50,118 bases of DNA from Flavobacteriia bacterium (GTDB lineage: Bacteria; Bacteroidota; Bacteroidia; Flavobacteriales; Schleiferiaceae): contig JABXHW010000065.1 of the NCBI GenBank assembly GCA_013373425.1, forward strand, positions 1 to 50,118. Direction: 5' to 3'. The notes beneath the pieces are model-generated. The model had not been told where the DNA came from. It did not search any database and worked only from the letters and a program-made list of their open reading frames with translations. The translations under genes were made by a program, and so were the position numbers. Shown piece after piece: positions 1 to 50,118 of the stretch; positions within the stretch are counted from its first letter, which is position 1, and each line of letters opens with the position of its first letter.

Positions 1-574
1 AGCGGTTGTCGCGATCCATGGCGAAGTATCGCCCAATAATAGAAGCAAGATGACCTGTAGTCTTGCCCATGTGCTCTTCAATTTCGCGGATATATTGACG
101 ACCACCTTTTGGGTCGGTATCTCGTCCGTCAGTGAAGGCATGGACAAATACGCGTGAAAGACCTCTATCCGCGGCTGCGGTCAGCAAACCTTTAAGGTGT
201 TTGATGTGGCTATGCACACCTCCGTCACTTACGAGTCCGATAAAATGGACCTTGCTATGATGTTGTTCCGCGTATTCAAAAGCTTTGATCAGCTCAGGGT
301 TGGAGGCGAGCCCTCCACTATCAACTTCATTGTTAATTCGAACCAAGTCCTGATACACAATACGGCCAGCTCCAAGGTTCATATGCCCTACTTCAGAGTT
401 TCCCATCTGACCTTCTGGAAGGCCAACTTGCAATGCAGAAGCCTCTAGCTGATTGTTGGGATATTGAGTGTAGAGGCCATCCACGAATGGGGTAGAAGCC
501 TTGTCGATTGCTGAAACGGAAGGGTCTTTGGCGATTCCCCATCCGTCTAGGATCATGAGTACGGTTTTCTTCAC
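1..574 (-). CDS. gpmI: 2,3-bisphosphoglycerate-independent phosphoglycerate mutase, N-terminal part
   Basis: Glycolytic and gluconeogenic enzyme that interconverts 3- and 2-phosphoglycerate in the cytoplasm using two Mn ions. About 191 N-terminal residues are present and the gene runs off the left edge (the family is about 510 residues). MILDGWG near residue 7 supplies the first metal-binding Asp, and MGNSEVGH near residue 57 carries the nucleophilic Ser60 that is phosphorylated during catalysis. VSDGGVHSH and FTDGRDTDP are also family signatures. The start chosen is GTG at 574 (GTG AAG AAA ACC), because the next in-frame ATG at 556 would remove the first beta strand. The gene follows elbB on the same strand but behind a terminator-like hairpin, so it probably has its own promoter. 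Confidence 0.96.
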   Translation of the reverse strand, partial: MKKTVLMILDGWGIAKDPSVSAIDKASTPFVDGLYTQYPNNQLEASALQVGLPEGQMGNSEVGHMNLGAGRIVYQDLVRINNEVDSGGLASNPELIKAFEYAEQHHSKVHFIGLVSDGGVHSHIKHLKGLLTAAADRGLSRVFVHAFTDGRDTDPKGGRQYIREIEEHMGKTTGHLASIIGRYFAMDRDNR

Positions 575-590
575 AATGTTGATTCTTAAC

Positions 591-624
591 AAAAAACGCT
601 CGAGCCACAGGCCATTGAGCGTTT
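591..624 (-). terminator. Rho-independent terminator after elbB
   Basis: On the minus strand AACGCTC (623-617) pairs with GAGCGTT (601-595), followed by a run of T (A591-596 on the plus strand). It lies 24 bases after the elbB stop. A TAATTTTG box (TAnnTTTG type) at 633-626 on the minus strand just before the hairpin could be a gpmI promoter. In that case the hairpin would lie at the very 5' end of the gpmI transcript. Confidence 0.6.
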
Positions 625-647
625 GCAAAATTACGGGAATAATACGG

Positions 648-1334
648 TTATTCCGAGGCGAGGCGTATGACCTCCTTCACGGCTTTAGCAATGTTGTCTC
701 TAACTTGGGTGATACTCGCTTCCATCATGTAACATGGAGCGGTAACAATCTTCAGTTCGGTGTCGATGGCCACCTCACTCACTGTTTTCATTTCTGACTG
801 GGCACCCGTAGCATTCACACCCTCACTGATCGCCCCAATGTCATAAGGAGAGGGCTCCTGCGTAGAGCCCACGGTCAACTTGGCGTGATACTCCGTACCT
901 TGAAGCGCCTTTGCCACGGTAGTCGGACTCATGCACAACGCTCCTATGGTTTTTGTTGACCTAACAAAGTCGAGTACTAGCGCTTTGATATCCGAATTGA
1001 TGGCCCCATCCGGTCCTTCAAATGCCCACTTGGTAAAGTTTTTTGCCGTCCCAAATCCGCCGGGCATTAGTAGGGCATCATAGTCGGATGCTTTTACGTC
1101 AAGCACATCTAACACATCCCCTCGAGCAATTCGTGCCGATTCGATAAGTACGTTTCTCGTCTCGTCCATTTCTTCACCGTTGAGGTGATTGATGACGTGA
1201 TGCTGGTTGATGTTCGGAGCGATACACTGGTAGGAGTGCCCTGCTTCTTCTATCGCAAGCAGAGTGAGTACGGCTTCGTGAATCTCTGTTCCGTCATACA
1301 CACCGGAACCGTGAAGTAGAACTGCAATATTCAT
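648..1334 (-). CDS. elbB: ElbB-like glyoxalase / isoprenoid biosynthesis protein, DJ-1/PfpI superfamily
   Basis: Class I glutamine amidotransferase-like (DJ-1/PfpI) protein of 228 residues, close to the 217 of E. coli ElbB. LLHGSGVYDGTEIHEA at 6-21 is the ElbB N-terminal signature, MPGGFG at 90-95 is the conserved glycine loop, and GALCMSPTT at 131-139 carries the nucleophile-elbow Cys134. E. coli ElbB has weak glyoxalase III activity; its link to isoprenoid synthesis is historical and its true substrate is unsettled. The gene starts 17 bases after pepE and the two are probably cotranscribed. The family call is secure; the physiological role is not. Confidence 0.92.
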   Translation of the reverse strand: MNIAVLLHGSGVYDGTEIHEAVLTLLAIEEAGHSYQCIAPNINQHHVINHLNGEEMDETRNVLIESARIARGDVLDVLDVKASDYDALLMPGGFGTAKNFTKWAFEGPDGAINSDIKALVLDFVRSTKTIGALCMSPTTVAKALQGTEYHAKLTVGSTQEPSPYDIGAISEGVNATGAQSEMKTVSEVAIDTELKIVTAPCYMMEASITQVRDNIAKAVKEVIRLASE

Positions 1335-1351
1335 GGGAATGGTATTATAGA

Positions 1352-2050
1352 TTATAAAAGATCACTCCAATCGCCAGGCTGACGTTCAATTGGAGCTGCG
1401 TCTTTTCTGAATAGTCTTGCGGGCAGCGGACCCTTGAGTTCTAGCGATTCGCCTTCTCTTCTGAGCCAAGAGCCTTCCCTGAGTCCGATGACGGGTTGCT
1501 CGTTGAAGTGGTGGAACTCATTAATGCGAGTTTCGCGTGTCTCGCCCATGTGTGTACTATCCGGGATAGGGTCTAAATAATGCGGATTGATATTGAACGG
1601 AACCAATGCCAGTGCATCGAAACTTGGGGGGTATACAATGGGCATATCATTGGTGGTTCTCACCGTGAGGCCAGTTAAGTTACTCCCAGCACTTGAGCCC
1701 ATGTAGGGAAGACCATTTTGCACTGCTTCTCGGAGGGGATCCATCAAACCCAAATCGTATAACGTCTTCACCAATACGAAGGTATTTCCGCCTCCTGTGA
1801 ACACTCCGTCGGCCTCCTTTAAAGCTTGAATGGGATTTTCGAAGGTATGTAGACCTCTCATGTTGAAGCCCCATTCTGTAAATCGCTCGCTTGCTTTTGC
1901 GGTGTATTCATCCCAAGTAATTCCGCCCGGACGGGCGTATGGAATGAAGATGAGATTCTTTCCGGCAAAAAATGAAATGACTTCATCTTTTAGATATGTG
2001 AGGTAAGGTTTACCGTGAATGGATGAAGTTGAAACGATTAGTAATCTCAT
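1352..2050 (-). CDS. pepE: Dipeptidase E (alpha-aspartyl dipeptidase, peptidase family S51)
   Basis: Cytoplasmic serine peptidase that hydrolyses Asp-X dipeptides. With the start at 2050 the protein has 232 residues. Its catalytic residues then fall on the numbering of Salmonella PepE: Ser120 in GSSAGSN, Asp135 in RTTNDMP and His157 in INPHYLD. TGGGNT at 85-90 is the conserved oxyanion-side loop. A longer frame begins at TTG 2074, but that codon lies inside a TACCTTTG promoter box, which favours the ATG at 2050. elbB follows at once on the same strand, suggesting a small two-gene unit. Confidence 0.95.
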   Translation of the reverse strand: MRLLIVSTSSIHGKPYLTYLKDEVISFFAGKNLIFIPYARPGGITWDEYTAKASERFTEWGFNMRGLHTFENPIQALKEADGVFTGGGNTFVLVKTLYDLGLMDPLREAVQNGLPYMGSSAGSNLTGLTVRTTNDMPIVYPPSFDALALVPFNINPHYLDPIPDSTHMGETRETRINEFHHFNEQPVIGLREGSWLRREGESLELKGPLPARLFRKDAAPIERQPGDWSDLL

Positions 2051-2071
2051 GTCTTTGTCTTGATGATATCT

Positions 2072-2079
2072 CAAAGGTA
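2072..2079 (-). promoter_or_regulatory. Bacteroidota -7 box before pepE
   Basis: TACCTTTG on the minus strand matches the Bacteroidota sigma-A -7 consensus TAnnTTTG exactly and ends 21 bases before the pepE ATG. No TTG sits at the usual 19-20 base spacing; the nearest TTTG is about 14 bases upstream. It decides the pepE start codon. Confidence 0.55.
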
Positions 2080-2094
2080 TGCGAACAAAAGGGC

Positions 2095-2127
2095 AAAAAA
2101 AAAGTGACTACCAGTGGCAGTCACTTT
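2095..2127 (-). terminator. Rho-independent terminator after the outer-membrane protein gene
   Basis: On the minus strand the arms 2127-2116 and 2112-2101 pair over AAAGTGACT/AGTCACTTT, with one A-C mismatch and two more G-C pairs around a three-base loop. A run of nine T follows (A2095-2103 on the plus strand). It lies about 20 bases after the stop at 2148 and separates that gene from pepE. Confidence 0.85.
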
Positions 2128-2147
2128 CGAATTCTGTGGAGAATTTA

Positions 2148-2756
2148 TTAGAAACGATATCCAACATTCACACCGAAACGGAAATCCAATGAAGGAAGAT
2201 TCGAAACGATATCTTGCTCTTGAAGTTCAACAGATGTGCTTTCAACGTCGAAGAGGTAGTATCCGGCACCTACCCATGCACCAAACGTCACACCAAAACG
2301 AGTAGTCCACATACGTCCACCACCGATACCGAGTGCCAAGCCATTGTTCGACTGGTCGTAGCTAACCGTATTTCCGTCAACATCTTGACCTAAGTAAGGC
2401 TCACCAGAGGTGCCAGCACTTCTAAACTTCAAGTAACCCATACCGTACCATCCGTCATTGCCACTACGTGAAGGGTCGAAGTAGAAACGTGCCTCCGGAG
2501 CAATGTAGAATCCAGTGTAGGAAATCTCCTCGCCTGAAGTAGTTGATCCGATAGAGAAGTTTTGGTATCCAAGAACGCCGCCTAATGTGAGGTCTTTCTC
2601 CATGTTATAACCAACAAATGCACTGTAGTTTCCGAAAGCAATGTTGGCGATGTTCAATTGCACATCAATGTTACCTCCACCGCGACTTTGTCCGTAAGTT
2701 GTCGCTGAAAGCCCGATAAGAGCGAAGAGGAGTAATGAATTTTTGAGAGTTCTCAT
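2148..2756 (-). CDS. Outer-membrane beta-barrel protein
   Basis: 202 residues. MRTLKNSLLLFALIGLSATTYG is a typical cleavable signal peptide (about 22 residues). The rest alternates short amphipathic strands with Gly/Tyr-rich turns (FGNYSAFVGYN, LGGVLGYQNFS, ALGIGGGRMW, VTFGAWVGAGYYLF) and ends in FRFGVNVGYRF, a final strand with the C-terminal Phe used by outer-membrane barrels. The size fits an eight-stranded OmpA/OmpW-like or porin-family (PF13568-like) barrel. No ligand can be deduced. It has its own terminator, so it is probably a single-gene unit. Confidence 0.8.
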   Translation of the reverse strand: MRTLKNSLLLFALIGLSATTYGQSRGGGNIDVQLNIANIAFGNYSAFVGYNMEKDLTLGGVLGYQNFSIGSTTSGEEISYTGFYIAPEARFYFDPSRSGNDGWYGMGYLKFRSAGTSGEPYLGQDVDGNTVSYDQSNNGLALGIGGGRMWTTRFGVTFGAWVGAGYYLFDVESTSVELQEQDIVSNLPSLDFRFGVNVGYRF

Positions 2757-2786
2757 TCAATCAATAATTAAGTTAGTTTTCAATAT

Positions 2787-4376
2787 TTAAAAGTTCCCTT
2801 GGTAGATTTCCAAGGTACCAATCTTTACGTCTTCACCTTCCATGCTGAAGACAGCTATTTTTCCTGGTTCTCTTGAGAACGAAGCGTTCGGAATAAAATA
2901 GAACCCGTCATCGTCCCTAGATTTTGCAATAGATTCATATTGGAAGTCTCCTTCCAAGTCAAACGTGACCATCATAACATTGCCTCTGCGAACACTCCAT
3001 GCTGTGTATGAATCAATGCGTGGTTCAGAATCAGACCATTCTTCAACGTTATCCTTGTCGTCGTTAAAGATCAAGTGGAATTTTCCATCTTCTCCAATTG
3101 TAAGTACGGTGCCCATGAGCAAAGTACTCTCAACAAAGATTTGATTCAGCGGGAGGTGAGACATCCACTCCACTTGTGAGGACGCATCAAGCTTCATAAC
3201 AAGGAAGTCCTCATAGTGATTCGTCACAATTCTTCGGTAGGAAACAGGTACGCCCATGATGGTTACAGTTGGCTCGTAGGTGATTTCCTCATATCGAACT
3301 TGCTCAACAATTACCGCGCCACCGTCTGGTGTACGCAAGAAATAGATGGGCTCAAACGGAGCTCCGAAGTCATCAAAGAGATTCGCCCAACCACGGTTGC
3401 TCTGAAGTCTCTCTTGAATTATTTCTGGGACTACTGACTGGCTGCGACTTGCAACTGAAAATGATTCAAGGTCGATGTTCATGAAAATCAAACCATCAGA
3501 ATATCCAAAATCTTCTTCCGAGTAAATACATCCTATGTAAGTGCCCACAGTGTCGGATACAATCCAAGGTCCTTGAATGAAGAAGTTATCTAACTCCAAA
3601 TCCAATCGCTCTGGGGTAATGGTGTTTTGGTTGATTTTGTAGAGTGCATAGCTCTGGTTCGACATCCCGTCGACGTCTTCTTCACCTTTTTCCAGATCAG
3701 GCATACGATAGGCCAAAGCGTAAAAATGATCGTCTATGCCCAATGCGTAATCTACTACCTTGAAGTTTTCATGGTGTGTGTCAATTTCTTGTTCGTTCGA
3801 CCATACTTCATAAGCCAAGCGGTCGTACATGCTGACCCTAAAGCGAGCCCTTTCATCGTCCACGAATTGTGGAATGCTAACGAGGGCAAAGTTGTCTTGG
3901 TCGTGACTCCAAATCACTTCGAACGTTCCTTCACGAGGATCATCTGTCAGGTGAGATAGCAATGGAATGAGTTCTCCCATGTTTCCATCCGCGTCGATGA
4001 TTTGAACTAACATGGTGACTTCATCCTCATGTTTGTCATAACCAGTGTAGAAGACGTAGAATTCACCTTCAATGATATTGACTTGGAAAAAGGAAAGTTC
4101 TGAATCTTCATACTCGAGAGGATCAATTTCAAAGCTCCAGATTTGGTCGAATGTTTCGTTGTCGTATTTCGTGTAAATCCACTTTCTACGATCGAAGCCT
4201 TCGCCGTTGTTTACGGCATACGCATAGATGAATTGATCATCGATATCGGCAATGGATTGATCACCGTCTATTTCATGTTCCCGTCCCCAATTCCAATCGG
4301 CTTCATAGCCAGAGGGGATTTGAGCGGTCATTGAAAGTGCAAAAAGTGAAAAGAAGATTGAGAGTCGGAATTTCAT
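2787..4376 (-). CDS. Secreted protein of unknown function, rich in beta strands
   Basis: 529 residues with a signal peptide (MKFRLSIFFSLFALSMTAQ) and a mature region rich in Asp, Glu and aromatic residues. I recognise no named family. The repeated pattern of short hydrophobic strands, acidic turns and phrases such as FYVFYTGYDKHED, FALVSIPQF and FHLIFNDDKDN suggests a beta-propeller-like periplasmic or surface protein. No lipobox and no clear C-terminal type IX sorting domain was seen. It sits 30 bases upstream of the barrel gene on the same strand and could be cotranscribed with it. The gene itself is secure from its length and codon pattern. Confidence 0.7.
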   Translation of the reverse strand: MKFRLSIFFSLFALSMTAQIPSGYEADWNWGREHEIDGDQSIADIDDQFIYAYAVNNGEGFDRRKWIYTKYDNETFDQIWSFEIDPLEYEDSELSFFQVNIIEGEFYVFYTGYDKHEDEVTMLVQIIDADGNMGELIPLLSHLTDDPREGTFEVIWSHDQDNFALVSIPQFVDDERARFRVSMYDRLAYEVWSNEQEIDTHHENFKVVDYALGIDDHFYALAYRMPDLEKGEEDVDGMSNQSYALYKINQNTITPERLDLELDNFFIQGPWIVSDTVGTYIGCIYSEEDFGYSDGLIFMNIDLESFSVASRSQSVVPEIIQERLQSNRGWANLFDDFGAPFEPIYFLRTPDGGAVIVEQVRYEEITYEPTVTIMGVPVSYRRIVTNHYEDFLVMKLDASSQVEWMSHLPLNQIFVESTLLMGTVLTIGEDGKFHLIFNDDKDNVEEWSDSEPRIDSYTAWSVRRGNVMMVTFDLEGDFQYESIAKSRDDDGFYFIPNASFSREPGKIAVFSMEGEDVKIGTLEIYQGNF

Positions 4377-4531
4377 TGGAGCATTTTAAAATTTGATCAC
4401 TAAACTCCACCAATAAACTTGTTCTGAAGTATCGAGAGAGAGAAGTGCTTGAGTCTCCAAAAATAGAAATATGTGGGACATAATTGCAATTGGAGGTATA
4501 TATTCGCGACTGCACTGCATACGCTCTCGAT

Positions 4532-5224
4532 ATGAAGAATGAATTTTTCGCACTTATTTTAGTGCTCACTTGCACAAGTCAATTGTTCGCTCAAATTACC
4601 ATTCGTCAGAATTCTGAATCAACGGATTCTTCGAGTGTGTTTGAGGCAAAGCCTAGAGAAGTTCCAAATTTTAAGCCGATATGGAGTATTGGATTGCTCC
4701 CTTCTGATGCTATTATTGGAGGCTATCCAATTACGTTTCAGTATAGTTTCAACAGGCTCTTTTCAATGGAAGGGTCAGTCGGTTTGACTTATTGGGAATT
4801 CAATCCTCTCAGAAACTATCATAGCCCCGATCCAGGGTGGGGGGAGAGTATCGAATCCTCCCACTTAGGAACATCCTATCATCTCCGAGCCAAATTATAT
4901 CCAAGAAGATTTTTAGGCATCATGGCAAAGCATGGCTATTTCTTCAGCTTCGGTTTCGCTCACAGAAATTGGACTTACGAGGGGGGAAGTCAGAGGTGGG
5001 CCGATGAAAGCTCTAGAACATTATCTGAATACAGAGTCAACTTCCTTTCAGGATACCGATATCAATCACCGGGAGGCTTTTATATGGAGTGGTATGCGGG
5101 GTATAGCCCAGCATGGGCAGAGCTAAGAATCCAAGCAGAGGATTATGTAATTGAGTCTTACGGCTTCAATAGCAATCTTCTATCCATGGGCTTCCAGCTC
5201 GGATACTGGTTCGAGAAGACTTAG
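4532..5224 (+). CDS. Putative outer-membrane beta-barrel protein
   Basis: 230 residues from the ATG at 4532. That start gives a clean signal peptide (MKNEFFALILVLTCTSQLFAQ); the frame extends further upstream without a plausible start. The mature part has amphipathic strands with aromatic girdles (FSMEGSVGLTYWEF, YFFSFGFAHRNWTY, YRVNFLSGYRY, FYMEWYAGYSP) and ends LLSMGFQLGYWFEKT, as expected for a small barrel. It is divergent from the 2787-4376 gene. A TATATTCG sequence at 4499-4506 resembles a -7 box. It ends four bases before the stop of the convergent lipoprotein gene. Function unknown. Confidence 0.7.
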   Translation: MKNEFFALILVLTCTSQLFAQITIRQNSESTDSSSVFEAKPREVPNFKPIWSIGLLPSDAIIGGYPITFQYSFNRLFSMEGSVGLTYWEFNPLRNYHSPDPGWGESIESSHLGTSYHLRAKLYPRRFLGIMAKHGYFFSFGFAHRNWTYEGGSQRWADESSRTLSEYRVNFLSGYRYQSPGGFYMEWYAGYSPAWAELRIQAEDYVIESYGFNSNLLSMGFQLGYWFEKT

Positions 5225-5227
5225 TTT

Positions 5228-6532
5228 CTACTGCATTCTTTCAACAGCTGTCCAAACCGACAATTTTCCACCTCGGAATTCCGTCCAAATCGGACGAACA
5301 ATTCCGTTGTAAGCAGAAATATTGTTGTAGTCTCCGAAGAAGATTTGCTTCAACGGAAGGAAGCTTTCAGCATTGATTTTTTGCTCTGTCCAAGTTTGTC
5401 CACCGTCAGATGAGGATGCGAGGTAAACATCTGTGTGATTGTCGTCATGCGCTCTTCTGTCGTAAAATACCACGTGCATATCTCCTGTGATGGGATCCAC
5501 CGCCAACCATGGTAGGAACTGGGCCTTGTCGGTGTCGTCTTGATTCACTCGGATGGGCTCGGACCACGTTGCGCCTTGGTCTTCACTTCTGGCGATCCAA
5601 ATGTCCTGAATGTCTCTGCGCGTATCTGCCCAACACACATATACATTGCCGTTGTACTCACCACCTGAAACATCTGTGGCAGTAATAGGCATACCATTCG
5701 TACGATTGATACCTGGGATGTCTTGAGACCATCCACCTGGTTGTTCAGCTACTAGAATATCGCTCGATTCCCATGTTTCTCCGCCATCGAAAGAGCGATC
5801 GAACCAAATCTGTTCGCTCAACCCCCATGCAACATATACTTCTCCATTTGGTCCTACCGCAGGAACGGCGCCTTCAGTTGTGTTATCATCATCGATACAA
5901 TCACCACTCAACTCATTGATTTGAACGGCTTCGCTCCAAGTTTCTCCACCGTCGTTGCTACTTGAAAATAGAATATTCGATTTGTCTTCATCTAACTTCG
6001 AATCGTAGTCATCAAACTGTGTCCATGTGCAGTAAACCGCATTCGTATTCATGTCCACGGCTGCCCACTCTTTGTCCTGATCTTTTGGATGCGCCAATCC
6101 CATATAGCTCCCATCGCTCCATGTTTGCCCACCGTCATCACTCCACTGACAAACAATACGATCTAAGATTTCTTCACTTGCCCAGTTTCTTCCCGTTGGG
6201 TCGCTGAGGTGGAAGAACAGCATTCGTCCTGCCGTGTCGCTAATGATTACGGGGTCGCCCCAAACGCCGTATGGGCTGTCCAAATCATCTGTAACCCAAC
6301 TGCGGCCTCCGTCGTTGGAGTAATAAACTCTGTCGAGAATAGAGCCAGCCACTATATTGTCTGGATTATTCAAATTGATTGCGATGCTCGGTTCACATGG
6401 TCCCATAGGAAATGCGGGGGCCTCCTTAATCATAACAGCTTCATAATCGGACTGAACTTCGGGCGCTAGTCCGCGTTGAGCAGAACAGGAAAGTGCAATC
6501 AGCGGCAATGTGAAAATGAGAAGCTTTTTCAT
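5228..6532 (-). CDS. BNR-repeat (sialidase-like beta-propeller) lipoprotein
   Basis: 434 residues. MKKLLIFTLPLIALSCSAQ is a lipoprotein signal with the acylated Cys in LSCS. At least six Asp-box (BNR) motifs of the S-x-D-x-G-x-x-W form follow: YYSNDGGRSW, QWSDDGGQTW, SSSNDGGETW, DRSFDGGETW, ARSEDQGATW and ASSSDGGQTW. This is the repeat pattern of six-bladed exo-sialidase-type propellers. BNR propellers include sialidases and many non-enzymatic proteins. The sialidase arginine triad was not identified, so catalytic activity should not be assumed. It is convergent with the 4532-5224 gene, with three bases between the stop codons. Confidence 0.85.
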   Translation of the reverse strand: MKKLLIFTLPLIALSCSAQRGLAPEVQSDYEAVMIKEAPAFPMGPCEPSIAINLNNPDNIVAGSILDRVYYSNDGGRSWVTDDLDSPYGVWGDPVIISDTAGRMLFFHLSDPTGRNWASEEILDRIVCQWSDDGGQTWSDGSYMGLAHPKDQDKEWAAVDMNTNAVYCTWTQFDDYDSKLDEDKSNILFSSSNDGGETWSEAVQINELSGDCIDDDNTTEGAVPAVGPNGEVYVAWGLSEQIWFDRSFDGGETWESSDILVAEQPGGWSQDIPGINRTNGMPITATDVSGGEYNGNVYVCWADTRRDIQDIWIARSEDQGATWSEPIRVNQDDTDKAQFLPWLAVDPITGDMHVVFYDRRAHDDNHTDVYLASSSDGGQTWTEQKINAESFLPLKQIFFGDYNNISAYNGIVRPIWTEFRGGKLSVWTAVERMQ

Positions 6533-6665
6533 GGGAATGTATTCTAAGTCAAAAATCTGAGCCTGAGAGGTATACTATATCGTACTCTTGGACCAGTACA
6601 AGTATAACTAAAGAGAGTCAGAAATTCCGTTCAAACCTATGTGCGAATTATCATACCTTGGCAAA

Positions 6666-7166
6666 ATGAAGCAATGGAAGACCATCGCCCTCATGCTCGG
6701 TTGCGCCTTCGTTTTCAGCAGTTTCACTGCCGAGCACGAATACTATGTTAGCGTGGGGGAGATGCGTCTCAATCTCGAAACGGAGCAATTAGAATTTGCT
6801 CTTCGCATCTTCTCAGACGATTTAGAATATGCCCTTTCACAAGAGGGCCATCCCGGTGTGGATATCTTGAATGATCCGGAGGCGGAAGCTTGGGTTGAAG
6901 ATTACGTATTGGACAATTTCGAGATTTCGAGCGCGGATAACCGAGCCATTCAACTTCATTTTGAGGGAATGGAGGGAGATGCGGATGCGGTCTTTGTTTA
7001 TCTGAACAGCAATGGCTCCATCTTACCCATGTCTATTCGAGTTCGCCATGCCATCTTAATGGATCATTTTCCAGATCAAGTAAATATTCTTCACTACTCT
7101 AACCCCTCACGTCCTTCTTCATTTCGTTTTTCCGATGAAAGTGACGTAGAAAACATAGATTTATAA
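6666..7166 (+). CDS. DUF6702 family exported protein
   Basis: 166 residues from ATG 6666, giving the signal MKQWKTIALMLGCAFVFSSFTAEH. HEYYVSVGEMRLN, followed by LEFALRIFSDDLEYALS, matches my memory of the DUF6702 pattern (H-x-Y-V-S-x-x-E near the mature N-terminus, then F-x-D-D-L/F-E). The upstream in-frame extension begins with a non-ATG codon and is unlikely. The next gene begins three bases after its stop, so it is the first gene of a three-gene unit with the HupE-like membrane protein and the M1 peptidase. DUF6702 proteins have no established biochemical role. Confidence 0.8.
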   Translation: MKQWKTIALMLGCAFVFSSFTAEHEYYVSVGEMRLNLETEQLEFALRIFSDDLEYALSQEGHPGVDILNDPEAEAWVEDYVLDNFEISSADNRAIQLHFEGMEGDADAVFVYLNSNGSILPMSIRVRHAILMDHFPDQVNILHYSNPSRPSSFRFSDESDVENIDL

Positions 7167-7168
7167 TT

Positions 7169-7750
7169 GTGAATTGGGATTGGTTTAAAATCATGTTTGA
7201 TGAAGGATTGGATCACATTCTCCAATGGGGAGGGGTGGACCACATCTTATTCATTGTAGCTCTTACTGCTGTATTTCAGCTTAAGCATTGGGGTAGAGTT
7301 TTAGGCTTGGTGACTTTCTTCACCGTTGGCCATACACTGACCATTGTACTGGCCAATATGGATTTGATTCCAGTAAATAAGGCGATTGCCGAGTTCCTGA
7401 TTCAAGTGACCATTTTCTATACGGGCTTGATGAATTTGATGAAAGCCGGTCAGAATCCACGTGGTAATGCACGGTTCTTTCTCGCCGCTCTCGTCGGACT
7501 TATCCACGGCCTAGGTTTCTTTGAGAAGTTCAGAATGCTCAGTATGGGCGATGATAAGGATTGGGTCGCATTGATACCGTTCTCCTTGGGAATTGAGCTG
7601 GCTCAGATTATCGTTGCACTTTGCGTGCTTATCATTACCTCTATTCTTTTTAATTTCATGCGCGTCAAACAACGTGAATGGAACCTTTTTAGCTCCGGAA
7701 TCGTTTGTGGAGTGTCGGCTTATCTCATTGTGGAGAATTGGCCGTGGTAA
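7169..7750 (+). CDS. HupE/UreJ-like membrane protein
   Basis: 193 residues with about six to seven hydrophobic segments. FDEGLDHILQWGGVDHILFIVAL and FFTVGHTLTIVLAN match the HupE/UreJ_2 signature (G-x-D-H-I-L-F and G-H-T-L/S-T). The conserved His residues are thought to bind nickel or another metal in HupE transporters. GLIHGLGFFEKFR contains a further conserved His-Gly pair. The start is GTG at 7169, three bases after the previous stop; an ATG at 7192 is possible but would cut into the first conserved segment. No urease or hydrogenase genes are nearby, so nickel uptake is not supported by context. Confidence 0.85.
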   Translation: MNWDWFKIMFDEGLDHILQWGGVDHILFIVALTAVFQLKHWGRVLGLVTFFTVGHTLTIVLANMDLIPVNKAIAEFLIQVTIFYTGLMNLMKAGQNPRGNARFFLAALVGLIHGLGFFEKFRMLSMGDDKDWVALIPFSLGIELAQIIVALCVLIITSILFNFMRVKQREWNLFSSGIVCGVSAYLIVENWPW

Positions 7751-7768
7751 CATCTTAAGATTTATCGA

Positions 7769-10069
7769 ATGAAATTACGTCAAGTTCTAACTGGACTTCT
7801 CGGGTTATTCTCATTGGCCACGATGGCTCAGGAGAATACGAATCAAAGCTTGTTTCGTCAATTGGGGACTGAATTGCCTACCCCAAATGTGTATCGCACA
7901 GGAGCAGGAGCTCCGGGACATCAATACTATCAGCAACAAGCGGATTATGAAATGAAAATTCGTCTTGATGATGAGAATCAACGAATTGATGGAGAGGAAG
8001 TAATCACCTATACCAACAACTCCCCTGATCAGCTGGAGTACTTGTGGTTACAACTCGACCAAAATATGCGTGCTCCTTCAAGCATGACTCAGCTTATCAA
8101 GAAGAGTGAGATTGATGAAAATAGCACACTTGAATCCGTGGAAGATTTGTTTTGGGAATTTCCAGGCGGCTTCCATATAGAGGAAGTTTCACGAAACGGA
8201 GCTGACCTGTCATACACGGTTGTCAACACCATGATGAGAATCAATCTGGACCGTCCGCTTCGCAGTGGTGAGTCGATTGAGTTCAAAGTAAAGTGGTGGT
8301 ACAATATCAACGATCGCATGGCAATTGGCGGGCGTTCGGGTTATGAATACTTCCCAGAAGAAGACAACTATATCTACACTATCGCACAGTTCTTCCCACG
8401 TATGGCCGTATATAACGATCATGATGGCTGGCAGAACAAGCAATTCTTAGGAAGAGGGGAGTTCACGCTTCCTTTTGGTGATTACCACGTAGAGCTCACA
8501 GTTCCATCGGACCACGTTGTAGGTGCTACAGGTACTTTAGAAAACGCTTCTTCGGTATTGACTTCTGCTCAGAGATCTCGACTGAGAGAGGCTGCGAGAA
8601 ATCAAGATGCGCCTACCATGATTATCAATGCGGAAGAGGCACTGGAGAATGAAGGTGAAAAGGCGACCGGTGAGAAAACCTGGATTTTTGAAGCTGAGAA
8701 TGTTCGCGACTTTGCGTTCGCATCGAGCCGAAAATTCATCTGGGATGCTATGGGCGTCGACATCAATGGTCGTACAGTGATGGCCATGAGTTACTATCCT
8801 AAAGAAGGCAACCCGCTTTGGGAGCAGTACTCAACAAGAGCAGTAGCGCATACACTTAGAGTTTATAGCCGCATGACTATCGATTATCCGTACGACAAGG
8901 CTATCAGCGTACACACCGACCGAATCGGAATGGAGTATCCTATGATCTGCTTCAATGGGGGTCGACCTGAACCAGATGGAACCTACTCAGAGTCTACAAA
9001 GTATGGTTTGATCAGTGTGATCATTCACGAAGTAGGACACAACTTCTTCCCGATGATTGTCAATAGCGATGAACGTCAGTGGACTTGGATGGATGAAGGG
9101 TTGAATACTTTTGTACAGTATGTGGCCGAGCAAGAGTGGGATCGAAATTATCCATCTCGAAGAGGCCCTGCGTATAAGATTGTTCCTTACATGGCTTCTC
9201 CAAGTGATCAGCAAATGCCAATCATGACTAACTCTGAGAGTATTCTTCAGTTTGGTAACAATGCATACGGAAAGCCTGCCACGGCTCTAAATATCTTAAG
9301 AGAGACTGTTCTAGGCAGGGAGCAATTCGACTATGCCTTCAAGACGTATTCAGAAAGATGGGCATTCAAACACCCCACACCGGCAGACTTTTTCCGCACC
9401 ATGGAAGATGCATCTGCAGTGGACCTCGACTGGTTCTGGAGAGGATGGTTCTACACTACGAATCACGTTGATATTGCCATGACTGAGGTTGAAATCTTCC
9501 AATTGAACACGCTTAATCCGATGGTTGAATCAAGATTAGATAGCTTGAGAGATCAGGAAGAACGTCGCCATATTGGCTACACGCGCAACCAAACAGAAAT
9601 TGAAGAAACCGTGGTTGAATCAGACGAGGCGGCCAATGATTTCTATAATCGTTACAATCCTTATCAAGCTGACAGAGATGCAGCGGCGGCTTATGAGCGC
9701 TATGTAGCATCGCTGTCTGAACGCCAACAAGAACTCTTAGCTTCGGGAATGTACTTCGCTCAAATCACTTTTGAGAACCAAGGTGGTTTGGTGATGCCAA
9801 TTATCCTGAGAGCTGAGTTTGCCGATCAAACCGACACTGTTATTCGGATTCCAGCAGAAGTATGGCTTCAGAATGAAACCGAATTCACAAAAGTGTTCCC
9901 ATTCGAAAAGGAAGTGGTGAAGATTGAGCTTGACCCGTTCTTGGAGACGGCAGACACGGATCTTTACGACAACTACTGGCCTGCACAAACGGAGCCTAAC
10001 AGATTCCAATTGTTCAGAAGAAGATCCCGTTCATCTTCGCCTAACCCAATGCAAGAAGCGGGAAATTAG
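7769..10069 (+). CDS. M1 family zinc metallopeptidase, exported
   Basis: 766 residues with a signal peptide (MKLRQVLTGLLGLFSLATMAQ). The M1 active site is complete: GMEYP at 387-391 replaces the GAMEN substrate loop, HEVGH at 420-424 gives the two zinc His and the general base Glu421, and Glu443 in MDEGLNTF is the third zinc ligand. N-terminal beta domain residues (about 55-320) precede the catalytic domain. The C-terminal region after about 560 is less conserved. It probably acts in the periplasm or at the outer membrane as an aminopeptidase-like enzyme. Last gene of the DUF6702-HupE-M1 unit, closed by a strong terminator. Confidence 0.93.
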   Translation: MKLRQVLTGLLGLFSLATMAQENTNQSLFRQLGTELPTPNVYRTGAGAPGHQYYQQQADYEMKIRLDDENQRIDGEEVITYTNNSPDQLEYLWLQLDQNMRAPSSMTQLIKKSEIDENSTLESVEDLFWEFPGGFHIEEVSRNGADLSYTVVNTMMRINLDRPLRSGESIEFKVKWWYNINDRMAIGGRSGYEYFPEEDNYIYTIAQFFPRMAVYNDHDGWQNKQFLGRGEFTLPFGDYHVELTVPSDHVVGATGTLENASSVLTSAQRSRLREAARNQDAPTMIINAEEALENEGEKATGEKTWIFEAENVRDFAFASSRKFIWDAMGVDINGRTVMAMSYYPKEGNPLWEQYSTRAVAHTLRVYSRMTIDYPYDKAISVHTDRIGMEYPMICFNGGRPEPDGTYSESTKYGLISVIIHEVGHNFFPMIVNSDERQWTWMDEGLNTFVQYVAEQEWDRNYPSRRGPAYKIVPYMASPSDQQMPIMTNSESILQFGNNAYGKPATALNILRETVLGREQFDYAFKTYSERWAFKHPTPADFFRTMEDASAVDLDWFWRGWFYTTNHVDIAMTEVEIFQLNTLNPMVESRLDSLRDQEERRHIGYTRNQTEIEETVVESDEAANDFYNRYNPYQADRDAAAAYERYVASLSERQQELLASGMYFAQITFENQGGLVMPIILRAEFADQTDTVIRIPAEVWLQNETEFTKVFPFEKEVVKIELDPFLETADTDLYDNYWPAQTEPNRFQLFRRRSRSSSPNPMQEAGN

Positions 10070-10094
10070 AATCCTCGAAAGAACTTTGAATTAG

Positions 10095-10125
10095 AACCCG
10101 AGCGCGAGAGTGCTCGGGTTTTTTT
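10095..10125 (+). terminator. Rho-independent terminator after the M1 peptidase gene
   Basis: AACCCGAGC (10095-10103) and GCTCGGGTT (10112-10120) form a perfect nine-pair stem with an eight-base loop, followed by seven T in total. It lies 25 bases after the stop at 10069. Confidence 0.93.
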
Positions 10126-10259
10126 GTGGATAAAGGTGCAGGGTGGAGATGCGCTTAGGATAGAGTATGGGTGAATAACGGGAGGCCTATGGTACGTTAA
10201 AATAGTCGTGTACTCAGGGAAAGAAATTGGAGGTAGACTCGTCTAGCCAGGGTGGTGAT

Positions 10260-10443
10260 GATGCCCGGGGCGAGCTCCCGCTGCCCCAGTATCAAGGTAC
10301 AACCATCCGTTTGTACTAGTCGTGTGGTAAACGACTAAGTTGTCGAATTGAAGAATTGTTGAGTGAAGAGCTCTGAGATACGAGATTTGATGTGAAGATT
10401 TACGAACTTAACGTTGGGGCAGCGGGAGCTGGCCCCGGGCATC
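10260..10443. repeat. Inverted pair of 29-nt imperfect palindromes (REP/BIME-like)
   Basis: 10260-10288 and 10415-10443 are reverse complements over 28 of 29 positions. Each arm also folds on itself. In the right arm GGGGC (10416-10420) pairs with GCCCC (10432-10436) and AGC (10421-10423) with GCT (10428-10430), around a GGGA loop with one bulged G at 10431. The left arm folds the same way with a bulged G at 10272. The only mismatch between the arms is exactly this bulged base, so both hairpins are preserved. This is the architecture of paired REP sequences (BIMEs). No RAYT transposase is in the window. Confidence 0.75.
10297..10337. other. Two adjacent small hairpins between the REP-like arms
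   Basis: GTACAA (10297-10302) pairs with TTGTAC (10311-10316). Directly abutting it, TAGTCGT (10317-10323) pairs with ACGACTA (10331-10337). The loops are eight and seven bases. They lie inside the interval closed by the inverted 29-mers, so the whole 184-base segment could fold as a multi-branched structure. Whether it is transcribed cannot be seen. Confidence 0.5.
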
Positions 10444-10638
10444 CGGCCCCAAGAAAAGCTCACCATACAGATTCAAGCTCTCACATCAAGTTCCCAGTTC
10501 AGGCTACCGTTTCAGACTCCCCTCTTCTGATTTCTTCAATGCATATTCATCACATATCCAACATATGCGCTCAAGACCGCACTAACTATCAACATAAGAT
10601 CTGCCTCTAATGGGAAAGAATAAAACAGGGATGGGGCT

Positions 10639-10911
10639 CTAGTAAGCCGCAGCAGAATTAGAGCTAACGTAATAAAGAGAGGCTACGGCAAATGAAAAGA
10701 GAAGGTAGGCGGCCGTAAAGACCAAGTACAGCCAATTGCCAGATATCTTGCGCAAGACACGCGCGATTATCAGCAGGCCAATGCGTGTAGTGATAAAGAG
10801 AAATAGCAGCGGACTCGTTTTATCGAATAGCTCATTTGAATAGTAGGAAAGCCAAGCCACGTCAATAATCAGAAGACTGATGAACAAGATGAGGTGCTGG
10901 TACTTTTTCAT
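10639..10911 (-). CDS. Small membrane protein of unknown function
   Basis: 90 residues from ATG 10911 (MKKYQHL). The open frame extends two codons further to a TTG, which is a poorer start. Three hydrophobic segments are visible: LILFISLLIIDVAWLSYY, LLFLFITTRIGLLIIARVL and WLYLVFTAAYLLFSFAVASLYYV, joined by short charged loops (RVLRKISGN), so it is probably an inner-membrane protein. No family is recognised. It lies 45 bases downstream of the lipocalin-like gene on the same strand and may be the last gene of the lgt-DUF192 cluster. Confidence 0.65.
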   Translation of the reverse strand: MKKYQHLILFISLLIIDVAWLSYYSNELFDKTSPLLFLFITTRIGLLIIARVLRKISGNWLYLVFTAAYLLFSFAVASLYYVSSNSAAAY

Positions 10912-10956
10912 GAGCAATTAATTTTGACGAAGGTACGACGTGATTTGCGTTAAACG

Positions 10957-11460
10957 CTAGTTGTGACGATACCAAACAAGTCTCAAACTCGAATTAGCAG
11001 CCTCTTCAGGACGCATTCTCAGGGTGTCTCCTTTTAGTTCGAAGAGGCGCACGCTACTATCATTCCATTCATTGGGGTTTGAATGAGCCAGCTTCATGTG
11101 TTGCACCTTGCCTTTTACCACACCATCCATCTCATTCCATTCCTCAATGCTGAAGTTACCAACGTAGTGATAGCTCTTGGTGAGGTATTTCAATTTGTCG
11201 ATAGATAGTGTGTCCGTAAAGTTCCGGAACTCCTCTTTTGAATCCTGAAATCCGTCATCGCTGAGATGAAGGGCTACATGTCCTTCGGCTGAGTAAAGGA
11301 GGTAACCCTGCATTCCGCCGCGGTAAGGAGCTAGAGATCCTAAGGTGTCAGCTACCTCCATTGCTACAAGCTCCCAGAGCCCGTGTAAATTATTGGAAGG
11401 AGCTTCAGGTTGTGAGCAACCCAAAAGTGCTAGGGTAAGGAGTACAGTTACTCGCTTCAT
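10957..11460 (-). CDS. Lipocalin-like lipoprotein
   Basis: 167 residues. MKRVTVLLTLALLGCSQPE is a lipoprotein signal with the acylated Cys at residue 15. The mature part begins LHGLWELVAMEV, continues with RGGMQGYLLYSAEGHVALHLSDD, and ends in a strand-rich half (LRMRPEEAANSSLRLVWYR). This resembles the lipocalin-like domain of the PF13924 type (G-x-W-x-L, then G-x-L-x-Y-x-x-x-G-x-M). A small hydrophobic ligand is possible but none is indicated. Its ATG overlaps the stop of the DUF192 gene (ATGA), so the two are translationally coupled. Confidence 0.7.
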   Translation of the reverse strand: MKRVTVLLTLALLGCSQPEAPSNNLHGLWELVAMEVADTLGSLAPYRGGMQGYLLYSAEGHVALHLSDDGFQDSKEEFRNFTDTLSIDKLKYLTKSYHYVGNFSIEEWNEMDGVVKGKVQHMKLAHSNPNEWNDSSVRLFELKGDTLRMRPEEAANSSLRLVWYRHN

Positions 11461-11987
11461 TCTTCAATTCTTTCCCAAGCAACAATATCTCCGGACTTTA
11501 TTCCATGAGTCGAAGCGAATCCGGCAGGTACTTCTAGAACGAAGTCTGAGGGTTCTGAAGAATAGTATAGGTCTTTCGTTTCTGGAGTCGTGTTATCTGA
11601 AATTGAAACAATTCTGTTTCCGTCGAGATAGATGATATCCAATGACACGTAAGTGTTCAACATCCAAAAGGACTGAATTTTCTTCTTAGGCATGATGAAC
11701 AGCATTCCATACGCGTGGGGTTCAAAAGACTTGCGCTCCATCATCCCGAAACGAATCTCAATGGCACTATCTGCCACTTCAATAGGCAGAGTAGCAAGGG
11801 TGTCTGATTGAGACGAGTTCAATATCCACACATTGCCCTCGTGTTCAAACTCGATGCGATTCTCAAAATCGCTCACCTCCATCGTCTTCCTTTCATCCAA
11901 TTGAGTAATCCAATCGAATTGAAGAATGATGAAGAAGAGGACGGATAGTCCTACAACACCAACCCCGATGTACTTAATCAGTTTCAT
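11457..11987 (-). CDS. DUF192 domain protein, membrane-anchored
   Basis: 176 residues from ATG 11987 (MKLIKYIGVGVVGLSVLFFIILQFDW, an N-terminal anchor or signal). An upstream in-frame start at 12026 would lie well inside lgt. The DUF192 core spans about residues 60-170: MMERKSFEPHAYGMLFIMPKKKIQSFWMLNTYVSLDIIYLD has the conserved M-x-F-x-M-x-x-T-x-x-x-L-D-I-x-F/Y pattern, and VLEVPAGFASTHGIKSGD is the usual end. The role of DUF192 is not established. It overlaps lgt by 14 bases upstream and the lipocalin-like gene by four downstream. Confidence 0.88.
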   Translation of the reverse strand: MKLIKYIGVGVVGLSVLFFIILQFDWITQLDERKTMEVSDFENRIEFEHEGNVWILNSSQSDTLATLPIEVADSAIEIRFGMMERKSFEPHAYGMLFIMPKKKIQSFWMLNTYVSLDIIYLDGNRIVSISDNTTPETKDLYYSSEPSDFVLEVPAGFASTHGIKSGDIVAWERIEE

Positions 11988-13092
11988 TCTTTTGGACGCC
12001 TTTTGGAGCGATTTGCACGTTTCCAATCAATAGGATTATACCAATGATGACGAGTGGAATACTTAGTCGCTGGCCTTGATTGATGGACCAATCGGCTTCA
12101 AAGCTATCCTGAATCTCCTTGAGGTACTCAATGCCAAAGCGGAATCCGAAAATCAATACAAGGAAAGCGCCCAAGAAGAATCCGTTGCGGTACTTCAGGC
12201 TAGGGACTCTGAAAAGCATGTAGAGTATTACAAAAATGACAAGGTACCCTGCGGCTTCATAGAGCTGGGTAGGATGACGAGGTACCCCGTATACGACCAT
12301 TTCCATATGACCGTTCTCTGGGTTCACAGTCACTTCTGCTCCTTGAGGCACAATCGCATTCATGTCCTCAGGAACGCTTTGAAGGACATTTCTAACCGCA
12401 CCAGCTGTGTCTTTCAGGACCTCGGCACCGTTCACGATAACTTTGGGCTCTAAGGAAAGCTGATACAATGGATAGGTAATATCACCAATGGTCTCAGAAC
12501 CTTCTATAGGCGTCATTTCAGCAGATTCAATCTGTCTACTGAGGTAGTTCTCCAATCGATCTTCTACCTGCTCAACAAAAACAGTTTGAAGAGCGGAGTT
12601 TCCAACTTCACCATAAATCTCGGAGTTCATCCAGTTTCCTAGTCGAATAAAACAGCCAGCAAGCGCTACTGTGATGACTAAGCGATCAAGTAACCAAAGC
12701 GCTCTTCTGGTATTTGAAACCTTCGCGTCGAAGTATTCAGCGAACTTTTTTGCCAGAAGGTACATGGAGATGATGAGTGCCACGGCAGCACCGTGACTTG
12801 CTAAACCACCTTCCCAAACGTAAAGTATACTAACTAGATCATTTTTGTATTGATCCCATCCATAGAAAAACACATGGCCCAGGCGTGCTCCAACGATAGT
12901 GGCGACTACCGTGTAAACCAACATGGTGTCTAGCATCTTTGAAGGGATTCCCTCCCTCTTGAAATAGCGCAACATGATTTGGAACCCGAGAACGAATCCA
13001 AGTGCGAAAAGGAGACTATACCAACGTAAGCTGTAATCTCCTGCAATAGGAAGCCCTTCATTTGCGGCCCATGTAATGGTGAAAAAGTTCAT
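11974..13092 (-). CDS. lgt: Prolipoprotein diacylglyceryl transferase, with a large insertion
   Basis: Inner-membrane enzyme that moves diacylglycerol from phosphatidylglycerol to the lipobox Cys, the first step of lipoprotein maturation. 372 residues, longer than the 291 of E. coli Lgt. His100 in EGGLASHGA corresponds to the essential His103, RLGNWMNSEIYG at 150-161 is the Lgt signature, and PRHPTQLYE lies at 271-279. FRFGIEYLKE supplies the late conserved Arg and Glu. About 110 residues separate the signature from HPTQLYE instead of about 45, so there is a soluble periplasmic insertion of some 60-70 residues. Followed by DUF192 and lipocalin-like genes. Confidence 0.95.
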   Translation of the reverse strand: MNFFTITWAANEGLPIAGDYSLRWYSLLFALGFVLGFQIMLRYFKREGIPSKMLDTMLVYTVVATIVGARLGHVFFYGWDQYKNDLVSILYVWEGGLASHGAAVALIISMYLLAKKFAEYFDAKVSNTRRALWLLDRLVITVALAGCFIRLGNWMNSEIYGEVGNSALQTVFVEQVEDRLENYLSRQIESAEMTPIEGSETIGDITYPLYQLSLEPKVIVNGAEVLKDTAGAVRNVLQSVPEDMNAIVPQGAEVTVNPENGHMEMVVYGVPRHPTQLYEAAGYLVIFVILYMLFRVPSLKYRNGFFLGAFLVLIFGFRFGIEYLKEIQDSFEADWSINQGQRLSIPLVIIGIILLIGNVQIAPKGVQKNETD

Positions 13093-13110
13093 AGTTGGAG
13101 TGGTGCTTTA

Positions 13111-14208
13111 TTAATCTACCCAGTCGGCAATAAAAAGATTGGTGCTGCGGTCGCCACCGTTGTTTCTGTTCGAAGCAAACACGAGTTTCTTACCGTCGGG
13201 CGAGAACATTGGGAATGAATCGAAAGCTGTATCGTAGGTAACCTGTTCAACCTCGCCGGTATTCAAATCGAGCATGAATAAGTTGAACGGGAATCCTCTT
13301 TCGCTAGCGTGATTGGATGAGAAAAGAATCTTCTCCCCACTAGGGTGGAAGTAGGGTGCCCAGTTGGCGTTGCCTAAATCGGTAACCTTTCTCAAGTTAG
13401 AACCATCTACGTTGCAAACGTAAAGTTCCATGTTGGTTGGCTCTACCAAGCCTTCAGCAAGAAGTCCTTTGTAATGAGCGATTTCTTCCTCGGTTTTCGG
13501 ACGCGATGAGCGGAATACCAATTGAGTTCCATCGGGAGAAAAGAATGCTCCTCCATCATATCCAAGTTCAGAAGTTACCTGCTGCACATTATTTCCATCG
13601 ATATCGCAAGTATACAATTCCAAATCGCCAGAGCGGATGCTTGTAAACACGATTTTATCACCTAGAGGAGAAAGTGTTGCTTCCGCATCATAGCCCGGGC
13701 CTGAAACCAAGGTATCTACAATCTCACCTTTTAGGTTGCTCACGTAAATATCGAATGTCTCATAAATAGGCCAAACGTATCTTCCTTCAGTGCGTTCTGG
13801 CTCCGGTGGACAATCATCGCCTCCTTCAAATGTGCTTGCGTACAAGATTGTAGAATCTCCAGGCATGAAGTAGGCACATGTAGTTCGGCCCAAACCATTG
13901 CTAATTTTCATCGGCTTAGCGAGGGCATCATTGTCGCCACTCCAATCGAAGGCAAATATTTGATCACACTCCAATCCCCATTCTGCATTGTTACTTTGGA
14001 AAGTCAACATGGTGCCATCGAAACTAAAGTAGGCTTCGGCATTATCGCCGCCCCAAGTCAATTGCTTGATGTTCGTCAGGTGCTTTTCTTCTGGGTACAA
14101 CAACTCGGAAGTTGAGGTAGCGCCAGAATAGCTATCTGCAGTTTCTTGATTCTTGCTATTACAGCTGAAAAGGAGGGGAATACCCGCTAGGAGTAAGACT
14201 TTACGCAT
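13111..14208 (-). CDS. TolB/PD40-type beta-propeller lipoprotein
   Basis: 365 residues with a lipoprotein signal (MRKVLLLAGIPLLFSCNSKN, acylated Cys 16). PD40/WD40-like repeats with the S-P-D/x-G-x-x-I/L-x-F-x-S pattern follow: SFDGTMLTFQSN, SPLGDKIVFTSI, SPDGTQLVFRSS, HPSGEKILFSSN and SPDGKKLVFASN. This is the TolB C-terminal propeller fold. A free-standing propeller lipoprotein may be a binding platform in the periplasm; it is not TolB itself, since the N-terminal TolB domain is missing. It starts 57 bases after yidD and 18 bases before lgt on the same strand. Confidence 0.82.
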   Translation of the reverse strand: MRKVLLLAGIPLLFSCNSKNQETADSYSGATSTSELLYPEEKHLTNIKQLTWGGDNAEAYFSFDGTMLTFQSNNAEWGLECDQIFAFDWSGDNDALAKPMKISNGLGRTTCAYFMPGDSTILYASTFEGGDDCPPEPERTEGRYVWPIYETFDIYVSNLKGEIVDTLVSGPGYDAEATLSPLGDKIVFTSIRSGDLELYTCDIDGNNVQQVTSELGYDGGAFFSPDGTQLVFRSSRPKTEEEIAHYKGLLAEGLVEPTNMELYVCNVDGSNLRKVTDLGNANWAPYFHPSGEKILFSSNHASERGFPFNLFMLDLNTGEVEQVTYDTAFDSFPMFSPDGKKLVFASNRNNGGDRSTNLFIADWVD

Positions 14209-14265
14209 GATTCAAAAATTGATAGCGCAAGATAAGGAACCGAGCGCTTCTGATTGAACCTTTTA

Positions 14266-14517
14266 CTACTCTTCTCTTCTACGTTTTGGAACGGGGTCGT
14301 ATCCATGAGTTCCCCACGGGTGGCATTTCGACAATCGGACCAATCCCATCCAAGAACCCTTGAATGGTCCCCACTCCTTGATGGCTTCCTGCATGTAATT
14401 TGAGCAGGTGGGAGTATGCCGACAACTAGGAGGGGTGAGAGGACTCCAGACGTACCGATAGATTCCCACTAATGCGAGAAGCGGTAGGCTGAGAATCCAA
14501 GTCAGAATGCGTTTCAC
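14266..14517 (-). CDS. yidD: Membrane protein insertion efficiency factor YidD
   Basis: 83 residues, the usual length. [35 protein letters not shown] has the YidD Cys pattern (P-x-C-R/x-x-x-P-T-C-S-x-Y-x-x-E-A-I), followed by [20 protein letters not shown]. An N-terminal amphipathic or hydrophobic helix associates it with the inner membrane, where it assists YidC/Sec insertion. It is usually beside rnpA, rpmH and yidC; here it is translationally coupled to cysS by a four-base ATGA overlap instead, which is frequent in Bacteroidota as far as I recall. Confidence 0.95.
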
Positions 14518-15998
14518 GATTCGATGATATACGTCGTGCCGTCTTTGCCGTCTTTAAGGATGATACCGCGCTCAGCTAGCTCGTCCCGAATCTTGTCGGA
14601 CATGGCGAAATCGCGGTTCGCACGTGCATCTTTTCTGATGTCAAGCAAAACTGCCATTACTCCATCTATGGAACTGCCGTCTGAGGCAACACCCTCTGTG
14701 CGTTGCAAGCCTAGCACATCGAAGATGAAAGCATTCAAAGTAGATTTCAGCTCCTCAAGATCACTTTGAGTTAGGCTCGCTTTACCGTCTGCAATTGAAT
14801 TGATTTGACGGACTGCATCAAAGAGCTTAGCAATGAGAATTGGACTATTAAAGTCGTCATTCATTGCATCATAGCACTCCTGTTTCCATGCTTTCAGGTC
14901 CCACGAGCCCTGGCTGGATGCCTTTACTCTTTCGAGTGTGTCCAAGGCTTCCATCAATCTCATGTATCCCTTTTCAGCAGCAATAAGTGCATCGTTAGAG
15001 AAGTCGAGTACGCTGCGATAGTGCGCTTGGTGCATGAAGAAGCGAACCACGGAAGGGTGGAATCCCTTTTCTAGTTTATCGGTGTCGCCCGTGAAAAGCT
15101 CGTACGGCAATAGCGTGTTACCTGTACTCTTCGACATGCGTTTGCCATTCAAGGTGAGCATGTTTGCATGCATCCAAACCTGAGCACCATCGGAGCCTTT
15201 GGCAGCTTGGTTTTGAGCAACCTCACATTCGTGATGTGGGAATTTCAAGTCCATTCCACCGCCGTGAATATCGAAGGCTTCTCCTAAATATTTGGTGGAC
15301 ATCACAGAACACTCTAAGTGCCAGCCTGGGAATCCAACACCCCATGGCGATGGCCATCGCATGATGTGAGAAGGTGATGCTTTCTTCCAGAGGGCAAAAT
15401 CAAGTGAGCTCTTCTTGTCACTCTGACCGTCGAGATCACGTGTTCCTTCAAACAGCTCTTCGATTTTACGACCAGAGATCTTTCCGTAGTGTTTGTTCTC
15501 ATTGTACTTCTGGACGTCGAAGTACACAGATCCATTCACTTCATAAGCCAATCCCGCATCAAGGATTTCCTTGATCATTTCAATCTGCTCAACAATGTGT
15601 CCGGTTGCCGTTGGCTCGATGCTAGGAGGGAAGGCGTTGAATCGCTCCATTACGTCGTGGAAACCTACGGTGTATTTTTGTACGATTTCCATCGGTTCAA
15701 GTTGCTCTAAGCGAGCTTTCTGAGCGATCTTATCTTCACCTTCGTCAGCATCATTCTCCAAGTGGCCGGCATCAGTGATGTTGCGCACGTAGCGAACCTT
15801 ATACCCCAAATGTTGGAGGTAGCGGAAGACCATATCGAAGGAGATGAAAGTTCTACAGTTACCCAAGTGAACATCGCTGTACACCGTTGGTCCACATACG
15901 TAGAGTCCAACTAAAGGTGCGTTTAGCGGTTGAAAAATGTCTTTCTCGGAAGTAACGCTGTTGTAGATTTTCAGCTCGTTGGTCTCGAATAAGGCCAT
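14514..15998 (-). CDS. cysS: Cysteinyl-tRNA synthetase
   Basis: Class I aminoacyl-tRNA synthetase that charges tRNA-Cys. 494 residues from ATG 15998 ([14 protein letters not shown]). The open frame extends 44 codons upstream into folE's end and the intergenic space, which is not coding. [15 protein letters not shown] contains the zinc Cys35 and the HIGH-type motif HLGN at 44-47. [12 protein letters not shown] and [10 protein letters not shown] provide the other zinc ligands, and [10 protein letters not shown] is the KMSKS loop. The C-terminal anticodon-binding part ends [20 protein letters not shown]. It sits between folE (19 bases upstream) and yidD. Confidence 0.98.
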
Positions 15999-16017
15999 TG
16001 AAGAGATGTATTTAAAA

Positions 16018-16716
16018 TTAGGCGCCGAAAGAAGTTTCCATTCGAATGAAATCGAGGAACTCTCGTCTAACTTTTTCGTCTTTGAATTTACCGCCATATT
16101 CGGCAGTGATGGTACTACTCTCAATATCACGAATACCGCGTGAGTTCACACAGAGGTGCTTAGCGTCTACCACACAAGCAACGTCTTCCGTTCCGAGTGC
16201 AGCTTGAAGCGCCTTCACAATCTGACGAGTCATGCGCTCCTGCACCTGTGGGCGTTTAGCGTAATAATCGACAATGCGGTTCATTTTACTCAAACCAACC
16301 ACTTTGCCGTTGGAGATATATCCAACATGTGCTCTACCCACGATTGGGAGAAGGTGGTGTTCACAAGTGCTGTATACCGTAATATTCTTCTCGATGAGCA
16401 TTTCACCGTATTGGTAGCTATTGTCGAAAGTCGACAAGGATGGCATGCGCTTAGGATCTAGTCCTCCGAAGGTTTCCTTCACGAACATTTTGGCCACTCT
16501 GCGTGGAGTTCCACGCAAGCTGTCGTCATCTAAATCAAGACCTAGCGTGTCCATGATACCACGAACGTGCTCTTCAATCGCCTTCATTTTTTCATCTTCC
16601 GACTTGTCGAATGCACCAGGTCGCATTGGGGTCTCCGTCGATGAACTCAAATGGGCATCACCCACTGATTCTATGAGTTCGTCCATCAGTTGTATTTTCT
16701 CGTTTTCTTGGCTCAT
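16018..16716 (-). CDS. folE: GTP cyclohydrolase I
   Basis: Converts GTP to 7,8-dihydroneopterin triphosphate, the entry to tetrahydrofolate and pterin synthesis; a zinc enzyme of ten subunits. 232 residues from ATG 16716 (MSQENEK). [18 protein letters not shown] and [22 protein letters not shown] (zinc Cys, catalytic His pair) are diagnostic, as are [25 protein letters not shown] and the C-terminal FLDFIR. The frame runs on to an ATG at 16800, but a TACCTTTG promoter box lies inside that extension, so the shorter form is preferred. First gene of a folE-cysS-yidD unit. Confidence 0.97.
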
Positions 16717-16762
16717 GCCTAAATCGTTTATGTCCACAACGTTCCAAAGGACATTGAGTTTG

Positions 16763-16770
16763 CAAAGGTA
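16763..16770 (-). promoter_or_regulatory. Bacteroidota -7 box before folE
   Basis: TACCTTTG followed by CAAA on the minus strand is a perfect TAnnTTTG -7 element, 46 bases before the folE ATG at 16716. No convincing TTG element is seen 19-20 bases upstream. It implies that the 28-codon N-terminal extension of the folE frame is not translated. Confidence 0.5.
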
Positions 16771-16919
16771 GTCGTTTTCGTGCAGCTTATCCTTACCCAT
16801 CAGAGTGAGAAATAGGTGTAAAGTTCTTGCTCGATAAGTTGTTCAAGCACAATAAAATGTCAAACTTGCTTATTCCCTAAGAGACGGAGCCGAGACAACT
16901 TTAAAACGACAAGCGAGAT

Positions 16920-17978
16920 ATGCATGTTCGATTCATAGGTACTGGTCATGTTTTGCCGAGTGTGAAAGTGACCAATCAAGATTTTAAGAATCACACATTC
17001 TACGATGACAAAGGGGAGTTGTATCCGATGGACATGGATACCCTTTTGAATAAGTTCGAAGAAATCACGGGTATACGTGAAAGGCGCTACGCATCAGATG
17101 ATGAGCGTGCTTCAGACCTGGCAGCAGGTGCAGCAAAAGTAGCTATCGAAGAGGCAGGTATTGAGGTAGAGTCCATCGACTTAATCATTGTAGCTCACAA
17201 CTTTGGAGACATGGATTACGGGACCGGACGAACAGATATATTGCCCAGTCTTGCATCTCGTGTCAAGCACATACTTGGGATTAAGAATCCAGCATGTATT
17301 CCGTTTGATATCCTCTTCGGTTGTCCGGGATGGATACAGGGTGTACTGTTGGCCGAAATGTATATTCAAGCGGGTCGTGCGAAGCGCGCACTAGTGGTGG
17401 GTTGTGAAGCACTCTCGAGAGCATTGGATTCCCACGACCGAAACGGAATGATTTTCGCCGATGGAGCAGGCGCCTGTGTGATGGAAGCGTCCGATGATCA
17501 CGGAATTATTGGTCAGGCTGTGATGAATAAAGCTGAGGAAGAAGCCTATTACCTCTATGCAGGACACAGTCAGAAGCCAGGCGAAGATGAGAATGAACGC
17601 TTCATCAAAATGAATGGCCGCAAGATTTATGAGTTTGCGTTGAGAGAGGTTCCTGCTGCCATGAAAGTTGCATGCGACAATGCAGGAGTGGAGGCGAATG
17701 ATCTTGATATGATTTTCATGCATCAAGCTAATGCGAAATTGGATCACGCTGTGGTTCAGCGATTCTATCGTCTGTATGGCATCAAGGAGATTCCAGAGGA
17801 TGTGCTCCCTATGTCAGTCAACTGGTTGGGCAACAGCTCAGTGGCTACGGTTCCAACCTTGTTCGATTTAGTTCGGAAGACAGAATACGACGGACATAAA
17901 CTCAAACCCGGAGATACATTGCTCTTTGCTTCAGTAGGAGCAGGGATGAATGTCAATGCCTTCGTTTACAGATATTAA
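16920..17978 (+). CDS. 3-oxoacyl-ACP synthase III family protein (FabH-like ketosynthase)
   Basis: 352 residues, thiolase fold. The catalytic triad is in place: Cys135 in DILFGCPGWIQG, His268 in IFMHQANAKLD and Asn305 in NWLGNSSVATVP. DGAGACVMEA at 181-190 is the conserved Gly-rich stretch. GIRERRYASDDE near 51-62 is the FabH-type loop. It probably condenses an acyl-CoA with a malonyl- or other acyl-ACP. Whether it is the housekeeping FabH that starts fatty-acid synthesis or a paralogue for a special lipid cannot be told; an isolated gene without fab neighbours favours a paralogue. It is followed by a terminator. Confidence 0.88.
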   Translation: MHVRFIGTGHVLPSVKVTNQDFKNHTFYDDKGELYPMDMDTLLNKFEEITGIRERRYASDDERASDLAAGAAKVAIEEAGIEVESIDLIIVAHNFGDMDYGTGRTDILPSLASRVKHILGIKNPACIPFDILFGCPGWIQGVLLAEMYIQAGRAKRALVVGCEALSRALDSHDRNGMIFADGAGACVMEASDDHGIIGQAVMNKAEEEAYYLYAGHSQKPGEDENERFIKMNGRKIYEFALREVPAAMKVACDNAGVEANDLDMIFMHQANAKLDHAVVQRFYRLYGIKEIPEDVLPMSVNWLGNSSVATVPTLFDLVRKTEYDGHKLKPGDTLLFASVGAGMNVNAFVYRY

Positions 17979-17984
17979 ATAAGA

Positions 17985-18015
17985 AACCCCGATGGAATGC
18001 CACCGGGGTTTTTTC
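17985..18015. terminator. Bidirectional terminator between convergent genes
   Basis: AACCCCG (17985-17991) pairs with CGGGGTT (18004-18010). The stem continues inward with TGG/CCA after one A-C mismatch, around the loop AATG, and a T run follows on the plus strand. A short A run (17984-17986 area) on the other side makes weaker use possible for the convergent gene ending at 18034. Confidence 0.85.
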
Positions 18016-18033
18016 TTTTAGTCCTTTTAAAAA

Positions 18034-21000
18034 TCAATTTCCTTCAGGAAGATCTCCTTCAATGTATGGAGCGCCCGCGTCGTACGCCTGCTGCTTAATT
18101 CCATTGAGCAATTGAGCCGATGTACGGAGGGAAGTTAGTATTTCGGCAACTTCCGCCTGAACGGTTTCAAGGCTCTGTCTTTGCGTTTGATTTGGACTTG
18201 CACTCGAAGCTGAGCTTCCCCAAGCTGCGATGCCCATAATGCTGTTGAGGTCGGTTTTCGTTTCGAATTCGCGACGAGTCAAACTTTGATCACCTCTGAG
18301 CTCAATAACGATATCTGCCAAATCGTTGTCAATTGCTCTCAACTCACCAAGTAGTGCCATATCAGCGCCTGGTGTATTTCTGATGATGGCTTCAAGCTCT
18401 GTCACCATTTCGCGTTGTCTGTTCACTTCAGAATTCGCAGCATTCAAATCACGCGAAGCTCTGTTCAGCTCCATTTGGAAGGCATTGATTTGCTGGCCAT
18501 CTCCGGTGATCGTGGCGTTGTTGAGGTGTTTCAGCTCGAAACTAACAACTTCAGAAATTGGAGATGTTTCACCATTTGCCGTGCGATAAATCTGAACTGA
18601 ATAGGTTCCCTCAGGAGCAAATCCTATCGTTCCGCTATTTGTGATTGGTGCTCCTCTTGTTGAGAATCCACTCGTGCTTGCATACTGTCCGTCCCAGGTC
18701 CAACGACGAACGCCGGATTGGTCTGCGGTATTTACACGTCGAATTTCGTTGCCTTCAGCGTCGCGAATCACAAAGGTGAGATACGCCTGCTGGTAGCGAT
18801 CTTCAGCACGGATTTCCTCAGCGGAAGGGTAAGTAATCACTTCCATGTCTTTTTCTGCAGCACGTCGAGCTGCGGTTGGAGACTGGGCAGTTTCTGAGAT
18901 GTAATACGTGATGGTTGCTCCAATTGGTGGGTTGGCAGCCATGTAGTATGATGCTCCAAGGAAACCTGGTGCTCCGTATCCCAATGGGTTTGATTGTTGG
19001 AATACCAATCCATCTTCGATTGGGAAGATGTGCGCATCTGATTCGAATACCTCTGCTGTCATGTGTCTTAGAGGAGAGTAATCATCTAGGATGTAGAAAC
19101 CTCTACCGAAACTTGCCATGACTAAATCGTTCTCTTCACGCTGGATGTCGAGATCGCGAATGGCGATAGTAGGCATGCCAGCAGAAATCTGCTTCCAATT
19201 GTCACCGCCATCATTCGTGAAGAACACACCAAACTCAGTCCCAACGAAAAGAAGGTTTGGATCTTCATGATCTTCAACAATGGTGTAAACGCTTCCGCGC
19301 TCAGGGAGACCACTACCGATGTTCGTCCAACTTCTACCCATGTTATCACTTCGCATAACGTACGGCTTGAAGTCGCCGTTCTTATGATTGTTGAACACGG
19401 CATAGATGCGGTCTGCATTGTGTAGAGATGGCTCCAGGTCGTTCACGTATGTATTGGCCGGTACTCCAGGGAAGCTACTGTACTTCGTCCAGTTAGTACC
19501 ATCGTCCGTCGAGATTTGAATCAAGCCATCGTCAGTTCCTGCCATTAATACCCCTTTTGTAAGCGGGCTTTCAGCCAGAGAAACAATGTTTCCATAAATG
19601 GTGGTAGATCTGTTTTTTGCAATTGCGTCCATCGACCAAACTTGTCCCATCACTGGGAGCGTGTTTCTGTCAATTTGTTGTGATAAATCGGGAGATACTA
19701 AGTTCCATTCATCACCGCGGTTCGTCGATTTAAACACTCTGTTGGCTGCAAAGTACAAGGTGTTGTGGTCGTGAGGACTAATAATCAAAGGAGCGTCCCA
19801 GTTCCAGCGGAGTGGTGGCTCATTGCGAGGAACATCAGGCTTAATCGGCATCGTCTCTCCACTTGCTTTGTCAAAGCGAACGAGCCAGCCATACTGTGCC
19901 TGAGCGTAAACAATGTTTGGATCAACCGGGTCAATTTGGCTTTCGAAGCCATCACCAGTGTTGGTTACAAACCAGTCGCTATTCACGATTCCACGATCAT
20001 GTGTTGTTCTCGATGGTCCGCCTAATGAGAAATTATCCTGAGTTCCTCCATATACATAGTAGAAAGGCTCAGAACGATCGGCTGTCACTCGGTAGAATTG
20101 AGTGATAGGAAGATTTGGTTTGAAGTGCCAAGTTGATGCATTGTCCCATGTCTCGTATAGACCACCGTCGCAGCCCATCAAGAAGTGATTGGCGTCGTTA
20201 GGATCGATCCACATTGCATGGTTATCTACGTGCTTTCCAGATTCTGGCACACGATTGAATGTGCGGCCGCCATCTGTAGTAAACTGAGCATAGGTGTCCA
20301 TGGAGTACACGGTATTCAAATCATGCGGAGAGGCGAAGATTTCAACGTAGTAGTTGCCGGAAGTTTCATGTCCGCTCATCTTGCCCCAGCTTGCGCCACG
20401 GTTGTCTGAACGATAGAATCCATGTCCTTCAATACACGCGTAAAGCACATCTGGATTTACAGGGGAAATGTCCATTCCAATTCGGCCAACATCTCCACCT
20501 GGAAGACCTCGACTGAGCTTGTCGAAGCTAGCTCCTCCGTCGGTGCTTTTGTAGATAGCCGACTCCGGTCCACCAGAAATGTAGGTATATACATGACGAC
20601 GACGTTGGTGTGAAGTGGCGTAAATCACATCTGGGTTTCTCGGATCGAGGTGTACTTCGTTCACACCTGTGTGCTCTGAGATGTCAAGAATCTTCGTCCA
20701 AGTTTCGCCACCATTTGTAGTTTTATAAAGACCCCTATCACCGCCAGCGCTCCAAAGTGGACCATAGGCTGCCACGTAAACTACGTCTGAGTTGCGCGGG
20801 TCGACAGCAATCATTCCGATATGCTCAGAATTGCGCATAGCTTCGATGTGCGTCCACGAATTACCTCCGTCTTCCGACTTGTACAATCCGTCTCCATAGG
20901 CTACTGAACGCTGGTTGTTGTTTTCACCGGTTCCTACCCAGATGACATTCGAATTGTTTGGGTCGATTGTGATACATCCAATGGAGTAGGAGCCCTGTCC

Positions 21001-21252
21001 GTCGAAAATAGGACGATAGGTTACTCCGTGATTGGTAGTTTTCCAAACGCCTCCAGATGCGGCGGCAACGTAGTATTCGTCGTGATCATTAGGGTTGATA
21101 GCAAGGTCTGCAATTCGACCAGAAGTTGTTGCAGGGCCGATGTTTCTTGCTGATATACCCGATAAGTTTTGTGAGGACAGATACCAGTCGTCTTGAGCCG
21201 AAGTGGTCATTGCCACTAACAAAGACGACAGGACGAGTAATTGTCGTTTCAT
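18034..21252 (-). CDS. Sortilin/VPS10-like beta-propeller exported protein
   Basis: 1072 residues from ATG 21252, with a signal peptide (MKRQLLVLSSLLVAMTTSAQ). Many Asp-box type repeats are visible over about residues 60-720: VWKTTNHGVTYR, LYKSEDGGNSWTHI, LYKTTNGGETWTKI, IYKSTDGGASFDKL, FYRSDNRGASWGKM, VFKSTNRGDEWNLV, IQISTDDGTNWTKY and FFTNDGGDNWKQI. This matches the large sortilin/YVTN exported proteins (sometimes called glycosyl hydrolases) of Bacteroidota. A C-terminal tail (about 900-1010) has a long helical segment (NRASRDLNAANSEVNRQREMV) of coiled-coil character. No catalytic residues can be assigned. Single gene, facing a terminator downstream. Confidence 0.85.
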   Translation of the reverse strand: MKRQLLVLSSLLVAMTTSAQDDWYLSSQNLSGISARNIGPATTSGRIADLAINPNDHDEYYVAAASGGVWKTTNHGVTYRPIFDGQGSYSIGCITIDPNNSNVIWVGTGENNNQRSVAYGDGLYKSEDGGNSWTHIEAMRNSEHIGMIAVDPRNSDVVYVAAYGPLWSAGGDRGLYKTTNGGETWTKILDISEHTGVNEVHLDPRNPDVIYATSHQRRRHVYTYISGGPESAIYKSTDGGASFDKLSRGLPGGDVGRIGMDISPVNPDVLYACIEGHGFYRSDNRGASWGKMSGHETSGNYYVEIFASPHDLNTVYSMDTYAQFTTDGGRTFNRVPESGKHVDNHAMWIDPNDANHFLMGCDGGLYETWDNASTWHFKPNLPITQFYRVTADRSEPFYYVYGGTQDNFSLGGPSRTTHDRGIVNSDWFVTNTGDGFESQIDPVDPNIVYAQAQYGWLVRFDKASGETMPIKPDVPRNEPPLRWNWDAPLIISPHDHNTLYFAANRVFKSTNRGDEWNLVSPDLSQQIDRNTLPVMGQVWSMDAIAKNRSTTIYGNIVSLAESPLTKGVLMAGTDDGLIQISTDDGTNWTKYSSFPGVPANTYVNDLEPSLHNADRIYAVFNNHKNGDFKPYVMRSDNMGRSWTNIGSGLPERGSVYTIVEDHEDPNLLFVGTEFGVFFTNDGGDNWKQISAGMPTIAIRDLDIQREENDLVMASFGRGFYILDDYSPLRHMTAEVFESDAHIFPIEDGLVFQQSNPLGYGAPGFLGASYYMAANPPIGATITYYISETAQSPTAARRAAEKDMEVITYPSAEEIRAEDRYQQAYLTFVIRDAEGNEIRRVNTADQSGVRRWTWDGQYASTSGFSTRGAPITNSGTIGFAPEGTYSVQIYRTANGETSPISEVVSFELKHLNNATITGDGQQINAFQMELNRASRDLNAANSEVNRQREMVTELEAIIRNTPGADMALLGELRAIDNDLADIVIELRGDQSLTRREFETKTDLNSIMGIAAWGSSASSASPNQTQRQSLETVQAEVAEILTSLRTSAQLLNGIKQQAYDAGAPYIEGDLPEGN

Positions 21253-21300
21253 AGTCATATAAGTTGAGAACGTTGAAGATACTTAAATCTCAATACCTAC

Positions 21301-23841
21301 TTAAACTTGGGCAGGCTGGATAAGTTCAGAGATCTTTTCGATCAGTTCTGCGCCTTGGAATGGCTTGGTGAGCACATCGTTCATGCCAGTTTTCAAAGCC
21401 TTTTCCTTGGTTTCACCTTGAACATCAGCGGTGAGCGCGACAATCGGAATCTCTTTGTACTGTCGCATTTTTCGAATCTCTTTCGTAGAGTCGAAGCCAT
21501 TCATAACAGGCATTTGAATGTCCATCAATATAATATCGAAGGATTCTCTTTTACAGAGTTCGATTGCCTCAGTGCCGTCGTTGGCAATAACCACTTCAAT
21601 ATTTGAGGGTCTAAGAATTCGCTGCGCGACGAACTGGTTCATCTTGTCATCTTCAACCAAAAGTAACCGTCGCCCATCTAAACTGGTGAGTTCTTTTTGC
21701 TCGCGTTTTACTTCTTCTTTTGCATTCTCCAATGGAACGGAAAAAGCGAAGGTTGAGCCTTTTCCCATCTTACTCTGAACTGATATAGATCCTCCCATGA
21801 GTTCAACCAGTTGTTTACAAATCGCCAGGCCTAAACCCGTACCACCAAATCGCGAGTGGATATCGTTGTTTCCTTGGTGAAATTCATCAAAAATGTTTGG
21901 AAGTGCTTCTTCCGATATGCCAATTCCTGAATCTTCAATTTCAAAATTTACCCGGTAGCCTTTCGGACTTTTTTCATCCTCGTGAACACGTATTTGAACA
22001 TGGCCTTGCTCGGTGAATTTGACCGCATTAGATACTAAGTTGTTGAGAATCTGCTGGAGCTTACTTGCATCACCATATAGCGTTTTTGGCAGCGATGTCG
22101 CGATGCGCAGGTGCACAATGCTGCTATTGAGTTGAGCTCTTTTTCTATTGAGCGCAGCGATGTCCTCCACGAGTTCGTGAAGGTTGAAATTTTCTGGTGA
22201 CAATTCAACACGACCTGCTTCAAGTCGTGAATAGTCGAGAATGTCGTCAACGAGAGCGGTTAGACGCATGGAGCTGTGGTTGATGTTTCGAACAAGCTGT
22301 TCTTGATCTGCGCTGAGGTTATGTTGAAGGAGCACTTCAGTTAGTCCACCAATGGCATTCATCGGAGTTCTAATTTCGTGACTCATCTTACTCATGAACG
22401 TGGATTTCTCTTTTAGGGATTCTTCTAACAGCTCATTTGTGCGTTTCAGTTGTTGGTTGGTTAATTCAATTTCTGTTTTCTGTTCAATGATGAGTCGATT
22501 GTCTGCAGCCGCTTGCATTCTCTTCTTTCTGGCCTGAGCAAGAAGGTATCCAAGAATGACCAAGAACACTGTGAATGAAAAAAGGAAAATATAGAGAACA
22601 GTGTTGATTTGTCGATTCTTCATAAGCGCCTCCTCCTGGAGCGCTCGAATCTGATCATTGTCCTCTGCCTGACGCATGAGTTCTTGAAGCTCGAGCTCAT
22701 ATCGTTTACTGGCAATCTCAATATTAGATGCTTCTCCCTCTAAGAAGTCGTGTAGCTCTATCAGTTCCTCCTGTCTTCCAAATGCAGATTGATAGTCCGA
22801 CTGTTTGAGATCGTATTCAATGAGCAACTCGAGAACATCAGACTTTATAGCCCAGAGTTCATAAGTGTTGGATACTTCATAAGCTTCTTGGGCCTTCATG
22901 TAAGCCATCTCTTCATTTCCCAGCTCATCGAAAAGCTTTGAGGCTAAAATGCAAGTTTGAGCTTCATAATTGGTAAAGCCAATCGTTGTTGCAATGGTCA
23001 TGGCAGAATCCAAATAGGCCATAGCCTTGGGGTACTCACCAAGTTCAAAGTAACTTTCAGCAGTAAGTTGATAGAGGTTCCAGAATCGCTCCATCACGAT
23101 AATCTCATCATCTATAAGGTGATGAGTTCTATTCAAGGCTTCTAAGTAATAGGTAAGCGAACTGTCGTATTCTTCAAAGTAAGAGTGAAGCGCGCCAAAT
23201 TGTTGATAGGAGTGTATGATAAGTTCCTCTTCGCCAAAATCCTTCCTCAAACTGAGGGCAGTTACGTAGTAGCTTTTTGCCGTGGATTTATTGCCCCGTT
23301 CCTCTTCAACGAGGCCTAGATTATTGTAAGCAACCGCATGTGCCGCCCTCAAATCAAACTCGTCTGATTCAACAGAAATAGCCTTTTTGTAATATTCTTC
23401 AGCATCTTCATAGTATTCGATGTCGAAAAAGATGTTGCCAATATTGATGAGTCCGTATACATATGATCCCGTCTCATTTAGCTCTCCAAAGATTTCTGTA
23501 GCAATGAGATGGTTTTCAATCGCGTTTTCGTCAAGTCCATTGCCGCGATAGATGTTGCCGATATGATTGTACATATCCGCAACGGCCTTTTCATTGTTCT
23601 TGAGTTCTGCAAACTCCAACAGTTCAGCGGCAACCTCAATTGCTCTTGCTGGATCCCGAGATCCGAATGAGAAGACATTCTTATAATACAGCTCGAAAAT
23701 CTCGTTGGTGGCTGTGCAATCTTGAATTGATGTACTAATAGAATCTAGTTTTCTATCAATGTCAGAATACGAGCTAACCTGCCCCAATGTAGAGAGAGGG
23801 GTGAGCAAGAGTACACCAAAGGTTAGTAGATATCGTAGCAT
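21301..23841 (-). CDS. TPR-sensor hybrid histidine kinase with receiver domain
   Basis: 846 residues in one chain: signal sequence (1-20), periplasmic TPR array (about 45-380), a coiled segment, one membrane helix at about 414-436 (VLYIFLFSFTVFLVILGYLLA), a second coiled linker, a HisKA domain with the phospho-acceptor His488 in MSKMSHEIRTPMN, an HATPase domain (N box NNLVSNAVKFT, G1 EDSGIGIS, G2 FGGTGLGLAI) and a C-terminal receiver with Asp774 in ILMDIQMPVMNG. TPR-type ectodomains usually sense protein or peptide partners. No separate DNA-binding regulator or Hpt protein is adjacent, so the output route is unknown. Confidence 0.93.
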   Translation of the reverse strand: MLRYLLTFGVLLLTPLSTLGQVSSYSDIDRKLDSISTSIQDCTATNEIFELYYKNVFSFGSRDPARAIEVAAELLEFAELKNNEKAVADMYNHIGNIYRGNGLDENAIENHLIATEIFGELNETGSYVYGLINIGNIFFDIEYYEDAEEYYKKAISVESDEFDLRAAHAVAYNNLGLVEEERGNKSTAKSYYVTALSLRKDFGEEELIIHSYQQFGALHSYFEEYDSSLTYYLEALNRTHHLIDDEIIVMERFWNLYQLTAESYFELGEYPKAMAYLDSAMTIATTIGFTNYEAQTCILASKLFDELGNEEMAYMKAQEAYEVSNTYELWAIKSDVLELLIEYDLKQSDYQSAFGRQEELIELHDFLEGEASNIEIASKRYELELQELMRQAEDNDQIRALQEEALMKNRQINTVLYIFLFSFTVFLVILGYLLAQARKKRMQAAADNRLIIEQKTEIELTNQQLKRTNELLEESLKEKSTFMSKMSHEIRTPMNAIGGLTEVLLQHNLSADQEQLVRNINHSSMRLTALVDDILDYSRLEAGRVELSPENFNLHELVEDIAALNRKRAQLNSSIVHLRIATSLPKTLYGDASKLQQILNNLVSNAVKFTEQGHVQIRVHEDEKSPKGYRVNFEIEDSGIGISEEALPNIFDEFHQGNNDIHSRFGGTGLGLAICKQLVELMGGSISVQSKMGKGSTFAFSVPLENAKEEVKREQKELTSLDGRRLLLVEDDKMNQFVAQRILRPSNIEVVIANDGTEAIELCKRESFDIILMDIQMPVMNGFDSTKEIRKMRQYKEIPIVALTADVQGETKEKALKTGMNDVLTKPFQGAELIEKISELIQPAQV

Positions 23842-23903
23842 CTTGTCAATATGACAAGAGCCAAATTAAGAGATTCTGAGGTTTTTATGAACGCTCGCGA
23901 AAT

Positions 23904-25340
23904 TTATATGCGGAAATAAAGAGTAGTAACAATGAAGTGTCCGTACTCTGATCTACTTACAGCGTTCACTAGCTCAGGGGCATAGAAGTAGAATTCGTTG
24001 TTTCTAGTTCTCAATGAATAGGCTAAATCAATTCCCCATCTATTGTCTTTGAAACCAACACCGCCAGAATACTGACTCGCCAGTTGATTATCATCGGTGA
24101 ATGGTGACGTAGTAATGTGATACCCTCCTCTAATAAAGAGTTGGTCGAATCTCATCTCGCCGCCAATTCTGATGTCGTGCCACGGTTTTACAAAGTCGGC
24201 GATGTCTTCATTGATAAAGTCGAGTGAGCCTGGGAATTCACTAGAGCGAACGCTTGCGAAAGGCATAGATTGAAATGCATAATCGACAGAGAGTAGTCCA
24301 TTCTTTTCAAAGACGTAGGCATATCCCACTCCGAATTTAGCAGGAGTGGTCATTTGCCAATTAAATGCATTGAATGGTTGTTCACTTGTTGTTGAACCAC
24401 CTGAGTTGGCATAGTTACCAACCAAGGTTGAGCTTCCTTCTTGCACGAGATTCCACCAAGTAGGCGTGTGCACGTAGGCTGATATCCTTCCGATTTCTTT
24501 ATCTGTGAAGATGGCACCAAATTTCAGTTGAAATCCAATACCGGTAAGACTGTATCTATTTGTCCAAGTGAGCCCGTCATATGAGCTAGAGGCGTCGTAG
24601 TTCGACTCAGAGTAAACTTCCTCAGTACTGTACGATAAGGTGGGTATTTCGATGGAGCCACCGATGTTCCAAGTGTCGTCTGTTTGCACGGCAAAGTCGA
24701 TACCCAGAATGCCCTTTCCACCGCTCGATTCATAAGCTTGTCTCTGAGTAACCTGGGCACCACCTGCGTATTGATTCCATTGTCCATTGTTGTACCCAAT
24801 CAAGCCTACATCGTTGGCCATGTCTTCATAGAGTAGGCCGGCATCTGCTAAGCTTTCTCCATTTGGTGCGTAGAAGTTGGCGAGAATCAACCATTGATCA
24901 ACTACAGATGAGTTGATATTCGAACCTTCGGCAATGTGTTTGAAACCATAATCGTTGGTGCGGTGGTATCTGAGTCCGAAGTTGAAGTGTGAGGTGTTGC
25001 TTATGTTCTTGTGTGAAACCAAGCCTAACTGGGAGAATCGGAGCTGACCGTCGTAATCACTACCTTGGAATCCCTCGTAATTTGTATTCGTAGTAGTGGC
25101 TCGATAATACGTAGAGAAAGTGATTTCGCTGTGGCGATACACTGCTAGGCCTGCCGGGTTCATGCTAATGGCCCCTATGTCATTGCCGAGTGCTGAGAAC
25201 GCTCCACCCATGCTGATGAATCGAGCACTTCCAAGATCATCTGGTCTGGAGATGCGAATTACATCGCTGTAATCTTGGGCTGTTGCCGTAAAGGACAAGA
25301 GCAGAATGGGCATGAGTATAGCTAGTGCGAACTTTCGCAT
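23904..25340 (-). CDS. FadL/OmpP1-type outer-membrane protein
   Basis: 478 residues with a signal peptide (MRKFALAILMPILLLSFTATAQ). The mature N-terminus, DLGSARFISMGGAFSALGNDIGAISMNPAGLAVYRHSEITFS, is the hatch motif of FadL/OmpP1-like barrels (G-G-A-x-x-A-x-x-x-D-x-x-x-x-x-x-N-P-A-G-L). Later segments alternate strands and Tyr-rich turns, ending FIVTTLYFRI with an outer-membrane terminal strand. FadL family members import hydrophobic molecules; the ligand is unknown here. In Bacteroidota such genes are often beside proS, as here, with one lipoprotein gene between. A single transcription unit with the upstream lipoprotein is likely (31-base gap). Confidence 0.88.
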   Translation of the reverse strand: MRKFALAILMPILLLSFTATAQDYSDVIRISRPDDLGSARFISMGGAFSALGNDIGAISMNPAGLAVYRHSEITFSTYYRATTTNTNYEGFQGSDYDGQLRFSQLGLVSHKNISNTSHFNFGLRYHRTNDYGFKHIAEGSNINSSVVDQWLILANFYAPNGESLADAGLLYEDMANDVGLIGYNNGQWNQYAGGAQVTQRQAYESSGGKGILGIDFAVQTDDTWNIGGSIEIPTLSYSTEEVYSESNYDASSSYDGLTWTNRYSLTGIGFQLKFGAIFTDKEIGRISAYVHTPTWWNLVQEGSSTLVGNYANSGGSTTSEQPFNAFNWQMTTPAKFGVGYAYVFEKNGLLSVDYAFQSMPFASVRSSEFPGSLDFINEDIADFVKPWHDIRIGGEMRFDQLFIRGGYHITTSPFTDDNQLASQYSGGVGFKDNRWGIDLAYSLRTRNNEFYFYAPELVNAVSRSEYGHFIVTTLYFRI

Positions 25341-25371
25341 GGCATTAGTTTTTGAAGATTATTTCGTGTTT

Positions 25372-26757
25372 TTATCTGCGGCGAACAACGTTGCTGCTTC
25401 GCGATGAATTCCCAGAAGAGTTGCCTCCTCTACTGCGTGAAGGGCTAACATTTCTGGATGGTGACGATTCGCGGCGAGATGGAGTCACGTTACGTGAACG
25501 TTGCTCTGGCTCTCGGTTTATCGAAGGCGTAGTTCGACTGCGCTGTGGTTGAACGTTACGACTTGGTTGTGATCTGGACGCAGGTTCATAGTTGCGGCTC
25601 GGACGACTTGCAGGTGCAGTACGCTCACGTGAAGGAGAGGTGTTCTCATTCCACCATGACCCTCTGCTAGGAGTAGTCTCTCTTTCTCTCTCAACAGTAC
25701 GGGTTGGCTGATTCCACTCACGCGTATTATTTGAAGGACGGCGAACAGGTTCTGCTTCACCTCTGCTTACAACGCTTGGTTCTGTCATTCGGACAGGGCG
25801 AGTGTAACGCTCTTGCTGCGCGGGTCTGTGTGCAGGAGTTGACTCACCTGCTCTTCTAGCCACCACTCTTTCGCTAGGAGTAGCTCCGCCGCGACCTACT
25901 GTGTTTCCTCGTGTCGCAATTCCGCCAGTTTGTACAGGTTGGTCGAATTCAGGTGATAATGTACGCAGTCGGCTCGCTGTTCTAGTGCGGTCTACCGTCG
26001 GGCGGTCGTTTGTAGCCACTCCAGAAGTTGAAGAAGGAAGATTGCGTTTTCCGCTACCACCTACAGTTCTTCCACCGCTAGGGACATTGAATCGGTTAGG
26101 AGTAGGTCCGTAGAAAGTACGTCCTCCCGTACCGGCAACTGGTTGTCCAACAGAACCTCCATTTCCCCAGCCATTGCCTCCACCGTAATAAGAAGGGCAA
26201 TATCCATAAGGAGAGCCGTAAGGGCCGTTGTTGTATCTCCATCGATTCCATCTGTTCCATGGATTCCAAGGGTCGTAAAAACCGTATGGCGAACCCCATC
26301 CCCAGCTTGGACCATAGCCCCAGCCGTATCCATAGCCATAACCAATTCCGTAAGGGTTGAAGAATGGATCATTCCAGCCATATCCCCAGTAAGGGTCGTA
26401 GTAAGGATTGAATCCAAAGTTGCTTCGACCAAACCCATATCCAAAGTAGATGTTCACGTTTGGATTGTTATTGAAGAACTGGCCGTTATTTCTATTGTTG
26501 CGAAGGTCGTTATTGACAATCGAAGGATCGTAGTAGTCGTAGTCTTGCGAAGATGTTGATGAATTGCTGGAGGTAGTTTCCTCATCCAGAAGACCGAGGT
26601 CTTCGGCCATCAAGCTCCCACCGTATTCTGAATCATAATAGATTCCATCGTCATAGTAATTCGAAACGATATCATTGGAGCTAGAGCAACTGGAGAGGGT
26701 TACGCCGAGGAGGGCGGTGATCGTATAAATTATCGGATGTGCTACTCTAGTTTTCAT
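25372..26757 (-). CDS. Low-complexity lipoprotein: Gly/Tyr/Trp-rich and Arg/Ser-rich
   Basis: 461 residues from ATG 26757. [27 protein letters not shown] gives a lipoprotein signal. After an Asp/Tyr/Ser-rich stretch comes an aromatic Gly region (about 100-200: [39 protein letters not shown]), then from about 250 to the end a strongly basic Arg/Ser/Pro/Thr region with repeats such as PSRN, PSRE and SRS, ending SSNVVRRR. It is probably surface-exposed and may interact with polysaccharide or nucleic acid; this is inference from composition only. It is read divergently from proS across 70 bases. No named family recognised. Confidence 0.75.
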
Positions 26758-26827
26758 GACTATTGATGCTTTTTGTTTCATAACTTCGCACTTTAAAAGT
26801 TACAAAATTCATACCAAAGGAAGAAGC

Positions 26828-28303
26828 ATGGCGAAGGGATTAACTTCAAGGGCTCAAGATTACGCAAAATGGTACAACGAATTGGTCATTAAGGCTGATT
26901 TAGCTGAGAATTCAGCGGTTCGTGGATCAATGGTGATCAAGCCATATGGTTATGCCATCTGGGAGAAAATTCAAGGTGAGCTCGATAAAAGATTCAAGGA
27001 AACAGGTCACGAGAACGCTTACTTCCCGCTATTCATTCCTAAGTCGCACTTGAGTAGAGAAGCAGACCACGTAGAGGGATTTGCCAAAGAGTGTGCGGTT
27101 GTAACTCACTACAGATTGAAGAACGACCCGAATGGTAAAGGAGTAATAGTAGATGAGGATGCCAAACTTGAAGAAGAGTTGATCGTACGTCCTACTTCTG
27201 AAACCATCATTTGGGATACTTTCAAGAACTGGATTCAGAGCTATCGCAATTTGCCATTGAAGATCAATCAGTGGGCAAACGTTGTCCGTTGGGAGATGAG
27301 AACTCGCTTATTCTTGAGAACCGCCGAATTCCTTTGGCAAGAAGGGCATACCGCTCACGCCACGAAGGAAGAAGCCATTGAAGAGGCAGAATTGATTCTT
27401 GATCTCTATGCCGACTTCGCAGAGAAGTTCATGGCTATTCCAGTGATTCGTGGGGTTAAAAGTGCGAATGAGCGTTTTGCAGGAGCATTGGAAACCTATT
27501 GTATCGAGGCAATGATGCAGGATGGTAAAGCGCTTCAAGCCGGCACGAGTCACTTCTTAGGTCAGAACTTTGCGAAGGCATTCGATGTAACTTTTCAAGA
27601 TAAGAGCGGTAAGCTTGAGCATGTTTGGGCGACTAGCTGGGGAGTTTCAACACGCTTGATGGGAGCCCTGGTGATGACGCATTCCGATGATAACGGATTG
27701 GTATTGCCACCGAACTTAGCTCCAATTCAAGTTGTGATTGTTCCTATTTATAAAGGAGAAGAGCAGCTTGCTGAGATCAGTGAGGTAGCGAATAAGCTCA
27801 AGGCCGACCTTCAAGCTAAAGGGGTTTCGGTTAAATACGACGATAGAGACACATACAAGCCAGGATGGAAGTTCAATGAGTACGAACTCAAAGGAGTTCC
27901 TGTCCGCTTAGCTATCGGCCCTAAGGATTTGGAGAAGGGAACCGTTGAACTTGCTCGGAGAGATACTTTGACTAAAGAATATGTTGCAGTAGGCGACGTA
28001 GTTTCTAAAGTGGAAGGTCTTATGACTGAGATTCAAGACAACCTCTATAACAAGGCTCTCGCGTTCAGAGATGAGAATACCGTTGAGGTTGACACTTGGG
28101 ACGACTTTGTTGCGAGAATTGAAGGAGAAGGTGGATTCGTTAGTGCGCATTGGGACGGTACACCTGAAACAGAAGATAAAATCAAGGATGCCACCAAGGC
28201 AACGATTCGTTGTATTCCTTTGGAAGGTGAAGAAGAGGAAGGAAAATGTATCTTTAGTGGAGCCCCTTCAAAGCGTAGGGTGCTATTCGCTAAAGCGTAT
28301 TGA
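26828..28303 (+). CDS. proS: Prolyl-tRNA synthetase, archaeal/eukaryal-type short form
   Basis: Class II synthetase that charges tRNA-Pro. 491 residues from ATG 26828 ([23 protein letters not shown]), preceded by AAAGGAAG as a possible ribosome site. [16 protein letters not shown] and [13 protein letters not shown] (motif 2 region) and [17 protein letters not shown] belong to the form without the bacterial editing insertion, with the extra C-terminal domain ([17 protein letters not shown]) that is typical of the ProS-3/archaeal type. The upstream in-frame 24 codons contain no start as good and overlap the divergent promoter region. It is followed four bases later by an unknown gene that contains a terminator-like hairpin. 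Confidence 0.98.
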
Positions 28304-28306
28304 TAC

Positions 28307-28996
28307 ATGACCACTCCATCTTGTAATCCACAAATACTCGAGCTGCTTAGTACTAAGTCCAGTACTAAGCAGCTCGTTTTTCGTAAAACGGCCGATGTTT
28401 TCCGTGAGTTCAAGGAGCAACTTAAACAGATAGCGGACGAACTCAATCAGAACATTTGCAACATCGACGCATCCGTGGTTGTCGACTTCAAGGATAGGGG
28501 AGAGTATGAAGCGGAAATACGTTTCAGTGGTGATGTTATCATCTTCCAAATGCACACTAACGTGTTCACCTTCGAGAAGACTCACGGAATTTGGAAGAAC
28601 AGCTACGTTAGAGAAGATAACATGCGAGCCTACTTTGGCATGATCAACATGTTTAATTTCCTAACGGATAGCCTTAAGTACAATCGCCTTGGAGATATGG
28701 GGCTTCTCATCGGAAGGATATTCGTGAATCGAGATGACCATTTCTTCGTAGAAGGGAAACGTCAATTCGGATATCAGTTCAATAATGTTGCAGGGGATTT
28801 ACTCGAAGCAGATAAAATCCGACAGATTGTTGAGATGGCAATTGTGTACGCACTGGACTTCGATTTGACCACGCCGGACTTCAATTCACAACGGGCGGTT
28901 ACGGTTCAGCAAATTCAATCTATAAGTAGCGACTTAAAAAATAGTACGTCCAAGAAGCTGGGTTTCAAGTTTAAAGCACAAAACACCCCGAAATAG
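28307..28996 (+). CDS. Conserved protein of unknown function
   Basis: 229 residues, no signal peptide, no membrane segment. It is alpha/beta in character with TKQLVFRKTADVFREFKEQLKQIADEL (helical), VVDFKDRGEYEAEIRFSGDVIIFQMHTNVFTFEK (strands), then LGDMGLLIGRIFVNRDDHFFVEGKRQFGYQFNN. I have an impression of similar proteins in other Bacteroidota beginning with a K-T-K-S-x-x-K-Q-L-V-Y/F-R segment, which would make the N-terminal region real. A perfect 16-pair hairpin with a T run lies at codons 11-24. The next Met in frame is residue 82, so a downstream start would lose the helical region. It starts four bases after proS. Confidence 0.72.
   Translation: MTTPSCNPQILELLSTKSSTKQLVFRKTADVFREFKEQLKQIADELNQNICNIDASVVVDFKDRGEYEAEIRFSGDVIIFQMHTNVFTFEKTHGIWKNSYVREDNMRAYFGMINMFNFLTDSLKYNRLGDMGLLIGRIFVNRDDHFFVEGKRQFGYQFNNVAGDLLEADKIRQIVEMAIVYALDFDLTTPDFNSQRAVTVQQIQSISSDLKNSTSKKLGFKFKAQNTPK
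28339..28381 (+). terminator. Perfect hairpin with T run inside the gene after proS
   Basis: CGAGCTGCTTAGTACT (28339-28354) and AGTACTAAGCAGCTCG (28361-28376) form a perfect 16-pair stem with the six-base loop AAGTCC, followed by TTTTT at 28377-28381. It has all features of an intrinsic terminator for proS, 36 bases after its stop. It also lies within the first 25 codons of the next reading frame, so it may act as an attenuator between the two genes. Confidence 0.8.
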
Positions 28997-29020
28997 GACG
29001 AAAAAATATTTGCAAAGGTG

Positions 29021-29050
29021 TTGCGGGATTGAAAAACGATGTTACCTTTG
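29021..29050 (+). promoter_or_regulatory. Promoter for tRNA-Glu and rpsT
   Basis: TTG at 29021-29023, a 19-base spacer and TACCTTTG at 29043-29050 match the Bacteroidota sigma-A promoter (TTG-N19-TAnnTTTG). It is followed by CACCCGC, a sequence often seen at strong tRNA and rRNA starts in this phylum. It lies 40 bases upstream of the tRNA gene. Confidence 0.85.
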
Positions 29051-29090
29051 CACCCGCAAACGACACAAACGAAGTGTTCTTTAACATTTT

Positions 29091-29164
29091 GGCCCGTTCG
29101 TCTAGCGGTCCAGGACATCGCCCTTTCACGGCGAAGATCACGGGTTCGAATCCCGTACGGGTCA
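29091..29164 (+). tRNA. tRNA-Glu (anticodon TTC)
   Basis: 74 bases. Acceptor GGCCCGT pairs with ACGGGTC (one G-T pair), followed by discriminator A and no encoded CCA. The anticodon arm is CGCC-CTTTCAC-GGCG, giving the anticodon TTC. The T arm ACGGG-TTCGAAT-CCCGT carries the invariant TTCGA. A strong promoter lies just upstream and rpsT 33 bases downstream. An AGTTTTT/AAAAACT inverted repeat at 29168-29182 in the short spacer may be a processing site. Confidence 0.97.
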
Positions 29165-29197
29165 CAAAGTTTTTAAAAAACTGAAGGAATTTTAATT

Positions 29198-29449
29198 ATG
29201 GCTAATCACAAGTCTGCTTTAAAGCGTGTACGTCAAACGGCAAAACGTCGTGTACACAACGCGTACTACCACAAGACAACTCGCAACGCGATTCGTCGTC
29301 TTCGTGCGAATACCGACAAAACTGATGCTTCTGCGAAGCTTCCATCTGTTATCGCTATGATTGACAAGTTGGCTAAGCGCAACATCATCCACAAGAACAA
29401 AGCATCGAACTTGAAGTCGAGCCTAACCAAGCACGTGAACGCTTTGTAA
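29198..29449 (+). CDS. rpsT: 30S ribosomal protein S20
   Basis: 83 residues, highly basic. MANHKSALKRVRQTAKRRVHNAYYHKTTRNAIRRLR is the typical S20 start, and ALLPSVIAMIDKLAKRNIIHKNKASNLKSSLTKHVN-like helices complete the bundle (here AKLPSVIAMIDKLAKRN). It binds 16S rRNA early in 30S assembly. AAGGAATTTT before the ATG is a plausible ribosome site. It is apparently cotranscribed with tRNA-Glu and ends at a strong terminator. Confidence 0.98.
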   Translation: MANHKSALKRVRQTAKRRVHNAYYHKTTRNAIRRLRANTDKTDASAKLPSVIAMIDKLAKRNIIHKNKASNLKSSLTKHVNAL

Positions 29450-29471
29450 GCCTCACTGAACGGAATTGAAG

Positions 29472-29500
29472 AACCCCGGCCTATGGTCGGGGTTTTTTTT
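29472..29500 (+). terminator. Rho-independent terminator after rpsT
   Basis: AACCCCGGCC (29472-29481) pairs with GGTCGGGGTT (29485-29494), a ten-pair stem with one G-T pair and a three-base loop, followed by eight T (29493-29500). It lies 22 bases after the rpsT stop. Confidence 0.94.
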
Positions 29501-29570
29501 ATATCCGTATGTATACGTTTACCTCACGACTAATTACTTACATGTTCTTCACCTTTGAGAAAAGGGTGAT

Positions 29571-30281
29571 ATGAAAGAAGAAGAGAACGTAAGTATCCAA
29601 AAGCTCCAAGCAGATGAACGTCCGCGAGAGCGAATGCTTCAACTGGGGCGGTCCATTCTAGCAGACACTGAACTTCTGGCCATCTTGATAGGTTCGGGTT
29701 CCAAATCAAAATCAGCCATAGCATTGGCGCGCGAGCTTCTCACTATTTCTGGTGGCTTGAACGCTCTGGCGCGTTGGCAAGTTGAAGACTATCTACGAGT
29801 GAAGGGAATCGGTGAGGCAAAAGCCATTCGCATGCTCGCGACTTTCGAGTTGGGACGTCGCTTCCCTCTCGATTTGTCCCGGCAAGTTTCAAATATCAAG
29901 AACTCCGCAAACGCCTACGAACAGTTCTTACCCGTACTAGCAGACCTAAGACATGAAGAGTTCTGGGTGCTCTATCTAAGCAATGCCAATCGCGTCATAG
30001 CCCGAGAGAAGCTTTCTCAGGGAGGAATGACCGGAACTGTCACAGATATCAGGATACTCTTCAGAAAGGCTTTGCAATGGCACGCCACAGGAGTAATCCT
30101 AGGTCACAACCACCCTAGCGGAAACTTAGAGCCGAGTTCTGCCGATATGAAGCTCACACGGAAAATTTCAGAGGCAGGTAAGCTGATGGACATATTCGTT
30201 CTCGATCATCTCATTCTCACCCCGAACGATTATGTTAGCTTTGCGGATGAAGGCTGGATTGTATCCAGAGATACGTTGTAA
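29571..30281 (+). CDS. radC: RadC family protein (JAB/MPN metalloprotease-like domain)
   Basis: 236 residues. An N-terminal helix-hairpin-helix-like region (LLAILIGSGSKSKSAIALARELL and LRVKGIGEAKAIRMLATFELGRR) precedes a JAB domain with GVILGHNHPSGNLEPSSADMKLT, which carries the H-x-H-x7-S-x2-D zinc motif. RadC was named for DNA repair, but its real activity is unresolved. Start at ATG 29571. It is the first gene of a run of closely spaced plus-strand genes; wecB begins 12 bases after its stop. Confidence 0.95.
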   Translation: MKEEENVSIQKLQADERPRERMLQLGRSILADTELLAILIGSGSKSKSAIALARELLTISGGLNALARWQVEDYLRVKGIGEAKAIRMLATFELGRRFPLDLSRQVSNIKNSANAYEQFLPVLADLRHEEFWVLYLSNANRVIAREKLSQGGMTGTVTDIRILFRKALQWHATGVILGHNHPSGNLEPSSADMKLTRKISEAGKLMDIFVLDHLILTPNDYVSFADEGWIVSRDTL

Positions 30282-30293
30282 GTAGAGTATTAA

Positions 30294-31403
30294 ATGAGCA
30301 AACTCAAGGTGGCTAATTTGGTCGGTGCACGACCGCAGTTTATTAAGGCATCTGCAATTTCAAGAGTTCTTCGCCAGCATTCAGGAGAAGTGGAAGAAAT
30401 TCTTATTCATAGCGGACAACACTACGACAGCTCCATGTCGGATGTATTCTTTGATGAATTAGAGATTACCCCGCCCAAGTATCATCTAGAAGTTGGTTCT
30501 GGTACGCATAGCGAGCAAACGGCCAATATTTTAGTTGCATTAGAGAAGGTGCTATTGGCTGAAAAACCGGATGCTCTTGTCGTATATGGAGATACCAATA
30601 CTACACTTGCTGGAGGAATAGTAGCCGCCAAGCTGAACATTCCTATCGCCCATGTTGAAGCGGGACTGCGATCTTTCAACATGCGTATGCCAGAGGAAAT
30701 CAATAGAAAGGCAGTTGATCACTTATCAAAGTGGCTTTTTTGCCCAACACAGAGAGCGGTTGACCTACTCCATGAAGAAGGGATTGGACGCAGAATTTCA
30801 GATAAAGGGAAATCGGAGTCGTACGTGTTGAATACTGGTGATGTGATGCTAGATGTGGCAAATTGGGCTAGTAATGATTTGTCTGTTAAAGTAGAGCGTC
30901 CTGATTCAGTATATGCCGTATTCACTCTGCACAGGGATTTCAATACGGACAATCCCGAAAGACTGAGTAGAATTTTAGAGGGAGTTGCGTCTCTGTCCAA
31001 GGAAACTCCAGTAGTATTCCCTGTTCATCCTCGAACTGCAAAGGCAATGACAAAGCTTCAAGAGCAGATGTTGATCGATGCCGGGTGTGATCTACGATCA
31101 CCTTTGGCCTATAAGTCACTTATGAAACTCGTGAAGCATTCTTCTTTGGTGATTACCGATTCAGGAGGACTTCAGAAGGAAGCTTATTTTCTCCAAAAAC
31201 CCGTTGTGATTCCAAGAGCTGAAACAGAATGGATGGAGATGGTAGATATTGGATGTGCAACCTTAGTGGATGATGATTCTAGCGCTTTGGCATCCAAATC
31301 GAGAAGCTTTATTCATCGACCTCCTACGGAGTACCCGAGTTTATATGGAGACGGCCGTAGTGCGGAGATTATGGTTTCTTCCATACTGAGTTATTTCTCA
31401 TGA
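30294..31403 (+). CDS. wecB: UDP-N-acetylglucosamine 2-epimerase, non-hydrolysing
   Basis: 369 residues, GT-B-like fold. Makes UDP-ManNAc from UDP-GlcNAc for envelope polysaccharides. LVGARPQFIKASAISR at the N-terminus, HVEAGLRSFNMRMPEEINRKAVDHLS (catalytic acidic residues), FTLHRDFNTDNPERL (catalytic His; the usual form is HRAENTD or HREN) and ITDSGGLQKEAYFLQKPVVIPR (UDP binding) identify the family. The next gene overlaps its stop (ATGA). With the downstream deacetylase and FemAB-like genes it forms a compact envelope-sugar operon. Confidence 0.95.
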   Translation: MSKLKVANLVGARPQFIKASAISRVLRQHSGEVEEILIHSGQHYDSSMSDVFFDELEITPPKYHLEVGSGTHSEQTANILVALEKVLLAEKPDALVVYGDTNTTLAGGIVAAKLNIPIAHVEAGLRSFNMRMPEEINRKAVDHLSKWLFCPTQRAVDLLHEEGIGRRISDKGKSESYVLNTGDVMLDVANWASNDLSVKVERPDSVYAVFTLHRDFNTDNPERLSRILEGVASLSKETPVVFPVHPRTAKAMTKLQEQMLIDAGCDLRSPLAYKSLMKLVKHSSLVITDSGGLQKEAYFLQKPVVIPRAETEWMEMVDIGCATLVDDDSSALASKSRSFIHRPPTEYPSLYGDGRSAEIMVSSILSYFS

Positions 31404-31801
31404 TAGCATCGGATCGAGAACTTCACGAACGACCCAACGGTGTCTGGAGCTTAAGAATGGCAGAGCTCAATAAGCGCCTATTCTTCAATGCCTACGTATC
31501 TCGCATCGATGAAGTAGCGCATAAGCGTGCCATCATGGAAGCAGAGTCGTTTCTCGCCCGCAATGCCGATACTCCGAAAGAAGGCGAGAGTAAGCTCCTC
31601 ATTGCGTGGAAAAAGAATCCGCCTTCCACCAAAAAAGAATGGCAGCGATGGATAGCCATTCATCAACAACACTTGTTTCTTTCGGACGATTTACGCGGAG
31701 GTTTTCTCCGCTCTTTCCCGGCATTGAAGAAGAGTGAGCAAAAAGCCGACATCGAACTCACACGATTATTTTACGAGGCTCTGCGTCAATTCTCTTTCTG
31801 A
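31400..31801 (+). CDS. Protein of unknown function in the wecB operon
   Basis: 133 residues, starting at the ATG that overlaps the wecB stop by four bases; a second ATG at residue 20 (MAELNKRLFFN) is an alternative. Charged and helical, without signal or membrane segments: LNKRLFFNAYVSRIDEVAHKRAIMEAESFLAR and WKKNPPSTKKEWQRWIAIHQQHLFLSDD. No family recognised. Translational coupling to wecB and a deacetylase gene 18 bases downstream suggest a role in the same pathway, perhaps as an accessory protein. Confidence 0.65.
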   Translation: MIASDRELHERPNGVWSLRMAELNKRLFFNAYVSRIDEVAHKRAIMEAESFLARNADTPKEGESKLLIAWKKNPPSTKKEWQRWIAIHQQHLFLSDDLRGGFLRSFPALKKSEQKADIELTRLFYEALRQFSF

Positions 31802-31819
31802 TTTTAGCATCTTCGCACT

Positions 31820-33130
31820 ATGCGCGTATATGTTGATCGACTAACTCCAAGAGTCCACTATGCGGTGGAATTAATCCTCCGTGAGCTGTTGCTTGCTGAA
31901 GAGGTGCGCATCACCGACGACTGGAATAAGTTCGAACAGTATGAAGGACCGAGATTAATCTATGGTCGCAAGCAGATCGAAGGAGTTCCTTCAATCTATA
32001 ACGTTGAGTTGCTCTATGAAAAAGACATCTATGAGCAAGAAATATCAGTGCAACGAGGAGAGAATGAAGTTCCTTACTTCTTCTCAACAGGTGGACAGAG
32101 CGCAATGCCATTTGACGTATTTGCCGCCTCCTTCTATTTAGTTTCAAGATACGAGGAGTACCTGCCGCACATCAGTGATGCGCACGATCGCTTCCCTGCT
32201 GAAGAAAGCCTCGCCTTCAAGCATGATTTTTTACAAGTACCCGTGGTCGACCATTGGGCGCTTCAACTGAAATCGATATTGCTTGAAGCTGATACCCGTT
32301 GGGATTTTGGCGATAGAGCTTATAAATACATCCCTACTATTGATGTTGATAATCTCTATGCTTACAAAGGCAAGGGAGGATTTAGAACGTTGGGCGGATT
32401 TGCTAAGGATTTCTACCAATTCAACTTCTTGAATGCCTTCAATCGCTTCCGCTCCTTAATCGGAATTAAAAAAGATCCCTACGATACATTCGAATTTCAA
32501 AGGGAGCTCTTTTTGGAGCACGGGCTTACAGCGAAATACTTTATTCTCTTTAGCGAGTTTGGAGAATTTGATAGAAACCTGCCCATGTATAGCCGAAGAT
32601 TGCATGAATCGGTTCGTGCGTTCAACGACTTCTTTGATGTGGGTATTCACCCTAGTTACGGGAGTCACCAAGGGCAAAGACGTCTAGAGAAAGAAATTCG
32701 AGGCTTGGAAGAAGCGCTTCGCTCTCCAGTGCGAGAATCGCGACAACATTTCCTCAAACTAAAGATGCCCGGTACGTTTCGTCAGCTAGTTGATTTGGGG
32801 ATAACCGACGACTACACCATGGGCTATGCTAGTGAACTTGGATTTCGTGCCGGAACATGCACACCATTCAAGTTCTATGACCTTGAGATGGAAACAACGC
32901 TCCCCTTGAAAATGCACCCATTCGTTATGATGGATGGAACACTCATTTATTACCAGAATGTGAGTGCTGCAGATGCGTGGGAACATATCGCTCCACTCAT
33001 AGACCAAGTGAAGGCTGTCAATGGAGAACTCATTACCGTTTGGCATAATCGAATTTTCTCAGAGTCTGAACCCGAATGGGAAGGATGGAACGCCATTCTG
33101 AAGAGAATTATCAATCACGCTAAGGCATGA
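31820..33130 (+). CDS. Polysaccharide deacetylase family protein (NodB-like)
   Basis: 436 residues, no signal peptide. An N-terminal domain of about 150 residues precedes the deacetylase barrel. YIPTIDVDNLYAYKGKGG near 170-187 holds the Asp pair of the first motif (the base and a metal ligand). FDVGIHPSYGSHQG near 273 is the H-x3-S/H metal motif, and FRAGTCTPFKFYD the later conserved loop. Such enzymes remove N-acetyl groups from GlcNAc polymers, or act on lipid-linked sugars. A cytoplasmic location together with wecB and a FemAB-like gene suggests action on a precursor. The FemAB-like gene overlaps its stop by four bases. Confidence 0.82.
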   Translation: MRVYVDRLTPRVHYAVELILRELLLAEEVRITDDWNKFEQYEGPRLIYGRKQIEGVPSIYNVELLYEKDIYEQEISVQRGENEVPYFFSTGGQSAMPFDVFAASFYLVSRYEEYLPHISDAHDRFPAEESLAFKHDFLQVPVVDHWALQLKSILLEADTRWDFGDRAYKYIPTIDVDNLYAYKGKGGFRTLGGFAKDFYQFNFLNAFNRFRSLIGIKKDPYDTFEFQRELFLEHGLTAKYFILFSEFGEFDRNLPMYSRRLHESVRAFNDFFDVGIHPSYGSHQGQRRLEKEIRGLEEALRSPVRESRQHFLKLKMPGTFRQLVDLGITDDYTMGYASELGFRAGTCTPFKFYDLEMETTLPLKMHPFVMMDGTLIYYQNVSAADAWEHIAPLIDQVKAVNGELITVWHNRIFSESEPEWEGWNAILKRIINHAKA

Positions 33131-34047
33131 ATCAGGTGCGCTACATTTCAGCCGGCGACCTCGATGTTGACAAATGGGATGCCTGTGTACACTCCGATCC
33201 AGAGCCGCTTATCTACAATACTTCTTGGTACCTCGATACGCTAGGAGACGATTGGGATGGACTTGTATTTGGCGATTATCTTGCAGTGATGCCGGTGGTA
33301 CATGGGAAGAAATGGAGACAAACCTACGTTTACCGCCCGTTTGGAGTACAGCAACAGGGCATTAGTGGCCAAGGAGCGGATGATGCTCAACTAGTCTACT
33401 CTTTTCTAGAGGTTCTTACTTCAAAGTATCGGTACTGTGAGGTCTACTTGAATCACACCAATCCGTCGGAACGTCTTCCGAAACATTGGAGCGATTCAGA
33501 AAAGGTAAATCTGGTACTTCCGATTTCCGGAAGCTATGAGAATCTCTACGAGAATTTCTCGAAGAATACGAAACGCAATATCAAGAAAGCGAAGAAGCAC
33601 AAGTTCACTGTGTTTGAGCATGATCCTCCAGATGTGTTGATTCGACTGTTTCAAGAAAATCAAGGCAAGAAGTACAAAGTGGATGATGACTTCTTTCGGG
33701 TGATGCGCCATTTAATGCATGTGCTTCTCCACAAGCGTAGAGCAGTACTTTGGACCCTTCATGATGAGCGCAATTCGCCTGTGGCCGGAATTTTTGTAGT
33801 AGAGTACAAGGGAAGAGCAACTTTGCTTTTCTCTGCTATGGACGATTACGGAAGGGAGCATGGAGCAATGGCTCATCTCATCAATGAATACCTCGTTATG
33901 GCAAGTGGTCACGTTATACTCTTCGATTTTGAAGGAAGCAATGAGCCTGGACTTGAAAGATTCTACAAGGGATTCGGCGCTGTTCATCGAAACTATTCTT
34001 TCCTGAAGTACAATAGACTTCCCCTTCCTTTCCGCTGGTTTAAATAG
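33127..34047 (+). CDS. FemAB/GNAT-like acyltransferase
   Basis: 306 residues. PLIYNTSWYLDTL at the N-terminus, NLYENFSKNTKRNIKKAKKHKFTV (a conserved K-T-R-R/N-I-x-K-A-x-K-x-G-like helix) and later VAGIFVVEYKGRATLLFSAMDDYGREHGAMAHLINEYLVMASG match the BioF2-like/FemAB acetyltransferase fold (PF13480 type), which transfers amino acids or acyl groups to envelope precursors. FEGSNEPGLERFYKGFGA is the usual C-terminal motif. The donor is unknown. It is coupled to the deacetylase gene (ATGA), so N-deacetylation followed by acylation of the freed amine is an attractive but unproven scheme. Confidence 0.8.
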   Translation: MNQVRYISAGDLDVDKWDACVHSDPEPLIYNTSWYLDTLGDDWDGLVFGDYLAVMPVVHGKKWRQTYVYRPFGVQQQGISGQGADDAQLVYSFLEVLTSKYRYCEVYLNHTNPSERLPKHWSDSEKVNLVLPISGSYENLYENFSKNTKRNIKKAKKHKFTVFEHDPPDVLIRLFQENQGKKYKVDDDFFRVMRHLMHVLLHKRRAVLWTLHDERNSPVAGIFVVEYKGRATLLFSAMDDYGREHGAMAHLINEYLVMASGHVILFDFEGSNEPGLERFYKGFGAVHRNYSFLKYNRLPLPFRWFK

Positions 34048-34061
34048 GATATCATTGAGGT

Positions 34062-34086
34062 TATCAATAACTTTGAGATATTGATA
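34062..34086 (+). promoter_or_regulatory. Inverted repeat over the oxyR promoter
   Basis: TATCAATA (34062-34069) and TATTGATA (34079-34086) are perfect inverted 8-mers with a nine-base spacer. A TAACTTTG (TAnnTTTG) -7 box occupies 34068-34075 inside the repeat. LysR-type regulators bind dyads of this kind near their own start (ATG 34109), so it is a good candidate for OxyR autoregulation. Confidence 0.65.
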
Positions 34087-34108
34087 GACAACCATTGAAA
34101 CTGGAAGA

Positions 34109-35041
34109 ATGACTACCGTACAATTGCACTACATCGTAGAGTTGGACAATCATCGACACTTTGCGAGAGCCGCAGAAGCTTGTCACGTTACCCAGCCTAC
34201 CTTGAGTATGCAGGTTCACAAGTTAGAAGAGGAGCTTGGCGTATTGATTTTCGATCGTTCCAAACAACCTGTTACTCCTACCGAAATAGGAAAGCGAATC
34301 ATTGAGCAAGCGCGTATCGTTCTTCACGAAATGGGTCGAATCGATCAGATTACCCAAGAGGCCATGGGCAATTTCGAAGGTGAATTCTATCTAGGAATCA
34401 TTCCTACCATAGCACCAGCCTTGCTTCACAGAATATTGCCAAAACTCAGATCAGCGCTTCCGGGTGTTAAGTTCGTAGTTGAAGAATTACAAACGGAAGT
34501 CATTATTGACAGACTGAGAAAGGACCAACTGGATGCAGGCATATTGGCGACTCCACTAGATGAACGAGGTATCATCGAGCGCCCGATGTACTACGAGCCT
34601 TTCATGGCATTCATTCCTGAGAATCACCGATTGGGTAAGGAGAGTTTCATTACGAACTCGGAGCTTAAAATCAATGATCTTTTGCTTTTGAATGAAGGCC
34701 ACTGCTTCAGAAATAGTGTGCTCAATCTTTGCGATCAATCGGATGAAAGAGAGGAGAAAGCTTTACGACTGGAAAGTGGAAACTTTGAAACGCTTATTCG
34801 ACTTGCTCGTCAGGGATACGGAATGACCTTGCTTCCATACCTCACTGCACTCGATTTATCCGAAGAACTCCAAACCCTTGTTAAGCCAATCGCAGAACCT
34901 CGACCGACGCGTGAGGTAAGCGTAGTTTACAGCCGGACACAACTCAAGATTGGTGTGATTGAAAAGATGATTGCCTCCATCCTTGCTTCAATTCCTAAGA
35001 AGCTCATCGAGGAGAAGCATCATGTTATCGCTCCAGTTTAG
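34109..35041 (+). CDS. oxyR: LysR-type hydrogen peroxide regulator OxyR
   Basis: 310 residues. The N-terminal helix-turn-helix region (FARAAEACHVTQPTLSMQVHKLEEELGVLIFDR, about 18-50) is followed by a substrate-like sensing domain. The two redox cysteines sit in NEGHCFRNSVLNLCDQ at positions 199 and 208, the same numbers as in E. coli OxyR, so a peroxide-driven disulfide switch is very likely. Targets probably include catalase, Dps or alkyl hydroperoxide reductase genes, none of which are in this window. An inverted repeat covers its promoter. The convergent transporter gene overlaps its stop by four bases. Confidence 0.94.
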   Translation: MTTVQLHYIVELDNHRHFARAAEACHVTQPTLSMQVHKLEEELGVLIFDRSKQPVTPTEIGKRIIEQARIVLHEMGRIDQITQEAMGNFEGEFYLGIIPTIAPALLHRILPKLRSALPGVKFVVEELQTEVIIDRLRKDQLDAGILATPLDERGIIERPMYYEPFMAFIPENHRLGKESFITNSELKINDLLLLNEGHCFRNSVLNLCDQSDEREEKALRLESGNFETLIRLARQGYGMTLLPYLTALDLSEELQTLVKPIAEPRPTREVSVVYSRTQLKIGVIEKMIASILASIPKKLIEEKHHVIAPV

Positions 35042-36447
35042 AGTAGGAGAGAACCTAACGCATACGATAGAAGGGTAATCAGCAAGGTCGCGATGACATT
35101 CATTAGCACACCTCGTTTTGCCATATCTACAATCTTCAACTTCCCACTGCTGAACACAATGGCATTGGGAGGGGTGGCCATTGGCAACATAAATGCACAG
35201 CTCGATCCAAGAGTAAGTGGAATGGCAAACAAGATAAAGTTCTGATCCGCTGCAGCTGCTATAGCGGCAACCACAGGCATCATAGCCGTAACCAAGGCCA
35301 TATTGCTCATTACCTCGGTAGCCCAGATTCCCAAGACGGCCATGATGAAGATCCAGCCGAGGAGAGTGAAGGAAATGTCTCCTTGGAAGCTCGTGGCGAG
35401 TCGGTCCAATAGTCCCGATTCAATCATGCCTGAGGCAAGGGCTAGTCCACCTCCAAACAACAATAGAATTCCCCAAGCCAGTTTGCGGGTGTCTTTCCAA
35501 ACCAAAAGTGGTTCGGACTTTACACCTGGAATAACAAACAAGCTCACAGCGGATAAAATGGCAATAGAGGTATCAGATAATCCTGTAAGACCAGTGATAT
35601 CGATAATCTGTTTACGAAGAATCCAGAGTAGGGCCGTACTTGCAAAGACAACGGCCACACGAAACTCAGCACCTTTCAGCTTTCCAAGTCTTTGATATTC
35701 TTCATTGAAGTAGCTTTTGATAGAATCGATATCAGATTTTGTCTTCCTGAGTAATAAGCTGAGAACAAGAAAGGCAGCGATGAATAGCGCAGCAGCTACT
35801 GGAAGTCCAATTTGCATCCATTCCTGAAAGCCAATAGATTCCCCGAAACGTTCACCATAGAAGCCAACAAAAACAGCATTTGGTGGAGTTCCTATCAAAG
35901 TTGACATACCTCCTATGTTCGCCGCCCAAGCTACGCCAAGAAGCACCGCTACATCGAGCTTTCTACTTTCAAATCCAGCTTTCTTGAGGAGTTGAAGGAC
36001 ACTGAGTGCCATCGGAAGCATCATCACTGTAGTGGCTGTATTGGATATCCATGCGCTTATAAAGGCGGTGGCTAGCATGAATCCCAGCAGAACACGTTTT
36101 GGGGTGGCTCCAACCTTGCGAATAATCAGGATCGCGATTCTTCGGTGTAAATTCCATTTCTCAATAGCCAAAGCAAGTACGAAGCCTCCAAAAAAGAGAA
36201 AGATGAGCTTATCTCCATATTTCGCGGTCACTTCGCCAATCGAGAGGATGCCCATCAAAGGCATCAATAGCATCGGGAGAAGAGCGGTTACCGCCAAGTT
36301 GACAATTTCTGTAATCCACCAGGTGAGCATCCAAAGTAGGATACCAATCATCGCTTTCTCTTCCATTGCAAATCCATCAAATGGAATGGCCAATGAGAGG
36401 ATGAAGAGAAGTGGACCGAGGAAATATGGAATTTGCTGTATCTTCAT
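35038..36447 (-). CDS. SLC13/DASS family sodium-coupled anion symporter
   Basis: 469 residues from ATG 36447 (MKIQQIPYFLGPL), with about eleven to twelve membrane segments. LLWMLTWWITEIVNLAVTALLPMLLMPLMGI and the two S-N-T/x-type motifs AWISNTATTVMMLPMAL and EVMSNMALVTAMMPV are the sodium and carboxylate sites of this family; GTPPNAVFVGF and ATPPNAIVFSSG are the paired re-entrant loops. Substrates of the family are dicarboxylates, citrate or sulfate; which one cannot be read from the sequence. It is divergent from the cupin gene across 39 bases. Confidence 0.92.
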   Translation of the reverse strand: MKIQQIPYFLGPLLFILSLAIPFDGFAMEEKAMIGILLWMLTWWITEIVNLAVTALLPMLLMPLMGILSIGEVTAKYGDKLIFLFFGGFVLALAIEKWNLHRRIAILIIRKVGATPKRVLLGFMLATAFISAWISNTATTVMMLPMALSVLQLLKKAGFESRKLDVAVLLGVAWAANIGGMSTLIGTPPNAVFVGFYGERFGESIGFQEWMQIGLPVAAALFIAAFLVLSLLLRKTKSDIDSIKSYFNEEYQRLGKLKGAEFRVAVVFASTALLWILRKQIIDITGLTGLSDTSIAILSAVSLFVIPGVKSEPLLVWKDTRKLAWGILLLFGGGLALASGMIESGLLDRLATSFQGDISFTLLGWIFIMAVLGIWATEVMSNMALVTAMMPVVAAIAAAADQNFILFAIPLTLGSSCAFMLPMATPPNAIVFSSGKLKIVDMAKRGVLMNVIATLLITLLSYALGSLLL

Positions 36448-36486
36448 AGTAGTGTAATTCGCGCTCAAGGTAACAGGAAATCACAA

Positions 36487-37359
36487 ATGAATCATATGGG
36501 ATTTGATCTAGAGCCAATTCCAAGAGTGAAGGGCTTGTCCAAGCAGGAATTCGAAGAAAACTACATCAAACCTCGGAAGCCTGTTGTGCTGGAGGACTTT
36601 GCCAAAGGATGGCCGGCACTTGATAAATGGGATATGGACTTTATCCGAAAAGTTGCCGGCAACCACACCGTTCCTCTCTATGATAATTCCAAAGTGGATT
36701 ACTCGAAGAAGGTAAATGAGCCTATTGCGGAGATGAAGATGTCGGAGTACATCGATCTCTTGGAAAGCGGCCCCACGGAATTACGCATCTTCCTCTATAA
36801 TATCTTCAAGCATATTCCTGAGCTATGCGATGACTTTCAAGTGCCGCGCTGGGCTCCGCGCGTTTTGAAGCAGTTTCCGATGATGTTTTTCGGTGGAGAA
36901 GGGTCTAATGTCTTTCTGCACTACGACATCGATATGAGTCACGTTTTCCACACCAACTTTGTGGGGAAGAAGAAGGCCCTGCTCTTCGATCATAAATACA
37001 AGCGCTTCTTGTACCGCATTCCGTTTGGCGTTCACAATATTGAGGACATCGATATGGATAATCCCGATTTCGAAAAATGGCCGGCTCTTCGTCAGGTAAA
37101 AGGCTATTCGGCAGACCTCGGACATGGCGATACGCTGTTCATGCCTTCGGGAATGTGGCACTACATGAAGTATTTATCGGGTAGTTTCTCACTGTCATTA
37201 AGAGCGCTTGATGGCTCCTTGGCTAGAAAACTACAAGGTCTTTACAACGTTACCGTCATGCGTCAATTCGACAATGTTGCTCGTAAGATTGGGGGGCAAT
37301 CTTGGATTGATTACAAGGATGAATGGGCGATTCGAAGAGCGGAGAGAGATTTGACCTAA
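36487..37359 (+). CDS. JmjC-like cupin protein, candidate Fe(II)/2-oxoglutarate dioxygenase
   Basis: 290 residues from ATG 36487 (MNHMGFDLEPIPRV). YIKPRKPVVLEDFAKGWPALDKW near 26-48 is the typical cupin-8 (PF13621) opening. The metal triad is His145-x-Asp147 in FLHYDIDMSH and His225 in SGMWHYMKY. KKALLFDHKYKRFLYRIPF follows the first pair, with a Lys that could bind 2-oxoglutarate. The fold resembles FIH and other hydroxylases of proteins, RNA or small molecules. The substrate is unknown. Its stop overlaps that of the convergent lipoprotein gene by four bases. Confidence 0.85.
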   Translation: MNHMGFDLEPIPRVKGLSKQEFEENYIKPRKPVVLEDFAKGWPALDKWDMDFIRKVAGNHTVPLYDNSKVDYSKKVNEPIAEMKMSEYIDLLESGPTELRIFLYNIFKHIPELCDDFQVPRWAPRVLKQFPMMFFGGEGSNVFLHYDIDMSHVFHTNFVGKKKALLFDHKYKRFLYRIPFGVHNIEDIDMDNPDFEKWPALRQVKGYSADLGHGDTLFMPSGMWHYMKYLSGSFSLSLRALDGSLARKLQGLYNVTVMRQFDNVARKIGGQSWIDYKDEWAIRRAERDLT

Positions 37360-38345
37360 TTCGACAAATCTTTCCAATTATCTACTTCAATTCTGACGGT
37401 GTCTTGAACACCAAATTTTAGTCGGCGGTTACTGATTTCGCCTCCATTTGGGCCCACTTCAACCGTCTGCCATCCAAACCCACGCGTCACCTTAAACTCT
37501 ATATCTGAAGGCGAGTTTTGAATTTGAATGATGTAATCGCCGTTGGGCATCAATCTAAACTTTGAGAACTCATCACTAGGGTTCCATCCGTTGGTGTTGG
37601 AGGCAAAGTAGAGCTGGCTGGATTCAGGTGTATTGTTCGGTATGTGGGTAAGGACGATGTAACGGTAAGGATGCTCTTGCAAGCAGATGTCCTTCCATAA
37701 GTCTACGGTAACGGTCTGCTCTCTGTTGCTGGTCAGAAAGCGGTTTTCAATGTCGCGTCCATCGGAACCTACTTCCACAGCGGTAAACGTTCCCCTAGTT
37801 ATTTTGAACGCACTTCCAGCGTAACTCGCCGGCAATTCGATACGATACAGACCCTCGCGAACGAACTGTGCTCGGAATTGAGACCTAGATGGATCCCAAT
37901 CGTTAAAGTCACCCGTAACGTACACTTCGGCAGGGAATGGCGTTTTTGGCGGAACGTAAATCAACAACTCCAAGCCATCACAGAACACTTCAGGCATGTC
38001 TATCCATTGGTCAATTTCGACATGGATGTTTTGTACCGACAAGTCGTTGAAGTATCGGTTTGGAATGACATTTCCACAGCTGTCTACTTCTTCGCTACTC
38101 CAGCTTCCTCGGGTGAACTTAAACTCAAGATGGCCTATCCCTCGGGGTATCTCCACATAACCACCGCCCTCAGAATCGCGGTTGATTTGATACATCGGGT
38201 CTCCCGGCTGCCAGTGGTTGAAGTTTCCGGTAATGTATACCGGTTCGTTCAGCGGTGTATTATCTGGAAGGTCATCCACATGTACAATCAATGGTGGTGC
38301 ACAAGCGGCTAATAGAAAGAGTGCTATGTAGGCGATGTATCTCAT
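37356..38345 (-). CDS. Lipoprotein with three CBM20/CBM48-like repeats
   Basis: 329 residues with a lipoprotein signal (MRYIAYIALFLLAACAPP, acylated Cys 15). Three tandem units of about 100 residues share the pattern VYITGNFNHWQPGD, VYVTGDFNDWDPSR, LYFASNTNGWNPSD followed by EFKFTRGSW, AFKITRGTF, EFKVTRGFG, each then ending with a G-x-x-I-x-N-R segment. This is the starch/glycogen-binding immunoglobulin-like fold (CBM20/CBM48 or esterase-like E-set). Three carbohydrate-binding units without a catalytic domain suggest a binding or sensing protein on the membrane. Its ATG overlaps the stop of the LytTR regulator gene, so it is the last gene of that operon. Confidence 0.78.
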   Translation of the reverse strand: MRYIAYIALFLLAACAPPLIVHVDDLPDNTPLNEPVYITGNFNHWQPGDPMYQINRDSEGGGYVEIPRGIGHLEFKFTRGSWSSEEVDSCGNVIPNRYFNDLSVQNIHVEIDQWIDMPEVFCDGLELLIYVPPKTPFPAEVYVTGDFNDWDPSRSQFRAQFVREGLYRIELPASYAGSAFKITRGTFTAVEVGSDGRDIENRFLTSNREQTVTVDLWKDICLQEHPYRYIVLTHIPNNTPESSQLYFASNTNGWNPSDEFSKFRLMPNGDYIIQIQNSPSDIEFKVTRGFGWQTVEVGPNGGEISNRRLKFGVQDTVRIEVDNWKDLSN

Positions 38346-39097
38346 TGATTCAACCAGTCCAAAAATTCTTTCGTTCTACTTCTGCTTACTAAAACACGCT
38401 CTTCAAACTGTGGTTTGAGTTCTACGGAAAATTGCGACGCCCCATACTTCTCCACTTGGTCGAGGGAAGAATAGGTTACGATAACCTTCCGACTGATTTG
38501 GAAGTAACGCTTCGGGTCGAGTTTTTCCATTAACTGACTCAAAGTCCCGTCGATAATAACCGGAGATCCTTGCGCTGGGACAAGGTACAGCGAGTCGTCA
38601 TCTGCATAGAAATAGGCGACTTCTTCTGTGCTATAGGTCTTTAGCTTGTCGCCCACTTTTGCAATCCATCTCGATTTATAGATGGGTTGCTCAGGCTGAG
38701 CAAAGGCTTTCATGATAGCTTCAACAGGAACGCGAGGCATTCTATTCTGCTCAAATTTCTGGAGGGCTGAGCTCAGGTCTTCAGGCACAACCGGTTTGAG
38801 AAGGTAATCGACGCTATTCACTTTGAAGGCTCTAATCGCATATTCGTCAAACGCAGTAGTGAAGATTACGGGTGTAGTAATTTCCACTTTCTCAAAAATG
38901 TCGAAGCTCAACCCATCAGACAATTGTATGTCCATAAAGATGAGCTCAGCGGATGAATGGGATTGAATCAATTCGGCTCCATCTTCCACACTGTCTGCGA
39001 CCCCTAAGACTTCTATCTTAAAAGGTGCATCCTCCAGTAAACGCATCAGCTCTCTCTGTGCGTGTGGTTCGTCTTCTATGATGAGTGCCCGTATCAT
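38342..39097 (-). CDS. LytTR family response regulator
   Basis: 251 residues. The receiver domain (1-120) has the acidic pair at EDE (8-10), the phosphorylated Asp56 in IFMDIQLS and the switch Lys in VDYLLKPV. The C-terminal LytTR DNA-binding domain covers about 155-250 (WIAKVGDKLKTYSTEEVAYFYADDDSLYLV, RYFQISRKVIVTYSSLDQV, VLVSRSRTKEFLDWL). It is coupled to the LytS-type kinase by a four-base overlap and to the CBM-like lipoprotein by another. LytTR sites are usually direct repeats spaced by two helical turns, and such a repeat occurs upstream of the operon. Confidence 0.94.
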   Translation of the reverse strand: MIRALIIEDEPHAQRELMRLLEDAPFKIEVLGVADSVEDGAELIQSHSSAELIFMDIQLSDGLSFDIFEKVEITTPVIFTTAFDEYAIRAFKVNSVDYLLKPVVPEDLSSALQKFEQNRMPRVPVEAIMKAFAQPEQPIYKSRWIAKVGDKLKTYSTEEVAYFYADDDSLYLVPAQGSPVIIDGTLSQLMEKLDPKRYFQISRKVIVTYSSLDQVEKYGASQFSVELKPQFEERVLVSRSRTKEFLDWLNQ

Positions 39098-40122
39098 GCT
39101 TTAATGAGTGGTAAGGTAACCACGAAGTTACCTTCACTTTGATCAATTTCTATATTTTGATTTGAAAGCTGTGCAAAGCGTTCGCGGATATTGGACAACC
39201 CGAAGCCCGTGCCTTTATCGAGTTGTTTTTTAGGTTGATCGGTATTCCCAACTTCAAGCACCCCATTTGGATGAAAGGTGAGCCACAGGTCAAGTGGCTT
39301 TGACTTTGAAATGATGTTGTGCTTAATGGCGTTTTCGACCAAAATTTGCAAAGTCATTGGAGGTATACGCCATTTGTTCAAGTCGCTTGGCCAGCTAGAC
39401 TGCACTCGAATATTTTCTTCAAACCGAGTCTCGCAGAGGTAGACATATGACTCGAACAATTTCTTCTCATTTTCAAGAGGTACCGTGTCTTTTTCGCGGT
39501 TTTCAAGAATGTAGCGGTATACCGCAGAAAGCTGACGAACAAATTGTCGAGCTCTCGTTTCATCTTCAATAATCAAAGAGGATAGCGTATTCAAGCTGTT
39601 GAAAAGGAAGTGCGGATTAACCTGTGCTTTCAGATTTTCTAGCTGTGCTTGTGTGTGCAAACGATGAAGCTTTTCCTTTTCCGCTTCAGAAGTTCTCCAC
39701 TTATCCATCAATTCGTAACCCATGTCGAGTCCAGCATAAACGAAGAGTACCACAATCGCCACTGTGGAACTGGCTGCAATCTGCGAGAAGCTAACATAGG
39801 TGAACCAAGATCCGATAGCTACTTTGGTTTCGATGCTTAGTCGAATTAAAATTAGTGCAGGGATAAGCAAGAGAAGCATACGCTGCACGTACACACCAAG
39901 CGGACCCTGTGAGTTACGATCGGCCGGATACTTAATTCGTATTCTTTGTAGAAAGTATATCAAGATGAAGAATGCGATGATGTCCGTGTAGAAAGCTCCA
40001 AAATCGACATTAAATCCAGCGTCGTTTCGAGTGAACAGGAGACCAGAACCGATGAGGTACAAGAAGGCCAGTGTAAATGCCGAAAGGGCTCTTAGGAGTA
40101 TTGGTCGTATGGTCTTCTTCAC
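39094..40122 (-). CDS. LytS/YehU-type sensor histidine kinase
   Basis: 342 residues. Four membrane helices lie in the first 135 residues (about 10-29, 44-60, 83-95, 109-131), then a short coiled linker and the His_kinase domain with the phospho-acceptor His171 in QVNPHFLFNSLNTL. The ATPase part has LVENAIKHNII (N box) and GTGFGLSNIRERF (G box). There is no large ectodomain, so it senses through the membrane or through another protein. Directly followed by its LytTR partner and preceded by a small secreted protein gene 25 bases upstream. Confidence 0.94.
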   Translation of the reverse strand: MKKTIRPILLRALSAFTLAFLYLIGSGLLFTRNDAGFNVDFGAFYTDIIAFFILIYFLQRIRIKYPADRNSQGPLGVYVQRMLLLLIPALILIRLSIETKVAIGSWFTYVSFSQIAASSTVAIVVLFVYAGLDMGYELMDKWRTSEAEKEKLHRLHTQAQLENLKAQVNPHFLFNSLNTLSSLIIEDETRARQFVRQLSAVYRYILENREKDTVPLENEKKLFESYVYLCETRFEENIRVQSSWPSDLNKWRIPPMTLQILVENAIKHNIISKSKPLDLWLTFHPNGVLEVGNTDQPKKQLDKGTGFGLSNIRERFAQLSNQNIEIDQSEGNFVVTLPLIKA

Positions 40123-40147
40123 CTCTACAATATACGGTCAATCTGAC

Positions 40148-40498
40148 TTATTCGAGAACGATTTTCTTCGTGTCGAGAATAATGTCTCCACTCTCCAACT
40201 GAACAGTATACTCTCCAGCGGCAAGGTCTTTAAAGTGAAATCCGATGTTGCTGCGCTTCACATCGCTCAAGTCTTGTACGTGAATTACATAACCCTGTGG
40301 TCCGGTTACTTTGAAGTACAGATCTGCCTCCAAAGGGTTGATGTAGTTCACAATCAACAGCTCATCTGAAGACATCAAATCCCACTGAAGCATTTGTACA
40401 GGCAGTGGCATATCTGGCATACTCTTGAAAGGTGGTTGAGTAGCGAGGGCTTGAAGTGAAATCAAACTTAGAACGATAAGGACTTGCAACTTTTTCAT
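40148..40498 (-). CDS. Small secreted immunoglobulin-like protein
   Basis: 116 residues with a signal peptide (MKKLQVLIVLSLISLQALA). The mature 97 residues look like a single beta-sandwich: ELLIVNYINPLEADLYFKVTGPQGYVIHVQDLSDV and GFHFKDLAAGEYTVQLESGDIILDTKKIVLE, which resemble the DUF3244 or type-IX-C-terminal Ig fold (L-x-A-G-x-Y-x-V-x-L). It stands first in the LytS/LytTR operon and could be the regulated product or a periplasmic partner of the kinase. No family is assigned with certainty. Confidence 0.65.
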   Translation of the reverse strand: MKKLQVLIVLSLISLQALATQPPFKSMPDMPLPVQMLQWDLMSSDELLIVNYINPLEADLYFKVTGPQGYVIHVQDLSDVKRSNIGFHFKDLAAGEYTVQLESGDIILDTKKIVLE

Positions 40499-40571
40499 GG
40501 CGATTTGTTTGAGTTATTAAATCAACGGTTCAAAAGTGCCCAGTTCCCTACATTCTTATATTATCGTTTAC

Positions 40572-40602
40572 GGTGAGTGGTCATATTCAATAGGTGAGTG
40601 GT
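40572..40602. promoter_or_regulatory. Direct repeat with 21-base period upstream of the LytTR operon
   Basis: GGTGAGTGGT occurs at 40572-40581 and again at 40593-40602, 21 bases apart. LytTR regulators typically bind two direct repeats with this spacing. It lies 73 bases before the start of the LytS/LytTR operon (minus) and 30 bases before rdgB (plus). A TAATTTTG -7 box for rdgB (40602-40609) abuts the second copy. Confidence 0.5.
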
Positions 40603-40632
40603 AATTTTGTGACCCCATTCAAATCTGCATGT

Positions 40633-41208
40633 ATGAAAATTGTCTTCGCCACTCAGAATGAAAATAAGTTGAAGGAAGTTCAATCCATGATGCCAGAAGG
40701 TGTTGAACTCATCTCTTTAACTACCCTTGGGCAAGAGGAAGAGTTGGAAGAGACTTCGAGTACGCTCGAAGGCAATGCAGAGCAAAAGGCGGTTTTCGTG
40801 TACGAGAAATTTGGCATGAGCTGTTTTGCGGACGACACAGGTTTGGAGATTGATGCTCTGGACGGAGCGCCTGGTGTTTACTCTGCGCGCTATGCGGGTG
40901 AAGCGAAGAGTGCGGAGGCCAATATGGATAAAGTACTCCAAGAATTATCGGGAAGTACAAATCGACAAGCGCAGTTTCGTACCTCTATTTGCTTGGTCTC
41001 AGAAGGCCAAAAGCAATTCTTTGATGGTATTGTCAAGGGCAGGATTCTTTCATCTCGTCAAGGAGAGAAGGGGTTTGGATATGATCCGATCTTTGCTCCA
41101 GAAGGAGAAGAAAGGAGTTTCGCCGAAATGAGTCAAGACGAGAAGAATGCCATCAGTCACCGTGGGCGAGCTATCCGTGCATTGAAGGAATTCTTATCTC
41201 AAAAGTGA
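40633..41208 (+). CDS. rdgB: XTP/dITP diphosphatase (Ham1/RdgB)
   Basis: 191 residues from ATG 40633 (MKIVFATQNENKLKEV). It removes non-canonical purine nucleotides by cleaving to monophosphate and pyrophosphate. FATQNENKLKE (the N-x-x-K motif), CFADDTGLEIDALDGAPGVYSARYAGE (the catalytic Asp region) and GFGYDPIFAPEGEERSFAEM, KNAISHRGRA are all family signatures. The in-frame 13 codons upstream have no good start. Preceded by TAATTTTG at 40602-40609 as a likely -7 box. Convergent with rsmD. Confidence 0.96.
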   Translation: MKIVFATQNENKLKEVQSMMPEGVELISLTTLGQEEELEETSSTLEGNAEQKAVFVYEKFGMSCFADDTGLEIDALDGAPGVYSARYAGEAKSAEANMDKVLQELSGSTNRQAQFRTSICLVSEGQKQFFDGIVKGRILSSRQGEKGFGYDPIFAPEGEERSFAEMSQDEKNAISHRGRAIRALKEFLSQK

Positions 41209-41225
41209 GAAAGGGCTAGATAGAA

Positions 41226-41762
41226 TTATTCCTCACCGAAAATGGCAAAGTGCACATTGCCATACTTTCGAGTGTCGAGTACATCAGGGTGATCAGAGAA
41301 GTCATGATCCTGGCCGTGTTCTAGAACGAAGACACCGTCTTTTTTGAGCAGGCCTTTTGATAGTACAGTTTGAATGAGCTTTTCATGGCCATCCCAATCG
41401 TACGGTGGATCAGCAACAATTACATCGTACTTATCGAGCGCGCGTTCTGCGAACTTGAGTGCATCTCCTTTGAGTACTCTCAACTGGTCATAGCCTAGCG
41501 ACTCTGCGGTTTTCTCAATGAAGCGGACACATCCACTGTGTATATCAACGGCAGTAACCTTTTCGGCTCCGCGGGAGCAAAACTCGTAGCTTAAATTCCC
41601 CGTGCCAGAGAATAAGTCGAGTACGGTGATTTCGGTCAGGTTGTACCAATTCATCAAAATGTTGAATAGGCTTTCCTTTCCATAGTCGGTAGTAGGGCGA
41701 ACCGGTAACTTGGTAGGTGCGATGATCACCTTTCCTCTATGACTTCCACTGATTATTCGCAT
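41226..41762 (-). CDS. rsmD: 16S rRNA (guanine966-N2)-methyltransferase RsmD
   Basis: 178 residues. Uses SAM to methylate G966 of 16S rRNA. MRIISGSHRGKVIIAPTKLPVRPTTDYGKESLFNIL is the RsmD start, LDLFSGTGNLSYEFCSRGA the SAM-binding motif I, and VIVADPPYDW the catalytic D-P-P-Y/F motif IV. It overlaps the end of the DUF3822 gene by ten bases; this pair is frequently adjacent in Bacteroidota, usually with coaD nearby, which is not seen here. Confidence 0.95.
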   Translation of the reverse strand: MRIISGSHRGKVIIAPTKLPVRPTTDYGKESLFNILMNWYNLTEITVLDLFSGTGNLSYEFCSRGAEKVTAVDIHSGCVRFIEKTAESLGYDQLRVLKGDALKFAERALDKYDVIVADPPYDWDGHEKLIQTVLSKGLLKKDGVFVLEHGQDHDFSDHPDVLDTRKYGNVHFAIFGEE

Positions 41763-42592
41763 GCGGCTAAATGAACGAGTGAGGCGTATTGATTAATTGC
41801 GGCCGTTGGGATGCTCGCTGAAGGTTTCAAGTTGGAGACACTTCCAAGCCAACCCACATTTCTGATGTATTTCTGATACGTCTTCCACAGACGGTCTCCT
41901 TCAACAATGTCTCCAGATACTTTCAAGGGAACTTCTTCCGGACTGAACTTGAGTTGTTCGTAAGCGTATGTCAAGAAGTACAATTGATCTTCGATTGAAT
42001 CGGTTTCGTAGGTGTTCTGTAGAATGAGTTTGCCATTACTGAACGCCAAAATGTCAAGTGCCCCTGAACGTACATGAATATTTACGTGCTCACCGGGTTT
42101 CGTTTTCCAAAATCGGTGAAGTGCCAAGGCAGAAGAAGCTGGACGGGGTAAAGCTGTAACTGCAGGCAGAGATTCCGCCATTCGTTCAAGGACAGGAGGA
42201 ATGGTGGAGTGAATTAATACTGCCTCAAGTTCGTCAATGATTGTCCATTGCACGTCGGTTTTCCCGAGCATCTTCTGAGCGATAGAAGGAACGTCCTTTT
42301 CGTTGAAAAGCTCCTTTGGAACCCATGTGTAGGTATCTGTTTCCCAGGAGAGGATGTACTTTCCAAAGGTTTCGTTGAACTGTTGTAGGAGCTCCATGCC
42401 TGTATCGGAACTTCCGTCATGTTCATAGTCGACAAGCAGGAGGATTTTCCCGGAAGCCTTGTGGTATAGACAAAAAGAAAGTCCATTCCCCGAATGGAAA
42501 ATGGACAATGAACTTTCTTCAGCCGGGGTACTTTCTAATGCAGAATCGATAAACTCTGCACGAGTCGTAATTCGATTACTTCCAGTTACCAC
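41753..42592 (-). CDS. DUF3822 family protein
   Basis: 279 residues. The start is GTG at 42592, since the next in-frame Met is about residue 50. The sequence has the two-lobed layout expected for DUF3822: an N-terminal half with LSIFHSGNGLSFCLYHKASGKILLL and YILSWETDTYTWVPKELF, and a C-terminal half with HVNIHVRSGALDILAFSNGKLILQNTYET and EDQLYFLTYAYEQLKFS. The fold resembles the actin-like ATPase superfamily (PilM-like). The role is unknown. It overlaps the upstream membrane-anchored protein gene by 17 bases and rsmD by ten. Confidence 0.85.
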   Translation of the reverse strand: MVTGSNRITTRAEFIDSALESTPAEESSLSIFHSGNGLSFCLYHKASGKILLLVDYEHDGSSDTGMELLQQFNETFGKYILSWETDTYTWVPKELFNEKDVPSIAQKMLGKTDVQWTIIDELEAVLIHSTIPPVLERMAESLPAVTALPRPASSALALHRFWKTKPGEHVNIHVRSGALDILAFSNGKLILQNTYETDSIEDQLYFLTYAYEQLKFSPEEVPLKVSGDIVEGDRLWKTYQKYIRNVGWLGSVSNLKPSASIPTAAINQYASLVHLAACE

Positions 42593-43196
42593 TCAGCGTA
42601 GGCTCATACAACGCACCGATGTGGAGGTCCTCTTCTTCGTCAATGAAGTTGGTGTAGAGCCCCTTCTCGATGAGGTCGTGATAGATATCTGACAACTTAG
42701 CTGTGATTTGTACCGTTGGCAACTTCACAGCATTACGGTTGATTTCGTTGGTTTCAATTTCCCACTCAACTTTATCATCTGTGAAAGGAACGTAACGAAG
42801 TTTATATGGGTCATAGTTATCAGTGCCATAAAGCTCTTGCTTTACGGTATTCTGACCAATAACGCGGTAGAAGGTCGTATCCTTAGACATCTCTTTTTGG
42901 TATACATTGCTGTAGTACATGAAAGATGAATCCTTTCTCAGTCTGATGTCAACCCTTCCGGTATCAATCCATGCGAGCAATCCATTTAGACTTGGATTGT
43001 ACACGTCATATTGCTTTTCATAAAGCTTCTGAGCATCGCGAAGTTCTTCCAACATCGCTTTTACTTCTCCTGTTCTCTTCTTCTCGATTCTTTCGAATTC
43101 GATGGGCTCCATGATCACGAGGTATGTTTGATAGCCGATGAAAACGGCGAGGATCAACAATAGCCCGCGAATTGCTAGCATTACATTTTTGTTCAT
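42576..43196 (-). CDS. Membrane-anchored protein of unknown function
   Basis: 206 residues. One N-terminal membrane helix (MLAIRGLLLILAVFIGYQTYLVI) is followed by a helical charged stretch (EFERIEKKRTGEVKAMLEELRDAQKLYEKQYDVYNPS) and a periplasmic region of mixed strands. This N-terminal helix plus amphipathic extension is reminiscent of pseudopilin-like anchors, but the usual pilin G-F-T-L-x-E motif is absent. The gene precedes DUF3822 with an overlap, suggesting a shared function. A TAGTTTTG box lies 33 bases upstream. Confidence 0.7.
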   Translation of the reverse strand: MNKNVMLAIRGLLLILAVFIGYQTYLVIMEPIEFERIEKKRTGEVKAMLEELRDAQKLYEKQYDVYNPSLNGLLAWIDTGRVDIRLRKDSSFMYYSNVYQKEMSKDTTFYRVIGQNTVKQELYGTDNYDPYKLRYVPFTDDKVEWEIETNEINRNAVKLPTVQITAKLSDIYHDLIEKGLYTNFIDEEEDLHIGALYEPTLSGNWK

Positions 43197-43228
43197 ATGC
43201 TGGTAATAGAGTGGTTATCGGACGCAGA

Positions 43229-43236
43229 CAAAACTA
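43229..43236 (-). promoter_or_regulatory. Bacteroidota -7 box before the 42576-43196 gene
   Basis: TAGTTTTG on the minus strand matches TAnnTTTG and is 33 bases before the start codon at 43196. A TTTC sequence lies 19 bases upstream of the box where TTTG would be expected. Confidence 0.45.
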
Positions 43237-43301
43237 CAATTTTTTTTCAACGGAGAAAGTTGGAAATACCCAGCATTCACACTTAATTTCCCACTTGATA
43301 A

Positions 43302-44723
43302 ATGGATTCACCACCGAGTGAAATATTGGCAAAACTGAGGGAGAACTTTCCCTTTGACTTAACGACGGACCAAGATTCGGCGTTGGTTAGAATGTCTGGT
43401 TATTTGTCGAGCCCTGTTAAAGATGAGGTTATGATCCTCAAAGGCTATGCGGGAACAGGGAAAACCACTTTGATACGGACGCTTGTGCATTCACTTCCCA
43501 CTTTGGATTTGAAAGTGGTGTTACTTGCACCTACTGGGCGTGCTGCAAAAGTGATGGCTCACTACGCCAAAACTCGAGCATTTACCATTCACAAGGCCAT
43601 TTATATTCCCCGACGTTCCGAATTTGGACTCTCATTTGTCCTTCGACCCAATAGAGCAACCAATACTTTGTTCGTTGTGGATGAGGCCTCCATGATCTCA
43701 GATTCATCCATGGATAGCAGAATGACTGGAGGTTCACTCTTGGAGGATTTGCTGCGATTCGTAGACATGGGGAAGGGCAACAAGTTGCTGTTTATTGGAG
43801 ATGTTGCTCAGCTTCCACCTGTTCATTATGATCAAAGTCCAGCACTCAATCCAAACGTTCTTCGTGGCTATGGCAAGGATGTTATTGTGGCTGAACTCAA
43901 ACAGGTTATGCGTCAAGCGGAAGAATCTGGTGTACTCAGAAATGCCACCTATTTACGCAGTGTTCAATCGGATATCCCCAAGGTGATTCAGCTTGAAGAG
44001 AATCAGGAAGTCCACCGTTTATTCGATGGATACATGATAGAAGAAGCCCTCAACAAAGCCAATAATGATGGAGTGGACGATGTGGTGGTCATCACCCGTT
44101 CCAACAAGCGGGCAAACTTGTACAACCGACAAATTCGATCACGAGTACATTGGCAAGAAGATCGAATCGCGTCTGGTGATTACCTTATGATTGTCAAGAA
44201 CAATTATTTCTGGTTGCCCGATTCCCACAAGGCCGGATTCCTTGCCAATGGAGATGTAGTCGAAGTTCTGCAGATTCGAAATGAGCTCAGCATTCACGGA
44301 TTGACCTTTGTAGATGTGACATTGCGATTGCCAGATTACCCCGATGAAGAGCCATTTGAAAGCAAAATCATTCTGGATGTACTCGATGAAGATGGACCTT
44401 CTCTGAACCGGGAGAAATCTGAAGCACTGTATCTCGGTGTTCAAGCGGATTATGCAGATGAGCCTACGAAAGCAAAGCGGATGGAGAGGGTAAAGAATGA
44501 CCCTTTCTTGAATGCGCTACAAGTCAAGTTTAGTTATGCAGTAACCGGTCACAAAGCCCAAGGTGGACAATGGAAACATGTATTTATCGAACATCCTTGG
44601 TTGCCTGAGGATGAGATTGACTTGGAGTACTTGCGTTGGTTGTACACAGCGTTTACACGTTCAACTGATCAAGTTTATCTCTTGGGTTTTCCCAACCACT
44701 TCTTTCCTGAGAACCCAATGTAA
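43302..44723 (+). CDS. RecD-like superfamily 1 DNA helicase
   Basis: 473 residues. Walker A GYAGTGKTT at about 49-57, APTGRAAKVM (motif Ia), VVDEASMIS (Walker B), FIGDVAQLPPV (motif III) and the C-terminal UvrD_C_2-like YAVTGHKAQGGQWKHVFIE and RWLYTAFTRS (motifs V-VI) define a RecD/Dda-type SF1B helicase. It lacks the long N-terminal domain of RecD and of RecD2. No recB or recC is nearby, so a stand-alone Dda-like helicase in replication-fork repair is more likely than RecBCD. Separated by 17 bases from the phosphatase gene. Confidence 0.88.
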   Translation: MDSPPSEILAKLRENFPFDLTTDQDSALVRMSGYLSSPVKDEVMILKGYAGTGKTTLIRTLVHSLPTLDLKVVLLAPTGRAAKVMAHYAKTRAFTIHKAIYIPRRSEFGLSFVLRPNRATNTLFVVDEASMISDSSMDSRMTGGSLLEDLLRFVDMGKGNKLLFIGDVAQLPPVHYDQSPALNPNVLRGYGKDVIVAELKQVMRQAEESGVLRNATYLRSVQSDIPKVIQLEENQEVHRLFDGYMIEEALNKANNDGVDDVVVITRSNKRANLYNRQIRSRVHWQEDRIASGDYLMIVKNNYFWLPDSHKAGFLANGDVVEVLQIRNELSIHGLTFVDVTLRLPDYPDEEPFESKIILDVLDEDGPSLNREKSEALYLGVQADYADEPTKAKRMERVKNDPFLNALQVKFSYAVTGHKAQGGQWKHVFIEHPWLPEDEIDLEYLRWLYTAFTRSTDQVYLLGFPNHFFPENPM

Positions 44724-44740
44724 TGTGCGACCTTTGAACC

Positions 44741-45436
44741 ATGCGCAACATAACACACGTATTCTTCGACCTCGACCATACGCTTTGGGATTTTAAAATG
44801 AATAGCCGAGAAACTCTCGGCGAGTTGTTTCACGAAATGCGATTGGCCTCGCACGGCGTTCAAGATGTGGAAGCTTTTATTGAAAGCTATGAAAGGGTAA
44901 ACGACATCAAGTGGGCGCAGTACAGAAAGGGAGAAATTGATAAGCAAACCCTTCGGAACACTCGATTCCGCGATGCATTACGACACTTTGAAGTAGACCA
45001 TCCAGAGCTCGCTCACGAGATGGAGATTGCTTATATCGACCGATCACCGCACAAAACGAATCTCTTCCCTGGCGCTATTGAAACGCTGGGATACCTTCAA
45101 GAGAAGTACGCCCTTCACATCATCACCAACGGGTTCTCAGAGGTTCAAGATGTGAAGTTGAATAAATCGGGACTTAAACCTTTCTTCGAAACGGTCATCA
45201 CATCAGAACAAGTGGGTGTAAACAAGCCAGATCCGAAGATTTTCCTCCATGCGCTACAATCTACAGGTGCCAAGAGAAATCAATCGGTCATGGTGGGAGA
45301 CAACCTAGAGGCGGATGTAAGAGGGGCGAGAAGAGTAGGAATGCATGCAGTGTTTTTCAATCCTGAATCAGCTAGCCACAATGACAAAGTGAGTGCTGAA
45401 ATCTTCCAACTCGACCAGTTGAAAAAGCTACTTTGA
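44741..45436 (+). CDS. yjjG: YjjG-type HAD noncanonical pyrimidine nucleotidase
   Basis: 231 residues. HVFFDLDHTLWDF at the N-terminus holds the HAD nucleophile Asp and the second Asp; HIITNGFSEVQDVKLNKSGL is motif II (Thr/Ser), and KPDPKIF (Lys) with VMVGDNLEADVRGARRVGM (Asp pair) close the active site. The long cap segment (about 20-110) fits the YjjG family, which dephosphorylates dUMP, dTMP and non-canonical pyrimidine monophosphates. A GACCTTTG sequence just before the ATG is one base off a -7 box. Last gene before the 45.5-kb operon. Confidence 0.9.
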   Translation: MRNITHVFFDLDHTLWDFKMNSRETLGELFHEMRLASHGVQDVEAFIESYERVNDIKWAQYRKGEIDKQTLRNTRFRDALRHFEVDHPELAHEMEIAYIDRSPHKTNLFPGAIETLGYLQEKYALHIITNGFSEVQDVKLNKSGLKPFFETVITSEQVGVNKPDPKIFLHALQSTGAKRNQSVMVGDNLEADVRGARRVGMHAVFFNPESASHNDKVSAEIFQLDQLKKLL

Positions 45437-45465
45437 GTCAGGATTCTCTGACACTCTCGCTTGGC

Positions 45466-45489
45466 TAAATTCGTACATTGTACAATGTA
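45466..45489 (+). promoter_or_regulatory. Perfect 16-bp palindrome next to a -7-like box, upstream of the DUF1501 operon
   Basis: TAAATTCG (45466-45473, a TAnnTTCG variant of the -7 box) is followed directly by TACATTGTACAATGTA (45474-45489), a perfect palindrome with eight-base half-sites, placed where transcription would start. The first ATG of the operon follows 15 bases after it. A dimeric repressor bound here would block the promoter. No clear -33 TTG is present. Confidence 0.6.
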
Positions 45490-45504
45490 TGTTTAACTGA
45501 GAGT

Positions 45505-46371
45505 ATGCAGATTTTCAAAGCGTTAGGAGTATTCATTTTGATTGCCGTTACATTTTCATGTGAGCGGGATGTGATCAATATCGTTGATGGAAATCAACCT
45601 CCACCAGACTCAACAGTTTCCTATCAGCAAAGAGATAGATATATAGAGCGGGTGTACATCACTGTGCTGGGGAGAAAGCCCGACTCTGCCGAACACGCAA
45701 ATGCACGTTTAGTAATCGACCAAGATCCATGGGATCAGACAGTGCGCTACAATTGGCTTCAGACGACAATGCAGTCAAGAGATGTCTCAGTGAAGCGTTG
45801 GGACGATGTGCGTTCAGAATTGCTTGAAGGTGTTGACACAACAGCCGTGGGAATTCTTATTCAAAGTCTGGAAACCATATTGATGGGTTCTCCAGCTGAG
45901 CAGCGTCCCGCAATCCGAGCAGAAATCGATAAGCTTGAGCGCATCCTCTTTGCAACGGATAGTCTGCATCAAGGGGTTTACAGCGTTCGTGACTTGCATC
46001 TTCATGCCGTGAATAATGCTATTTACGACGATATCAACATGGGTGCTGAGAACTTTGTGGTTTCAGTGTTTGATCATTTCTTGTATCGCTACCCGACTCA
46101 ATTTGAACTCGACGCAGCCAAGCGGATGGTCGAGGGGTTTCAAGATGTACTCTTCCTTCAGAACGGTTCTACCAAAGACGATTTCCTCGGTATATTCTTC
46201 ACGTCAGATGCTTATGCCGAAGGGCAAATCAGATATGTCTATTTGAACTATCTATTTCGAGAACCTACAACTACGGAGTTACAGACTGAAAAAGCACGTT
46301 ATCAAATAGACTACGACTTTAAAGCGCTGCAATCGAGAATATTAACTTCCGACGAATACTTTACGATATGA
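45505..46371 (+). CDS. Lipoprotein with three DUF4214/DUF1553-like repeats (operon gene 1)
   Basis: 288 residues from ATG 45505. MQIFKALGVFILIAVTFSCE is a lipoprotein signal (Cys19). Three degenerate modules are visible: RVYITVLGRKPDSAEHANA at 49-67, FDHFLYRYPTQFELDAAKRMV with DFLGIFFTSDAYAE at 189-239, and VYLNYLFREPTTTELQTEKA with LQSRILTSDEYFTI at 245-288. The pattern (Y/F-x-x-L/F-x-R-x-P-x-x-x-E-L, then a helical spacer and L-T-S-D-E-Y) resembles DUF4214 and the C-terminal part of planctomycete DUF1553 proteins. The enzymatic role is unknown; a helical scaffold is plausible. The next gene overlaps by four bases. Confidence 0.75.
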   Translation: MQIFKALGVFILIAVTFSCERDVINIVDGNQPPPDSTVSYQQRDRYIERVYITVLGRKPDSAEHANARLVIDQDPWDQTVRYNWLQTTMQSRDVSVKRWDDVRSELLEGVDTTAVGILIQSLETILMGSPAEQRPAIRAEIDKLERILFATDSLHQGVYSVRDLHLHAVNNAIYDDINMGAENFVVSVFDHFLYRYPTQFELDAAKRMVEGFQDVLFLQNGSTKDDFLGIFFTSDAYAEGQIRYVYLNYLFREPTTTELQTEKARYQIDYDFKALQSRILTSDEYFTI

Positions 46372-46847
46372 GAAAATGGACGATTCTGTGCATAGTGCTC
46401 CTCGCGGTATCATGTAAAGATGTTGAGCTCAATCAATATGAAATTGAGCCGGTAAATGTGAATACGAGCTCGGCGGAAAAGACACAACGTAAGTCGGATT
46501 TGCAGCTCATCAGTATCATGTACAGCGATGTATATGGAAAGGCGATATCGCAGACCGAACTTCAGCGTTTGTCGGATGCTTACAACTCGTTCGGAGATAA
46601 GCAGGTAGTCATAGATAGAATTACATGGGGCTATCTCAATGATTCACGCGCCGATTTACCATTAGACAGTGAATTAATAGCGAATCCAGATGCGGTTATA
46701 CGAACACTTTACGAGCGGTATTTCTCCAGAGTTCCAGGAGAGATGGAGCTTTGGTATTACAAGGATTGGCTGATGGAAAACCCTGACTTAGGAGTGTTGC
46801 ACCTCGCTTTCGTTTTGCTCACCAGTGAGGAGTACAAATACTATTGA
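46368..46847 (+). CDS. Lipoprotein with two repeats like gene 1 (operon gene 2)
   Basis: 159 residues. MRKWTILCIVLLAVSCKDVE is a lipoprotein signal (Cys16). MYSDVYGKAISQTELQRLSDAY at 51-72 and LYERYFSRVPGEMELWYYKDWL with LAFVLLTSEEYKYY at 114-159 repeat the module of the preceding lipoprotein, so the two genes probably arose from a common ancestor. Both ends look complete. Its ATG overlaps the previous stop (ATGA), and the next ATG lies two bases after its stop. Function unknown; partner of the DUF1501 protein by context. Confidence 0.72.
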   Translation: MRKWTILCIVLLAVSCKDVELNQYEIEPVNVNTSSAEKTQRKSDLQLISIMYSDVYGKAISQTELQRLSDAYNSFGDKQVVIDRITWGYLNDSRADLPLDSELIANPDAVIRTLYERYFSRVPGEMELWYYKDWLMENPDLGVLHLAFVLLTSEEYKYY

Positions 46848-46849
46848 GA

Positions 46850-48151
46850 ATGAACAGAAGAGAATTTATTCGGAAGTCGGCGATAGGAAGTTTGGGCATC
46901 GCAGCCGCACCGTACATACTGCCCAGCGGTAGACTCTTCGCGGCCACAGGAGCGCGAAAAGTGAACCATGTCGTATTCTGTCTATTCGCAGGCGGGGTGA
47001 GAAATTGGGAATCCGTTCAAAAGGCCGAAGGCAACCTGATGCCGAATATTCTTTCAGGGAATGAGGCCATTTCGAATGACATAGCCGGTTCGATGTCGGG
47101 ATTGCCAAGTTCACCACTCAGTGCTCCAATGCAAACCATGGGGACTCTATTCAAGGAGTTTCGATTTTCATCAGGACCGACAGGTCACTACAACGGGCAT
47201 ACAACGGCAATTACAGGTCAGCACACAAACACCTCATTGAACTTACGAGCCAATCCTGAATGGCCAACCATCTTTGAACTTTACCGTAAGCACAATAGCC
47301 CATCTCAAGCTGCGACGAATGCATGGTGGGTTTCGCATTCGAATAACCTTTATCCGCTATTGAATTATAGTTCGCACCCAAGCTACGGTCCACAGTATGG
47401 CGCAAATCAGATTGCACCAACTCAGTTGTTCTCTGGAGCGGCTTTAAATGCATTGGGATCGAATTATGCTCTTGATCCAGACGTGGCAGAAGAACTCGAG
47501 CGCCTTCGTCACTTCACCGATGCTCAGTTCGATGTTTCTTTCAATGAGGCTGCTGGACTAGAGAATACCGTTGAGGGGAGAGATCAAATACAAGCCTTCA
47601 TCAACAAGATGGTTTCGGAGGCGAGCTCTGGACAGCACAACAATCCGTGGTCGATTCCAAGCGGAATGAATGGCGACATGTATAATATGTTCTACGCCGA
47701 GAAGGTAATTGAAGAGTTCAAGCCTGAACTCCTCGTTGTGAATATGTTTGGCGTTGATGTGGCCCACACTAATTTTACTGAGTATTGTAATAATCTTCGC
47801 AGAGCGGATTGGGCAGTAGCGCATTTGTGGAATACCATTCAGAATACACCTGGAATGGCGAATGATACGCTACTTATTGTAGCTCCTGAGATCGGACGGA
47901 ATGCAAACCCGAATACCATCTCAGATGCGAATGGCAGATTTGCCTTGGATCATACGACCAATGATGCCGTATCTCGCGAAATCTTTTGTTTGATGATGGG
48001 ACCATCCGGAGTGGTTCAAGCCGGACAGTCGATCAATCAAGTAGCTGGGGAGAGCATCGACATTGTTCCCACAATTGCAGATGCATTGGGCTTCTTGCCA
48101 GATACTAATGGAATTCTACCGGGTAGAGTTCTTCAAGAGGCCTACGTATGA
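46850..48151 (+). CDS. DUF1501 protein, Tat-exported, alkaline-phosphatase/sulfatase fold (operon gene 3)
   Basis: 433 residues from ATG 46850; a TTG at 46844 is a weaker alternative that overlaps the previous stop. NRREFIRKSAIGSLGIAAAPYI is a twin-arginine signal, so the protein is exported folded, probably with a cofactor or metal. HVVFCLFAGGVRNWE, then GHYNGHTTAITGQHTNTS, NMFGVDVAHTNFTEY, LIVAPEIGRNANP and ALDHTTNDAVSRE match the DUF1501 pattern (E-F/I-G-R followed by a D-H pair) in the alkaline-phosphatase superfamily. The substrate of DUF1501 proteins is not established. Its stop overlaps the start of gene 4 (ATGATGA). Confidence 0.88.
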   Translation: MNRREFIRKSAIGSLGIAAAPYILPSGRLFAATGARKVNHVVFCLFAGGVRNWESVQKAEGNLMPNILSGNEAISNDIAGSMSGLPSSPLSAPMQTMGTLFKEFRFSSGPTGHYNGHTTAITGQHTNTSLNLRANPEWPTIFELYRKHNSPSQAATNAWWVSHSNNLYPLLNYSSHPSYGPQYGANQIAPTQLFSGAALNALGSNYALDPDVAEELERLRHFTDAQFDVSFNEAAGLENTVEGRDQIQAFINKMVSEASSGQHNNPWSIPSGMNGDMYNMFYAEKVIEEFKPELLVVNMFGVDVAHTNFTEYCNNLRRADWAVAHLWNTIQNTPGMANDTLLIVAPEIGRNANPNTISDANGRFALDHTTNDAVSREIFCLMMGPSGVVQAGQSINQVAGESIDIVPTIADALGFLPDTNGILPGRVLQEAYV

Positions 48152-49035
48152 TGAAGCGAATCAGAGTTGCCCTTGTCTTGAGCCTGCCTTTTGTATTTGC
48201 AATGTGCAGTACAGAGCCTGATAATACCCCAAATCCATTCGGTGGAAACAATGGGGTTGTAACCATACCAGACACGGTAGACCCCACAACAATGGTCGGA
48301 CTACACAAGTACTTGTTCGCTGTAAAATGCGCCAATCCAACGTGTCATGATGGTTCGTTTGAACCAGATTTTCGAACGGCCGAATCAACGTATCAAACAT
48401 TGGTTTATCATCCTGTAACCAAGAACACCCCCGATGAGCGTTTCGATTTCAGAGTTCGCCCAAATAACCACGCCGAGTCGTGGCTGTACGAACGATTGAT
48501 TACTACGGATGATGTTATTGGTAGAATGCCGCTCTATGCACCAGCCCTGGCCGAGAAGGAGCTTGGATGGGTAAGGGATTGGATCAATAGCGGAGCTCCC
48601 GATCCAAATGGGAATCCGTCTGTTTATCCGAATCAATTGCCACAAGTGAATGGTTTTGGAATTTACGATTCACAAAATCAGCCTATTAGCACACGTTTGA
48701 ACGGTCAGGTTTCACCTTTAGCGCTTCCCAATAATGAAGCGGTAACATTGTATGTGCTGGTGGAAGACGACTCCACCGCTTTCGGAGATCTTCAGGTCAA
48801 TCAAGGGAAGTTCGCTTTGGATGAATATAACTTCTCACAAGCAGTAACGAAACAAGCTACGGCATTTGGAACGGTGGCCTATGGTATCAATTTCAACACT
48901 AATGAATTCACTCCTGGGGATACCGTCTATTTCAGGTACTATGTCAGAGATGATGAGGATCCGCGGATTGTTGAGTTTCCAAGTGACGAGTCTCCTTGGT
49001 ATTTTAGAATAATCGCTTCATTCGTCGTCCAATGA
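48148..49035 (+). CDS. Cytochrome-c-like lipoprotein with C-x4-C-H site (operon gene 4)
   Basis: 295 residues; the start is ATG 48148 or the next ATG at 48151. MMKRIRVALVLSLPFVFAMCSTE is a lipoprotein signal (Cys20). LFAVKCANPTCHDGSFEP at 57-74 carries Cys61, Cys66 and His67, a C-x4-C-H site instead of the usual C-x2-C-H. IGRMPLYAPALAEKELGWVRDWINSGAPD follows, with Met127 where the axial Met and the W-I-x-x-G-A end of PSCyt1/cytochrome c domains are found. The C-terminal half (about 170-295) is strand-rich and Ig-like. Covalent haem attachment is likely but unproven. Gene 5 overlaps its stop by four bases. Confidence 0.75.
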   Translation: MMKRIRVALVLSLPFVFAMCSTEPDNTPNPFGGNNGVVTIPDTVDPTTMVGLHKYLFAVKCANPTCHDGSFEPDFRTAESTYQTLVYHPVTKNTPDERFDFRVRPNNHAESWLYERLITTDDVIGRMPLYAPALAEKELGWVRDWINSGAPDPNGNPSVYPNQLPQVNGFGIYDSQNQPISTRLNGQVSPLALPNNEAVTLYVLVEDDSTAFGDLQVNQGKFALDEYNFSQAVTKQATAFGTVAYGINFNTNEFTPGDTVYFRYYVRDDEDPRIVEFPSDESPWYFRIIASFVVQ

Positions 49036-49466
49036 AAAAGCTATTTATCCTACTAGCCTTCTTCAGTTTGATTTCGTGCTCAGATGAAGTGCTACCCGAT
49101 GAAACACCCTCGCTTGAGCTTGTGAGTATTGGTCCGTCTCAAGTGGTTGAGTTAAAGGACAGCATCCACATTGTGGTACGCTACGAGGATGGGGATGGAG
49201 ATTTAGGAGAGAATTCTCCAGACGCAAAGAACCTTTATTTGTGGGATGAGCGCATCGACTTAGTGTATCAATACAGAATCAAAGAATTGGTTCCCAATGA
49301 AGCAGAGGTGGCCATCAGTGGAACGTTGGTTCTCGAGCTGCCGAATACGGTCATTACTAATGGCAGCAACTCGGAGCAAGTGACGTACACGCTATGGGTA
49401 AAAGACAGAGCCGGCCATGAAAGCAATCGCATCACAGCCGGCCCTATAACAGTTGTTTCTCCTTAA
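49032..49466 (+). CDS. Small Ig-like lipoprotein (operon gene 5)
   Basis: 144 residues. MKKLFILLAFFSLISCSDE is a lipoprotein signal with the acylated Cys at 16. The mature region is a beta-sandwich: LVSIGPSQVVELKDSIHIVVRYEDGDGDLGENSPDAKNLYLWDE, whose D-G-D-G-D-L-G segment is common in Bacteroidota Ig-like lipoproteins and may bind calcium, and VTYTLWVKDRAGHESNRITAGPI. It closes the five-gene unit, overlapping gene 4 (ATGA). The convergent DUF1761 gene ends two bases away, and no terminator was seen between them. Confidence 0.72.
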   Translation: MKKLFILLAFFSLISCSDEVLPDETPSLELVSIGPSQVVELKDSIHIVVRYEDGDGDLGENSPDAKNLYLWDERIDLVYQYRIKELVPNEAEVAISGTLVLELPNTVITNGSNSEQVTYTLWVKDRAGHESNRITAGPITVVSP

Positions 49467-49468
49467 GT

Positions 49469-49867
49469 CTATCGCATTACAGTAAGAATCACAGCGATGA
49501 TAACGATGCTTGCTGTTTGGTATCCACCATTAATTATGATGTAGGCAAATCCTTTACGCTCATACATCGCGTTTACACCCAATGCCATCGTCACGATTCC
49601 AAGTCCGATGTAAAGTGCATGTCGGATTGCGCTCGACATATCGGCATCTTCGTGAATAAAGTAGGACAGCATTAGTGCCATAATGAAGGTGAGAACGAAG
49701 GACGTTCCAAAGATTTTCGCCATCCCTGAAGTGTTGTTCATCTCTTCATCTGAAATACCTGCTGCTTTCTGCCAAGCCTTTCCGAACACCTTTGGATTGT
49801 ACCAAATGAAGCCCAAAACGAAGGTAGATACAGTGCCGAGTACAACGGCTAGCCAATCGATTTCCAT
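49469..49867 (-). CDS. DUF1761 family membrane protein
   Basis: 132 residues with four membrane helices: WLAVVLGTVSTFVLGFIWYN, FGTSFVLTFIMALMLSYFI, LYIGLGIVTMALGVNAMYE and GGYQTASIVIIAVILTV. LGFIWYNPKVFGKAWQKAAGISDEEM near 18-43 is the DUF1761 signature (G-x-x-W-Y-x-P-x-x-F-G-x-x-W). The role is unknown. A 251-base gene-free stretch rich in short repeats lies upstream, where its promoter must be. Confidence 0.88.
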   Translation of the reverse strand: MEIDWLAVVLGTVSTFVLGFIWYNPKVFGKAWQKAAGISDEEMNNTSGMAKIFGTSFVLTFIMALMLSYFIHEDADMSSAIRHALYIGLGIVTMALGVNAMYERKGFAYIIINGGYQTASIVIIAVILTVMR

Positions 49868-49920
49868 AGTGATAGTGTTAGAATGATTGATGGGAATTTA
49901 CGAAAAGAGGACTTTATGAT

Positions 49921-50118
49921 GGATACTGGATACTGAAGGCGGATATGGAGCGCAGGAGCGCAAGAACGCAGGTAGGAATGTATGCACGTAAGCACGTGAC
50001 CCGTCAGTATTGAGTATCCAGTATCCAGTATCCAGTATTTGTTCAGAACAACATCACCCCACCAGACGAGCCTACCCCTAGTTGTGATATGTTGTACCCA
50101 GTACCCAGTACCCAGTAC
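49921..50118. repeat. Heptanucleotide tandem arrays with an inverted copy
   Basis: AGTATCC is repeated three times plus a partial copy at 50013-50038. GTACCCA (AGTACCC phase) is repeated three times plus GTAC at 50094-50118, continuing past the window edge. The two units differ at one base. GGATACTGGATACTG at 49921-49935 is the exact reverse complement of 50019-50033, so a 15-pair stem could close the interval between. GAGCGCAGGAGCGCAAGAACGCAG-like short repeats fill part of that interval (about 49949-49971). No gene is seen here. Confidence 0.8.

Follow-up and report, generated by a model that had tools for sequence, protein, structure and literature searches.

Five co-directional genes on the + strand of the window (the whole 50,118-nucleotide stretch of DNA analysed) very probably constitute a cassette whose architecture is akin to that of the PSCyt1-PSCyt2-PSD1 plus DUF1501 module. 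The explanation we favour, with moderate confidence, is that their products, P1 to P5, form one envelope complex, a split and lipid-anchored cousin of that module, with scaffold, metal, and heme roles; a joint function of the five genes is what we infer from the results below.

Gene order, recurrence, and export signals of the cassette

The ORF calls place the five genes at 45505–49466 and agree with the initial annotation that they are tightly ordered, with ATGA overlaps at three of the four junctions (P1/P2, P3/P4, and P4/P5); at the other, the P3 ATG lies 2 nt past the P2 stop codon. The starting position of 45466 in that annotation is 39 nt upstream of the likely start codon of P1, the ATG at 45505 (Table 1). 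The P1 frame is also opened by a TTG at 45478, and a TTG at 46844 is an alternative start of P3. A scan for sigma-70 promoters returned 10 hits vs 7.7 in shuffles, i.e., no clear excess, and a terminator scan returned 2 vs 3.9, again with no excess. The cassette is single-copy in the source genome, which also has genes for the cytochrome c maturation family Cytochrom_C_asm and for TatC; genome-wide searches of it for DUF1501, PSD1, and DUF1800 found none of the three.

Table 1. Genes of the cassette and residues of interest in P3 and P4
Feature	Position	Strand	Description
P1	45505..46371	+	288-aa helical lipoprotein, DUF4214/phycobilisome-linker-like, with three R-x-P-x-x-x-E repeats
P2	46368..46847	+	159-aa helical lipoprotein with two more P1-type repeats
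P3	46850..48151	+	433 aa, Tat-exported, alkaline-phosphatase fold, DUF1501-like active-site signature
P3 His113 codon	47186..47188	+	Position of the canonical catalytic Thr; His in 41/41 unique P3
P3 Asp303-x-x-His306	47756..47767	+	Metal-site motif; 41/41 unique P3
P3 Glu347 in PExGRN	47888..47890	+	Glu in 40/41, Asp in 1/41
P3 Asp367-His368	47948..47953	+	Metal-site motif; 41/41 unique P3
P4	48148..49035	+	295-aa lipoprotein; PSCyt1-like cytochrome c domain, then a second domain, probably beta-rich
P4 CANPTCH (CX4CH)	48328..48348	+	Heme-attachment-like motif; CX4CH in 44/46 unique P4, CX5CH in 1, no pattern match in 1
P4 Met127-Pro128	48526..48531	+	Candidate distal heme ligand (putative role); MP 40–75 residues past CH[DE]G in 46/46
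P5	49032..49466	+	144-aa lipoprotein outside any known family

Full-length P3 was found in 50 places (44, plus G017, G101, and four named MAG loci), and the neighbourhood survey covered 46 of these, leaving out G510, G535, G575, and G617; nine of the 46 were viewed with 1.5-kb flanks only, and L062 was dropped as a repeat of L043. All 46 neighbourhoods, from a group of Bacteroidota, contain the five genes in the same order, including one in which P1 is displaced by two genes, one in which P3 is broken, and one in which P1 is cut by a contig end. Because the same order recurs in all of them, the arrangement is not a matter of chance. The initial annotation had staked its proposal on a recurrent gene order and a recurrent association with gene 3, and both were found; the flanking genes vary between lineages while the five-gene set stays (46/46). 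In 296 genomes of the phylum, with at most eight candidates per genome scored in the first look, the P1 profile matched only in the two that bear the cassette. With L103 and L105 excluded, each of the five proteins yielded the identical split of 35 loci into two clades, and pairwise distances correlated among the five (r 0.84–0.95). All 16 loci of clade II have a sixth gene downstream, which encodes a large T9SS-type secreted protein. Third-position differences (0.55–0.65) were far greater than second-position differences (0.08–0.26), P3 being the lowest; no usable dN/dS was obtained, as 14 of 15 comparisons had a saturated dS. A named isolate, Phaeocystidibacter luteus, encodes a P3 relative that is 86% identical.

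All products had been described as carrying lipoprotein or twin-arginine signals, and the locus indeed has one Tat signal (P3) and four lipobox-like sites (P1, P2, P4, and P5). Among unique homologues, RR occurs within the first 40 residues of every P3 (41/41), marking a twin-arginine N-terminus. A loose lipobox pattern was present in 36/42 P1, 46/46 P2, 33/46 P4, and 40/45 P5 sequences, long ORF starts and the pattern as such giving rise to misses; a stricter pattern was present in 28/43, 40/46, 31/44, and 35/43, respectively. Acidic residues behind the lipid Cys are given as a hint of surface export in one published account (PMC5080379). Such a residue, at +2 to +6, was found in 127 of 134 scored P1, P2, P4, and P5 sequences and in 125 of 158 background lipoprotein-like ORFs, a background that includes cassette proteins, and the surface hint is weak. 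The acidic residues would point to the cell surface and the Tat route of P3 to the periplasm; therefore, the compartments may not coincide.

Sequence and structural relationships of the five proteins

The model of P3 (pLDDT 76.9) has the alkaline phosphatase superfamily fold, with 442 PDB matches at E ≤ 0.001 in Foldseek, among them the periplasmic domains of YejM (6vc7 and 6vat), and it aligns with PafA over 306 residues (Z 26.8, 16% identity). Two marks of catalytic members, the N-terminal metal Asp (positions 46–54) and a Ser/Thr/Cys nucleophile, are both absent from 41/41 unique P3 sequences. In the alignment, the His113 column is occupied by Thr in 10/10 single-gene relatives and by His in 19 of 21 DUF1501 proteins, the other two having gaps. 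The DUF1501 invariants, derived from 13 proteins, are H150, D334, H336, E377–R380, D396, and H397, together with R9, R10, and F12. P3 shares this signature, with His at the nucleophile place, ExGR, and DH, and differs in having DxxH where DUF1501 has DxH; the twin arginines of DUF1501 are likewise present.

The assignment of gene 3 to DUF1501 in the initial annotation agrees with the active-site signature and, less certainly, with the tree position, but is not borne out by Pfam: DUF1501 (PF07394, gathering score 27 bits) gave no match to the window P3 at E ≤ 10 and matched one of 17 homologues (E 0.0032). Trees of 20 of the 41 P3 and 21 of 23 DUF1501 sequences (L116 and L128 excluded) separated P3 and DUF1501 from the canonical groups with support of 100/97, or 98/94 without the motif columns; an alternative tree joining P3 to the canonical single-gene proteins was not rejected (p-AU 0.33). 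The profile match of P3 to DUF1501 scored 97% with the Tat signal, to which this score is partly owed, and 65% (E 6e-5) without the signal part. By sequence, the nearest relatives of P3 are the canonical single-gene proteins (profile E 1e-31 over 270 columns; E 4e-32 without the signal part). Among the 17 P3 homologues, Pfam Sulfatase matched three (best 3.6e-7), Phosphodiest three (best 6.8e-6), and NCBIfam PehA two. Distant P3 relatives of ~300–380 aa were considered as DUF1501 and rejected; they have canonical residues, are single genes, and form a separate group. The comparison sets (A6–A8) comprised 13 DUF1501, 8 PSD1, and 10 DUF1800 proteins, and a sequence comparison of these three families with solved structures brought out none (best E 0.12).

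The PSCyt1-like character proposed for gene 4 was confirmed by profile comparison. The first half of P4 matches PSCyt1 with a probability of 96.6% (E 6e-10, 138 columns), the heme motif, xMP, and WIxxGA end being common to both, and the match is 95% (E 2.3e-8) without the signal part. Pfam PSCyt1 (PF07635) matched 0/17 P4 homologues at E ≤ 0.01 and did not match the window P4 at E ≤ 10. The P4 motif, CX4CH, differs from the usual CX2CH.

Degenerate DUF4214-type repeats, likewise predicted for genes 1 and 2, were recovered by Pfam (PF13946, E ≤ 0.01) in 9/17 P1 and 6/17 P2 homologues (best 1.4e-7), the window P1 scoring 17.4 bits, under the gathering score of 23.2 bits. PBS_linker_poly (PF00427) matched 4/17 P1 homologues (best 2.5e-7), and P2 matches P1 by profile (E 2e-9). 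The P1 model is all-alpha (pLDDT 89.6); its best structural match is the PBS linker 3ohw (Z 8.9, 117 of 288 residues), and phycobilisome linkers make up the first 33 of its 50 structural matches. A BamM match to P1 (PDB 9n2d, E 0.008) was set aside, and low-scoring PDB matches such as spectrin and protein A were attributed to chance. Similarity of P1 and P2 to PSCyt2, PSD1, and DUF1800 is weak (probability 3 to 51%). Against the helical parts of PSCyt2/PSD1 (PF07583/PF07587), P1 and P2 reached 51% and 31%, respectively, with 0/40 shuffles as high; P2 is weakly similar to the PSD1 C-terminus in profile comparison, P1 weakly matches DUF1800 (E 2e-4), and Pfam PSD1 matched 1/17 P1 homologues (E 0.001). 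The P4-PSCyt1, P1-PSCyt2, P1-DUF1800, and P2-PSD1 scores all exceeded 40/40 column shuffles and the reversed control. The window P5 had no Pfam or NCBIfam match at E ≤ 10; homology between P5 and P4 is not claimed, as their 92.6% profile score begins in the signal region. Since the gene order, the DUF4214-type repeats, and the PSCyt1-like domain of P4 all hold, a split, lipid-anchored version of the PSCyt/DUF1501 module, as originally suggested, is a fair description.

Proposed mechanism and alternative explanations

Acting as scaffolds, P1 and P2 would dock P3 at the outer membrane onto two of the lipoproteins, P4 and P5. P3, which is probably a metal-bearing and non-classical member of its fold, would be folded and loaded with metal in the cytoplasm before its export by Tat. 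Its predicted metal centre consists of D303, H306, and H368 plus H113 and E347, with the classical nucleophile gone. Judging from its motif, P4 may bind one heme c via CX4CH, and this heme could pass electrons to or from the metal centre of P3, an exchange that we put forward only tentatively. The complex would most likely carry out a reaction in the envelope that depends on both metal and heme and has a small or polymeric substrate; ordinary phosphate or sulfate ester hydrolysis would not be the expected reaction.

The hydrolase role raised in the initial annotation is open to doubt, since 41/41 P3 sequences have His in place of the nucleophile. If P3 were a working hydrolase of the phosphodiesterase, phosphatase, or sulfatase type, acting on an envelope or algal substrate, P4 would only tune this enzyme or sense the redox state; the canonical superfamily proteins nearest to P3 in sequence (E 1e-31), the Sulfatase, Phosphodiest, and PehA matches, and the closeness of the fold to PafA all fit such an enzyme. 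We nevertheless consider it unlikely, as the N-terminal metal Asp is also gone (41/41) and an Asp has become Glu (40/41), whereas the same residues are intact in 10/10 canonical relatives. The loss of the nucleophile and one metal ligand from every P3 could instead mean that P3 is a pseudoenzyme. It would then serve a surface complex as its structural or ligand-binding core, decorated by P1, P2, P4, and P5. PbgA/YejM provides a precedent for a pseudoenzyme, and YejM domains are among the Foldseek matches; a literature search for pseudoenzyme precedents yielded no papers. The T9SS-type protein that joins the operon in clade II also suits a surface complex, but the invariance of D303, H306, D367, and H368 and the near-invariance of E347 across 41 sequences suggest a selected metal site, and the heme-like motif of P4 is kept (44/46), so that we regard a pseudoenzyme as rather improbable. 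Shared descent by itself would explain the correlated distances if the five genes were merely co-transcribed and co-inherited with no joint function; given that the set is kept in 46/46 neighbourhoods despite differing flanking genes and that P1 was never seen outside the cassette in the 296 genomes, this is very hard to credit.

A broader and frankly speculative reading, which we think improbable as it stands, is that P3 and the DUF1501 type represent an alkaline-phosphatase fold that has given up ester hydrolysis for redox chemistry at a metal centre. A metal-binding His would have taken the place of the nucleophile, the second site would have been rebuilt with Glu, and a PSCyt1-type cytochrome on phycobilisome-linker-like scaffolds would be the obligate neighbour and electron partner. 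If true, the redox reading would extend to the many planctomycete PSCyt/DUF1501 modules. With its altered active site, P3 lends itself to a sharp test of whether hydrolysis persists in this branch of a large hydrolase fold; moreover, the parts are separate proteins, and each can therefore be expressed, mutated, or deleted alone, in a five-gene, single-copy version and a genome free of DUF1501, DUF1800, and PSD1.

Comparison with known systems

The single-gene alkaline-phosphatase-superfamily proteins of Bacteroidota (L012, L015–L018, L021, L022, L026, L036, and L041), for which we know of no family name, are nearest to P3 in sequence but retain the canonical VIDGxR, TxTxxxH, DxxxH, DHGR, and HG in 9–10 of 10, and none of the four partner genes adjoins the eight that were mapped. 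The DUF4214/phycobilisome linker domain resembles P1 in both Pfam and structural matches; P1 differs in being lipid-anchored and in belonging to a host that, judging by its taxonomy, should lack phycobilisomes, and the likeness is limited to Z ≤ 8.9 over 117/288 residues. In the DUF1800-DUF1501 pair, as in the cassette, a helical protein precedes a Tat-exported member of the alkaline phosphatase superfamily, an order seen in 36/36 DUF1800 genes, all of which DUF1501 adjoins; unlike the cassette, the pair has no cytochrome gene or lipoproteins, and DUF1800 proteins are much longer than P1.

The PSCyt1-PSCyt2-PSD1 (PF07635, PF07583, PF07587) plus DUF1501 (PF07394) module occurs in Planctomycetes, Verrucomicrobia, and some Bacteroidota. 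In common with the cassette, it has a cytochrome-like domain (P4), helical proteins with R-P-E repeats (P1 and P2), a Tat-exported protein with the His/DxH/ExGR/DH signature (P3), and neighbours on one strand; DUF1501 adjoins PSD1 in 12/12 genes, the helical partner preceding the Tat protein as it does here. In contrast to the module, the cassette has CX4CH in place of CX2CH, its P3 and P4 are missed by the Pfam models, P5 is without a counterpart, the Tat gene sits between the helical-protein genes and the cytochrome gene, and its parts are divided among four or five separate proteins, of which four are lipoproteins.

The cassette and its recurrence

The five-gene cassette is real, recurrent and coherent. 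The initial annotation had noted five genes with ATGA overlaps; such overlaps were confirmed at three of the four junctions, and the coordinates of the five genes, P1 to P5, were established. P3 carries a Tat signal, and the four other products carry lipoprotein signals. No perfect palindrome in the window is longer than TACATTGTACAATGTA (45474-45489), which lies 15 nt upstream of the P1 start codon; nothing like it was found ahead of P1 in the 13 relatives compared.

Features of the cassette and its flanks
Feature	Window coordinates	Strand	Context
HAD-family hydrolase gene	44741-45436		upstream of cassette
P1	45505-46371	+	
P2	46368-46847	+	
P3	46850-48151	+	
P4	48148-49035	+	
P5	49032-49466	+	
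DUF1761 gene	49469-49867		downstream of cassette, convergent
Sixth gene, clade II			directly after P5 in L050-L053, L093, L094, L096-L099, L101, L102, L104, L106-L108

A P3 query gave matches in 12 of 60 relatives, 11 at full length, and a P3 profile matched 63 genomes out of 395 in the order, near full length in 42 of them (44 places). A phylum-wide draw of 395 genomes gave 47 with a match, and full length was reached in only two, the window's own and a genome of another order (G101). All five loci found by a scan of named genomes are in Bacteroidota. Neighbours were examined at 46 of 50 full-length P3 places; for 37 cassettes the surroundings covered a wide region or the whole contig, and for the other nine a 4.3-kb locus. 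The suspected conservation of gene order was borne out, as P1-P2-P3-P4-P5 occurs on one strand in 46/46 places; P1 and P2 are separated by two genes in one cassette (L106, genome G468), stops break P3 in another (L105, genome G450), and a contig end cuts P1 in a third (L103). Because the places were gathered via P3, this count means that P3 was always accompanied by the other four genes. The converse was addressed for P1 only: its profile, with at most 8 candidates scored per genome, matched 2 of 296 phylum genomes, both cassette carriers.

Clades and a sixth gene

All five proteins split 35 complete loci identically, into 19 (clade I, including the window) and 16 (clade II). Their distance matrices are correlated (r 0.84-0.95), which shared descent alone could produce. 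Two genomes, G046 (L049, L052) and G468 (L092, L106), each carry one cassette of either clade; therefore, the clades are distinct versions able to coexist. Cassette flanks vary among lineages, apart from a sixth gene that begins -4 to +21 nt downstream of P5 in 16/16 clade II loci and is absent from the window cassette. The N-terminal 450 residues of its product retrieved each of the 16 clade II loci (E<=1e-62) and had no match in clade I loci. The product is a large secreted protein; among three scanned, all have a CHU_C type IX secretion signal, two have CUB and one has MAM domains, and PKD matches were partly below cut-off. At L108, the sixth gene is split into two frames.

Fold, active site and descent of P3

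The P3 model (pLDDT 76.9) had 442 PDB matches at E<=0.001, the best structural match being PafA (Z 26.8, 306 residues). The nearest sequences are single-gene alkaline-phosphatase-superfamily proteins of Bacteroidota, ten of which were aligned with P3 (L012, L015-L018, L021, L022, L026, L036 and L041); their catalytic residues are intact, and some bear a T9SS-like C-terminal extension. In 41 unique P3 homologues, R51, E54, G112, H113, D303, H306, G349, R350, N351, D367 and H368 are invariant, position 347 holds Glu in 40 sequences and Asp in the remaining one, and position 348 varies (25 His, 10 Ile, 6 with another residue). H113 aligns with the catalytic Thr of the relatives (Thr in 10/10), E347 with their DHGR Asp (Asp in 10/10) and H368 with their C-terminal metal His; the canonical N-terminal Asp has no counterpart in P3 in this alignment. 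Thus, the residues of one metal site are kept, and the other site is rebuilt, with no nucleophile.

DUF1501 proteins have the same pattern (H150, D334, H336, E377-R380, D396 and H397, invariant in 13). In a tree of 66 proteins, P3 and DUF1501 together were split from the canonical groups (100/97), and the grouping persisted when motif columns were removed (98/94). However, a tree that unites P3 with the canonical single-gene proteins was not rejected (p-AU 0.33), and by profile similarity without the signal part P3 is much nearer the canonical group (E 4e-32) than DUF1501 (6e-5). Shared descent of P3 and DUF1501 is therefore likely rather than certain, with independent loss at the same place as the alternative.

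Lipoprotein partners and known modules

The P1 model is all-alpha (pLDDT 89.6) and had no Foldseek match at E<=0.001; in a second look with VIA, the first 33 of 50 rows were phycobilisome linkers, at Z 8.9 to 6.5, where values below 13 may arise by chance for helical proteins. Sequence matches agree with this ranking: P1 matches the Glr2806 linker (E 3e-5), and its homologues contain Pfam DUF4214 (9/17) and PBS_linker_poly (4/17). P2 matches ApcE (E 9e-5) and has a repeat in common with P1 (profile E 2e-9). Phycobilisome-linker-like domains occur in lipoproteins of a Flavobacteriales bacterium (45505-46847). The P1 and P2 profiles reach PSCyt2, the PSD1 C-terminus and DUF1800 at the expected places (E 2e-4 to 6e-4); these matches exceed 40/40 shuffles, but their probability is low (3 to 51%), and P2-DUF1800 is the weakest.

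By profile comparison, the first half of P4 resembles PSCyt/PSD1 proteins over their PSCyt1 portion, beginning at the heme motif and reaching 'WI..GA' (E 2.3e-8 without the signal part; as high in 0/40 shuffles). P4 has CX4CH in 44/46 and a later MP in 46/46; CX4CH is able to hold heme in some cytochromes. The window genome has three Cytochrom_C_asm matches. As the favoured reading, we infer a complex of P1 to P5 with metal, heme and an electron path, in which P1 and P2 would act as a scaffold holding P3 at the lipoproteins and the P4 heme would work together with the P3 metal centre. Tat export suits a protein whose cofactor is loaded before it leaves the cytoplasm. A surface location is hinted at by the acidic residues that follow the lipid Cys and by the secreted partner of clade II, and a periplasmic one by the plain Tat signal of P3.

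The window genome has one P3 copy and, when searched for each, no match to DUF1501, PSD1 or DUF1800; its same-genus kin include Phaeocystidibacter luteus (Flavobacteriales). Searches of open-licence papers on DUF1501, DUF1800, DUF1549/1553, PSCyt, DUF1552/1592 and Phaeocystidibacter found none whose title or abstract describes the five-gene set. The DUF1501-DUF1800 operon is described in PMC5122149 as conserved and as having a Tat signal. By gene coordinates in the genomes searched, DUF1501 adjoins PSD1 in 12/12 genes and DUF1800 in 36/36, and the cassette, with P1-P2 followed by P3, has the same order as DUF1501 with its PSD1 or DUF1800 neighbours.
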